Shown: one piece after another, positions 1 to 64,000 of the stretch
Layout: each line of letters opens with the position of its first letter
Numbering within the stretch: the stretch's first letter is position 1
Assembly (NCBI RefSeq): GCF_040958095.1
Contig: NC_091152.1
Coordinates: forward strand, 19,204,381-19,268,380
DNA length: 64,000 nt
Direction: 5' to 3'
Origin: Procambarus clarkii
Lineage: Eukaryota; Arthropoda; Malacostraca; Decapoda; Cambaridae
Translations under genes and position numbers: made by a program
Notes under the pieces: generated by a model
What the model was told of the DNA's origin: nothing
Seen by the model: only the letters and a program-made list of their open reading frames with translations
The model's database searches: none

Positions 1-176
1 ACAGAATGATGATTTGTACTTTGCTTTATAAACACATCAAAATGGTAATAACATTAAACCAAGACATACAACAAATTCAATAAGTAAAACATTACAATTT
101 GGTGCATGCAGTGCCACAATCTCGGGGAATTCCGGCTAATAGAACTGAAACTGTTAAATTAACAGACGAGGCTGGA

Positions 177-437
177 GCCAGATTCACGAAGCAGTTACGC
201 AAGCACTTACGAACGTGTACACATCTTTCCTCAATCTTTGACGGCTTTGGTTACATTTATTAAACAGTTTACAAGCATGAAAACTTGCCAATCAACTGTT
301 GTTATTGTTATAAACAGCCTCCTGGTGCTTCCGAGCTCATTAATTGTTTAATAATTGTAAACAAAGCCGCCAAAGATTGAGAATAGATGTATAGGTTCGT
401 AAGTGCTTGCGTAACTGCTTCGTGAATCTGGCCCCTG
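177..437. mobile_element. MITE-like element with long terminal inverted repeats, copy 1
   Basis: About 260 bp whose two ends are reverse complements: the left end begins GCCAGATTCACGAAGCAG and the right end finishes with its complement followed by CCCCTG. The match runs inward for roughly 80 bp, through the CAATCTTTGNCGGCTTTG block, around a non-palindromic centre. Related copies lie at 1056-1317 and 60882-61146, so it is a dispersed element. No coding capacity is visible. The termini (CAGGGGCC) resemble hAT-type ends, but I found no clean 8-bp duplication, so the superfamily is not assigned. Confidence 0.75.
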
Positions 438-556
438 GTCATCAACCTTCCCAATTGTTAAATAATTCCATCAAACCATCCAGTCATGAATGACTCAAGA
501 TGTGTTCTACCAGACGCCTCAACCATCAACCCAACAACCATTTATAAGCTGCCATG

Positions 557-752
557 GCAGTCCGTCCTCCTCAGGTTTCCCAACGTCAAAAAAACGGTCA
601 ATTTAGTGTCCTCTCCAAACCTTCCAGAGGACCTTAAACAGGAAAACGGGACAGTAAGTCACTTGCGCCAGCCGCTGCCATTTTCTAGCACGATAATATT
701 TGGCCGTAAGTAACGCATACGTGCGAAAAGCGACGTTCTTTGTAGAAGGAGA
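557..752 (+). repeat. dispersed repeat of unknown class, copy 1
   Basis: This roughly 195-bp stretch recurs in reverse orientation at 12315-12513. Shared blocks include GTCCTCCTCAGGTTTCC, AAACGGGACAGTA and CGTGCGAAAAGCGACGTTCT. The two copies are diverged with small indels. No coding domain is recognised; the open frames over it are short and differ between copies. Class unknown. Confidence 0.6.
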
Positions 753-1055
753 GGTTGGCCATGGGGTGCCTCGAGACGTCACAGTCCTCCGCAAGGTGTC
801 TGACTTTGCTCTCTGCCCGACAGTATTTTGGTGCGTGTGTGTGTGAATATGTCATAAGTTACATCCAGCAAACTGGTCAAGATTCCTCCAGGACACTTGG
901 GACAATTTCTAGAGAGGATTCATAGTCCTTCATTAATGAGCAACGCCAGACAGTAAGATACTTTTACTGAGCATCTATCTACCTTAAGAGTCCTCATCCA
1001 GCCCCAGTGGAACTGATCCAGTTATTTTAAAGAAGACCATTCCTTCAGCAATCTT

Positions 1056-1317
1056 CAGGGGCCAGATTCACGAAGCAGTTACGCAAGAACTTACGAACGT
1101 GTGCATCTTTTCTCAATCTTTGCCGGCTTTGTTTACATTTATTAAACAGTTTACAAGCATGAAAACTTGCCAATCAACTGTTGTTATGGTTATAAACAGC
1201 CTCCTGGTGCTTCCGAGCTCATTAACTGTTTAATAATTGTAAACAAAACCGCCAAAGATTGAGAAAAGATGTACAGGTTCGTAAGTGTTTGCGTAACTGC
1301 TTCGTGATTCTGCCCTG
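1056..1317. mobile_element. MITE-like element with long terminal inverted repeats, copy 2
   Basis: Second copy of the family at 177-437, with the same arms and centre. The left terminus reads CAGGGGCCAGATTCACG and the right terminus is slightly decayed (GTGATTCTGCCCTG). It lies in the same orientation as copy 1, about 620 bp away. Confidence 0.75.
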
Positions 1318-2099
1318 GGACAGTTCAGAGGTCTCATCCCAGTGCTTACAACAAAAGGCTCTGACCTGGTATTTTCTGTCATGTATATACAATGGCATAC
1401 GAGTAATTATATGTTTTATCATCACTAAAAATTAACCTCATAGTAATGAAAGAATAAAAAAAATTAATTCTGCCCCGAGGGACGAGTTTATTAGGCAGCG
1501 TCACTCATCCTGCGAGTGGACACACCGCCAAACACACACCGAAACTACTACGTTGGTACAACGTTCGAACAAGTATGACCACCTCCTATAACCAGTTATA
1601 ACAACCAATATAGCAAGTTGTAACAACTTTCTAATACGTCATAAACACGGTAAGCCAAGATGTAACAACTTTATTACAAGTTGTAACAAGCGGAAAATAG
1701 AAACAGTTTCGGTTTGTGTTTCCAGGGGCTCATGCATGCACACCGGCATAGCAGCATGTACAACACTCCCCAATAGGAAGAAAACCCCGCTGGGTTGTTC
1801 ATCATCCTGTGGTTGCCGTAGTTATGGCTCAACACGCCAACTAGAGCGAGTGTGCGACAGAGAGCCATAAAAACGTGTGTTGATGTGCGGACCAGACACT
1901 TCCACCCACCCGCCGGCCCCGCCCGCCCCTCTAAACATGTCTGTGAAGTATATCGCCATCACCCACGTCCTTACAGCTCTGTCACACATGACTCGATATA
2001 TTTATATATATCCACAACATTAATATCAATTCCTGAGCCGCAATAGCCTCAGAAATTGAACCAATCAGAATTGAATCATTTAGCTAAGCCAATTTGTCA
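1318..2099. other. no recognisable feature
   Basis: No gene, known repeat or RNA gene was recognised. The open frames are short, overlap on both strands and show no domain. A mild TTGTAAC repetition occurs at about 1610-1690. Confidence 0.5.
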
Positions 2100-2103
2100 T
2101 CAG

Positions 2104-2684
2104 CCTGGGAGCCCGACACGGAGGGCGTGCCTGGGAGCCCGACACGGAGGGCGTGCCTGGGAGCCCGACACGGAGGGCGTGCCTGGGAGCCCGACACGGA
2201 GGGCGTGCCTGGGAGCCCGACACGGAGGGCGTGCCTGGGAGCCCGACACGGAGGGCGTGCCTGGGAGCCCGACACGGAGGGCGTGCCTGGGAGCCCGACA
2301 CGGAGGGCGTGCCTGGGAGCCCGACACGGAGGGCGTGCCTGGGAGCCCGACACGGAGGGCGTGCCTGGGAGCCCGACACGGAGGGCGTGCCTGGGAGCCC
2401 GACACGGAGGGCGTGCCTGGGAGCCCGACACGGAGGGCGTGCCTGGGAGCCCGACACGGAGGGCGTGTCTGGGAGCCCGACACGGAGGGCGTGCCTGGGA
2501 GCCCGACACGGAGGGCGTGCCAGGGAGCCGAACACGGAGGGCGTGCCTGGGAGCCCGACACGGAGGGCGTGCCAGGGAGCCGGACACGGAGGGCGTGCCT
2601 GGGAGCCCGACACGGAGGGCGTGCCTGGGAGCCCGACACGGAGGGCGTGCCAGGGAGCCGGACACGGAGGGCGTGCCTGGGAGC
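2104..2684. repeat. 26-bp minisatellite, about 22 copies
   Basis: Near-identical 26-bp units of the form GGGAGCCCGACACGGAGGGC plus GTGCCT. Variants (CCAGG for CCTGG, CCGG for CCCG) cluster in the last third. Because 26 is not a multiple of 3 and the unit has no stop, long frames stay open on both strands; they are satellite artefacts. Confidence 0.97.
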
Positions 2685-2701
2685 CACACACACACACACA
2701 C

Positions 2702-2779
<78 letters not shown>
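2684..2779. repeat. (CA)n microsatellite
   Basis: About 95 bp of nearly pure CA dinucleotide with one G interruption near 2706. It directly follows the 26-bp array. Confidence 0.98.
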
Positions 2780-2781
<2 letters not shown>

Positions 2782-3059
2782 AGACAGCAGGAGGAGCCAC
2801 ATGAGCGGAGACTTAAGGAGGGCGCCTGAAGATGGCAGCAGCAGTGAGTGCCAGCGTGGCACCTATGACGTCACCCCGACACACACACAATTATTACAAT
2901 ATGTAAAATATAAACAAACTCATTAGCTTTCAAGATCATTTGTGGTCAGAACAGAGTGTAAACATTGTCTTGGGAGCAACGGATTTGTGTCAACACGGAA
3001 GGTGATGTTGTTATGTTTTGTGACGTCATCAGGGCGCTGACCGCAGCTGTGGCGCCCTT

Positions 3060-3756
3060 AACCCCCACCATGGGGCCCCCCACCCACCTCAACCCCCACC
3101 ATGGTGCCCCCCACCCTCCTCAACCCCCACCATGGGGACCCCCACCCCCCTCAACCCCCACCATGGTGCCCCCACCCCCCTCATCCCCCACCATGGTGCC
3201 CCCACCCCCCTCAACCCCCACCATGGGGCCCCCACCCTCCTCAACCCCCACCATGGGGCCCCCACCCTCCTCAACCCCCACCATGGTGCCCCCCACCCTC
3301 CTCAGCCCCCACCATGGTGCCCCCCACCCTCCTCAACCCCCACCATGGTGCCCCCCACCCTCCTCAACCCCCACCATGGGGCCCCCCACCCTCCTCAACC
3401 CCCACCATGGTGCCCCCCACCCTCCTCAACCCCCACCATGGTGCCCCCACCCTCCTCAACCCCCACCATGGGGCCCCCACCCCCCTCAACCCCCACCATG
3501 GTGCCCCCCACCCTCCTCAACCCCCACCATGGTGCCCCCCACCCTCCTCAACCCCCACCATGGAGCCCCCCACCCTCCTCAACCCCCACCATGGTGCCCC
3601 CCACCCTCCTCAACCCCCACCATGGTGCCCCCACCCTCCTCAACCCCCACCATGATGCCCCCCACCCTCCTCAACCCCCACCATGGTGCCCCCCACCCCC
3701 CTCAACCCCCACCATGGGGCCCCCGCCCTCCTCAACCCCCAACATGGGGAGGTAGG
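3060..3756. repeat. 31-bp C-rich minisatellite, about 22 copies
   Basis: Units of about 30-31 bp built on CCCCCACCATGGTGCCCCC and CACCCTCCTCAAC. The G-rich complement has runs of five or more G. The array is open in several frames, and one frame runs without a stop into the LINE fragment that follows. Confidence 0.96.
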
Positions 3757-3843
3757 GGAGGACGGGGTGACAGTCACATCTCCCACACATCACAGGATGT
3801 TAATAATGCCGACACCCACACACACCCCCACTGCTCCCACGCC

Positions 3844-4520
3844 ACATTGTTAGCTGATGATGCAAAAATTATGAGGAGGATTGAAACAGAGGACGATAGT
3901 AGGAGGCTACAAGATGACCTAGACAGACTGAGTGAATGGTCCAACAAAAGGCTGTTGAAGTTCAACCCGAGTAAATGCAAAGTAATGAAACTAGGTGGTG
4001 GAAATAGGAGGCCAAACACAGGATACAGAATAGGAGATGAAGTACTTCATGAAACGGACAGAGAGAAAGATCTAGGAGTTGATATCACACCAAACCTGTC
4101 TCCTGAAGCCCACATAAAGAGAATAACGTCTGCGGCATATGCGAGGCTGGCTAACATCAGAACAGCGTTCAGGAACCTGTGTAAGGAATCATTCAGAAGC
4201 TACAAAATCCTCAGAGGAATCGACAGGGTAAACAAAGATAAACTATTCAACACTGGTGGGACGCGAACAAGGGGACACAGGTGGAGACTGAGTACCCACA
4301 TGAGCCACAGAGACGTTAGAAGGAACTTTTTCAGTGTCAGAGTAGTTAACAGGTGGAATGCATTAGGCAGTGATGTGGTGGAGGCTGACTCCATACACAG
4401 TTTCAAATGTAGATATGATAGAGCCCAATAGGCTCAGGAACCTGTACACCTGTTGATTGACAGTTGAGAGGCGGGACCAAAGAGCCAGAGCTCAACCCCC
4501 GCAAGCACTCATATTCCACA
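3844..4520 (+). pseudogene. 5'-truncated CR1-like LINE: reverse transcriptase C-terminus and 3' UTR
   Basis: The translation begins at the ADD of the RT catalytic box (ADDAKI) and runs about 190 residues without a break to a TAG at 4429-4431. Typical CR1-type sequence includes LLKFNPSKCKVMKLG, KDLGVDI and RRNFFSVRVVNRWNAL. The N-terminal RT half and the endonuclease are missing, as expected of 5' truncation. The following 90 bp, with GAGGCGGGACCAAAGAGC, is the element's 3' UTR and recurs at 16727-16800. The intact frame suggests a fairly young copy. CR1 clade is inferred from motif style only. Confidence 0.85.
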
Positions 4521-4776
4521 TGGTGAGACTACACCCGGCTGTTCCCGGGTCTCTCCCCCCCCCCCCCCCTTTCTCAGTCATAAGAGGTCAAAACATTACC
4601 AACAAAAGGCCTCTGTGGCCAACACTTCCCAGATAAAGTGTTCATGAGAACATCAGCGGCGTCATAAGAGCCAATATTCCGTCACGGGCGACGCTGCAAC
4701 CGTCCCTGGCCTATGTCACTCCCACACACACCCATGTGTAGTCTTGAAGAGTTGGGTGAGGCTTTCCCTAAGCTTC

Positions 4777-5825
<1,049 letters not shown>

Positions 5826-5849
5826 TAATCATATACATAAGAACTATTT

Positions 5850-5940
5850 TGACCCGACCAGGATTCGAACCCCCGCCGATGAGTCACCCTCTGACACACG
5901 AGGCACTGTAACCACTACACCAATGGTCCTATGCTCTAGG
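5850..5940 (-). repeat. tRNA-derived SINE-like fragment
   Basis: On the minus strand an A-box-like GGTGTAGTGGTTACAGTG is followed by a B-box-like GGGGTTCGAATCC at tRNA spacing. The cloverleaf is poor and no clear acceptor stem closes, so I read it as a tRNA-derived repeat rather than a tRNA gene. Confidence 0.5.
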
Positions 5941-6240
5941 AATGGCCAATCCAATTGCACAATTGGCCAATCAGCGATTGGCTACTATTTATATCTAGGT
6001 CTAATGGGGCAGTATGGAGTCATTGGAGGTCACGTGATTGTGACGACATAACCACTTGACCCTTGACCTCGAGGGTGACCTGACCTAATGTACTGCCTCC
6101 TGAGGGCTAATTGGCTGTTTCCTGGAGCTGCCTCTAACAACGCTGTACTGCTTGTTAGGGAGCCAGAGGGCGGCCCTCGGGGCATCACAGTGCTGCTCAT
6201 ATTGCCCGCTCTCGTTAGAGGTCAAACTCGCTGGGTCCAG

Positions 6241-6650
6241 TGCCTGTGGACACCTGTGGCTACTTGTGGGCACCTGTGGGTACCTGTGGACACCTGTGGG
6301 CACCTGTGGGCACCTGTGGACACCTGTGAACACCTGTGGGCACCTGTGGACACCTGTGGGCACCTGTGGGTACCTGTGGACACCTGTGGGCACCTGTGAA
6401 CACCTGTGGGCACCTGTGGACAACTGTGAACACCTGTGGGCACCTGTGGGTACCTGTGGACACCTGTGGGCACCTGTGGGCACCTGTGGGTACCTGTGGA
6501 CACCTGTGAACACCTGTGAACACCTGTGGGCACCTGTGGGCACCTGTGGGCACCTGTGGGTACCTGTGGACACCTGTGAACACCTGTGGGCACTTGTGGG
6601 TACCTGTGGGCACCTGTGGGTACCTGTGGGCACCTGTGGACACCTGTGGG
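6241..6650. repeat. 10-bp minisatellite (CACCTGTGGR), about 41 copies
   Basis: Decamer units CACCTGTGGG, CACCTGTGGA, CACCTGTGAA and TACCTGTGGN. Almost every unit carries CACCTG or TACCTG, so an E-box core repeats at about one helical turn. Frames in the array are open but repetitive. Confidence 0.96.
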
Positions 6651-7705
6651 CAGTGTCAGGACAGTGTAAACTGTTTACACCACCAGTGTCAGGACAGTGT
6701 AAACTGTTTACACCACCAGTGTCAGGACAGTGTAAACTGTTTACACCACCAGTGTCAGGTCAGTGTAAACTGTTCACACCAACAGTGTCAGGACAGTGTA
6801 AACTGTTTACACCACCAGTGTCAGGACAGTGTAAACTGTTTACACCACCAGTGTCAGGTCAGTGTAAACTGTTTACACCACCAGTGTCAGGCCAGTGTAA
6901 ACTGTTTATACCACCAGTGTCAGGACAGTGTAAACTGTTTACACCACCAGTGTCATGACAGTGTAAACTGTTTACACCACCAGTGTCAGGACAGTGTAAA
7001 CTGTTTACACCACCAGTGTCAGGACAGTGTAAACTGTTTACACCACCAGTGTCAGGACAGTGTAAACTGTTTACACCACCAGTGTCATGACAGTGTAAAC
7101 TGTTTACACCACCAATGTCACGACAGTGTAAACTGTTTACACCACCAGTGTCAGGCCAGTGTAAACTGTTTACACCACCAGTGTCATGACAGTGTAAACT
7201 GTTTACACCACCAGTGTCATGACAGTATAAACTGTTTACACCACCAGTGTCAGGACAGTGTAAACTGTTTACACCACCAGTGTCAGGCCAGTGTAAACTG
7301 TTCACACCACCAGTGTCAGGCCAGTGTAAACTGTTTACACCACCAGTGTCAGGACAGTGTAAACTGTTTACACCACCAGTATCATGACAGTGTAAACTGT
7401 TTACACCACCAGTGTCAGGACAGTGTAAACTGTTTACACCACCAGTGTCATGACAGTGTAAACTGTTTACACCACCAGTGTCATGACAGTGTAAACTGTT
7501 TACACCACCAGTGTCATGACAGTGTAAACTGTTTACACCACCAGTGTCAGGACAGTGTAAACTGTTCACACCAACAGTGTCAGGACAGTGTAAACTGTTT
7601 ACACCACCAGTGTCAGGACAGTGTAAACTGTTTACACCACCAGTGTCAGGACAGTGTAAACTGTTTACACCACCAGTGTCAGGACAGTGTAAACTGTTTA
7701 CACCC
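6651..7705. repeat. 33-bp satellite with a palindromic core, about 32 copies
   Basis: Each 33-bp unit contains GTGTAAACTGTTTACAC, a perfect 8+1+8 palindrome, followed by CACCAGTGTCAGGACA. Variation falls mainly in GTCAGGACA (GTCATGACA, GTCAGGCCA); a few units have GTTCACAC, which breaks the palindrome. Because 33 is a multiple of 3, one frame reads an 11-residue repeat; I regard this as non-coding. Confidence 0.96.
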
Positions 7706-7797
7706 GACACCAATGAGGTCACCGCCAGTGTTGCCAACCAGCTGAGTCATTAATATTTTTAGATGTTGCCTTTCACTTTAGTATACATGTTCCTTAC

Positions 7798-8732
7798 GTC
7801 CAGCTGACACTCACGTCCAGCTGACACTCAAGTCCAGCTGACACTCACGTCCAGCTGACACTCAAGTCCAGCTGACACTCACGTCCAGCTGACACTCAAG
7901 TCCAGCTGACACTCACGTCCAGCTGACACTCACGTCCAACTGACACTCACGTCCAGCTGACACTCAAGTCCAGCTGACACTCAAGTCCAGCTGACACTCA
8001 CGTCCAGCTGACACTCAAGTCCAGCTGACACTCAAGTCCAGCTGACACTCACGTCCAGCTGACACTCACGTCCAGCTGACACTCAAGTCCAGCTGACACT
8101 CACGTCCAGCTGACACTCAAGTCCAGCTGACACTCACGTCCAGCTGACACTCAAGTCCAGCTGACACTCACGTCCAGCTGACACGTCCAGCTGACACTCA
8201 AGTCCAGCTGACACTCAAGTCCAGCTGACACGTCCAGCTGACACTCACGTCCAGCTGACACTCAAGTCCAGCTGACACGTCCAGCTGACACTCAAGTCCA
8301 GCTGACACTCAAGTCCAGCTGACACTCACGTCCAACTAACCCCCACGTCCAGCTGACCCCCACGTCCTGCTGACACTCAAGTCCTGCTGACACTCAAGTC
8401 CAGCTGACACTCACGTCCAGCTGACACTCAAGTCCTGCTGACACTCAAGTCCAGCTGACACTCACGTCCAGCTGACCCCCACGTCCAGCTGACACTCAAG
8501 TCCAGCTGACACTCAAGTCCAGCTGACACTCAAGTCCAGCTGACACTCACGTCCAACTGACCCCCACGTCCAGCTGACACTCAAGTCCAGCTGACACTCA
8601 AGTCCAGCTGACACTCACGTCCAGCTGACACTCAAGTCCAGCTGACACTCACGTCCAACTAACCCCCACGTCCAGCTGACACTCAAGTCCAGCTGACACT
8701 CACGTCCAACTGACCCCCACGTCCAGCTGACA
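7798..8732. repeat. 17-bp minisatellite (GTCCAGCTGACACTCAM), about 55 copies
   Basis: Units alternate between ACGTCCAGCTGACACTC and AAGTCCAGCTGACACTC, with occasional shortened or CCCCC variants. The palindromic hexamer CAGCTG sits in most units. The units carry stops, so no long frame arises. Confidence 0.95.
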
Positions 8733-8849
8733 CCTCACGTCAACCTACCAGTGTGAGAGGTGAGGGAGGGAGAGTGTGTGAGAGAGAGAGGGTGAGGAGG
8801 GAGCCAGACAGGGTGTAATAAGAAGGGTTACATAACCAGGGTGTGCTCC

Positions 8850-9010
8850 AGGGCCACACCCACCCGCCCACCAGGCCTCCCACCCGCTCACCCGCCCACC
8901 AGGCCACCCACCCGCCCACCCGCCCACCAGGCCACCCACCCGCCCACCAGGGCCACACCCACCCGCCCACCAGGGCCACACCCACCCGCCCACCAGGCCA
9001 CCAGGCCACA
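8850..9010. repeat. imperfect CACCCGCCCACCAGG tandem repeat
   Basis: C-rich short tandem sequence with CACCCGCCCACCAGGCCA units of variable length. Its minus strand gives GGW-rich frames that are artefacts. Confidence 0.85.
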
Positions 9011-9312
9011 CCATGAAGAACTTTCACATATTTACATATATTATTATGGGCTGTGAGGACACATGTTTTTATTTGGTACGTTGACACGTGGTGTCAAGGG
9101 AGTACACATATTTAGTCCACTGGACACTGGTCGAGGGACACATAGTAACGCCCCTGGAAACAAAACAATAACAAATATGTGTCCAGCCATGTGTCGGGGA
9201 CCAGTATCGTGAGCCACTAATGTGTGTCCTGGACACATCTTCACTGGACACATCTTCACGACACACCCAGACATGTTGTATGTATCAATGCTGATCAGTC
9301 TGATATTTGTTC

Positions 9313-10136
9313 AGGGTGTTCCTCTCATGTTCATGGTGTTCCTCTCATGTTCATGGTGTTCCTCTCATGTTCAGGGTGTTCCTCTCATGTTCATGGTGTT
9401 CCTCTCATGTTCATGGTGTTCCTCTCATGTTCATGGTGTTCCTCTCATGTTCATGGTGTTCCTCTCATGTTCAGGGTGTTCCCCTCATGTTCAGGGTGTT
9501 CCTCTCATGTTCAGGGTGTTCCTCTCATGTTCAGGGTGTTCCTCTCATGTTCAGGGTGTTCCTCCCATGTTCAGGGTGTTCCTCTCATGTTCATGGTGTT
9601 CCTCTCATGTTCAGGGTGTTCCTCCCATGTTCAGGGTGTTCCTCCCATGTTCAGGGTGTTCCTCCCATGTTCAGGGTGTTCCTCTCATGTTCAGGGTGTT
9701 CCCCTCATGTTCAGGGTGTTCCCCTCATGTTCATGGTGTTCCCCTCATGTTCAGGGTGTTCCTCTCATGTTCAGGGTGTTCCTCCCATGTTCAGGGTGTT
9801 CCCCTCATGTTCATGGTGTTCCCCTCATGTTCATGGTGTTCCTCCCATGTTCAGGGTGTTCCTCCCATGTTCAGGGTGTTCCTCTCATGTTCAGGGTGTT
9901 CCTCCCATGTTCAGGGTGTTCCTCCCATGTTCAGGGTGTTCCTCCCATGTTCATGGTGTTCCTCTCATGTTCAGGGTGTTCCTCCCATGTTCAGGGTGTT
10001 CCTCTCATGTTCAGGGTGTTCCTCCCATGTTCAGGGTGTTCCCCTCATGTTCAGGGTGTTCCTCCCATGTTCAGGGTGTTCCTCTCATGTTCAGGGTGTT
10101 CCCCTCATGTTCAGGGTGTTCCCCTCATGTTCAGGG
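9313..10136. repeat. 20-bp minisatellite, subfamily A, about 41 copies
   Basis: Units of exactly 20 bp, CCTCTCATGTTCAGGGTGTT, with variants TCATGG and CCTCCC or CCCCTC. It continues in perfect 20-bp register into subfamily B at about 10138. All three plus frames are open for about 800 codons across both arrays because the period is not a multiple of 3 and the unit has no stop. Confidence 0.97.
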
Positions 10137-11663
10137 TGTTCCTCCAACACTCAAGGCGTTCCTCCAACACTCAAGGCGTTCCTCCAACACTCAAGGTGTT
10201 CCTCCAACACTCAAGGCGTTCCTCCAACACTCAAGGTGTTCCTCCAACACTCAAGGTGTTCCTCCAACACTCAAGGTGTTCCTCCAACACTCAAGGCGTT
10301 CCTCCAACACTCAAGGCGTTCCTCCAACACTCAAGGCGTTCCTCCAACACTCAAGGCGTTCCTCCAACACTCAAGGCGTTCCTCCAACACTCAAGGCGTT
10401 CCTCCAACACTCAAGGCGTTCCTCCAACACTCAAGGCGTTCCTCCAACACTCAAGGCGTTCCTCCAACACTCAAGGCGTTCCTCCAACACTCAAGGTGTT
10501 CCTCCAACACTCAAGGCGTTCCTCCAACACTCAAGGTGTTCCTCCAACACTCAAGGCGTTCCTCCAACACTCAAGGTGTTCCTCCAACACTCAAGGTGTT
10601 CCTCCAACACTCAAGGCGTTCCTCCAACACTCAAGGTGTTCCTCCAACACTCAAGGCGTTCCTCCAACACTCAAGGCGTTCCTCCAACACTCAAGGTGTT
10701 CCTCCAACACTCAAGGCGTTCCTCCAACACTCAAGGTGTTCCTCCAACACTCAAGGCGTTCCTCCAACACTCAAGGCGTTCCTCCAACACTCAAGGTGTT
10801 CCTCCAACACTCAAGGCGTTCCTCCAACACTCAAGGCGTTCCTCCAACACTCAAGGCGTTCCTCCAACACTCAAGGCGTTCCTCCAACACTCAAGGCGTT
10901 CCTCCAACACTCAAGGCGTTCCTGCAACACTCAAGGCGTTCCTCCAACACTCAAGGTGTTCCTCCAACACTCAAGGCGTTCCTCCAACACTCAAGGCGTT
11001 CCTCCAACACTCAAGGTGTTCCTCCAACACTCAAGGCGTTCCTCCAACACTCAAGGTGTTCCTCCAACACTCAAGGCGTTCCTCCAACACTCAAGGCGTT
11101 CCTCCAACACTCAAGGCGTTCCTCCAACACTCAAGGCGTTCCTCCAACACTCAAGGCGTTCCTCCAACACTCAAGGCGTTCCTCCAACACTCAAGGCGTT
11201 CCTCCAACACTCAAGGCGTTCCTCCAACACTCAAGGCGTTCCTCCAACACTCAAGGTGTTCCTCCAACACTCAAGGCGTTCCTCCAACACTCAAGGCGTT
11301 CCTCCAACACTCAAGGCGTTCCTCCAACACTCAAGGTGTTCCTCCAACACTCAAGGCGTTCCTCCAACACTCAAGGCGTTCCTCCAACACTCAAGGCGTT
11401 CCTCCAACACTCAAGGCGTTCCTCCAACACTCAAGGCGTTCCTCCAACACTCAAGGCGTTCCTCCAACACTCAAGGTGTTCCTCCAACACTCAAGGCGTT
11501 CCTCCAACACTCAAGGCGTTCCTCCAACACTCAAGGCGTTCCTCCAACACTCAAGGTGTTCCTCCAACACTCAAGGCGTTCCTCCAACACTCAAGGTGTT
11601 CCTCCAACACTCAAGGTGTTCCTCCAACACTCAAGGCGTTCCTCCAACACTCAAGGTGTTCCT
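10137..11663. repeat. 20-bp minisatellite, subfamily B, about 76 copies
   Basis: Units of exactly 20 bp, CCTCCAACACTCAAGGCGTT, with one common C/T variant (GGCGTT or GGTGTT). The block is far more homogeneous than subfamily A, and the switch between subfamilies is abrupt. It ends at CCTGAATGATG. Confidence 0.97.
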
Positions 11664-11759
11664 GAATGATGTTTGCACATCATTGGCTTAGGATTAATTA
11701 AAATATATCACATTTGGGTAGTGAAATAGAACATTTTAGGCCTTAAATTCCCAGGTGGG

Positions 11760-11835
11760 CAGAGCGGTGCACTTACACTCCAGGCGGGACCAAAGAGCTG
11801 AAGGTCAACCCGCGTAAGCACAACTAGGTGAGTGT
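11760..11835. repeat. CR1-like 3' UTR fragment
   Basis: GGCGGGACCAAAGAGC followed by AGCACAACTAGGTGAGT matches the 3' tail seen after 4440 and before 16800. No coding part remains. Confidence 0.5.
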
Positions 11836-11954
11836 TAGTACCTAAGTGGTTCTTTGTTCGTTTCTTCTTAGTGACGACTTTTTCTCACCTTGAGAATAAT
11901 GAGAGACAATTTTGTTGTTTGAGATTGACACCTTAAACACATGTTATGCAGTGT

Positions 11955-12112
11955 TGTCAGGTGTGTAGAGGCAACATGTGTGGACACACGTGTGTAGAGG
12001 CAACATGTGTGGACACACGTGTGTAGAGGCAACATGTGTGGACACACGTGTGTAGAGGCAACATGTGTGTGGGCACATGTGTGTAGAAGCAACATGTGTG
12101 GACACAGGTGGT
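11955..12112. repeat. 29-bp minisatellite, about 5 copies
   Basis: Units contain GTGTAGAGGCAACATGTGTG followed by GACACACGT. The last two copies are variant. Confidence 0.9.
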
Positions 12113-12134
12113 GGTTCATGCCCTGGTGTCCACC

Positions 12135-12187
12135 ACCTGCGCTGTGACCTGCGCCGTGACCTGCGCCGTGACCTGCGCCGTGACCTC
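12135..12187. repeat. 12-bp minisatellite, about 4 copies
   Basis: Short array of CTGCGCCGTGAC units. Confidence 0.85.
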
Positions 12188-12314
12188 ACACACATGTCCA
12201 TATACACAACATTATATATCTTACATGTGTTAGGTTAGGGCACGATAAGCTAGACTAGGTCACCCCCCGTTGGACTGGCTGATGTCTTAAACCCTATACC
12301 TCATTTTCTCCAAC

Positions 12315-12513
12315 TTCTCCTCCTACAAAGAACGTCGCTTTTCGCACGTATGCGTTACATACGGCCAAAAATTGTCGTACTGGGAAATGAAAGCGGCTGG
12401 CGAAAGTGACGTACTGTCCCGTTTTCTGTTTTGGGGTCCTCTGGTAGGTTAGGATAAGGGCACTTTTTTACATTAACTTTTCTTAACGCAGGGAAACCTG
12501 AGGAGGACGGACT
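12315..12513 (-). repeat. dispersed repeat of unknown class, copy 2 (inverted)
   Basis: Reverse-orientation copy of the repeat at 557-752. It carries the complements of AAAGCGACGTTCTTTGTA and GTCCTCCTCAGGTTTCC at its two ends, with scattered substitutions and indels between. Confidence 0.6.
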
Positions 12514-12519
12514 GCTCCA

Positions 12520-13274
12520 CATGCCCACCACACCCACTCACCCTCCCTCACCCACACCCTCACCCCCCCCCCCCCACTACACCCACACACACACACCCCC
12601 TTCTCTCACGATACAAACATACATATCCTGCCTTAACAAAGTGTGATATGAAGTGTTGGCTCTAAGTGTCCAGACTCACGTCACCTCAACTGACTAAGCC
12701 TTGTTTAAAGCTCTTCCAACAAAATTACAAACCCATCTGGGTGGCATCACCGAGGGGCGGGATGGTATAAACAAGAATTAATTCACAAGAATGTTAAGTC
12801 CGGCAGCAGGTGAGCTCCTGCACCGCTAGTGAGCGAACACGACGACTACCATAACATGTGTGTAGATGTAGTACTCACTGGTGGCCGTAGGGACGAGCCT
12901 GACCTCAGTAACCGAGAAGGAAAGGACCCAACCAGCTCCTTACAAGACCAAGATGGTGACTGAGGACTGGGCGCCCCGGCCAGCCGTGCCCCCGTGCCCC
13001 GCCCTGCCCGACCACGCACTTCCACCAGTTTCCACACGCCTTAATGTTTAATTATTTGTCCACTCGCCTAGCACCTGAGAGAGGGCTCGGTTGTGCACAC
13101 AGCCTGTCCCAGCCGACCTACACAAGCACTCGTGTAGAAGCAGACGTTCCTTACCAGATGGCGGCCTGCAACACCAGTCTCCTTGTAGAAACCTGTGCGG
13201 CGCTGCAACTGGCGGAGCAGGACAGTGGAGCAGTCTTTAGACAGTTTTAACAACGGGTGAGTGCCGAGGAAGCT
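12520..13274. other. no recognisable gene
   Basis: A C-rich tract lies near 12540-12600, followed by about 650 bp of mixed sequence without a recognised motif. Short frames on both strands are unconvincing. Confidence 0.45.
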
Positions 13275-14488
13275 GGGGAAAGGTCGAGCAGCAGGCACAC
13301 ACCGAGGGAGCCTAGAGGAAGGGTCGAGCAGCAGGCACGCACCGAGGGAGTCTAGAGGAAGGGTCGAGCAGCAGGCACACACCGAGGGAGCCTAGAGGAA
13401 GGGTCGAGCAGCAGGCACGCACCGAGGGAGACTAGAGGAAGGGTCGAGCAGCAGGCACGCACCGAGGGAGTCTAGAGGAAGGGTCGAGCAGCAGGCACAC
13501 ACCGAGGGAGCCTAGAGGAAGGGTCGAGCAGCAGGCACGCACCGAGGGAGCCTAGAGGAAGGGTCGAGCAGCAGGCACGCACCGAGGGAGCCTAGAGGAA
13601 GGGTCGAGCAGCAGGCACGCACCGAGGGAGTCTAGAGGAAGGGTCGAGCAGCAGGCACACACCGAGGGAGCCTAGAGGAAGGGTCGAGCAGCAGGCACGC
13701 ACCGAGGGAGCCTAGAGGAAGGGTCGAGCAGCAGGCACACACCGAGGGAGCCTAGAGGAAGGGTCGAGCAGCAGGCACGCACCGAGGGAGCCTAGAGGAA
13801 GGGTCGAGCAGCAGGCACACACCGAGGGAGCCTAGAGGAAGGGTCGAGCAGCAGGCACGCACCGAGGGAGTCTAGAGGAAGGGTCGAGCAGCAGGCACAC
13901 ACCGAGGGAGTCTAGAGGAAGGGTCGAGCAGCAGGCACGCACCGAGGGAGTCTAGAGGAAGGGTCGAGCAGCAGGCACGCACCGAGGGAGTCTAGAGGAA
14001 GGGTCGAGCAGCAGGCACACACCGAGGGAGCCTAGAGGAAGGGTCGAGCAGCAGGCACGCACCGAGGGAGTCTAGAGGAAGGGTCGAGCAGCAGGCACGC
14101 ACCGAGGGAGCCTAGAGGAAGGGTCGAGCAGCAGGCACGCACCGAGGGAGCCTAGAGGAAGGGTCGAGCAGCAGGCACACACCGAGGGAGCCTAGAGGAA
14201 GGGTCGAACAGCAGGCACACACCGAGGGAGCCTAGAGGAAGGGTCGAGCAGCAGGCACACACCGTGGGAGCCTAGAGGAAGGGTCGAGCAGCAGGCACAC
14301 ACCGTGGGAGCCTAGAGGAAGGGTCGAGCAGCAGGCACGCACCGAGGGAGCCTAGAGGAAGCGTCGAGCAGCAGGCACACACCGAGGGAGCCTAGAGGAA
14401 GCGTCGAGCAGCAGGCACGCACCGAGGGAGCCTAGAGGAAGGGTCGAGCAGCAGGCACACACCGAGGGAGCCTAGAGGAAGGGTCGAC
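13275..14488. repeat. 40-bp minisatellite, about 30 copies
   Basis: Units of exactly 40 bp of the form GGGTCGAGCAGCAGGCACGC plus ACCGAGGGAGCCTAGAGGAA. The commonest variants are CACGC/CACAC and GCCT/GTCT. The TAG in the unit interrupts plus-strand frames. Confidence 0.97.
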
Positions 14489-15017
14489 AAAGCAGGGGAA
14501 GAACTGACAAAGCCGCGGAAGGACGCAGGCGAAGGAATCTAGCATGATAGTGTGAAGGCAGCTTGGGGGCCACACCATCCGGAGACAGGACCTACATACC
14601 GATGTTATACACTACACAGAGAGGCGGATATATTGCGCCTATTGATAAATGCAAGACGTTGCATGTAAGGCATAACAATATGCATCACAACTATAAAATC
14701 ATCAACACTGCCATGCAACACATTGCAGAAGAGAAGGACCCGGGAGTCATACATTAGACGTTGCACAACAAGTGGGAGCTCCAGTGAAAATAAAAGCCAA
14801 CCAAACCCTAGAAATAGTCAAGCGAACCTTTGACTCCAAGGAGAAGAAGAGGGGATTCTACTGTACTCTGTATTCATTCCATTGTACCACTGTACTCCAC
14901 TGTACCACTGTACCATTGTATCACTGATTCCACTGTACTCTGGTGTGCCTCTCTTCCCTTATTAGTGTACTGTATCTCAGCATGGAGACAGAGGACTAAG
15001 GAGACTTTGAGGAGCCG

Positions 15018-15247
15018 GTGGCTGAGCGGACAGCACACTGGACGCGTGATCATGTGGTCCCGGGTTCTATCCCAGGCGCCGGGGAGAAACAATGGGCAGA
15101 GTTTCTTTCACCCCGATGCTCCTGTTACCTAGCAGTAAAATAGGTACCTGGGTGTTAGTCAGCTGTCACGGGCTGCTTCTTGGGCGTGGAGGCCTGGTCG
15201 AGGACCGGGCCGCGGGGACAGTAAAGCCCCAAAATCATCTCAAGATA
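15018..15247 (+). mobile_element. tRNA-headed SINE (family 2), full copy
   Basis: It starts with a tRNA-like head (GAGCCGGTGGCTGAGCGGAC, then GGTTCTATCCCAGGCGCC as a B-box region). The body includes GTTACCTAGCAGTAAAATAG and GGGCTGCTTCTTGG, and the tail has ACCGGGCCGCGGGGACA and TCAAGATAACCTCAAGAT. Other copies lie near 39700, 40303, 46629, 47947, 48149 and 54163. Confidence 0.85.
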
Positions 15248-15506
15248 ACCTCAAGATGGTCGAGGACCGGGCCGCGGGGACACTAAAGCCCCGAAATCAT
15301 CTCAAGATAACCTCAAGATGGTCGAGGACCGGGCCGCGGGGACACTAAAGCCCCGAAATCATCTCAAGATAACCTCAAGATGGTCGAGGACCGGGCCGCG
15401 GGGACACTAAAGCCCCAAAATCATCTCAAGATAACCTCAAGATGGTCGAGGACCGGGCCGCGGGGACACTAAAGCCCCAAAATCATCTCAAGATAACCTC
15501 AAGATG
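15196..15506 (+). repeat. 62-bp tandem amplification of the SINE family 2 tail, 5 copies
   Basis: The last 62 bp of the SINE (GGTCGAGGACCGGGCCGCGG through CTCAAGATAACCTCAAGAT) is repeated head to tail about five times with almost no divergence. Confidence 0.95.
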
Positions 15507-15654
15507 GAGACCTCATCTTCAAGAGGACATATCCCGCCTTAGATCAAGCACAACGCAGAGCAACAAAACTCCTCCCAGAACTAAGTCAGGTCCCACTGTC
15601 ACGTGCCACAAGGATAACAACACTACACATGGGACATAACAGGGCGGGTGTCAG

Positions 15655-16050
15655 TCTTCTTGAGGTTATCTTGAGATGATTTCGGAGCTTTTAGTGTCCC
15701 CGCGGCCCGGTCCTCGACCATCTTGAGGTTATCTTGAGATGATTTCGGAGCTTTTAGTGTCCCCGCGGCCCGGTCCTCGACCATCTTGAGGTCATCTTGA
15801 GATGATTTCGGGGCTTTAGCGTCCCCGCGGCCCGGTCCTCGACCATCTTGAGGTTATCTTGAGATGATTTCGGGGCTTTTTAGTGTCCCCGCGGCCCGGT
15901 CCTCGACCATCTTGACGTTATCTTGAGATAATTTCGGGGCTTTAGTGTCCCCGCGGCCCGGTCCTCGACCAGACCTTCACCCCCAGGAAGCAGCCCGTGA
16001 CAGCTGACTAACTCCCAGGTACCTATTTTACTGCTAGGTAACAGGGCATC
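15655..16050 (-). mobile_element. SINE family 2, inverted copy with its own tail array
   Basis: On the minus strand this is a partial SINE family 2 body (15961-16050) followed by about five tandem tail units (15655-15960). The units are less uniform than the plus array (AGCTTTTAGTG, TTTAGCG, GACGTTATC). With 15196-15506 it forms a large inverted repeat around a spacer of about 150 bp. Confidence 0.9.
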
Positions 16051-16726
16051 AGGGTGAAAGAAACTAGGTAACAAGGGCACAAACACAAAGTTTGTGTCGC
16101 ACAAACTTATAAAATACTGAACCAAATTGAAGATATTAATCCAGACCAGTTCTTTAAAGGTCACTTGTGAGACGTAAGAAAGGCAACAGATACAATTTCA
16201 TCAACAAATGGGTCACACTGTACGAGATGCTTCTACACACACACAGGGTTATAAACCCATGGAACCGCCTACCCGCTCAAGCCATAAATGTTAAAACATT
16301 ACTTCAGTTCAAAATACAATTGGAAAAAAAATATAAAAAAAATGAGGAACCTTTCACAAGCCGCCGGCTTCCTGTCCTCGTCGTGGCCACTAAATAGAAG
16401 GTGGTTCTCAGGTAAACTAAGGAAGGTCATTTAAATTAATTTAATAAATTTGGCTAGACAAGGCGTAATAAAATCCTATATAATATAATAGAAAGCTTTA
16501 TCATTCCATAAGAAGAAGATTAGACAAAGAAATAATTTTAGGAAACTCGGCTTGTTAGGTAAACCGGACCTTACTTACTAAGCCAAGTGGTGCATTCTAG
16601 CTATTAGAATTCTGAAAATTTAGATATGCAAGAAAGAAAACCTAAATTATCCATTAACAATAAAGAGGATTGAAGGCCAACTTTATTATGCTGTACTCAA
16701 TTAGGTGAGTACCAGTTGTACTCACC

Positions 16727-17300
16727 TAGTTGTGGTTGCGGGGGTTGAGCTCTGGCTCTTTGGTCCCGCCTCTCAACTGTCAATCAACTGGTGTACAGGT
16801 TCCTGAGCCTATTGGACTCTATCATATCTACAATTAAAACTGTGTATGGAGTCAGCCTCCACCACATCACTGCCTAATGCATTCCATCCGTTAACCACTC
16901 TGACACTGAAAAAGTTCCTTCTAACGTCTCTGTGGCTCATGTGGGTACTCAGTTTCCACCTGTGTCCCCTTGTTCGTGTTCCACCCGTGTTAAAGAGTTT
17001 GTCTTTGTCCACCCTGTCAATTCTTCTGAGAATTTTGTAAAGTGGTGGTTTCATCATAGCTCATGTCTCTCATTTCCGGGACCAGTCTGGTGGCATACCG
17101 CTGAATCTTTTTTTAACTATGTCTTGTGTTCAACTAGGTACGGACTCCAGACTGGAGCTGCATATTCCAGGATTGGTGTGACATAAGTGGTATACAAGGT
17201 CCTGAACGATTCCTTACACAAACTTCTAAATACAATTCTTATGTTGGCCAGTCTAGCATACGCCGCTGATGATATCCTTTTGACGTGTGCCTCTGGGGAC
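16727..17300 (-). pseudogene. CR1-like LINE fragment, RT C-terminus and 3' UTR
   Basis: The minus-strand translation from 17057 down to 16809 reads DKDKLFNTGGTRTRGHRWKL and RRNFFSVRVVNGWNAL, near-identical to 3844-4431. Above 17057 the sequence continues as the upstream RT region (ILEYAAPVWSPYLV), broken by stops and frameshifts. The 3' UTR is at 16727-16808. Confidence 0.8.
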
Positions 17301-17427
17301 AGATTCGGTGTGATATCAACCCCCAGATGTCTCTCTCTCTCTCTCTCTCACACACAATGTGGGAAGGTTGGTGTGGTCAGGTGCGACACTTCCCATCACG
17401 AATACCCGCCACCACCTCGGAGAAATA

Positions 17428-17630
17428 GATTTTTTGATTTATATATACAAAAGTTCTTACATTCATGTAAAGCCTCTACCACGTATAGCCTTTCTGACAA
17501 GTCCTTAATCTTAATTTCCCTTGCAATACGACCCATTAAATGATTTAACAACCAGGTACTTATATTTACTGCTGGGTGAACACAGGCTACAGTTACGGAT
17601 TGCATGGCGCCCAGTCAATCCTCCCCGGCC
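17428..17630 (-). mobile_element. SINE family 1 fragment
   Basis: A diverged minus-strand copy of the SINE at 59216-59484. The tail (TTATATATACAAAAGTTCTT), the middle (AACACAGGCTACAGTTACGG) and the start of the head (CCTCCCCGGCC) are recognisable; most of the tRNA-like head is lost. Confidence 0.6.
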
Positions 17631-17639
17631 AAATCACTC

Positions 17640-18160
17640 GCTAGCACCTATTACATTTTTGTTATCCTGCTGTTATATAATGTTCATCATAACAAGGACA
17701 CTCGGTAAGTATGAATCATCATTATAACGGCTATCCATTAATATTATTTCAGTATAATAATTTATGGTTATTCACTAATCATTATTAGTCACCATAATTA
17801 ATGATCCACTTTAATTATCTATTTATTCGTTATAATGAACTAGTATGCTTCTTCATTTAAGGATTATCAATTACTTAATCACTTATGATTATTAATTAAT
17901 TATTTGTATTTAATAAATAATTAATTATTATTTATTATTATAAAAATAAATTAAGTCCCACTCTGTGAGCGTTTTCTTCCAATCCGCAGAAGTATGAATG
18001 TTTGTATTTTAGTCTAACTTTGTTATTCCTTATTTGCCACAAAGAACATTTTGAGTCTGAGTGACTGTTCCGGCATGTTGATCCTGGCAGTGTCACTCTT
18101 CTAAAAGAACTTCCATGTAGGGAACAGTATCTCTCATCGCGTGTCAAGCCTACTGTTTAT
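17640..18160. other. AT-rich spacer, nothing recognised
   Basis: AT-rich sequence with many TTAAT and TAATTA runs around 17740-17950. No gene or known repeat was identified. Confidence 0.5.
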
Positions 18161-18162
18161 GC

Positions 18163-21016
18163 ACCCCATACTAATCCTGTGAACAGTAGCTTGTGGCCCC
18201 ATACTAATCCTGTGAACAGTAGTTTGTGGCCCCCATACTAATCCTGTGAACAGTAGTTTGTGGCCCCCATACTTATCCTGTGAACAGTAGTTTGTGGCCC
18301 CCATACTAATCCTGTGAACAGTAGTTTGTGGCCCCCATACTAATCCTGTGAACAGTAGCTTGTGGCCCCCATACTAATCCTGTGAACAGTAGCTTGTGGC
18401 CCCCATACTAAACCTGTGAACAGTAGTTCGTGGCCCCCATACTAATCCTGTGAACAGTAGTTTGTGGCCCCCATACTTATCCTGTGAACACTAGTTTGTG
18501 GCCCCCATACTTATCCTGTGAACAGTAGTTCGTGGCCCCCATACTAATCCTGTGAACAGTAGTTTGTGGACCCCATACTAATCCTGAGAACAGTAGTTTG
18601 TGGCCCCCATACTAATCCTGAGAACAGTAGTTCGTGGCCCCCATACTAATCCTGAGAACAGTAGTTCGTGGCCCCCATACTAATCCTGTGAACAGTAGTT
18701 CGTGGCCCCCATACTAATCCTGAGAACAGTAGTTCGTGGCCCCCATACTAATCCTGTGAACAGTAGTTTGTGGCCCCCATACTAATCCTGTGAACAGTAG
18801 TTCGTGGCCCCCATACTAATCCTGAGAACAGTAGTTCGTGGCCCCCATACTAATCCTGTGAACAGTAGTTTGTGGACCCCATACTAATCCTGAGAACAGT
18901 AGTTTGTGGCCCCCATACTAATCCTGTGAACAGTAGTTTGTGGCCCCCATACTAATTCTGAGAACAGTAGCTTGTGGCCCCCATACTAATCCTGTGAACA
19001 GTAGTTTGTGGCCCCCATACTTATCCTGTGAACAGTAGTTTGTGGCCCCCATACTTATCCTGTGAACAGTAGTTCGTGGCCCCCATACTAATCCTGTGAA
19101 CAGTAGTTTGTGGACAACATACTAATCCTGAGAACAGTAGTTTGTGGCCCCCATACTAATCCTGTGAACAGTAGTTCGTGGCCCCCATACTAATCCTGAG
19201 AACAGTAGTTTGTGGCCCCCATACTAATCCTGTGAACAGTAGTTTGTGGCCCCCATACTAATTCTGAGAACAGTAGCTTGTGGCCCCCATACTAATCCTG
19301 AGAACAGTAGCTTGTGGCCCCCATACTAATTCTGAGAACAGTAGCTTGTGGCCCCCATACTAATCCTGTGAACAGTAGCTTGTGGCCCCCATACTAATTC
19401 TGAGAACAGTAGCTTGTGGCCCCCATACTAATCCTGTGAACAGTAGCTTGTGGCCCCCATACTAATCCTGTGAACAGTAGCTTGTGGCCCCCATACTAAT
19501 TCTGAGAACAGTAGCTTGTGGCCCCCATACTAATTCTGAGAACAGTAGCTTGTGGCCTCCATACTAATCCTGAGAACAGTAGCTTGTGGCCCCCATACTA
19601 ATTCTGAGAACAGTAGCTTGTGGCCTCCATACTAATTCTGAGAACAGTAGCTTGTGGCCCCCATACTAATTCTGAGAACAGTAGCTTGTGGCCCCCATAC
19701 TAATCCTGAGAACAGTAGTTCGTGGCCCCCATACTAATCCTGTGAACAGTAGTTTGTGGCCCCCATACTAATCCTGTGAACAGTAGTTTGTGGCCCCCAT
19801 ACTAATCCTGTGAACAGTAGTTTGTGGCCCCCATACTAATCCTGTGAACAGTAGTTTGTGGCCCCCATACTAATCCTGTGAACAGTAGTTTGTGGCCCCC
19901 ATACTAATCCTGTGAACAGTAGTTCGTGGCCCCCATACTAATCCTGTGAACAGTAGTTCGTGGCCCCCATACTAATCCTGTGAACAGTAGTTCGTGGCCC
20001 CCATACTAATTCTGAGAACAGTAGTTTGTGGCCCCCATACTAATCCTGTGAACAGTAGCTTGTGACCCCCATACTAATTCTGAGAACAGTAGCTTGTGGC
20101 CCCCATACTAATTCTGAGAACAGTAGCTTGTGGCCCCCATACTAATCCTGTGAACAGTAGCTTGTGGCCCCCATACTAATTCTGAGAACAGTAGCTTGTG
20201 GCCCCCATACTAATCCTGTGAACAGTAGCTTGTGGCCCCCATACTAATTCTGAGAACAGTAGCTTGTGGCCCCCATACTAATTCTGAGAACAGTAGCTTG
20301 TGGCCCCCATACTAATCCTGTGAACAGTAGCTTGTGGCCCCCATACTAATTCTGAGAACAGTAGCTTGTAGCCCCCATACTAATCCTGTGAACAGTAGCT
20401 TGTGGCCCCCATACTAATTCTGAGAACAGTAGCTTGTGGCCCCCATACTAATCCTGAGAACAGTAGCTTGTGGCCCCCATACTAATCCTGAGAACAGTAG
20501 CTTGTGGCCCCCATACTAATCCTGTGAACAGTAGCTTGTGGCCTCCATACTAATCCTGTGAACAGTAGTTTGTGGCCCCCATACTAATCCTGTGAACAGT
20601 AGTTTATGGCCCCCATACTAATCCTGTGAACAGTAGTTTGTGGCCCCGTACTAATCCTGTGAACAGTAGCTTGTGGCCTCCATACTAATCCTGTGAACAG
20701 TAGCTTGTGGCCTCCATACTAATCCTGTGAACAGTAGTTTGTGGCCCCCATACTAATCCTGTGAACAGTAGTTTGTGGCCCCCATACTAATCCTGTGAAC
20801 AGTAGTTTGTGGCCCCGTACTAATCCTGAGAACAGTAGTTTGTGGCCCCCATACTAATCCTGTGAACAGTAGTTCGTGGCCCCCATACTAATCCTGTGAA
20901 CAGTAGTTTGTGGCCCCCATACTAATCCTGTGAACAGTAGTTTGTGGCCCCATACTAATCCTGTGAACAGTAGTTCGTGGCCCCCATACTAATCCTGTGA
21001 CCAGTAGTTTGTGGCG
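18163..21016. repeat. 34-bp satellite, about 84 copies
   Basis: Units of 34 bp: GTGAACAGTAGTTTGTGG followed by CCCCCATACTAATCCT. Variant positions are TGTGAA/TGAGAA, ATCCTG/ATTCTG and GTTTG/GTTCG/GCTTG. Runs of the same variant (the GCTTG and ATTCTGAG forms at about 18960 and 19260-20500) indicate local expansion. A few units are shortened (CCCCGTAC at about 20647 and 20815). Confidence 0.97.
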
Positions 21017-22661
21017 CCATACATACCCCATACTTAGGATGCCATACTAATGGCATCCTAAGAGGCAGTGTCCTAAAGTTCATTGGAAGTAACTCCAAAT
21101 ATAGCTGGGAACCCAACAACATTTGACTACATATCTGCCAGAGATAAGAAACAGTCAGTATTGGCTGAGGAACACACATCGGACAGGGAAGGCAGCGTGG
21201 AGAGTGAAAAAGATTCTGGTCCGCCTAATCAAACTCCGACTGAGGGAAGGAGAGAGGAGGGCGGAAGGAAGAGAGGGAAATGTTGATGGGGAATCAAGTC
21301 ACTAATGTAATGCCAGACGTCCCTGTCAGGTCCATGTCAATGGAAGAAGAGCAGAGAAGATCTCAGCAGAAAGAAGCGAGTGTGTAGGAGCCTACATGAG
21401 TCGGATGTTATCACTACAGGCCTCGTAATGATAATTGTGTCTTTTAAAAAAACTACCTTGTAAAGACTGTAATAGGTTCTACGTAGGGCAGACATCTTAA
21501 GATTTAGAATTTTGCAACATAAATACTCTGTAAGACACGGATAATTGTCTAATGCTTTGTTCATTTGTCAAAAATTCTCACCAAATTGATTGGGAGATGG
21601 CTTCTTCAATAACGAATTGTAAAATTAATTTCAATAGGAACACACCTGTATCTGCTTTAATACAGATTACAAAATCATTAATTCAACATCTCATTAATAT
21701 CCACCATCTCATTAATACCCTATTAATATCCACTCTCTCATTAAAGACATTGTACCTCACCTCACTTCACCTCTTTCCTGCCTATATATCCAACCTACTG
21801 ATCTGTAAATCCGGATTCATGGCCGTGCCACCTCTTGTGTGGGGCTTAATCTTTATCAGTCAATCTGTAAATCCATCGTTCTGAAGATGTATTAATGAAT
21901 ACGAACTTAAGGAAATTCCTGTTTCAATCCTTCCTTTATGGTCTGACACTAACATTTTTCATCGTGTTAATTTTCGAGATTTACACACACACACACACAA
22001 TTATATAATTACAGTATATATGTAATATATTTTTATATTTTAGTAGCAATCTTTCTTGTAAACATTTGTTGTTCAATATGACCGAAAGGGTAAGATTAAT
22101 AATTCTAACACGAATCTTCTCAATATTTCTTACGTTTTTCTTCACTGTCGAAGGTACTGTAATTGAAAAATTAACTCTCCAAAAATCGTTTTTATTTTTT
22201 GGTCTGACGCCTGAAAGCGTTTCGTAATGCTTATTACATTCTCAAAGACTAGCACAGTGACCTATTTTGTGGCTTGTGTTGCTTCTCTTCAGGCTCATGC
22301 CCCTGGTTGTCCACACAAGCGGGAAACACTGCAGAAATGAACAACTTTATATTTTCCTAGCAAGCAATAGAGCCACAACAGCACCTTTTGTGCTTGCAAA
22401 TGGATTAGTGTAAACTCCTCTATAGTGGCAATGATGCTTAGTGCACCTGTGTTGGTGACAAGAAGATATTAATTACTGTACAGCAAAACGCTCTGTGAAC
22501 TGTACCGACCACACGACTACCTGAGGAAACCAGCAGCACGGCGTACATCAAATATTTTAAGAGCAATTGACAAATTGGATAAAGAAGTAATATTCAAAAT
22601 GATAAATTGCAAAATGAGGATTACAAAAATCATTGGAAATTGGAAAACTAACGCGTTAAGA
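21017..22661. other. unique spacer, no gene recognised
   Basis: Mixed AT-rich sequence. About 21815-21870 resembles the start of the repeat at 37261-37300 (CCGTGCCACCTCTTG, GCTTAATCTTTATCA). The remainder shows no motif I can name. Confidence 0.4.
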
Positions 22662-22674
22662 GACCTCAGGAGAA
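22662..22674. repeat. target-site duplication, left copy
   Basis: GACCTCAGGAGAA, identical to 28971-28983. The two copies flank the retrotransposon exactly, at its TTACTT tail and at its 5' end. Confidence 0.9.
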
Positions 22675-22756
22675 GTAAGTAAGTAATTATCAAAAGAAGG
22701 CACCAAACCGGGAAGGCTATGTAGCACCATCAAATACGCAAAATAATCAGAGGGCG

Positions 22757-25700
22757 CTAAATATCACCAAGGATGCCAATACGAGAACAAAAACGCATAA
22801 GGCGAACGATATCAAAAGTATCCGAGTCACCAAGAATTCTATCGAGGGACAGGTGACCGCGAGGGGCGGTCGGAAAGCAAGACACACGCTCGTCCTGGAA
22901 GTCAGGACATTCAAGAAGGACATGCACGACCGTAAGAGGGACAATGCAACTAGGACAATAAGGAGCAGGGCGGCGCTCCATCAAGTGACCATGGGTTAAG
23001 CGAGTATGGCCAATACGCAACCTCGCCAGAGCTGTTTCCCACCGCCGGTTACGGTGGAAGGAGGACGGCCACGAGGAAACACAACATTTAAGAGTACGTA
23101 GCTTGTTACCAGTAACAGACAACCAAGAAGCCTGCCAACGGGTAAGGACTGAGGAATGGATAACCGGGTAAAAGTCGGAATACGGAATGCCTTTACGAGA
23201 GATGGGACAAGAGCGGACAGCTTCCTTAGCGGCAGCATCCGCACGCTCATTTAAAGACACGCCAATATGGCTGGGAACCCAACAAAACTCAACCGACTTA
23301 AATTTACTGTGAACGAGAAACAGCCAATGCTGGATCTCGACAACTACCGGATGAACTGGATTAAAGCACCCGAGAGCCATGAGGGCACTACGAGAGTCAA
23401 CAACAACCACAAAGGAAGACTGACAACGAGAAAGCAGGAGACGAAGAGCATAGAGAATAGCATAAAGTTCTGCTGTAAAGATGCTAGTCTCCGGAGGCAA
23501 GCGACACATATAAGTGCGATCAGGAAAAACAACAGAGTAGCCAACACCGTCCGCTGACTTAGACCCATCGGTGAAGACAGAAACGGAGCGGGAGTGAGAA
23601 GAAAAGTGCTCGAGGAAAAGGCGTTTTAGAACTGTAGGAGGGGTAAAAGCTTTAGTGATACGAGTCAAGGATGTACAAAACCGCGGAAGAGGGACCCTCC
23701 ACGGGGGCAAAGAAGGAACAACACGAGGAGAAACATCAGAAATACGAATGGAAAGAGAATCCTGGAGGCGAGATAACCGGACAGAAAGAGGGAGGTGGGG
23801 AAGAGGAACAGGAACCGCAGGAGGGGTAAAAGTTAAAGCACGACAGAGGCGAGAGGAAGGATGTTGCAAGGACCGCGCAAGATAGCGAAGCCAGTAGCGA
23901 TCACGGCGGTCCTGGAGAGACAGGAAGCCAGTGTCAACATACAAGCTAAGGACGGGAGTCGAACGAAAGGCACCAGAACTGAGGCGCAACCCAGTATGGT
24001 GCAAAGCATCAAGACGGCGAAGAGTAGAAGGAGAAGCAGACGAGTAAGCAGGGCAACCATAATCGAGCTTAGACAGGACGAGAGAGGAATGTAAAGCAAG
24101 GAGAGTGCGCCTATCTGCCCCCCAAGAAGTATGGGACAAGACCCGAAGGAGGGTAAGGGACTTAGAGCACTCAACACGGAGGTAAGAGATATGGGGAGAC
24201 CAAGACAAACGAGTGTCAAGGAATAACCCCAAAAGCTTCGCGGAATCTTTGTATTCAAGGGGATGACCATAAAGTGACAAAGAGGGACGAAGAACAACCC
24301 GTTTCCGCGTAAAAGTCATGGCACAAGTCTTAGAAGTAGAAAACTTGAAGCCATGACCTGTGGCCCAAGACGACACGGCATCAATCGCAAGTTGAAGCCG
24401 GCGTTGAAGGAGAGGCGAATCATCACCCTGACAACAAAGGGTAAGATCATCGACATAGAGAGCGGAGAAGACACCAGAAGGAAGAGAGGAAAGAAGACCA
24501 TTGAGGGCAACCAGAAAAAGAGTAGTGCTCAGAACACTACCCTGGGGCACACCTTCGTATTGCTGAAAAGAGGGAGACAGAGCGGTACCAAGGCGCACCC
24601 GAAAGGAACGACGAGAGAGGAAGCTGCGGAGAAAGAGAGGGAGATGACCACGAAGGCCAAAAGAATGAAGTTGAGATAGGATATGATAACGCCAAGTGGT
24701 GTCGTAAGCCTTTTCTAGGTCAAAAAGGACGGCAACAACGGAGGTCTTCGCAGCAAAAGCAGTACGAATATAGACCTCCAAGTTCACCAGGACATCTGTC
24801 GTGCTGCGGCACTTGCGGAAACCAAATTGAGAAGGGGAGAGGAGGTGATGGTGTTCCAGGAACCACATCAGACGAACGTTAACCATACGTTCAAAGAGTT
24901 TGCAGACACAACTTGTGAGAGCAATAGGGCGAAAGTCCTTAGGGGAAGTACCCAGAGACCCCGGTTTGCGAACAGGGAGGACAACGGCATCGAGCCAGTC
25001 CTCAGGGACTGACGACGACTCCCAGATCCGATTATACAGACTCAGTAAATACTGAGACGTGCTCGGAGGGAGATGGCGAAGCATCTCATAATGAATACCA
25101 TCGGAGCCCGCCGCCGTAGAACCGCAGAGGGCCAGGGCAGAACGAAGTTCAGAGAGAGAGAAGGGATCATTATAGGGAAGCTGAAGATGAGTGCAGAAAT
25201 CTAAAGGACGAGACTCAAGGACAGGTTTACGAAGAAGGAAAGATTGGGGAAGATGAAGACCAGAGCTAACAGAAGAAAAGTGGGAACCCAGTTCGGAAGC
25301 GACCTGCAACGGGTCCGCCACAAGAGTATCATGGAGGTGAAGGACCGGTGAAACATCGGGAACGAACTTACCCGCTATCTTGCGGATACGCTTCCAGATC
25401 TGGGCCAGAGGGGTTTCGGACGTAATTGTCGAGACATAAGATGCCCAACATTCACGTTTAGCCGTACGGATGGCCCTACGGGCCACCGCACTCGCTTTCC
25501 GAAAGAAAAGAAAAGAATCGGTCGTCTGCCTATGGCGGTGCTTCTTCCAGGCTGCACGCTTACAGCGGACAGCCCGAGCACAGTCCGCATTCCACCAGGG
25601 AACGCACTTCCGTGGACCCCGAGAGGAAGAGCGAGGAATAGAGCGGAGGGCAGCGTCGAAGACAGTGTCATGAAAAAGGAGGAGAGCGCGAGAGAGGGGC

Positions 25701-26516
25701 AGAAGGGAGAGGTCAGAGAGAGTAGCACTGAGGGAAAATAGGGTCAAGTCCGCCTTAGCAAACTGCCACCTAGGGAAAGAGAGGGAAGGGCGAAAAGAGA
25801 AAAAGGAAACAAGGATGGGGAAATGATCACTTCCATGGAGGTCATCAAGAACCTGCCATGTGAAATCTAAGTAAAGAGAAGAAGAGCAGAGAGAAAGATC
25901 AAGACAAGAAAGGGTGCGAGTTCGAGAGTCCAAATGAGTGGGCTCACCAGAATTCAGAAGAGACAGGGAAGAAGAGAGGAGAAACGGCTCAAGGAGGCGA
26001 CCCCGGGTATTCGTCAGAACGTCACCCCAAAGAGAATGACGACAATTGAAGTCACCCAGCAGGAGCACAGGCTCCGGCAAGGAGTCTAGGAGGTGTTTCA
26101 AAACAGGAAGAGAGAGCGGGACACTCGGGGGGAGATAAATGGAACAAACTGTGTACCATTTCCCCACAAAGATACGAGCAGCAGAACAATGGAGAGGCGA
26201 AGGAAAAAGTAAAGGAACAAAGGGAACATCAGCCCGAATCAAGAGAGCAGAAGAATTAGAAGCCCCAGCAATGGCTGGGGGGGGGGGAGAGAAAGGAATA
26301 GCCACGAAAACGACCAGGACGAGCACCAAGCATCGGCTCCTGGAGACAGACACAAAGGGGCGAAAACCGCGAAACCAGAAGTTGGAGTTCGAGGAAATTG
26401 GCGTAATAACCTCGAACGTTCCATTGAAGAATGGACAACGACGAGAAGAGAAAGGACAAAAACAGAGAACAAGGAAGAAACAAAGGCGAAAGACCAACAG
26501 AGCACGTTAAAGAATA
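22757..26516 (-). CDS. LINE ORF2 polyprotein: endonuclease, reverse transcriptase, RNase H (one frameshift)
   Basis: The main frame encodes about 1,240 residues ending in TAG at 22757-22759. Counting from 26497, approximate positions are: endonuclease LLLGDFNCRHS near 150, with LSLCS and SDHFPI after it; RT motif A FDLEKAYDTTW; motif B GVPQGSVLSTTLF; catalytic YVDD near 680; RNase H FTDGSKSADG near 975, then TAELYAI, VVDSRSAL and WVPSHIGVSLNERADA; and a Cys-rich C-terminus (CPSCIVPLTVVHVLLECP). The endonuclease start (ILQWNVRG, then LQEP) is in a different frame and joins the main frame at an 11-base G run on the plus strand (26277-26287), where one extra base explains the shift. No ATG precedes ILQWNVRG in its frame, which opens after a TGA at 26517-26519. 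In the main frame the only upstream stop is ORF1's own TAA. Confidence 0.9.
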
Positions 26517-28435
26517 TCAGGGTCGGGATCAGGGTCAGCAAAGTCAGGGTTAGGGGGCATGGGTAAACTGAGCAAAGACGGAGGGAAGGAAACGGGAGAA
26601 CAGATCAGAGGTGGGCGGGCAGGGTCCGGAGGAGGAGGAGGAGGAGGAGGAGACAACGGAGAGGAGCAGTCAAGGACAGCAGCAGGAAGAGGGGGAGTAG
26701 AAAGAGAGGAGCGCACCCCAGCAAGAGCAGCAACCGAAAGGGAAGCAGGGGCCAAAGAAACCTCCATAGCAGGAACAGGGGGCGCAAGCACTGAAACGGG
26801 AGGGGAAGGAGCAACAGAGCCAGAAGGAGGAGCTGAGGAAGAAAGCGAAGCCTTCTTACCCGCCGGGGAAGAGGAAGGAGAGGAGCCAGGCTTACGCTTC
26901 TGACTTAAAGAGACCGGTGTCCCAGCAACTACGTACCGGGCAACGGATTCCAGTGTCTCAACAGGAGAAGCCGAACGAGAGCACACACGACGGCCGTTAG
27001 GAGAGCGATGGACATCCGCCCGCACCGACAGGCGGCGGGGAGAGCCGATAGATGGAGGAAGAGGATGGGAAGGAGGATCAGAGGGGGACGAGGAAGAAGA
27101 CACAGAAGACACGACAGACCGGGTAGAAGGAAGGGGAACCCCAGACAGAGGACCAGGAGGAGGATCCTTCGGGAGAGAACCCAAAGGGACAGAGGAGGGG
27201 GCAGTGGGCGCATCAGGGTCCAAGGCCTGGAAACGGTTGCGAGTCTGAGGAAGGCGGGAAGGACGAGGAGAGGAAGAGCGCAACACGCGAGCATAAGAGA
27301 TATTAGCATAAGGCGGGAGCCGGCGAACCTGGCGCCTCGCCTCAGGAAAAGATAAACGCTCCCGGTGCTTCAAGTTGAGGACGGCTGCCTCAAGCTTGTA
27401 ATGGACACACGCACGGGAGAAGGTAGGATGGGCCTCACCGCAGTTGAGGCAACGAGCCTGGGGAGAAGCGCACTCCGACTTAGAGTGACCTTCGCCACCA
27501 CACAAAGGACAGAGAGAGACAGTCCCGGAGCAGCGGAGGGCACCATGCCCAAACCTCCAGCACTTGTTGCAGAGCCGAGGAGAAGGAATGTACTCCTGGA
27601 CAGAGCACCTGGCACCAGCAAGAATGACAGAGGGTGGAAGGGTCCTACCATCAAAGGTAATCTTCACAACCCGGAGGGGTTGACGGCGACTACCACGAGG
27701 GGGACGAGTAAACGTGTCCACCTGGAGAATAGAATGGCCCTGGGCAACGAGGATATGTCGAATATCGTCGTGGCAGTCGCGTAGGTCCCGAACACCGGTC
27801 GCAACATGGGGCGGGAGCAAAATAGTGCCAACACTGGCATTCAACTGAACGTTCTTCGAGACCCGAACGGGGGTCTCGCCAAGGCAGGATAAGGCAGCCA
27901 AGCGGGAAGCAGCATCCTGAGAAGGAGCAGCAACGACACGTGTACCGAGACGAGTGGGGTTGAAAGTAATGGAGGCATCCACGGAATCAATGAGATGTCG
28001 ATGGAGGGAGAAATCGTCAGGAGGCGCAGAATCAAGAGGGAGGAGATCAAAATATTTGGCCCACGAAGCGGGACCAAACAAGGCTTGATAGGTAGCAGAA
28101 CTGGAAGGAATCGAGCGAGGGCGGCCGTGACGAAGACGGCGGTGAGAACCCCCAGAGAGAGAGGGGTTAAAAGGCGCAGTAGTTACAACTAGAGAAGGAG
28201 CCACGCCAGGGGACGAGGTAGTCACCACTGGGGGCTTGGGGCTCGACCCAACCACAGAGGAGGGAGGGGAGCCAGAGGAAGGAGTCAGAGAGGCCAAAGG
28301 AGGAGCAAGGTCGGGGCCCAATGCAGCGGAGGCTACAGAGCCCGGTCTTCCAATACGGACCGACTCGGGGGCTTGGTCGCCCACCCCACGAGCCTGAGAA
28401 GGTAAACCAGAAGAAGCCGAAGCAGGGGTAATCAT
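26507..28435 (-). CDS. LINE ORF1, gag-like RNA-binding protein
   Basis: 642 residues from ATG at 28433-28435 to TAA at 26507-26509. The N-terminal third is Ser/Pro-rich low complexity. From about residue 287 there are three closely spaced zinc knuckles: CNKCWRFGHGALRC, CPLCGGEGHSKSEC and CLNCGEAHPTFSRAC. They are followed by a basic segment (RERLSFPEARRQVRR) and a long Ser/Pro-rich tail ending in DPDPDIL. This layout is typical of ORF1 proteins of I- and Jockey-like LINEs, which bind element RNA. The stop is in frame with the main ORF2 frame four codons upstream of TTGGTC, so the two are separated by one TAA in that frame. Confidence 0.9.
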   Translation of the reverse strand: MITPASASSGLPSQARGVGDQAPESVRIGRPGSVASAALGPDLAPPLASLTPSSGSPPSSVVGSSPKPPVVTTSSPGVAPSLVVTTAPFNPSLSGGSHRRLRHGRPRSIPSSSATYQALFGPASWAKYFDLLPLDSAPPDDFSLHRHLIDSVDASITFNPTRLGTRVVAAPSQDAASRLAALSCLGETPVRVSKNVQLNASVGTILLPPHVATGVRDLRDCHDDIRHILVAQGHSILQVDTFTRPPRGSRRQPLRVVKITFDGRTLPPSVILAGARCSVQEYIPSPRLCNKCWRFGHGALRCSGTVSLCPLCGGEGHSKSECASPQARCLNCGEAHPTFSRACVHYKLEAAVLNLKHRERLSFPEARRQVRRLPPYANISYARVLRSSSPRPSRLPQTRNRFQALDPDAPTAPSSVPLGSLPKDPPPGPLSGVPLPSTRSVVSSVSSSSSPSDPPSHPLPPSIGSPRRLSVRADVHRSPNGRRVCSRSASPVETLESVARYVVAGTPVSLSQKRKPGSSPSSSPAGKKASLSSSAPPSGSVAPSPPVSVLAPPVPAMEVSLAPASLSVAALAGVRSSLSTPPLPAAVLDCSSPLSPPPPPPPPDPARPPLICSPVSFPPSLLSLPMPPNPDFADPDPDPDIL

Positions 28436-28970
28436 CTTGACGAAAGAAATAATTCACTCACGAATGTGCCCCCACACCCACCATGGAGCCACAATTAGAG
28501 GCAGGACACCCAACAAGAAGCTATCGCCGATCTTGTCGGGGCCTCCTAGGGGTGCGTCGCGAGTATACGCCCCACAAACGCCACCTTAAGAAACCGACAG
28601 TCCGTCGAGATCGGGTTCAGTGACGAAGTGGGGATTGACAATAAAAGGTTCCCCTCGCTCTCGACGTCGGGTACTGCAGTTCTACGGGTGCATGAGTATG
28701 CCTCCTCAAGCACCCGGGCGTCAAAATAGAAGAAGTCCAAGGGAAGAACCAGAACGAGCAAAAGGTCGGCAGGAAACGGCAAGCAGATAGGAGAAGAGGG
28801 GGGAGAAAAACGAAACAGAAGGAAAAGGAAAAGATGCCCAGCAGAATTGGAGAGGACGGCAGCAGGAGCACAAGGCTAGAAAAGGACAGAGGACTGTCCC
28901 AAGGAGCATCACACTCCGGCAGCCGCCCACTAAGCCCCCACACGGCGACAACGAGCTGAGCGGGGAGGGG
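28436..28970 (-). promoter_or_regulatory. LINE 5' UTR, presumed internal promoter
   Basis: About 535 bp between the element's 5' boundary and the ORF1 ATG. LINEs of this type carry an internal promoter here; that is family knowledge and no specific motif was identified. It points away from the lipase gene that starts about 520 bp to the right. Confidence 0.5.
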
Positions 28971-28983
28971 GACCTCAGGAGAA
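28971..28983. repeat. target-site duplication, right copy
   Basis: GACCTCAGGAGAA, matching 22662-22674 at all 13 positions. Confidence 0.9.
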
Positions 28984-29159
28984 ATGTTTATTGGTAGTTG
29001 TAAATGGAATGAGTGAAAAAATGAATGTGGTTAAGAGACTCAATACTGCACTGCTGCAAAAGCAAATATGATAGGATACATGCAGAAATTGACTTATTGC
29101 ATTAATCAACCAGCAGCTTAAAATGCCGAGCTAGGAGTTTAACCTTAACTCTCCAAGCA

Positions 29160-29290
29160 CATCTATTTATTTTATTTTATTTATATATATACTGTACAAG
29201 AAGGTACATTGGGATTGTGAGGATACATAGCATAGTACTGAGCAATTACATTCTTGTAAAGCCACTAGTACGCGCAGCGTTTTGGGCAGG
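29160..29290 (-). mobile_element. retroposon 3' end with TAAA tail
   Basis: On the minus strand it reads GCCCAAAACGCTGCGCGTAC, then GTATCCTCACAATCCCAATG, then TACCTTCTTGTACAG and a TAAA-type tail. It matches 50127-50262 on the plus strand and shares GCCCGAAACGCTNCGCGTAC with the tail of SINE family 1. Confidence 0.75.
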
Positions 29291-29490
29291 ATTCGGGCAT
29301 TTCTAGGCAAGTATACATGGAACTGAGTATACATACAAAGTTGGATGATGAAAGGTGGTGTTCAGTTAATGGTAGCACTATCTTGGGAGCCACAGTGCAA
29401 GATAAGAGATTATGTGAGGATGGAGTTGGGAGGGTGGTGCCTCAGTACTGTTCCGAGGCCACCGCCACCATCACCCCCTAGCAGCCAACC

Positions 29491-32400
29491 ATGTTGTTCT
29501 CTTTACTCTTGAGTGAGTGCCTTCCTTAAACATTATACACTCTATTGACAAAGTTACATTTATTAACCATCAGTGACATGCCAAACTCATCCCCATTAAG
29601 GGTGGCTATATTTACAAAACAATCCATAACATTCTTAAGATACAATTACAGTAGGTCCTAAACTACAATAAGGTATAATGCTAAAAATAAAGCCCATGAA
29701 ACTAAAACCATGTTGAAATAAGACCTTGTTTGTGTGCCTTGTGCGCCACTGATGTGCACCTTTCTCCTGCAGTATTGGTGATGGATGTCATTGGGTTGTG
29801 GGATGCACATGCCAGCGACGCAGCAAACACAGTGCCTATCTACCCTCAAGTCCATTCAACACAGACTCTCGGCAACCTGTCCGACATTCGCTTTCTTCTC
29901 TGGACCAGGTCAGCTCATTTATTGGACTGAAGAGTATTATTTGCCTGGTTATGAATATCAATTTCAAGAAGTGACTGAATTTAGCTTTCAGTAGGGAAGA
30001 TCATGTTAAAGGGAAGGTTGCTAAGTCAGGGCACAGTTTATGTATCCAAGGTGAATGAACACAGTAAATCAAGATCCTGATGTGAGAGCAAAAGACAAGT
30101 TTATCAACAATAAAAAGTCCAATCTACCTAGTGACAGTTATCATTAAAGAATACTATAGTTGTGAAGCATCTTTTCCTGCCATTAAGAAAATCAGCAAAT
30201 TCCACTTAAAGATGCACAACTGTATATGGGTCAATACAATCTGTATAAGGGGCAGGTGTTGACTTCAAGTGGTAAAAGGATAACCTTGTATGTCTGGTAT
30301 GACATTCTATTTAGGCAATACCAGTACAGTACATACAAGTCATCGAAACTAATCATTTTTATTGCCTCTTAATTCATATCTGGTCATAATCCTCTACCAA
30401 TCTTTCCAACATTCACAAAATATACTTTAGCGTACTTTGGAGGTTACACTCAATTACAATTAAAATATGAATGTGAATAGTGGAGTGTTGCTGCAATATG
30501 GACTGGGAGATTTAAATGTAAATTTGGAACATCACAAAGTAGAAGAAGGTGAAGGGAAGAAAAAGATAATGTTATGTTGTGCATTTGAGGCATTTCTAAA
30601 CAAATTTCAGAGATCACTGCAGTTCGAAGTTAAAAATACTAATTGCATGAAAATTAAGGCTTAAAATATGTAAATACTGCAAATTCAAAGAAAATATTTG
30701 ATAAAGTTGCAAGAAACAAACATCTGAATATAGTTCCATGTACATAACATTTATCCCCATGGCATAGAGGATAAAAATGCTAATGAGCATTTGATTTATG
30801 AATACTTCAGAACTAACCCAGACAACAATGACTACTATCGCCTGCTGCCCAGGGACTTTGAGAATCTTGACCAGTCTCCCTTCAATGCTAGTCTTCCCAC
30901 CTATTTCATGTACCATGGCTTCAGTGACTTTGGAGAATGTCAGTGGATCCTCAACACCAAGACTGGTAGGTTTCCTTGTTGCTAACTCGTGCCAGCCCGT
31001 CCTCTAAACAATGACCCAAAGTCCATTCCATGCACCTGCCAAACCCCAGCTGTTTATGAATGAAAAATGAATGAATGAATGTGTCTTTGGGGTCAACCAC
31101 TGGATGGAATGGACTTGGTCTGAGGACAGGTTGATCGTGCACTGTGTGTGGTACATTACGCGTCTGGTTACAATTACAACTTACTGTGATATGACAATTC
31201 CTGCATAACCCGTATCTCTTAAGAGATTCTTAAAAGATTACAAGAGTTAAGAGAGCATTGAACACGCATCCCCACAGCTTAACTCGAGCCTCTTATGTAC
31301 TACATGAAAAACATAAATATAGGAAAAACTTCTAAATTACACTTATCAACATTTGAAGCATTAAATTCCTATTTAAGTAGACATTTTGGGGTAGGGGCTC
31401 ACAGCTTTGTTCGTTACAATAGGAGTGGGAGAGGGTGATAGGTGATCAGACAGGTAATGGCTCTTTCCTCGCAAAGACAGTCTTCCCCACCCCACATGGG
31501 AGGAAAATTGGTTAACGATCATGAAATTCTTATATTTATTTTGACTTTCCAGTCATTCCCTGCAATCATGATATAACCTCATAAAGGATATTACATAATG
31601 TATGAAACTAAAAACTCTCTCGGCTACATGCACTGTACAAATTACAGTATTACAGTATAACAAAGCTATTGATACAAAGGATTACAAAAAAGAAGGAAAA
31701 AAAATAAAGTAAATGCTATTTATTGGTTAGGTTGAAACATTTTGTAACGGTATAATAAATCCAAAGAAATCTACATACAAACAGTGGTATGTGATTTAAT
31801 TAAAACAAACAATGCTGAACTCCTTAATATAATGCGACAAAATAAAATTGACTAATGTACAGTCGGGATATAGTTATAAGCAAATTAACAACATATGCTT
31901 TTGCAATATTATAAACACATACATGACATTAAACAATCATACATTTTCTATTCAGAAACTAACTTCCTGTAGAGAAACCTACAATTACAAAGAGAAGATA
32001 ATTTTACATCTGCAGCTTAAATGTCCCACCTAACCCTATAAAAATAATGTCTTAATTCTTAAGGCTTAATGATGTGTGATAAGTTACTAAAATAATGGCA
32101 TGAGAATGAATAATACCAAGTACTGTACAGTACAATGAACCTTAGTCGAACCCTTCCTTCTTCTCTCGTATGGCCTCTCGGAATCTTTCCTCTAGAAGCG
32201 AGAGTTCAGAGATGAGGTCGGTGATGGCATTCATGAAGGCATCATGTGGGGTGTAGCTGGCATCTGTTGTCTAAATTGGAAAAAAATTGTGTTGCATAAT
32301 TACACAAGCTCATATATTTAACTTAATCCTAACATTACATGCCTAAATCTACAGTAACAAAAATTAATAAACACAAATCACAGAACACACACACACTACA

Positions 32401-34345
32401 CGTCAAGCTATTTTTAAATATTGGCCACCAATCTACTTTAGTAACTATTCTTACTGTATGCAACTCTAGGCTTGCTCCATTGTTATCCACTCCCACTTAC
32501 TCCATTGTGATTGAGTATAGAGTGGATTCTCTTTTGTCTGTAGGGGTTACAGGATATTCCAACTGTACCTCCTACCAAGGTTTTTGGGCCTGCCTAATGT
32601 TTTGCCTGTGAGCCTTTATCACTGTCCAAGGGAAATTCTGAGTATAAAGTAAATGTCAACTGGCAGTGCCAGGAGTTTCGTCTTGGGAAAGAGTTCTGCA
32701 ATTAATAAACTATAAAGTATACATACTAGTTATTACTCGTGTCCAGTGTGGAGCGGTCTATCATACCCTAAAGCAGGCAATTTTGTTGGAGTGCTTTCCC
32801 TGGAGCCCAGGCCTTGACCCACCCCCACCTGGAGGGCTTACTAGATTGTATGTTTGAAAGGAAGACAGCAGCCCTGGAGCACAGTATAGTGGTAGGTTTA
32901 CATTGAGTATTTACAAGTATCACAGCCCCGTGACAGTCGCCACCACCACAAGTTCCGCAACAAGTATCTCTTATTATCGGCAACACTAAGTCTGTCACCA
33001 CAACCAATATCAGGGTTACTAAATCCATAAAACGAGTCATTTTTATCAGATTTCCATTTTAGTGGTTCCTCGTTATCGATTTCCATCTTGCTTTCTTCTA
33101 TTTCTGGTTCACTGCTTAATAAACTCTTGATCATAGAAATTTATTTTCCAATAAACATAGGTAATCATGCATGGGGTCAGGTAATGTAAATGTGGGTGCT
33201 TGTGTTGGAGACAGTAGCTGGAAGATGGTGTGTCAGACATGGTATCTGAAGACAATGCTGCCCTGCAGGGGCTACGTGCCATGTTATTGCTTTTCAAGAT
33301 GACAGATAATGAACAAATCCACAAGGGCCGTGACGAAGATTCGAACCTACATCCGGGAGCATCCCAGACGCTGCCTTAATCGACCGAGCTACGACTGTGT
33401 GTAATGTGACCTCCAGGACTTTTCTGTGTGTAATGACAGATAATCACCAGAGGCCTCTAGAGACAGATGTCATTCCAAGAGTACCAGTGGAACATTTAAA
33501 TATTGTGGGGTAGCAAAAATGGCTTTGAGGTAACCGAAGCTGGACGAGGGTCAAAACCAGTCTTGTAAACCAATAATCTAAGATTTTCCCTGAATATGAT
33601 AAAATATATATATATATATATATATCACTAAAATAAGAATATTATTTCAATTGCATTACAGTACCGTTAAAACTTACGTTACCATTAAGGTCATTAAGTC
33701 TTAAATAATGACATCATACCTGAACACGAAGCACAACCTTGTGTTCTAGGGGATGTGGGTTCTTGTAGCCAGCAAACATTACATTTGGGTCCTTGAGCAG
33801 CTGCATACGGATCATGTTACCCAGAGTGTGATCTTCCTTGTTGATGGTGTAGATGGCAGCATTAGGTACCTGAAGACCACCAAAACCTCAATATGCAACA
33901 AAACTTAGCTCGAAGCTACAAGAGAAATGCCACAAAAAGTTTGATTTATTCATTATGGTAAATTCTCATTACTGTACTTAAATTAATGAAATCGGGAACC
34001 AAATTTGCTCCTAGGCAATAACTGTTATATATATTTAAATAACTATGTTATATATTAAAAAAAAGTTCGCTTTTCATGCTAGAAGTTTGGGAACTCTCCC
34101 TTACCTGATGCCTGTTTACCTGGTAGTAAATAGGAACCCCTGGAGTTAGGCAACTGTCGTTGCTTGCAACCTGGGCAAGGTCAGTTACTGGCCTCGCAGG
34201 GCCTTGATAAGCCTAATGGACTTCCTTTATCAGACAATGAGAAAACAGAAACCAAATCCATTTGTATTACTGTACATCCAGATAATTTTCCCCCTGTGCT
34301 GCAGTAATGATTTATTTCAACATTTACTTGAAGCCACAGTATACA

Positions 34346-34381
<36 letters not shown>

Positions 34382-37300
34382 AGATATATACAAGAGTTGT
34401 TACATTCTTGTACAGCCACTAGTATGCGTAGCGTTTCGGGCAGGTCCCTGGAATACGATCCCCTGCCGCGAAGAATCGTTTTTTCATCCAAGTACACATT
34501 TTACTGTTGCGTTAAACAGAGGCTACAGTTAAGGAATTGCGCCCAGTAAATCCTCCCCGGCCAGGATACGAACCCATGACATAGTGCTCGCGGAACGCCA
34601 GGCGAGTGTCTTACCACTACACCACGGAGACTGCTCCGTGGTGTAGTCATACTTCATACTTCTCCAATTTTTATTTTTAGATTTAATTAAAATTTTCTGT
34701 GCTAACACTTAAAACTCTTCAAGCTTTTATTGGATATTCTACATTTAATATAACAAAGTAACAATATATCACACTCTGCCCTTACGACAGGTCTTACACC
34801 GGGACGTTTCAACACACAATAAACCCAACACAACCCAACACCGACTAACATAACCCAACAAAAATAGGTACAATCGTTTCAGTGTGGACGAGGTGTGCCT
34901 GACGACACGTTTATAATGTGAGGCGCAGGTTTAAGATGGTTCAGGTTACCCCCCAAGACAGCTGGGACTCTCCAGTGTCTCTCCCCGACCGTCCACAAGT
35001 GGTTGGCCACCATTCCTGGGTCCGTCTAATTACCACAAGCTTCACAAAGCTTCCTGGCAATACGTTAGTAATGAATAAATATGCTAGGTTAGGCTAACCT
35101 AACCTATCCTAACCTAACTTAACTTAACCAAACCTAACCTAACCTAACCGAAGCTTGGATCGTCGACTTGATTTGGCGTCACCAACTTTTTATTTTCGTC
35201 TAATTTCTTTATAAAGATACTTTTTCAGATTAAAATTATGTTTTTTCGTGTTGTGCATTTAGCACCAACATTATAATGAGTAAATATATCATATTTATTC
35301 ATTACTAACGTATTGCCAGGAAGCTTTGTGAAGCTTGTGTAGCTTGTGGTAATTAGACGGACCACCATTCCTTCCCCTCCGTCCCATCCCATATCCTTAT
35401 CCTGACCCCTTCCAAGTGCTATAGAGTCGTAATGGCGTGGCGCTTTCCCCTGATAACTCCTTCGCCTGTCTCTCACCTTAGTGTCAACCTCTTTAAGAAT
35501 TTTCTTTTCTCCGTCAAAAAGGAGAAATGACTCGAAGGTTGGCGGCGCGTTCATGGTGCTAACTTGCTGCTACGGTGTCTTCTAGAGTAGTGGGGTAAGG
35601 TGTAGAGCAGAGCCGGTAGTGTAGAGCAGAGCCCGTAGTGTAGAGCAGCGTAGATCAGCGTAGAGCAGTGTGAGCAGCACTGTGGCCAGCAGGACAATGT
35701 TTACCTCAGACGCCACAAACAAGTGACGGCCGCGACGCGCGACCATCACCACCACTAGCTACTACTACTACTACTACTAATAATTTTTTTTATTTATATA
35801 TACAAGAGTTGTTACATTCTTGTACAGCCTCTAGTACGCGTAACGTTTCGGGCAGGTCCTTAATCCTATGTTCCCTGGAATATGACCCCGCGAAAAATTG
35901 TTTAACAACCCATTTTATTGTTGAGTTAAACAGAGGCTACATTTATGGATTTGCGCCCAGTCAATCCTCTACTACTACTAATAATAATAATAATAGGATA
36001 AAACCCAAATGTGTGTATTTGTGAATTTTATATATGTAAATTTATGACATTAGTAGTTGAGAGAAAGACTCGGAGTAATTAAGCTTTACATCAAATTCAC
36101 AAATAAATGAACGTGTTCATACATATGAGTGTGAATGTAATTGTTTATTTTATGTATATACATACAATACATACGTGTAATGTAGGGGAGACATCTCCCG
36201 TCACGCAGGGTGCTGTCGCACCTCCACAGGTCTCCAGTATCATCTCTTGATACTGGTATCATCTCTTGATACTGGTAATGGCTCAAAAGGGCCACCTCTT
36301 ACGGACTATTCATGCCCGTGCCACCTTTTGGGTGGCTTAATCTTCATCGTGTAATGTATGTAGGAGGCGATGATTGATTGATTGATAAAGATTAAGTCAC
36401 CCTAAGAGGTGGCACGGGCATGAATAGCCCGTAAGCGGTGGCCCTTTTGGGCCATTACCAGTATCAAGAGCTGATACTGGAGATCTGTGGAGGCGCGACT
36501 GCACCCTGCGTCACGGAAGATGTCTCCCCATATAGGAGGCGGCAGGTATGTTAGTGATATATCTCTTCCCTCATCCCAACAGAGCTGCTGGGGCTATATG
36601 AGTGTAATGTTGTGTCTGTGGACTGGCAGACTCTTGTGCTCTCTCCTTGGTATAATCTGGCTGTAGAAAACGTCTACAAGGTTAGTTAACTAATCACTAA
36701 TGATATCTGTGGGCTATATTTTGTGCATGTGTTGATAAAGGCAGTCATATATATTTCTGAGCGTCGCCTCTCTCTCCCGTGCCAGGTAAGTACACTACGG
36801 GCTCACCATAGCCCGTGCTACTTGCCCCGCTCCTGTGCCAGGTAAGTCCACTACGGGCTCACCATAGCCCGTGCTACTTGCCCCGCTCCTGTGCCAGGTA
36901 AGTTACGGGCTCACCATAGCCCGTGCTACTTGCCCCGCTCCTGTGTCAGGTAAGTTACGGGCTCACCATAGCCCGTGCTACTTGCCCCGCTCCTGTGTCA
37001 GGTAAGTTACGGGCTCACCATAGCCCGTGCTACTTGCCCCGCTCCTGTGTCAGGTAAGTTACGGGCTCACCATAGCCCGTGCTACTTGGAACTTGTTCCG
37101 AGTAGCTGAATCTATAACAACAACAGAATAGACGACTGTACAATTCCCATCACGGGAGACATCTCCCGTCACGCAGGGTGCAGCCGCGCCTCCACAGATC
37201 TCCAGTATCAGCTCTTGATACTGGTAATGGTCCAAAAGGGCCACCTCTTACGGACTATTCATGCCCGTGCCACCTTTTGGGTGCCTTAATCTTTATCAAT

Positions 37301-40300
37301 TAATCAATCTCTCACCAGACAGCCAACTACACGGCAGCCTTCATCGACTGGCTCCACAGTGTCCGGAGACTGGCGCCGTCCCTGGTCCACATCACCGGCC
37401 ACTCTCTAGGGGCCCACACTGCCGGCCTCACTGCCAGATATGTCACATCCGGCACTGTCGCCAGAGTCACCGGTAAATGTTTCCTACTTCGTAACCACAT
37501 TTTACGTTAACAACTAACTTTCTTTAGGTATTTTGTAAGTTTGGTGTTAATCATACATACACCTCTACAGTGATGGTAGTAGACAATGTCTGGCCTCCAA
37601 GGCCAACTAGCGCTCTCCTAAAGTAATGGAATTGCAGCTTCCTGTGTATGTTACAATTCTTCGTTGTTCGTGGAGCTTCGTTCTCTTTATCAAGTAACAA
37701 TAGCGGGAGTACTCGGCATTGCTCGAATGACAGAAGCAACACTGCACATTATCTTCATCACTATAATCATCTTTACTACACAATTATATCACTATATGTC
37801 TATATCCATCGTTACTACGAACGACCATCAGAACTCTAACCATCCTTAATCTTCCTCACTATAACCATCTTAACTTCTCACAACCATCATCACTGTAGCC
37901 ATCTTCACTACACACAACTTGTAACACCGGAACTATCTCCATCACTATTACCATTTTCATTAAAGTATATCTGAGGTATGTTGTGATGTGATGAGCTTGT
38001 GACGGGCCTAATGATGTGTGAGACTCATTAATTACTCTTGCTCTTACACAATCAAAGGTCTTAATTGCATTGCTTCAGCTTGCCTTCAGTGTATCAGCTT
38101 TGTTTACATTTTGATGAACCTTTCCAGGTCTTGATCCAGCGGGTCCGTTGTTCTATGACAAGCCAGCCGACCAGCGGCTCGACTCCTCCGATGCTGACTT
38201 TGTCGACGTCCTGCATGCCAACTCCGGCTCCCTCGCTGAGGTCTGACCTCAACTGTGTTCGGTATTCTCCTCTACAGGGAACTATATGGCTATGGTGCCC
38301 TGAGGTCGTGGTCATGTTACTTCAGTATATGAACTCTGTAACTGTAGCTCTCTAACTTCAGTACATGAGCTCTGTAATTGTTGTACATGAGCTCTGTAAC
38401 TGTGCATGAGTTCTGTAACAATACATGAGCTCTGTAATGGTACATGAGTTCTGTAACTGTTGTACATGAGCTCTGTAATTGTTGTACATGAGCTCTGTAA
38501 CTGTAGTACATGAGCTCTATAACTTAATTACATTAGCCTGCAATAGGTTCAGCATAGTGTAGCATAAGAAACTTTTACACATCAAGCTTACTAAATATTT
38601 AAGTAATTTAGAATTGAAATAATGTTAAAAAAGAGAAGTTAACAAAGAGTTTAGGGAGCAGTAGTTTAGCATATCATCCGGCTCTCACTTCAGGGGTGTA
38701 TAGCGCTCCACCAGCCTCTGGGACACGTTGACTTCTACCCTAACGGTGGGAGGCATCAACCAGGATGTGTGGTCACTCCTGAGGACGTTCTTACTGACTG
38801 GATTGACCTCTTTGGTAAGTAGTTTTCAAGATGGCGCCAAGCAACCTCTTCGGTAGACCAAGGAAATTAATAATTTAGTCTCCTCTTAATAGACGAACAA
38901 GTATACTTCCTACATTTATCTACCCTTTATTTAAAAGTAGTTTTATATGCAGTAGTTTATTATAATCAACATTTAAATATATAATATGTCTTCATTGCCA
39001 GGGTCAAAATATGCCAAAGGAGAGAAATTGTATTATGCAGGCGATGAGTCACAATAACGTGGCTGAAATATGTTGACTAGACCACACACTAGAAAGTGAA
39101 GGGACATTGTCGTTTCTGTCCGTCCTGGACCATTCTCATCGACTTGAGAATGATCCAGGACGGACCGAAACGTCGTCGTCCCTTCATGTTCTAGTGAGTG
39201 GCCTGATCAACAAGTGTATTATTCTGTATACGATGCATTTTAACTTGTGAGCTTATGAATGCATCAGAACTGATAAAGATGGTCTACATATAGAGAAATG
39301 TTAGCCTTTATTTCCTCCTAACATATAATTACTATTACTGAAAAAGCTATTTTCTAACTGACTATTCAGGTGGATGTAGTCATGCTAGAGTTACTGAACT
39401 GTGGGTAGAGAGCCTCATAGATCTCGCCCCAGACAAGATGTTCACCTCGTGGCCATGTTCAGACTGGGACACTTTCTTGGCCGGCAACTGTTCCTCCTGT
39501 GGCCAAGGGTGCCTGCACATGGGCTTCCACGTCGAGTACAGGTTAGTCTCAATATGTAACACATTTAAGAAACAAAGTTATTCATCTGTAAATACAATAA
39601 TGTACAATACTTATACTAAAGATTACCTGAGCGGGTTGACACTTTTAGTTCTCTTAATCTGTCCTCGTACATTGGCCCTCTAGTACTTTTCTTGCGCATA
39701 AGGTTATCTTGAGATGATTTTGGGGCTTTTTAGTGTCCCCGCGGCCCGGTCCTCGACCAGGCCTCCACCCCCAGGAAGCAGCCCGTGACAGCTGACTAAC
39801 ACCCAGGTACCTATTTTACTGCTAGGTAACAGGGGCATAGGGTGAAAGAAACTCTGCCCAATGTTTCTCGCCGGCGCCTGGGATCGAACCCAGGACCACA
39901 GGATCACAAGTCCAGCGTGCTGTCCGCTCGGCTCATTGCCATAATGTCTGCACTTTTTCCATATTTCTAGCACTTATCTAAGATGTAGAGAGGTAGTATT
40001 CCTGCATGGTACACTGCAGTAACAAGAATTACATGATCTTGCCAACCTGATGGGGTTTAGAATGTCAAACCTGAAACGGTCGCACGAACTTATCAACCTG
40101 ATGAACAGAATGACTCTGGAATTGTAGGATGGTTTTGATATCACCGAGGTGACATCAAAGGTGGTAATTGCATGTGAAAATAATCAGGGATGATAGATTC
40201 ATCAGAGTAGACTTATAAAATATTTTACCCCACACTGCTGGACCAAACAAATCATGGAACACAGGAGTGTGAGGAATAGGTTGTGTTCTAGCATGATGAT

Positions 40301-42246
40301 TTGGGAGCCGGTTGGTTGAGTGGACAGCACACTGGACTTGTGATCCTGTGGTCCCAGGTTTGATCCCAGGCGCCTGGCGAGAAACAATGGGTACAGTTTC
40401 TTTCATCCTATGCCCCTGTTACCTAGCAGTAAATAGGTACCTGGGTGTTAGTCAGCTGTCACGGGCTGCTTCCTGGAGGTGGAGGCCTGGTCGAGGACCG
40501 GGCCGCAGGGACACTAAAGCCCCAAAATCATCTCAAGATAACTTCAAGATATGATGTTCACCCCCAGTAGAGGGTGCTGTTGTAACAAACAGGATAGGCA
40601 TTAAGGAGAGTTACCACAGTAGATGAGACACACCCCTGCCATGGCAGGGGTAGGGATCCAAACAAGAGCAAGCCAAAGACAGCTGGGTCAGGGGACAACA
40701 CGCCAGGAACCTTGAAGCCCGCAATGAGCACCCACTATAAAACATCTTCCAGGCTGATCCGACTCAAAGGCTTGGCCATTCACCATGAGTCTGAGCAAAA
40801 GTAGAGGTTTTGATTACCATTGGAAAGTGAACAAGTCCACAAGGGCTGTGACAAGGGTTCGAACCTACGTCCGAGAGGATCCCAGATGCTGCCTTAATTG
40901 ACTGAGCTACGGACATGGTTAAAAGAATAAGTGGTCATTGTAACTGCACATTACAGTATTCAGTTTTCGAACCCTCGTCATGGCCCTTGGGGATTGGTTC
41001 ATTTGATGCATCACGCTATTGTGATTTGTGTGTGTAATTATAGGAAAGTAATTTTAAAAGGCTGGGGTCTCAGAGCTTTGGGAAACCACCTACCAGGGGA
41101 TAATGGGGAAGACTGGGTGTGAGCCAGCATAGGAAAGTACACCAGAAATTCAAGTTTTTGTCAACAGTTCACTAAAGTGATTATTAGTTACCAGTGGTGT
41201 ACTTTGTAAACATTAAGATTATATTTTTAAATACTATACTGTACAGTACTTGTATTTAATTCCATTTATACTAGCAATTCTTTTTTGTTAACTTCTTAAA
41301 TAATCATTATTCACATGAATCTCAAATAGTGCACGAGTATGCGTGCGTGTAGGATGACTCACGACCCGTTTAATAATAAGTGCCAGCACAGTTCTTACTT
41401 GCGAAATCACAATAATTTTCATCAAGACAAATCTTTTGCCTTATTATGCAAACTGAATGGTCCAAAACAATTGTATTTTCACTAGGACAATGTACAGTTT
41501 TAGCATTCATTTCTTTTGGTCACAATATTGTTGCAGTATTTTGTAATCTTTTTAGTATTTGTATGTTCTTAGATTACTGACATTTTCTAGGATTTGGTAT
41601 TGGAAACCTAAAAACAGAGAACATATACTAACCATTTTCATTATCAAATATCTTAATCCATTGTGTGCATAACAAAGCCCTCAAACTGTACTCTGGAGTA
41701 TTGGAAAAATGACCAGGTTCATAAATTTATGCTGGGATGGTGTTGTTCTAGTTGTGTAAGGAAGAAATTCCTTGCATAATTAAGAGGAATGAGCAAAGCT
41801 GCTGTGAGGAAAGAGGAACTATAATAATAATAAAAATAGTAACAGTGAACACATTCACCGTTACTATTTTGAAATAGTTTCTATTTCCGTTGTTTTTAAT
41901 GTTTTAAAAACAATAATAACAACAATTCTATAAGTTACACCAATAGTCTAAAGGTCTGTAAGGCATATGCCAAATAAACCAGTCGGCAAAAAGGGAACTT
42001 ATCAAATAGTTTCCAGCCACACATAAGCGACTCTCACACTTCAAGGACTCTCACACCTATTTGACCAGGTCATTATTTTGCATTATAGGGCAAGATCAAC
42101 CAGCTTATCTTCCAGCATTAACCTCAAAAATATTCTATTATAAAGTACCTTTCATAACAATTGTCAACTTTTTTTTCAGCTCAAGAGGTTCATATTACTT
42201 GCGTACAAATGCCACCTCACCCTTCGCTCTGGGTGATAATCAGTAA
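29491..42246 (+). CDS. secreted pancreatic-lipase-family enzyme, nine coding exons
   Basis: Coding exons: 29491-29512, 29773-29908, 30811-30965, 36583-36680, 37319-37472, 38128-38240, 38694-38814, 39370-39541, 42180-42246. All introns are GT-AG with matching phases; the total is 1,038 nt, 345 aa. The first exon (ATGTTGTTCTCT, donor GTGAGT) supplies the start of a signal peptide ([17 protein letters not shown]). The catalytic triad is intact: Ser166 in GHSLGAH, Asp191 in GLDPAGP and His271 in CSHAR. The lid between Cys251 and Cys269 is 17 residues. HVDFYPNGG and a late Cys-rich segment (CSSCGQGC) also fit the family. There is no C-terminal PLAT domain, as in many invertebrate members. The likely role is extracellular triacylglycerol or phospholipid hydrolysis; the substrate cannot be told from sequence. 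Intron 3 (30966-36582) contains POLR2J on the other strand. A possible AATAAA is at 42602-42607. Confidence 0.92.
32142..35554 (-). CDS. POLR2J: RNA polymerase II subunit RPB11, three exons
   Basis: Exons on the minus strand: 35554-35477, 33869-33720, 32270-32142; all phase 0, 118 aa against 117 in human. It starts [19 protein letters not shown]. The core includes [32 protein letters not shown] and HKVVLRVQ; the end is [20 protein letters not shown] then EKKEGFD. The product pairs with RPB3 in the alpha-like assembly platform of RNA polymerase II in the nucleus. The whole gene lies inside intron 3 of the lipase gene in antisense orientation. Intron 1 holds a SINE and a foldback element with telomere-like repeats. 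A possible minus-strand AATAAA is at 31719-31724. Confidence 0.96.
33310..33415 (-). mobile_element. tRNA-like arm of palindromic family 3, single arm
   Basis: The minus strand reads a tRNA-like CGTAGCTCGGTCGATTAAGG (A box) and GGTTCGAATC (B box), followed by GGCCCTTGTGGATTTGTTC. The same arm occurs in pairs at 40828-41040, 45180-45620 and 47030-47425. Only one arm is present here. Confidence 0.65.
34351..34640 (-). mobile_element. tRNA-headed SINE family 1, full copy
   Basis: A minus-strand SINE with head TCCGTGGTGTAGTGGTAAGA and B box GGGTTCGTATCC. The body includes CTGTAGCCTCTGTTTAACGC; the tail ends TGTATATATCTC plus a 30-base A tail (plus-strand T run at 34351-34380). At the head end a 13-bp inverted duplication CTACACCACGGAG/CTCCGTGGTGTAG spans 34618-34646. 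It lies in POLR2J intron 1. Confidence 0.88.
35008..35372. mobile_element. foldback element with arms of about 75 bp and a telomere-like CCTAA core
   Basis: The left arm (GTCCGTCTAATTACCACAAG, then CTTCCTGGCAATACGTTAGT) and right arm (ACTAACGTATTGCCAGGAAG, then GTGGTAATTAGACGGAC) are reverse complements. Between them is a (CCTAA)n-like stretch at about 35084-35150. The element is inside POLR2J intron 1, about 105 bp from exon 1. No transposase is visible. Confidence 0.7.
35785..35970 (-). mobile_element. SINE family 1, tail half
   Basis: The minus strand contains the middle and tail (CAGAGGCTACA complement, GCCCGAAACGTTACGCGTAC, CTTGTATATATAAA). The tRNA head is missing beyond the ATTGACTGGGCGC region. 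Confidence 0.75.
36185..36535. repeat. inverted pair of a repeat containing CCATTACCAGTATC
   Basis: The minus copy (36185-36355) and plus copy (36375-36535) face each other around a short spacer. Shared blocks are GGTGGCACGGGCATGAATAG, GTGGCCCTTTTGGGCCATTA and CACCCTGCGTCACGG. A third copy lies at 37150-37305 on the minus strand. The pair is immediately upstream of lipase exon 4. Confidence 0.75.
36781..37090 (+). repeat. 52-56-bp tandem repeat with splice-donor-like CAGGTAAGT, 6 copies
   Basis: Six units each start CAGGTAAGT and contain ACGGGCTCACCATAGCCCGT, a 7-bp stem with a 6-base loop, and CTACTTGCCCCGCTCCTGTG. It sits in lipase intron 4, about 100 bp after the true donor at 36681. The last unit continues into GGAACTTGTTCCGAGTAG, probably the natural end of the source repeat. 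Confidence 0.9.
37150..37305 (-). repeat. third copy of the CCATTACCAGTATC repeat
   Basis: Same blocks as 36185-36355 in the same orientation (ACATCTCCCGTCACGCAGGG, CACCTCTTACGGACTATTCA). It ends about 14 bp before lipase exon 5, so the polypyrimidine tract of that acceptor abuts the repeat. Confidence 0.75.
38325..38525. repeat. short tandem repeat (ACATGAGCTCTGTAACTGTT type)
   Basis: About nine irregular units of 18-24 bp built on CATGAGCTCTGTAA, in lipase intron 6. Confidence 0.85.
39071..39212. repeat. palindromic repeat with arms of about 70 bp
   Basis: Arms GTTGACTAGACCACACACTA and its near-complement GTGAGTGGCCTGATCAAC flank the centre CATTCTCATCGACTTGAGAATG. The right half recurs alone at 59636-59708 (GACCGAAACATCGTCGTCCC). 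It lies in lipase intron 7. Confidence 0.75.
39698..39945 (-). mobile_element. SINE family 2, full copy
   Basis: On the minus strand: a tRNA-like head with TGTGGTCCTGGGTTCGATCC, the body, and a tail ending AAAATCATCTCAAGATAACC. It lies in lipase intron 8. Confidence 0.85.
40303..40548 (+). mobile_element. SINE family 2, full copy
   Basis: The head GGGAGCCGGTTGGTTGAGTG, the B box GGTTTGATCCCAGGCGCC and the complete body and tail are present. It is in opposite orientation to the copy 360 bp upstream. Confidence 0.87.
40828..41040. mobile_element. palindromic family 3 with tRNA-like arms, internally deleted
   Basis: The left arm (CCACAAGGGCTGTGACAAGG, GTTCGAACC, GACTGAGCTACGGACATGG) and the short right arm (CGAACCCTCGTCATGGCCC, TTGATGCATCACGCTATTGT) are inverted relative to each other. 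The centre is much shorter than in the copies at 45180 and 47030. Confidence 0.65.
41100..42179. other. lipase intron 8, nothing further recognised
   Basis: AT-rich intronic sequence without a recognised repeat or motif. It ends in a T-rich tract and the acceptor TTTTTTCAG at 42179. Confidence 0.5.
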
Positions 42247-42692
42247 CAACAGAGGACCTTCCACAGATTCTACACCCTACAGTACACCAAACTGCTCAAT
42301 ATTTATCTACACCAGTTAGAATGTTTAGCTCAAGTACTGTATTAATTACATTCCTTCAATTTTGTGACAATGCCTAGCAAAAACATACCAGAGAATTAAT
42401 TCAAATTTGTATCAAGAATGTTCTATATTTTGTATCTTATCATTTTAGAGGAAAGTTTTCTCTTACTAAAAAGCTGTTGCACTCACTGATAATTTGAAAT
42501 TTTTTATACATGCAAGAGTAAAATTATAAGCAAATAGTGTACATTGGCATTATTGGTTCCTCCTACTTATACTCATTGACATGCAAGCATTTTCACCCAT
42601 TAATAAAAGGTAGGAAGTTTTAATTCAGGACGTAGATATTAATAAACATGATTTCTAAAGATGAATATAAAACTACAGGTACCAAACAATGT

Positions 42693-42698
42693 TTTATT
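42693..42698 (-). terminator. possible EIF3K polyadenylation signal
   Basis: Minus-strand AATAAA 29 nt after the EIF3K stop codon. With the lipase AATAAA at 42602 on the opposite strand, the two 3' ends fall within about 100 bp. Confidence 0.5.
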
Positions 42699-42726
42699 TG
42701 TCCAGTGAAATTCCACTTGCCACACA

Positions 42727-45700
42727 TTATCTGCAGGCAGCCATTATTCCTGCCACGGAATCAAACTCGATCTTCTCAGTGATATTCTTGGTCTTTACCG
42801 TTTCCTCTTGATTGGCGATAAACACGTAGCCATCATCAGTTTCCTTCCACCCATACTTAGTCATCCAGTGCTGCAAGGCCACCTCTGTCAAGGGTAGGTT
42901 AGGTGTGATAAATGAACACACACACTGCATCTCCCATGTACTTCCATGTCCCCTTCCCTTATGGAAGTCCCCTGTACTTCCATGTGAACTATTACAATTT
43001 GATAAATGAACACACTGCATGTCCCCTGTACTTCCATGTCAACTATTACAATTTGATAAATGAACACACTGCATGTCCCCTGTACTTCCATGTCAACTAT
43101 TACAATTTGATAAATGAACACACTGCATGTCCCCTGTACTTCCATGTCAACTATTACAGTTTGATAAATGAACACACTGCATCTCCCATGTACTTCCATG
43201 TCCCCTTCCCTTATGGAAGTCCCCTGTACTTCCATGTGAACTATTACAATTGCCATGCAAATCTATGTCAACAAACTTTGCCATTATTTTCATGAAAACT
43301 TGAATTTTTTACTAAAAATCAACAAATTAATTTTTGTCAGTAACGTTTCTTCTGATCTTTTAGATTCATACAAGCCATTAATTTGATCCTTTTGGGAATA
43401 ATCCATTATATATTAATATGTACATTATTGTACCTTACTCCAAACCTTTCATCAAAATACAAAATCATTTCCAGTTTTAATTCTATACTATTAGCAGTCT
43501 CATTTCCCCGATAAATGCAATGACTTACCGTCAATGCCACCGAGGAGCTGGGCCAGAACATTCTTCTCTATGTGCTGATAGGTGATTGTTATAACATGGC
43601 AGATATACTTGCGTATGCTGTCATGGAAGTCTTTGATGTCTGTAATCTGCAGGTATAACACAAAAGACTATTTAGCACTGTGTTGTAGGATGCATGTGTG
43701 TGTTATGAAGTATTAACAGAAATTTACTTGCATTCTTCATTACCCAATGTATTACTTCAGCTTATTTATAAAACTTATTCATGGAAATCTACAGCCATAC
43801 TTGGAAACATCTCCAATATATTGCTCAAAATTAATTCTGTTGTATGTTTTAATTCCCTCATTGGGATATAAAACAAAAAAACTGAGATCACCATAATTCT
43901 GTTATCAAAAAGAAAACGGCTTGCTGCAGAATTTGTAAATTCAAGGCCTTAAACATTAAAACCAAAATACTGTCCTCTATACATAAGCACAAACAGGCAA
44001 TCAACATACTAGTTCGGAATATGTAGCGTTCATCTTCCAATACATGTTGAACTGACACATTTCCAGCAGGTCATGAAGGTACATAATACGTTTGATGATA
44101 ATATCATCCATCTGAAATGAAAGCACTATTATAGACTTGGAAACAAAAGGATTTAATTTACAAAAATGTTTAAATGTAACATTTAACCACTATATAAAAA
44201 AAAATGCTTCAAAGAGTCATTTGTGCAATCAGGTAGGAAAAATACAATATATGGCAGATGGTGTAAGTAAGTAATTATCAAAAGGAAGCATCAAACCAGG
44301 AGCACTATTTAGCACAATTGGAGCCACAGAACATTCAAGTCATTAAAAACCATTAAGATGCCAATATGAGAACACAAGGAGAGGAGGCAAGCAAAATCAA
44401 AGCTATCTAATCCACTAACGATTACATCGAGGGACAAGCAACCCAGAGAGATGTTACGGAAAGCAAGATCTACAAAGTGCAAAGCAATAAGAAAGATTAT
44501 GCAATTTGGACAATAAATGGCAGGATAGCGATTCATTAAATGCCCATGAGTGAAGCACGATGTCCCGATGCAGAGCTTAGCCAAGCCATTTCCATCTATT
44601 ATGGTGGTTGAGAAAAAGAAAACACGGGGGCAGACATGGGCATCAATGTTATAACATTCTTAATGATGACATCCTCCTTGTTAAACAATATTTAAATACA
44701 TGTGTGCACAGAAATACTGTACTAATATTACTGCATCAACAAATGTGGACTGGATCAGTAAAACAGGTTAAGCAGAGATAGAAAAATTTATCGAAATGGT
44801 GGCCGACTGCATTTTTAAACACTGTACAAAAGCAGCATGGGGAGGAAAACAATATATTACACTTGGTTCAAGCCAAGGGAGACACTAAATGACACAAACA
44901 GGGAGCATGTTTGGGGGCAGTAACCAAAAGGATTTAACTCGGCATGGAAAAATTGAATAAGTCTGTAAGGGGTACCAGACGTTTGAAAAGCAAATTATGA
45001 GGGATTGAAAAGTTTCTCAAGAAGAGTAGATTTGGAAGATCTGAACATGGGAGGGGGGGGAGGGGGGCTGTCGTTGAAATGTGATTGGAGTCTGGAGGTG
45101 GGTAAACCTGTCAGTGGATTTTGATGTGATTCTACTTAGCTCTCCATTTCTTTTTAAATAAGATTATATAAATACACAAATCACAATAGTGTGATGCATC
45201 AAATGAACACATCCACAAGGGCCGTGACGAGGGTTTGAACCTACGTCCGAGAGGATCCCAGACACGCCTTAATCAATTGAGCTACGACATGGTATATAAG
45301 AATTGCAACTGGGAAATCAACTTGACCTACCACGGATCCTGCAGTCAAACCACAATTATTACACAATTTCCCCATGCACCCGAGCTCTGTTCTACGAAGA
45401 GGTAGAACAGCTCATTGACAGAGCTCAGGTGCATGGGGGAATTGTGTAAAAACCTGGTTTGTCTCTTGGAGAGACTGCAGGATCCATGGTAAGTCAAGTT
45501 GATTTCATGGTTGCAATTCTTTTAACCATGTCGTAGCTCAGTCGATTAAGGCACGTCTGGGATCCTCTCAGACGTAGGTTCGAACCCTTGTCACGGCCCT
45601 TGTGGATTTGTTCATTACATAAATATATTTTTAGATTCAATAGCAATGGATGACCATGGAACTAAAGTATCTTGACAATTAAGAAAGCTATATATATACT

Positions 45701-48694
45701 GTAATACTAAGAATAGAAAAAGGGTATCTAGAAGAAATCTATCTTGTCATCAAGAATGGTTAAAAAAAAAAAAAGGGCTAAGAAAAGCTTAAGCAATAAT
45801 GAAGTGTGTACTGGCAAGAAGGCAAAAAACAAACCATCAACGGGTTCTTCCAATTACACAAAGACTAGAAACAAGACGGGGCCATTGAAAAATGAGTTAG
45901 GTCCAACAACAGATGACAAATTAATTGCATTCTAATAAGGACAATCTGTATTTATTAAACAATTTTAAATTTTACCAACACCTGAGCAAATTAATGTAGG
46001 TAATGAAGGCTAGTTGAATTGCAGAGTTATTTAGTTGTTACCCGGGAGGAAATTATTAAACAGAAAAATTAGATCCAAACATGTCACCAGGATGAGAGGA
46101 AGCCTTTGGCGGGGTCCTAGAAGAACCTAAGGATGAGCCAAGTGAGCACGTTACATCTATATTTAATATTGTAAAGCATTACAGACGAGCAGTGCTGGAA
46201 ACGAGCAGAGTTGCAAATATTATGCCAATTTTTAAGAAGGGAAATAGATCACTTGTGCCAAGTTATTGGACAATTATCTTAACTCGTTGGAAAATTGTTT
46301 CTATTAATAATTGCAAAACCCATCTTGAAAAACAAAGATTAATGAATTCACAACATGGCTTTACAATTAGCTACTCATGTTTAACATATTTGTTTTCAAT
46401 CCTTTCCAACACTTTTGTGCCAGTTGACAGCAAAAAGAACCGACACTTTGTGAACTTTAACTTTAGCACAGCTTTTGATACTGTGCCTCACAAAACATTG
46501 ATTAGAAAGGTAGAGGCTCATAAAATTGGAGGAACTATTTTATATTGGATAAAGACAGTTATTACAATGGAAAGTTATTGAAGTATTAGGATGACCAAAC
46601 TACACATTAATTAGAAAGCGAAGAAACTATCTTGAGGTTATCTTGAGATGATTTCGGGGCTTTAGTGTCCCCGCGGCCCGGTCCTCGACCAGGCCTCCAC
46701 CCCCAGGAAGCAGCCCGTGACAGCTGACTAACTCCCAGGTACCTATTTTACTGCTAGGAAAATGTTCTACTTTAACTTCTTACCTGTTCTTGCCCTAGAA
46801 GACACTTGCAGAGGACAAAGTCGGTGTGTGGCAGGTTGGTAAGAGCCTTCATGAGGATGGTGCATGCTACAGTGTTCTGGTACTTGCCAGGGTTGAACTG
46901 GTATAACTTCAGGAGTGCAAGATTTGCCTCCAGGTCGTAAGTGTTCTCGCGGGCCTGGAGCTCCACGTACCTCTCCAGAGTAGAGATGTTCTCCGGATTA
47001 TACCTGCAAAGAAAATGGTTGTACTGCACACACACACAAATCACAATAGCTTGATGCATCAAATGAACACATCCACAAGGGCCGCGACGAGGGTTTGAAC
47101 CTACATCCGAGAGGATCCCAGACGCTGCCTTAATCGACCGAGCTACGACACGGTTAAAAGAATTGCAACCGGGAAAACATCCTGACCTACCATGGATTCT
47201 GCAGCCTCTCCAAGACACAAACCAGGGTTTTACACAATTCTCCCGTGCCCCCGAGGTATGTCAATAGGCCGTTCTACCTCTTCGCCCTTCATTACACACG
47301 CTACAAGAGTGTGGAGGTCAGCACCCAAAAGTTCGAACCTACGTGTACTCACCTAGCACAACTAGGTGAGTACACATAGGTTCGAACTCTTGTCTTGGCC
47401 CTCGTGGATTTGTTCATTTGTTAAACGGCATTTCATCATCCGGCAACATTACTCACAACCTCTCCGGTATAACAATACATCACAACCAGTTGTGTACGAA
47501 GTGCCAAGGGGCCTGAACCCTAAAGTGAAGTGGGTGGTGGACGGTCACACTCCAAGGTGACTTAAAATGCACGCGGCACGTTTATCTCGGCTCCAGCAGC
47601 AAATAGACCTACACCAGCCACCTTGCCCTCAAAGTGACGAATACACCACAACGCAGCGTGACTGTGTACCTGCGGCACAGCTCGTACATACAGAGGCTGC
47701 GGCACAAGTCTTCTATCACCGGGACAACAAGCCACAGTATATGTAGAGTATAATATAAGAGTATAGTACAGTGTATAACTCCAACAGTATGTTTGTAACT
47801 CTGCATCAACGTATGTACTTTTCCTGAATAAAATAATATCATTTGTTGTTATTTATAATAATAATAAATAAAATAATAATAATAATATTATTATATAGTC
47901 ACAAGAGTATGGAGGTCAGCACCCAAGACAACAATGTCATTGAGAAACAATGGGCAGAGTTTCTTTCACCCTATGCCCCCTGTTACCTAGCAGTAAAATA
48001 GGTACCTGGGTGTTAGTCAGCTGTCACGGGCTGCTTCCTGGGGGTGGAGGCCTGGTCGAGGACCGGGCCGCGGGAACACTAAAGCCCCGAAATCATCTCA
48101 AGATAACCTCAAGATAACAAGTCGTGATGGTTCACACACACCCCCCCCAAGGTTATCTTGAGATGATTTCGGGGCTTTAGTGTCCCCGCGGCCCGGTCCT
48201 CGACCAGGCCTCCACCCCCAGGAAGCAGCCCGTGACAGCTGACTAACACCCAGGTACCTATTTTACTGCTAGGTAACAGGGGCATAGGGTGAAAGAAACT
48301 CTGCCCATTGTTTCTCCCCGGCGCCTGGGATCGAACCCAGGACCACAGGATCACAAGTCCGACCGGCTCCTACAAGGTGTAATGCCTTGGCGCTTTCCCC
48401 TCATAGTCCACCTGCATGACTAGTGCATGGAACACTGCCCAGGCGGCCCGGTCTCTCCCCTGGGGGTGGTTAGTGACACCACCTGCCACCAGGGGCGCCC
48501 CGTCCCCCTAAGGGTGGCCAGCGAGAGCACACACCAGGGGGGCGTGGCGCCCCAGGGAGCAGCCACGAGTGTGTCCCTAGCACCACAGGGGTGAGAGGAG
48601 GGTAGAGGGGCAGGGTGTAGGGGCGGCCTCACCGTTCAATCCCCCGCAGCATGGAGGCCACCGTCGCCCGCATCGCCTCCGCCTGTTCCACCAT
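42727..48694 (-). CDS. EIF3K: translation initiation factor eIF3 subunit K, five exons
   Basis: Exons on the minus strand: 48694-48633, 47003-46784, 44111-44010, 43646-43529, 42884-42727; phases agree, 660 nt, 219 aa (human 218). It starts [20 protein letters not shown]. Exon 2 carries [20 protein letters not shown] and [13 protein letters not shown], ending [16 protein letters not shown]. Exon 4 has [20 protein letters not shown]. Exon 5 has HWMTKYGW and [15 protein letters not shown]. This is the small HEAT/winged-helix subunit of the eIF3 complex that binds the 40S ribosome in the cytoplasm. Introns hold a LINE relic, SINE copies, palindromic elements and a 54-bp tandem array. The 3' end converges with the lipase gene; the 5' end is divergent from TTC8, with 1,284 bp between start codons. 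Confidence 0.96.
42908..43254. repeat. 54-bp tandem repeat, about 6 copies
   Basis: Units contain TGATAAATGAACACACTGCA, TGTCCCCTGTACTTCCATGT and CAACTATTACAATT. The first and last units share a different block (CCCTTCCCTTATGGAAGTCC), so the array has matching ends. It is in EIF3K intron 4. Because 54 is divisible by 3 it mimics a coding frame. Confidence 0.92.
44258..44650 (-). pseudogene. 5'-truncated relative of the 22.7-kb LINE (ORF2 C-terminus)
   Basis: The minus-strand translation at 44584-44309 ([38 protein letters not shown]) aligns with the last 90 residues of ORF2. The 3' end TTGATAATTACTTACTTAC matches the LINE tail. It is diverged and short and cannot be active. It lies in EIF3K intron 2. 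Confidence 0.85.
45180..45620. mobile_element. palindromic family 3 with tRNA-like arms, full copy
   Basis: Both ends carry the same tRNA-like module in opposite orientation (CCACAAGGGCCGTGACGAGG at left, CACGGCCCTTGTGGATTTG at right; GAGCTACGACATGG and CCATGTCGTAGCTC inside). Pairing continues inward (TCAACTTGACCTACCACGGA) to a centre with GAGCTCTGTTCTACG and GTAGAACAGCTC. Arms are about 200 bp. It lies in EIF3K intron 2. Confidence 0.8.
46160..46580 (+). pseudogene. CR1-like reverse transcriptase relic
   Basis: The translation at 46192-46581 shows degraded RT blocks in order: [45 protein letters not shown] and [12 protein letters not shown]. The motif A aspartate (normally DFSKAFD) is reduced to NFSTAFD, and the frame ends before motif C. 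A non-functional fragment in EIF3K intron 2. Confidence 0.8.
46629..46757 (-). mobile_element. SINE family 2, 3' half
   Basis: Body and tail only (minus strand CCTAGCAGTAAAATAGGTAC to TCAAGATAACCTCAAGAT). Its end lies about 26 bp from the exon 2 donor of EIF3K. Confidence 0.85.
47030..47425. mobile_element. palindromic family 3 with tRNA-like arms, second long copy
   Basis: The left arm (CCACAAGGGCCGCGACGAGG, GAGCTACGACACGG, CCTGACCTACCATGG) and right arm (GGTTCGAACTCTTGTCTTGG, CCCTCGTGGATTTGTTC) mirror each other as at 45180-45620. The centre GTTCTACCTCTTCG resembles that copy. It lies in EIF3K intron 1. Confidence 0.75.
47947..48116 (+). mobile_element. SINE family 2, 5'-truncated
   Basis: Starts at GAGAAACAATGGGCAGAGTT, just after the tRNA-like head, and runs to the AACCTCAAGATAAC tail. 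Confidence 0.85.
48149..48366 (-). mobile_element. SINE family 2, nearly full copy
   Basis: Minus-strand copy facing the one at 47947-48116 tail to tail across about 30 bp, making an inverted repeat in EIF3K intron 1. The B-box region GGGTTCGATCCCAGGCGCC is present, but the very start of the tRNA head is cut. Confidence 0.85.
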
Positions 48695-49739
48695 GTTGAC
48701 TGATCCTCCTAGCTTACCTACCCTACATCCACACTACGCTATACTATACTAATTTATCATCCTGGGAAGCCTCCAAAAATAACTTTGATGCGGTTTTTAG
48801 TATTTAATTCACTATTTATAATCAATTCGAATAAATTGTGTATGCTTAAAAATATTATTTATGGGTCCAAAAAGATCCTTGAAGGTAAGCTGATGACGTC
48901 ACTTACGCCACTTTATTTACATACTGAAAATAAAACAGAATTTATCTTTTATTTTTATTAGATTAAATTATGGTAGGTTAAGTGACTCTATATGGCTTGC
49001 TTACTTTACGTTAGTTTAGGAGATTTTATATTTATTACATAAACAAAAAAGTTGTCATGACGTCACAGGATATATGTTTTGGTTCTTTTTGAACCGTGCA
49101 TATTTCTAAATTATTTATACACAAGTTGCGAACACATGTATATACTGTAAGCCTTCAATGCAGTCATTTATAGATTTTCATACAAAATGTACATGTATTC
49201 TCAACGTATGTTCAATAACCCTGAAATATTAAATAATGTTAAGTAAAGCCAATTATGCCCAACTTGGAAGGCCTGTCTTAAGACAGGCATGGCTGCGAAC
49301 ATGTAGTCCTAACTTCACTTCATTATAGAACTCGTATATGTGTGTTTATTAATAATATAATTAAACATTGAACTAACTTCGCTATAGTTTCACATGTTAG
49401 AGAAATCCCGATAAATTTAACTGTTGCTAAAAGTCTTAATAAAAATATTTGTATGCTCGTTCCCCGTTAAATTAAAGCACTTATTTTAATCAAATGTTAA
49501 CGTTTTATTGATATATATTTATATTTTGATAACTATAAAAAACATATAGAGTCCATACACAAACTACAACTAACTGTCAGAGTCTATAAGTTTGTAAACA
49601 CAAGGTATATATATATATCCGCATATTACAATTATCCCCTAAAAAATATGTTTTTAGTTACATATGAAAATCAATAAACATTGAGGTAAGATGTTCATCT
49701 CATAAGACGTTTTAATGTGATAAATGGAATAGTTTAGTG

Positions 49740-49753
49740 TGTGTTGTGGCGAA
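49740..49753. repeat. target-site duplication, left copy
   Basis: TGTGTTGTGGCGAA, identical to 49938-49951. Confidence 0.85.
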
Positions 49754-49937
49754 ATTGAAATTGAAATAAGTTTATTGAGGTAAAATCCACACAAAGGGAT
49801 GAGGTAGCTCTAAGCTATTCTCACCCCGTTCAGTACATCGTGTTAATACATACATAGACACACATCACAAACAATAAACATATTACCAAACATTCTGAGA
49901 GATAAACATATACATTTCCTCCTTTACACAAGTATTT
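49754..49937 (-). mobile_element. 184-bp retroposon in the TTC8 5' region
   Basis: It is flanked by perfect 14-bp duplications. On the minus strand it ends in a repeated TTTCAATTTCAAT tail, as retroposon 3' ends do. Internal sequence includes GGTAAAATCCACACAAAGGG (plus strand). It ends 41 bp before the TTC8 ATG. Confidence 0.82.
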
Positions 49938-49952
49938 TGTGTTGTGGCGAAG

Positions 49953-49966
49953 GTTGCCATGACAAC
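49953..49966 (+). promoter_or_regulatory. X-box, RFX transcription factor site of TTC8
   Basis: GTTGCCATGACAAC fits the ciliary X-box consensus RYYNYYATRRNRAC at every position. It ends 12 nt before the TTC8 start codon. RFX factors (DAF-19 in nematodes) control BBS and other cilia genes through such sites, so the location before a BBSome gene supports function. The ATG inside the site (49959) opens a 14-codon frame that overlaps the TTC8 start out of frame. Confidence 0.75.
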
Positions 49967-49978
49967 GGACCCCTCAAC

Positions 49979-50224
49979 ATGGACCCCTTGTTCATCGCTC
50001 TAAGTAACTTCAGGCGCAGGAACTTCGACAAGACCATAGCAATATGCACAGAAATACTAGCCAAAAATCCATACGATCAGGTAATTTAATGCATCGTTTT
50101 AACAAATATCAATTCAAATAGTGAATTGACCTGCCCGAAACGCTGCGCGTACTAGTGGCTTTACAAGATTGTAATTACCATATTATGTATCCTCACAATC
50201 CCAATGTACCTTCTTGTATATGCA

Positions 50225-50259
<35 letters not shown>

Positions 50260-53200
50260 GTGTTAAAACTGGAATTTGTGTTAAATTCTTGATGGATATC
50301 AAGTTATGTGCCTCTCTACCTAATCCAATTTAGCCCCATTTAACTCATAATCCTCCTTTAACCATAAGTGTACATGTATGCCTGGGCTGTTTCATGTGGT
50401 AATGTTATATGTATACAGTTTGTGTTAAATTGCTCGGCTCATCTTTTCCTTTTATTTAACTCACACATTTCCCTGATAACCTCAGCACAATTATTAGCAT
50501 GAAAAGCCTTGTTTCAGACCAACATGTGGGCACACAGGGCCATCTATGGCACTCATTTGATGACAAAAACAATATTTCCATTTAATCATATCATAATATG
50601 AATATATATATAGAATCATATAATTAATCATATCATAATATGAATATATATATATATATATATATAATCATATAATTAATCATATCATAATATGAATATA
50701 TATATATATATAATCATATAATTAATCATATCATAATATGAATATATATATTGAATCATATAATTAATCATATCATAATGTGAATATATATATTGTATCA
50801 TATATTTAATCATATCATAATGTGAATGTATTGTATCCATGCTTGGATACAATAAACTAATAGTACAAGTCATTTAATACTGTACTTGCTGGAAATTTTG
50901 ATATGGACCCCAGTCTACCAGATTGTCCACAAGCTGCTAGGTTCCTTAAAGTCTGAACACCTGTATGTTTGAAGCCATGATACAAAACCCACCAGAATTA
51001 CTTAATCATACTTAATTAAGAATTACTTAATCATACTTAATCAGTGGCCTCCTCCTTTGGCCACTGTTTGATAAATATAACTGCCTGTAATGCTGTGCTT
51101 GTCAGTGATTTTGTAAAACTGTAAGAACACCAATGTTATGTACTCTCACAAACTTATTGTACCTTCTTGTATATAAATCAATCAATTCAAATGAATACCT
51201 TTACAAACTTTGCCCATGATCACTGATGGGACAACAGTATACTATCTAAATTTCTTCTAACACTCATTATCAAACAATCACTAGAAAATATTCTAATTAA
51301 CATCAAACTATACAATGAGACCTCATTTAGCAACTACACTGAAGCGATCAGCGACATAAACTGGGAGAATGAGCTTAGTAGCATAGACAACATTAATACT
51401 GTATAGGTGTACAGTACATAGATTTATACATAACACACACTGTCTCATACAAACTTAACAAATTACCACCCAAAAAGGGTAAAATTCCATGACTTACACA
51501 AGGCCTTCATAAAGGGGGTGTAGAACATTCTGAACCCACTCTTGGGTTCAGTGGGTTCAGAGTCCCGCTCTGAACCCCCGGCCAATTCATGAGCTCTGAA
51601 AGAATTGGGATGTGCCAATAGGAGCAATCCTGAGATCCTGAGACCCTGGAAAATTAGTCAAGAATTGCTTGAAACCATCTGGTGAGCCCGGGACACGGTG
51701 GTCATCCAGGACATGGAAAAAGGAATAAACTCATTGAGAACTGGCAGGTCCAGGATAAAGTGAGGCGTGAGAGTATCCAGCATGGAAATGTGCAAGAAAT
51801 AAATGCTCTGCAATTATGCTATGGGGATGCACTGCAATTATGGGGATCACTGCAATTACATTCTTGTCATAAAGTTATGAATGATGATCTCTGGTCTCTG
51901 GAGAGCACTACTGATGTTATACTGTAGAGCAGAAAAGCAGACAGCTGGGCAGATCCTCTAGACATCAGAGAGAAGAAGGATCAAACCCACTGAAGACCCT
52001 AAGACCACTCAATATGCCTAGGAATAAGACCAATCATGCCTGAAGGCACTACCATTTGGTGGCAGTCAGGTGCATTAGGATTTGGGTAGTTAACCCATGG
52101 TACTGATCATTCTCTTGTTTTGTTACATTTATGCTTTCTGTTTGGTTTTACCAGTTTTTGCAATTACCTAAGTGTAGTTACAGGATAAGAGCTACGCTCG
52201 TGGTGTCCCAGCACTCTTTGTCATATAACACTCTGAAATTTTATGGTCGATGTCTGATGCTCTGCTCTTTTTACTTCACAGTGTGTACCTAATTCTGATC
52301 CCGGCTCCCATTAGGCAATAGCTGGGTCTCAGAGGCCTGGTGTGTTGGGCCAAGACTTGGTGGTACCAGAGTTAAGCTGGAGGACCAACTGAGGGGTCTC
52401 TCCTAAAAAATAAATAAAAACTGTACGATGACTGCAAACAATATAACATTCTCTACTGGATACTGGATGTATATATTATTATTATTATTATTACTGTACT
52501 GTATATAGTTTCAGGTAACTGAAAAATGTATATGTACCCAAGCTTGTTAAAAATTGAGGTTGAAAAACTTGCATGTAAGAGACCGTTAAAATTTCATGAC
52601 AGCATTTATGATTCACTTGAAAACTGTACAGTGCAAAGGGTTTATAATCATCTTTGTATGCAGCAAACATAAAATTGCTTCATGCCAGAGGTATCATAGA
52701 ATATAAATTACCCATTCCAAGACCAGGAAGAACTGGTATTGAAAATTATGATATAGATTAAACCTTGCATATATGTAAAGCACAAAAATCCACCAGACAG
52801 TGTAATGTACAGTAATGACTGCCTGAATCAGGATGGATTGTTGCTACCTATAGTTAAGGTGTCCAGTCCAGAGAGCAACCTCTTAAAACCCCTCTGGCAT
52901 GAGACACCAACCTTGTGGTGGGTCTCATATTTTGGAAGATAGGTTGATAATTAATTCAAATTTTGCTGATGTGGCTAACAGATCTCACAAACTTAATATG
53001 ACAAACTATTCCATGAGATGGGATCTCCGTGTAACATTATTACCTCTTACGTCCACATTTAGCAGCTACCCTAATTAATGTAAAAGCTCTGAAGCCTTTC
53101 ATATAAATTAGGGTAGCCACTAAATGTTGATGTATCAAGGTTTGTTAATAAACAAAAATGATCTGATCAGGCTGTATGGAGTTTGAAGACACGAGCACTC

Positions 53201-56200
53201 ACCGAGCAAGTGTGGGTGGATGAATGTGATGGTGAGGAGGAGGGTTTAGCTGACGTCTTGATGGACGACAACACCATAGCTTCTGTCGCTCGCCCCGGTA
53301 CGTCCCTCCGCACAGCCTTTCCCTCAACTGCCGATGGACCCTCACAGACCTTTAGGTATGCACCAGTTATTGGAGCATTAATGGGTGAAAGAGCATTTAA
53401 ACTTCCTGTGTTGATAACCAGATGTCTTGTGTATAATCATTCATTTGTAATTCTGTAGACCATCAACACAGTCGGGTCAACCTCTGAGTGGTGTAGTTCG
53501 ACCTGGCTCACAAGGTGGACGGCCCGGTACAATGGATCAGGCACTACGTACTCCTCGCACAGCTCAAACAGCCCGTCCTGTCTCGGCCACATCAGGTACA
53601 TTTATGATAATGATTTTCACAAACTTTGTGAATGTCATAAATCACATAAATGTTTCTCCAAGTATTTACCATAAGCAAATTAATTAAGTTGCTACTCTTT
53701 CTGTATTTTAGTGTCTTGATTTAAGTACAGTATTCCAAAGCACATACAGTATATTAAAAAATACTGTGGTGTTAAGCTAAAGAATATGTATTACTGTACA
53801 GCACTCTACAGTATTAGGAAAATTGTATTATATTTTAGCAGTATTATATAAATGCTGCAGAGTAATCCATGAAATCAATGCAGTACTTATAACTGATACA
53901 TAATGTTATACCGTATACTGTACTAAGTTTAGTCACATGAGATATGATCACAAATATTTCCTTGATGGTCTCCCACCCCCTTCACCAGTGACTCCCTGTA
54001 GCTACCTTACTGAGATTGCTTGGTACAAAAAGGTCACATCAGTCACGGACGTTCAGTCTGGCCTACCAGGTACCAGAACTAGAACCTGCCCCCCCCCCCC
54101 CCCCGCACAGAGGTGCAGGGAGCAGGTATATATAATCCACCACCTCAGAGGGTGGGGTGATCCCGGGCACCGGCGAGAAACAATGGGCAGAGTTTTTCAC
54201 CCTATGCCCCTGTTACCTAGCAGTAAAATAGGTACCTGGGAGTTAGTCAGCTGTCACGGGCTGCTTCCTGGGGGTGGAGGCCTGGTCGAGGACCGGGCCG
54301 CGGGGACACTAAAAAGCCCCGAAATCCTCTCAAGATAACCTCAAGATAAGAAGAACCCCACCAGACAACCTCTCCAGAAAGTCAGTGAAGCTCTACAGAC
54401 AACTGGAGGAGTCACAAAAAACAGAACCTCGGAACTGCTAAACAATTCCACAAATGATTCACACATAACGAGAGATTCACTTAACTAACTTGAAACTCAT
54501 TAGTACCGATTATCACCACCAGGCGTCCCAGCCACAGCCCTCGGCTGGCTCCCCAGGTCATCATTAAATCCAGTGATAATGTAATGAAATACCTGTTTCT
54601 ACAAGAGCCCCGGTTGCTTCCTCAGACCCTTGAGTTTCAAGCTAGTTTTAGTAAATCCTTTGTGCTGTGTAAATCATTTACAGAGTTGCTGGGTGGTTTT
54701 GAGGGATTGTTTTCTGTGAATCCTCCAATTGTCTGTAAAGCTTCGCTGACTTTCTGGAGTTTTTTTTTTCTGGTGGTGGTGGGGGGAGGGGGGTAGCAGA
54801 CTGTCACCCACTGGGTGTGTCTCTGTGAGGGAGGAGGTGAACCAGCTTCTGGCTCTGGTCCATGGTAAGACAAACAGAACTTCCATAATTGACGTGACCT
54901 TTTAATATGGAGTAATCTCGGCAAGATAGCTTCAGGAAGCCAAAGGGGCTCCTTCAGAAAGAGGCATTTCATTCCATTCACCTGGGCTCTAGGAGACTCG
55001 AACCGCAGACCCTAAGTGTGTAAGGTCAAAGCTCTATCGACCGAGCTATTGAGTAGTCCTAATGTGGAAAGTTTGTTGTTGGTCCGCGGACTCGAACCGT
55101 CCACGGTTCGAGTCTCTTAAGAGCCCAGGTGAATTGAACGTTTATTTCAACTGATAAACCATAAATTTATGTATATCATTGTATCTGTATTTATATTTAC
55201 ATTACAGGTCGACATGTGCGTCTTGGTACAGCCTCCATGTTGCCGTCGGCAGAAGGACCATTTATCAATTTAGCTCGTTTAAATGTTGCAAAATATGCAA
55301 GTCAACAAAACATTGCAAAGGCTTTGTTTGATTATATTTATTTTCATGAAAATGATGTCAGGCATGTAAGTACTGATATTACTTAATGTATATAGATGCA
55401 TGCATGCATACATATAGTGTATATGTATAGTACTGTATAGTAAATATATTCAAAATGGATAGAGCTGAACATACACATGTTTCTGTATTTATGCTGCAGA
55501 AAAAGAGAGGTTTATAGATTTATAATTTAATTAATGTTTAGTAATGTGTATAAGGCAGATAAACAAACATTGAAGAGACAAATATACTGTTTGCAGATAT
55601 ACTGTATAACCAAATATACTCACAGTACAGTACTGTACTTTATATGAACTTGACTTCTTCTATGTTCATGCATAAGGTCAGTGTGATAACATCATTTACA
55701 GTGTTAAGTAATCTTATAAGAAACTAAGCTTCTGTAATCGTATAAGAAATTAAGTTTCTGTAATGTCAAGTACTTTTACAGTACAGTATTGTTAATGTTA
55801 TAAAACTCGTAGTCAGAGCAGTCCCTTTACAACTGAAAGGTTCGATGCATGAATCTGGATAGAGATATTTGGTATGTTTCACGTGATGCCTCTATTCACC
55901 TAGAAGCAAATAAGTATCTATAAATTAGGCAGCTGTTGTGGATTGCATCCTGAGGATGGTCAATAGTTGGACTAGGGAGAGGGGGAACCGGATAATTCTT
56001 AACAGGCTCGCTATCCCTGACTACGGGAACTATAAGATGAAATTGTGTAATTTATGCAATAGTATGAAATCTCACATGAGATAGTTACTGTGGCATCATT
56101 TCCTTTACTATACTGGGATAATTAACAACATGAAAGTCACTGTTACTGAATTTCTACCATTTTACGTAACATGAATGAGACGAGACGATGCATTAACCAA

Positions 56201-59200
56201 GGGCTACCTTCCAGGCATTAGACCTGGCAGCACAAGCCACACAAGCGCAGGAGTTTAAAGACTGGTGGTGGAAGGTACAGCTCGGACGATGCTATTACAG
56301 ACTTGGCATGTTTAGGGACGCTGAAAAGCAGTTCAAGGTAGAGTACTGTGGAAAAATATGTGATTCTGTCTATTTTGTGCATTTGTCACACTCCGTTTTC
56401 ATTTTCAGGCGAAGTGTATGGATGTGTTGGTATGAAAGACGAAGTATCATGGTTGAGTTAAGTTCATGATCTTTTGTTATACTCATCCAGGTTGCAGCAG
56501 TGATGCTGGTAAGTGCTCTATAGCAACACCACACACATTCCTTCCCTTCAAACATGCATTACACCACCAAATTTACTCCCTGGCTCCCTCTATTCTCAAC
56601 TTTGTTTTTACAATTAACCCTAAGTCAGGCCTAACTATTTCAACTGATCATTCACATCTAGTACTTCTCGATCCACATACAACATTCACATCTAGTACTT
56701 CTCGATCCACATACAACATTCACATCTAGTACTTCTCGATCCACATACAACATTCACATTTAGTACTTCTCAATCCACATACAATATTCACATCTAGTAC
56801 TTCTCGATCCACATACAACATTCACATCTGGTACTTCTCGATCCACATACAACATTCACATCTGGTACTTCTCGATCCACATACAACATTCACATTTGGT
56901 ACTTCTCGATCCACATACAACATTCACATCTGGTATGTCTCGATCCACATACAACATTCACATCTGGTATGTCTCGATCCACATACAACATTCACATCTG
57001 GTACTTCTCGATCCACATACAACATTCATATCTAATACTTCTCGATCCACATACAACATTCATATCTAATACTTCTCGATCCACATACAACATTCATATC
57101 TAATACTTCTCGATCCACATACAACATTCATATCTAATACTTCTCGATCCACATACAACATTCATATCTAATACTTCTCGATCCACATACAACATTCATA
57201 TCTAATACTTCTCGATCCACATACAACATTCATATCTAATACTTCTCGATCCACATACAACATTCACATCTGGTACTTCTCGATCCACATACAACATTCA
57301 TATCTAATACTTCTCGATCCACATACAACATTCATATATAATACTTCTCGATCCACATACAACATTCACATCTGGTACTTCTCGATCCACATACAACATT
57401 CCCCTCTCTCTCTCTCTCTCTCTCTGCTATAACTTTACTCTTCTTGACATTCACTTGTAGCAGTGTTCTCTCACACAAATCAATAACACTTTTGCATAAA
57501 CCTCTATAATTTGCTGCTGAAGAAAGTGCATCTACACACATCTAATTTGGCTCTAGTGAGGAAACTAAAGGCAAGACATCATTTCAATTTATATTTTAAC
57601 ATTTAAATCATTTACTCCTTTTTACTAAATTAATCACATATTGTATTTTCTATGCACTGAAGCCTTGCTACCTCAGGAAGGAGGGAAACAGTAATGATGT
57701 ATGAATATTCTTATAACACATTTATTTTGGGTGAAAGTTTTCATAAATGTGCTAAACTACTACTGGCCATAATTTAGGTCTTCCATAAATTGAGTTTAAA
57801 AGTAATGCTATAATATGGACGAGTGAATGATGTGTGTTAACATTTTCACGTAAAACTGTACAGAAAGTACAGTAAAGTAAAAAGTTTTACGGAAGTAAAA
57901 CTGTAAGAATTGCAAAGAAATTATTAGAAGAAAGCATTATGCCATTATTATTATATAGTACTATAGCCAAGACCTATTAATATCTGTTCACGTTTATTCA
58001 TTATAGAAGTATTATACCCCCATCATATTCTACAGTCAGCACTGAAACAACAGGATCACGTGAATACGTATCTACTACTGGGCCGAGTATACATTCGTTT
58101 AGATCAGCCAATGGGTGCCCTCGAGGTGTACAAGGACGGACTCGACAAATTCCCTGGGGAAGTTACGTTGCTTACTGCAATTGCAAGGTATGTGATATAG
58201 TAACACAAGGGATATAGGTAAAGAATATCGGAATACAAAATTTCCAGATTACCCATGCAGCTGTAACTTAAATACTGAAGTAACTTAAGTTATGACAGAA
58301 TAGTAACTTAAGAAGTGGATGTAAATTAGGCATGCTACACAGTCTCAAGGTTATACACGGTAAAAAATATTTGAAGATTATGCATGGTACACAGTATCTG
58401 AAGATTATGCATGGTATGTACACAATATCTGAAGAATATGCATGGTACACAGTATCTGAAGATTATGCATGGTACACAGTATCTGAAGATTATGCATGGT
58501 ATGTACACAGTATCTGAAGAATATGTTATGCATGGTACACAGTATCTGAAGAATATGTTATGCATGGTACACAGTATCTGAAGATTATGCATGGTATGTA
58601 CACAGTATCTGAAGAATATACATGGTATACAGTATCTGAAGATTATGCATGGTATGTACACAATATCTGAAGAATGTGCATGGTACACAGTATCTGAAGA
58701 ATATGCATGGTACACAGTATCTGAAGATTATGCATGGTATGTACACAGTATCTGAAGAATATGCATGGTACACAGTATCTGAAGATTATGCATGGTATGT
58801 ACACAGTATCTGAAGAATATACATGGTACACAGTATTTGAAGACAATAATATAATACAACCATCTTGCTGGAGTAGAGAAATACAAAATGGCTAAATGGA
58901 AAAATGTTTTCTAGTTCAATATATTTAAATAAATGCTAAAAGATATAGAGAAACACTAGACCTAAAGTGTAGAGAGTGTGTTGGAGTTGATAGTAAATGA
59001 AATAGTGTACGAAGGTGCTTCTTGGCAGAGATTGAACGTATTATATTAATCTTATTATGAACTATTTCTTACTCAATGAAGTTTCATTGGATTGTTGAAT
59101 TAAGGTCAGAGATGAGCACTAAATTCTTTGAGTTACAGTATTTGGTGAACAAACTTCAAATGAAGATAAACACTTACACAATATGTCACCTAATAATATG

Positions 59201-62200
59201 TCATATGTCACAGTCTCCGTGGTGTAGTGGTAAGACACTCGCCTGGCGTTCCGCGAGTGCTATGTCATGGGTTCGTATCCTGGCCGGGGAGGATTTACTG
59301 GGTGCAATTCCTTAACTGTAGCCTCTGTTTAACGCAACAGTAAAATGTGTACTTGGTTGTAACAACGATTCTTCGCGGCAGGGGATCGTATTCCAGGGAC
59401 CGTAGGATTAAGGACTTGCCCGAAACGCTACGCGTACAAGTGGCTGTACAAGAATGTAACAACTCTTGTATATATCTCAAAAAAAACCTTTGTTTAGACA
59501 TGTCTAAGAAATATTCGGTGCTCATTCTAAACGTCACGTTTGATCTACAATGTAGTTGTCTATAATGATACATGTTTTCCATACTGTAATTATTTAAATG
59601 CAGTATATACTGTATATAAACGTATATAAACACAATCGACTTGAGAATGGTCCAGGACAGACCGAAACATCGTCGTCCCTTCACCTTCTAGTGTGTGGTC
59701 TGGTCAACATACTGTATATAAAATTGTTTGATATTCAATTACACAAAAATCATTATACTATTACATAATTACACATGTGTTTTCTAGGATTTATGAGGGT
59801 CTTCATGATCTGACCAAAGCAGTTAAATACTACAAGGATGTCTTACAACACGATGCTACTCACGTTGAAGCAATAGCGTGTATTGGAACCCATCACTTCT
59901 ACACCGACCAGCCCGAGGTGGCTTTGCGGTTTTACAGGTACATTATCATCATTAACAATAAACTATTTAGGGAGTTGATACCTGGTTGATGGGGTTCTGG
60001 GAGTTCTTCTACTGCCCAAGCCCGGGCTTGACTTGTGAGTTTGGTCCACCAGGCTGTTGCTTGGAGCGGCCCCCAGGCCCACATACCCACCACAGCCCGG
60101 TTGGTCCGGAGTTACGTTACCAATTGTTTTCTACTTAAAGTTGATATCTTATTATAGGTTATTTGAAACCATTATATAGATATGTTAATAATTTGGTGGT
60201 CCAGACTTTCTACGTTTTCGATCATAAACGTTCGGGGATCCCCGAGCCTCTCAACGATGCAAAAATATTTTATAATCATTTTACGTTTTCTAATTTATTT
60301 CTTGGGTTATAGCTATAACTTTGGTACAAAATTTTCAACATTAAGTCTTAAGAGAATAGATGCAAGAAAAAAGTATTTATAATAGATTATTCATGACAAT
60401 GGTGAATATATGAATGTTTAAGAACAGCAATCAGATGATGCATTTTAGTGTCATTGGAATGCAAAAGTTTTAAAAAACAATCTTATTGCAAAAAAATATA
60501 CTGTATTAAGCACAATGTTAGCATTTCTTAAATGATTTTATTATTTTCATCATGTATTTTCAGCATTTATTGACTTATTTTAAAATTCCTGACAAATAAC
60601 AAAATGCATCCAAACAGGAGCACATTATATAAATAGGAAAATTTAAAGATTAAATTTCTTATATTTTAATGCTTCATATGATTATCATGCAGGAAACAAA
60701 GGTGTTATATAACAAGATATATTGCCATTTGCCTCTAGTGAGAAACTAAATGGAAAACTAAAAAGAAAGGGGAAGGAATAGTAACTAAAGATATCATGCC
60801 TTTTCACTATGTTTCATGTAGCTTTTAACGATACATTTTCAAATTGGTTAATACCTTTTGATTAAAATTACCAGGAAGGGCCTGGGGCCAGATTCACGAA
60901 GCAGTTACGCAAGCACCTACGAACGTGCACATCTTTCCTCAATCTTTGACGGCTTTGTTTACATATATTAAACAGTTTACAAGAATGAAAACTTGCCAAA
61001 CAACTGTTGTGATTGTTATAAACAGCCTCCAGGTGCTTCGGAGCTCATTAACCGTTTAATAATTGTAAACAAAGCCGCCAAAGATTGAGAAAAGATGTAT
61101 AGGTTCGTAAGTGCTTGCGCAAGTGCTTTCGTGAATCTGGCCCCTGACCAAAATGTTCTTTCAGACGTCTACTGCAAATGGGCATTTACAACTGCGAGAT
61201 CTTCAACAACTTGGGTTTGTGTTGTTTCTATGCTCAGCAATATGACATGACACTAACGTGCTTTGAAAGAGCACTCAGCCTGGCCACCGACCAGAGCGTA
61301 GCTGATGTATGGTACAACTTGGGACATATAGCTCTGGTTAGTAGTGACATTATTTGTTTAATATTCATCTAATAGTTTAGAATAACAATTCTTAAATGTA
61401 CTGATAAGTTAGAGTATAAAAAGCTGTGTACTTGCTCTTGACTTATTAGCTTTACATTATTACAGTGTAACACTGCTGCTCCAGACTGACCTTCCAACAG
61501 TTGTCAGTAAATAATAAATTACTCTGGCACTTCAAAATTTGTTAATGTCAATTTTAAATTACTGTATATAAAATAAACAAACTATAAAAATCCTCAATTA
61601 TCATTGTATTTGAGTCTTTCAAAAGCCCTGGTCTGAAGGTTCTCAAGCATCCTAAGATATATTTCTGGAAATTCTTAAAATTCTCTTTACAGATGCCACT
61701 AAGAAATTATGAAAGAAAAATTGGCAATTTGTAAAATGACCTTTCTCTTCTATCTATGAACCTAAATTTAGTACAGTATATAAAAAAAATCAGTATTCAT
61801 TTAGGCAATGTTGTACAGTGTAGCCATGAAATAAAGAATTCAGCATTTCACTATCTGTTATCCTGTTCTAACGCTTCATTAACGTTTTAGCATTAAAACT
61901 GTATCTGTAGTCATTCAAATTTCAGCACAACTCCAATGCAGGACTTCTTTACCATCTTACTTTTTAAATGTTGAAGTGAAAATAAGATACTATACGGTAT
62001 AGAAAACATGAAGAGATAATTTTATTTAAATGCACTGTGCGCACATAATATTACTGACGATATCATCTCTAGGGAATTGGGGACATAAACCTGGCATACC
62101 AATGCTATCGTTTGGCTCTTGTTGCTAACAACGACCACGGGGAGTCATACAACAACTTGGGAGTGCTGGAGTATCGGCGAGGGAACCTGGATACAGCTCG

Positions 62201-63515
62201 TGCCTTCTTCATGACGGCATCCAGCCTGGCCCCTCACATGTTCCAGCCACATTTTAATCATGCCAAACTTGCTCATAAGGTGAGGCACTACAGGAGAAGT
62301 CCCGAGTGTTTTATATTCTAAGCATTCTCTGCACATTTGCTATAGTTAGACTTCCGCCAAACAGTCTGTTAAACATACGGTGTGTTCATTATGCTCTGCT
62401 GTTTTCAGTTTTCCTTAATATCTATTATGCAGTCATTTAATTTCTATAGTCAATTGATTCTTAAACATTATTTTCTTCATTGAATACAGTACTATACTAC
62501 AGATGCAGAGATGTTTCAGGGTACATGGTTCTCTTTTCTATGTACTGTAATGCAGATCTTTGAGGTAATTGTCAGGTCTGTTATCAATTTAAAAATAGTC
62601 TATGTTATACAGTGTATTGCTATACTCCCCTGTAGTTGCACTGAAGAGATTCAGTTACTTAAACATTTGTATACAGAAGTAATATTCTCATTATCTAGAA
62701 TCTTGTCGCACTACAGTACTGGACGTGGTGAAATGCTATGTAGTGTGACAATGACTAGCTCTCATCTCCTATAATCATTACCATCACCAGTGCTTCCCCA
62801 CTCTTTGAAAGTGAGAAACAATGACAAAGAATTTTATGTTTAACAGAGAACTAACTTCTCGATGGTAATTTTGTTCCTCGAACCAATCATTAGTATTAAA
62901 TTAACAAATGTAACAAGTCTTCAGTTAATTAGGAATTACTTCACAGTGGCCACACATTCTTTCTTCTTTTAAATTTTCAGTAATATCTGAAAACTATCAG
63001 ATATTACTATCTACTGATATCTATCTGAAAACTATCAGATATTACTATCTACTGATATCTATCTGAAAACTATCAGATATGTCAATCAGCTGATGTATAG
63101 ATTCCTGAGCCTACTGGGCTCTATCATATCTACACTTGAAACTGTGTATGGAGTCAGCCTCCACCACATCACTGCCTAATGCATTCTACCTGTTAGCTAC
63201 TCTGACACTGAAAAAGCTCTTCCTAACTTTATTGAATACAGTACTGTACTTGGAAAAAAACATTTTTCAATTTGTCATTACCCACCAGTAAATGTTCATG
63301 TAATGAATCAACAGCATTACTATGTATTGGTTGCAGTATTGCTGTATCCTGTAATTTACATACATTAAAAATGTAATCATGCTCAATTTTAATTTCAGGT
63401 TGGAGACCTACAGACCAGCTACATCATCGTTCAGAAGGCACTCGCACTCTTTCCCGCACATGTGGACTCTAAGGAACTCCTAAAAACTCTTGAGATGCAC
63501 TTTCATACTTTGTAA
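49979..63515 (+). CDS. TTC8: BBSome subunit TTC8 (BBS8), ten exons
   Basis: Exons: 49979-50080, 53171-53355, 53459-53595, 55208-55365, 56215-56337, 58036-58187, 59788-59937, 61165-61336, 62073-62279, 63399-63515. All introns are GT-AG, phases agree, 1,503 nt, 500 aa. It begins MDPLFIALSNFRRRNFD. Family marks include LKTRALTEQVW, RPGTMDQALRTPRTA, HVRLGTASMLPS, KDWWWKVQLGRCYYRLGMF, THVEAIACIGTHHFYTDQPE, MGIYNCEIFNNLGLCCFYAQ, VWYNLGHIALGIGD and ASSLAPHMFQPHFNHAKLAH. The C-terminal two thirds are TPR repeats. TTC8 is a BBSome component that moves membrane cargo into and out of cilia; loss causes Bardet-Biedl syndrome type 8 in humans. No intact residue blocks look missing. The start matches the human N-terminus (EPLLLAWSYFRRRKF). 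Confidence 0.97.
50127..50262 (+). mobile_element. retroposon 3' end with (TAAA)n tail
   Basis: GCCCGAAACGCTGCGCGTAC, then CTCACAATCCCAATGTACC and CTTGTATATGCA, then about nine TAAA or AAAT units. Same family as 29160-29290. TTC8 intron 1. A more diverged copy lies at about 51070-51185. Confidence 0.8.
50585..50830. repeat. AT-rich tandem repeat, about 5 copies
   Basis: Units of about 50-60 bp containing AATCATATCATAATATGAAT and a variable (AT)n run. TTC8 intron 1. Confidence 0.9.
51190..53170. other. rest of TTC8 intron 1, nothing recognised
   Basis: No domain or known repeat was identified. Short frames (for example 51682-51927) have no recognisable product. The stretch ends at the acceptor GATCAG before exon 2. 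Confidence 0.45.
54083..54350 (+). mobile_element. poly(C) run followed by SINE family 2 (5'-truncated)
   Basis: A run of about 17 C around 54088-54104 is followed from about 54160 by the SINE from GGGCACCGGCGAGAAACAAT to the AACCTCAAGATAAG tail. TTC8 intron 3. Confidence 0.8.
54570..54985. repeat. inverted-repeat element of about 415 bp
   Basis: The left end (AATGAAATACCTGTTTCTAC, AGAGCCCCGGTTGCTTCCT) and the complement of the right end (GGAATGAAATGCCTCTTTCT, GAGCCCCTTTGGCTTCCT) match with substitutions. The centre holds a GT-rich stretch at 54760-54800. Long frames on the minus strand have no domain. TTC8 intron 3. Confidence 0.6.
54975..55140. mobile_element. second palindromic element with a tRNA-like arm
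   Basis: The minus strand reads AATAGCTCGGTCGATAGAGC (A box) and GCGGTTCGAGTCTCC (B box). The outer parts mirror each other: TTCACCTGGGCTCTAGGAG at left and CTCTTAAGAGCCCAGGTGAA at right. It repeats the design of the elements at 45180 and 47030 with a different tRNA-like sequence. Confidence 0.55.
56640..57400. repeat. 34-bp tandem repeat, about 22 copies
   Basis: Units ACATACAACATTCACATCTA plus GTACTTCTCGATCC. Subtypes TCTGGTA and ATATCTAATA occur in blocks, indicating local expansion. It ends in a (CT)n run at 57405-57424. TTC8 intron 5. Confidence 0.96.
58365..58845. repeat. 25-34-bp tandem repeat (GCATGGTACACAGTATCTGA), about 17 copies
   Basis: Units CATGGTACACAGTATCTGAA plus GATTATG or GAATATG. 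Some carry an extra TATG, giving a higher-order pattern of about 85 bp. TTC8 intron 6. Confidence 0.93.
59216..59484 (+). mobile_element. tRNA-headed SINE family 1, full copy
   Basis: Head CTCCGTGGTGTAGTGGTAAG (A box) and GGGTTCGTATCCTGGCC (B box); body CTGTAGCCTCTGTTTAACGC; tail GCCCGAAACGCTACGCGTAC to CTTGTATATATCTC and an A tail. TTC8 intron 6. Confidence 0.9.
59636..59708 (+). repeat. single arm of the palindrome seen at 39071
   Basis: CGACTTGAGAATGGTCCAGG, GACCGAAACATCGTCG and GTGTGGTCTGGTCAACAT match the right half of 39071-39212. Confidence 0.7.
60115..60881. other. AT-rich part of TTC8 intron 7, nothing recognised
   Basis: No gene or known repeat was identified. The bases just before (about 59975-60115, with AGGCCCACATACCCACCACA) look like a repeat fragment, but no second copy exists in this window. 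Confidence 0.4.
60882..61146. mobile_element. MITE-like element with long terminal inverted repeats, copy 3
   Basis: Third copy of the family at 177-437, with both arms preserved (GCCAGATTCACGAAGCAG at left, CGTGAATCTGGCCCCTG at right). Its right end lies 18 bp before TTC8 exon 8, so the 3' end of intron 7 consists of the element plus a short acceptor. Confidence 0.8.
62280..63089. other. TTC8 intron 9, no feature apart from a short tandem repeat
   Basis: At about 62985-63080 a block of about 37 bp (CTGAAAACTATCAGATATTA plus CTATCTACTGATATCTAT) repeats roughly two and a half times. Nothing else was recognised. Confidence 0.5.
63090..63225 (-). pseudogene. CR1-like LINE fragment, last codons and 3' UTR
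   Basis: The minus strand matches the VEADSIHSF end and early 3' UTR of the element at 3844-4520 (plus strand CTGTGTATGGAGTCAGCCTC, TCCTGAGCCTACTGGGCTC). TTC8 intron 9. Confidence 0.75.
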
Positions 63516-63661
63516 TAAGCACTGAAAATATGTATCTAGCTAGTAAAAGTATATAAATTATAACAAAATTCATAACTACTTATATAGGGAGAGTTGAGTG
63601 TGTCATCATACAGTACTGTATTGTATTTAAGTAATCATCAAAGATGTATTGTATTTAAAAG

Positions 63662-63667
63662 AATAAA
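63662..63667 (+). terminator. likely TTC8 polyadenylation signal
   Basis: AATAAA, 147 nt after the TTC8 stop, in an AT-rich 3' region. No gene was recognised between here and the window end; the open frame at 63698-63955 has no known domain. Confidence 0.55.
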
Positions 63668-64000
63668 CATTTATACTATGACATTTTTTCTCTAGCCTTG
63701 AGTTGCAGTTTAAAAATGATTACATTGGTTTTGGATGATAAACTTAATTATAACAGTACTATCGGCCAACAATCCTCTCATCACAGAGTAAATCATGAAT
63801 GTTTGTGTCATAACAGAAATGAAACGACTGCAAAATACCGAGTTGGGGAAAAAATGCCGCACGTGAAAATCAGTACTATTCAGTTTGGTAAAGCAAAACC
63901 ATTACATGGTTATCAAACTTTATTAGGTAATATTCAAATACAAATTAAAGACTGAGGTGTATTATTTATATATGGTAAACATCACTTCCTTAATGTGGCA

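Follow-up and report, generated by a model that had tools for sequence, protein, structure and literature searches.

A predicted RFX X-box at the start of crayfish TTC8, one base from a short retroposon insertion

The window, the 64-kb stretch of Procambarus clarkii DNA analyzed here (64,000 nucleotides), contains the starts of two genes arranged head to head. The coding part of exon 1 of TTC8/BBS8 occupies positions 49979..50080 on the plus strand, comprises 34 codons (MDPLFIALSNFRRRNFDK...YDQ), and is followed by a GT donor. Joining this exon by eye with two pieces located further along the window gave a product that matched BBSome TTC8/BBS8 chains with an E value of 5e-48 (phmmer), which upholds the preliminary description of the gene as TTC8. 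The exon 1 region occurred as one copy in the assembly, the window's own, and no empty allele or alternative haplotype was found there. Exon 1 of the neighboring gene, eIF3k, lies at 48632..48694 on the minus strand; its joined exons matched eIF3K chains with an E value of 2e-39, and 1284 bp separate the eIF3k ATG from the TTC8 ATG. Because eIF3k lies upstream in head-to-head orientation, the motif and the repeat described below fall within a divergent interval. The same interval contains the CRE-like sequence TGACGTCA (48894..48901), a second CRE-like palindrome (49058-49065), and, overlapping the latter, a second X-box-like site, GTTGTCATGACGTC (49051..49064, plus strand), which by reading of the sequence fits the degenerate consensus RYYNYYATRRNRAC at 13 of 14 positions and has four mismatches to the canonical palindrome. 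In eIF3k intron 1, two inverted repeat copies (GGTTATCTTGAGATGATTTCGGGGC...) were seen by eye at 48000-48330 of the window.

The putative X-box, or RFX site, at TTC8 is GTTGCCATGACAAC (49953..49966, plus strand). It matched the degenerate consensus RYYNYYATRRNRAC without mismatches, at 14 of 14 positions and on both strands, and differed at a single position from the palindrome GTTGCCATGGCAAC (GTTGCC-N-GGCAAC), which is the optimal, canonical RFX site. The motif starts 26 bp 5' of the ATG of this ciliary gene, at 49979, and is separated from it by 12 nt. The perfect consensus fit and the 12-nt spacing that had been described from a first inspection were thus reproduced, as was the retroposon edge lying one base before the motif: on the plus strand, the order is target site duplication (TSD), 184-bp insert, TSD, a single G (49952), GTTGCCATGACAAC, 12 nt, and ATG.

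The insert is certainly a retroposon insertion. The element, a short retroposon of 184 bp, occupies 49754..49937 with its sense on the minus strand and its 3' tail of ATTTCA repeats at 49754; read in element sense, it terminates in AATAAA and an ATTTCA-type tail. Its own AATAAA lies at 49771-49776 on the minus strand, and the repeat also brought an AATAAA to the plus strand (49873..49878). The left and right copies of the TSD, TGTGTTGTGGCGAA, at 49740..49753 and 49938..49951, are exact repeats, identical at 14 of 14 positions. The insert length and the 14-bp TSD agree with the preliminary description, whereas its placement of the retroposon end at 49951 holds for the TSD copy but not for the inserted DNA, which ends at 49937; its displacement of about 200 bp for the upstream DNA comes to 198 bp. 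Preservation of the motif beside the insertion needs no selection, the insertion having missed the site by one base.

The repeat belongs to a dispersed family. A first look at the 4.03-Gb genome gave 588 candidates, and the 40 that were scored, including the window copy, showed 96-100% identity and lay on many contigs. An exact repeat of at least 9 bp was present in the flanks of 18 of 29 other copies, with 11 lacking one, and in 16 of the 29 the duplication (9-14 bp) lay within about 5 nt of the 5' end of the TTC8 copy. The duplications and the copies at unrelated loci are both as expected of target-primed retroposon insertion. Compared with the majority of 30 copies (a sample that contains the TTC8 copy and is biased toward copies resembling the query), the TTC8 copy showed one substitution and three indel columns over 181 aligned sites, and because of these few differences and the identical TSDs, it is probably young. 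An exact-pattern search for the repeat in viral contigs returned 0 matches.

A consensus match of the degenerate kind, taken alone, is modest evidence for an RFX site. The 64-kb window had three matches to RYYNYYATRRNRAC, two of which are the TTC8 site on its two strands, against a shuffle mean of 2.46; within 26-200 bp upstream of a start, about 0.007 matches would be expected on both strands. The palindrome is more selective: the TTC8 site was the only one in the window with one mismatch to GTTGCCATGGCAAC, the next best having three, and a first-order model gives sites with at most one mismatch a frequency of 1.9e-7 per position, or 3.8e-5 per 200 bp. Exact copies of the 14-mer GTTGCCATGACAAC numbered 173 (88 + 85) across the 4.03-Gb genome, barely more than the 162 (69 + 93) of its reversed control, so the letters alone prove nothing and position does the work. 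Seven other genomic copies of the 14-mer were inspected by eye: two lay in near-identical retroelement-like open reading frames and one in a tandem array. That array (L002) is a diverged one of GGCAACAGTTGTC-like units and is one source of chance X-boxes. The palindrome GTTGCCATGGCAAC was found at 67 places genome-wide, compared with 19 for its reversed control; this excess was dropped as evidence, the control having two CpGs, a dinucleotide present in the window at 0.52 times its expected frequency. At one locus (G000:C63:14377326-14377385), three canonical RFX palindromes recur with a 23-bp period.

The position of the motif also bears on where TTC8 transcription could begin. The core of the X-box contains an ATG at 49959 that opens a 14-codon upstream reading frame (49959..50003, plus strand), which runs past the TTC8 ATG in a different frame. 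The context of this ATG looks fair, and ribosomes on a transcript spanning the X-box would tend to initiate at it, so the out-of-frame ATG predicts that transcription begins inside the X-box or 3' of it, or else that leaky scanning is heavy. At the TTC8 start itself, CAACATGGACCC fits the TISU element (SAASATGGCGGC; PMC9658832) at 9 of 12 positions by our own count, SAASATGG among them, and departs from it at +5 to +7; the likeness concerns sequence context. TISU is described as favoring initiation on very short leaders (PMC9658832).

Alternatively, TTC8 could be transcribed from further upstream, for example from a CRE-containing divergent promoter shared with eIF3k, in which case the X-box would be 5' untranslated or intronic sequence and the retroposon would lie in the leader or the first intron. 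The two CRE-like palindromes in the interval (at 48894 and 49058) are compatible with such a promoter, and a pyrimidine-rich stretch of the repeat, TTTCCTCCTTTACACAAG, which ends in AAG at 49932, is a possible 3' splice site. By eye, acceptor-like AGs also precede the ATG exons of BBS5, BBS9, IFT81, and B9D2, so noncoding first exons appear to be common in this genome. This arrangement is nevertheless unlikely: it would make the near-canonical palindrome a coincidence at the modeled frequency per 200 bp, its leader, if running through the X-box, would carry the upstream ATG with a frame overlapping the TTC8 start, and no pyrimidine-rich acceptor was seen by eye between the repeat and the ATG.

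Whether comparable sites accompany other ciliary genes was read from a panel of six, whose first coding exons were placed by Pfam search and whose preceding DNA was then read. CLUAP1 had GTTTCCATGGCAAC 114 bp before its ATG, 3' of a TATATAAATA stretch, and BBS5 had GTTACCATGGCAAC 1628 bp before its ATG; because an apparent 3' splice site lies directly 5' of the BBS5 ATG exon, the BBS5 X-box is probably located at a noncoding first exon. No site with one mismatch or less to the palindrome was found in the 2000 bp upstream of each of BBS9, IFT81, and B9D2 or in the 1473 bp upstream of IFT20. Near-canonical sites were present at two of six ciliary genes without TTC8, and at three of seven with it, under a 2-kb upstream limit that was chosen after the BBS5 site had been seen; the upstream DNA read amounted to 20 kb for BBS5 and only 1030 bp for CLUAP1. 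Left out of the panel were a second CLUAP1-like locus (C13, L048) and a B9 match on C82 (L066, L069), the starts of which were unplaced. Upstream of the first matched exon, the former lacked a near-canonical site, and the best site at the latter, the first exon of which was not found, had one mismatch and a 1-base spacer and lay about 9 kb 5' of the matched exon.

By the first-order model, the chance of a near-canonical site is about 4e-4 per gene for 2 kb. The model may underestimate the rate by a factor of 3.5 (67 palindromes against about 19 predicted), and even with a 3.5-fold correction, sites at two of six genes would arise by chance with a probability of a few in 100,000, an arithmetic estimate. 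In a control of 90,192 bases around the 29 other repeat copies, no site with one mismatch or less to the palindrome was found. Degenerate-consensus counts, by comparison, do not discriminate the ciliary loci from the control: about 78 kb of ciliary loci yielded 3 distinct RYYNYYATRRNRAC hits (4 before a duplicate from overlapping loci was removed), and the 90,192-base control yielded 15, of which a single tandem array accounted for 12. Mismatches to the palindrome numbered 1, 1, and 3 for the ciliary hits and 5 to 8 for the 15 control hits. eIF3k was rejected as a nonciliary control, since the TTC8 X-box falls within its upstream 2 kb.

Two more distant candidates are tied to no start, and both genes were scored as misses. 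At BBS9, GTTGCCTGGACGAC (L063:6803-6816), with two mismatches, lies 2977 bp upstream of the ATG and is followed some 40 nt further on by the forkhead-like ATGTAAACAAA; a distant first exon is possible. At IFT81, TGACGTCACGGTCACCATGACAAC (L064:1-60) combines a CRE with an adjacent degenerate X-box (14 of 14) within promoter-like sequence lying 9.8 kb 5' of the ATG.

The genome encodes RFX factors: the RFX DNA-binding domain (PF02257) gave 10 matches above the cutoff, 5 of them in one frame. RFX use at TTC8 is supported indirectly, because RFX genes are present and near-canonical sites lie at two of the six other ciliary genes. The five matches in one frame (L075; G000:C61:15833501-15836100, minus strand) belong to an uninterrupted frame of 1055 aa, of which an 839-aa stretch was read; it would encode an unusual protein with tandem RFX domains.

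The TTC8 site resembles the known targets of RFX and DAF-19, the bbs genes of Caenorhabditis elegans and the IFT and BBS genes of Drosophila, in its consensus fit, near-palindromic form, and AT spacer. It likewise lies close to a BBSome gene start, and bbs-8 is given as a DAF-19 target in two reports (PMC1794439, PMC2375033). Worm bbs-8 has a well-defined X-box (PMC2375033) and depends on daf-19, and the preferred worm range is -50 to -200 bp (PMC1794439); the TTC8 site, 26 bp before the ATG, is nearer than that. Some fly X-boxes are tabulated 5 bp upstream of the annotated ATG or at negative distances from it (PMC2375033), and human X-boxes are described as clustering near transcription starts, with a robust window of -500 to +500 (PMC5838959). 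A further report gives background on ciliary genes and the positions of X-boxes (PMC2873420). For fly BBS8, the fly study reports a 2.7-fold fall in dRfx mutants together with no X-box conserved between two Drosophila species, and it states that the presence of an X-box does not by itself predict dRFX dependence (PMC2375033). Points against a working X-box at TTC8 are the four panel genes without a site, the nondiscriminating counts of the degenerate consensus, the near-control count of the exact 14-mer, and the fly BBS8 gene without a conserved X-box. Among the papers searched, none combined X-boxes, RFX, cilia, and crustaceans.

That the 14-mer is a chance match without RFX function would accord with its 173 genomic copies beside 162 for the control, and with the inspected copies in retroelement-like frames and a tandem array, but is very improbable given its placement 26 bp before a BBSome gene start and the equally good sites at two of six other ciliary genes.

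The X-box motif and the retroposon at TTC8 are both real, and each is of a known kind. Taken together, the sequence evidence favors, with a probability of about three in four, a functional RFX site at TTC8 beside which an ordinary, young retroposon insertion was tolerated; an X-box is the likely identity of the motif. In this functional-site interpretation, the 14-mer would be bound by RFX and drive TTC8 in ciliated cells from its place at the 3' end of the 1.3-kb interval that separates the divergent eIF3k and TTC8. One copy of the young retroposon family would later have been inserted through target-primed reverse transcription on the upstream side, one base from the X-box, shifting all other upstream DNA by 198 bp and leaving the spacing from X-box to ATG untouched. 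RFX would place Pol II so that transcripts begin inside the X-box or directly 3' of it, and the resulting leader would be about 20 nt or less, with the AUG in good context (CAACATGG). The ATG inside the X-box favors a transcription start downstream of the motif. Any X-box whose AT spacer precedes a G necessarily introduces an upstream ATG when transcribed, and this offers a simple, testable reason for such X-boxes to lie at or upstream of transcription starts. A functional site would extend the RFX/X-box code of ciliary genes to a decapod, and the young insertion beside it would be a natural experiment in the amount of upstream sequence that a BBSome promoter requires.

A more specific scenario, which is speculative and distinctly unlikely, is that a divergent promoter serving both genes was split by the retroposon. 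The CRE half would have stayed with eIF3k, and TTC8 would run from a minimal promoter consisting of hardly more than the X-box, with a leader no longer than about 20 nt; the ATG in the X-box would penalize transcripts starting further upstream, and the AATAAA of the repeat on both strands would insulate the two genes. If true, the locus would offer a natural test of whether one RFX site is enough for a BBSome gene.

The repeat itself is comparable to short nonautonomous (SINE-like) retroposons or 5'-truncated non-LTR copies in its size of about 180 bp, its recurrent 5' end, its short repetitive 3' tail, its dispersal, and the 9-14-bp TSDs of 18 of the 29 other copies. It was matched to no named family, and no tRNA gene was called in the window. 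Among the matches listed from a literature search for crayfish SINEs and retroposons, there was no mention of crayfish. Because 5 of the 29 copies share a longer 5' part, the 184-bp repeat may correspond to the 3' portion of a longer element. Elsewhere in the window, two long abutting frames (22757-28453, minus strand; 648 and 1249 aa from stop to stop) appear by eye to be a non-LTR ORF1 with zinc knuckles and an ORF2 with endonuclease, reverse transcriptase, and RNase H.
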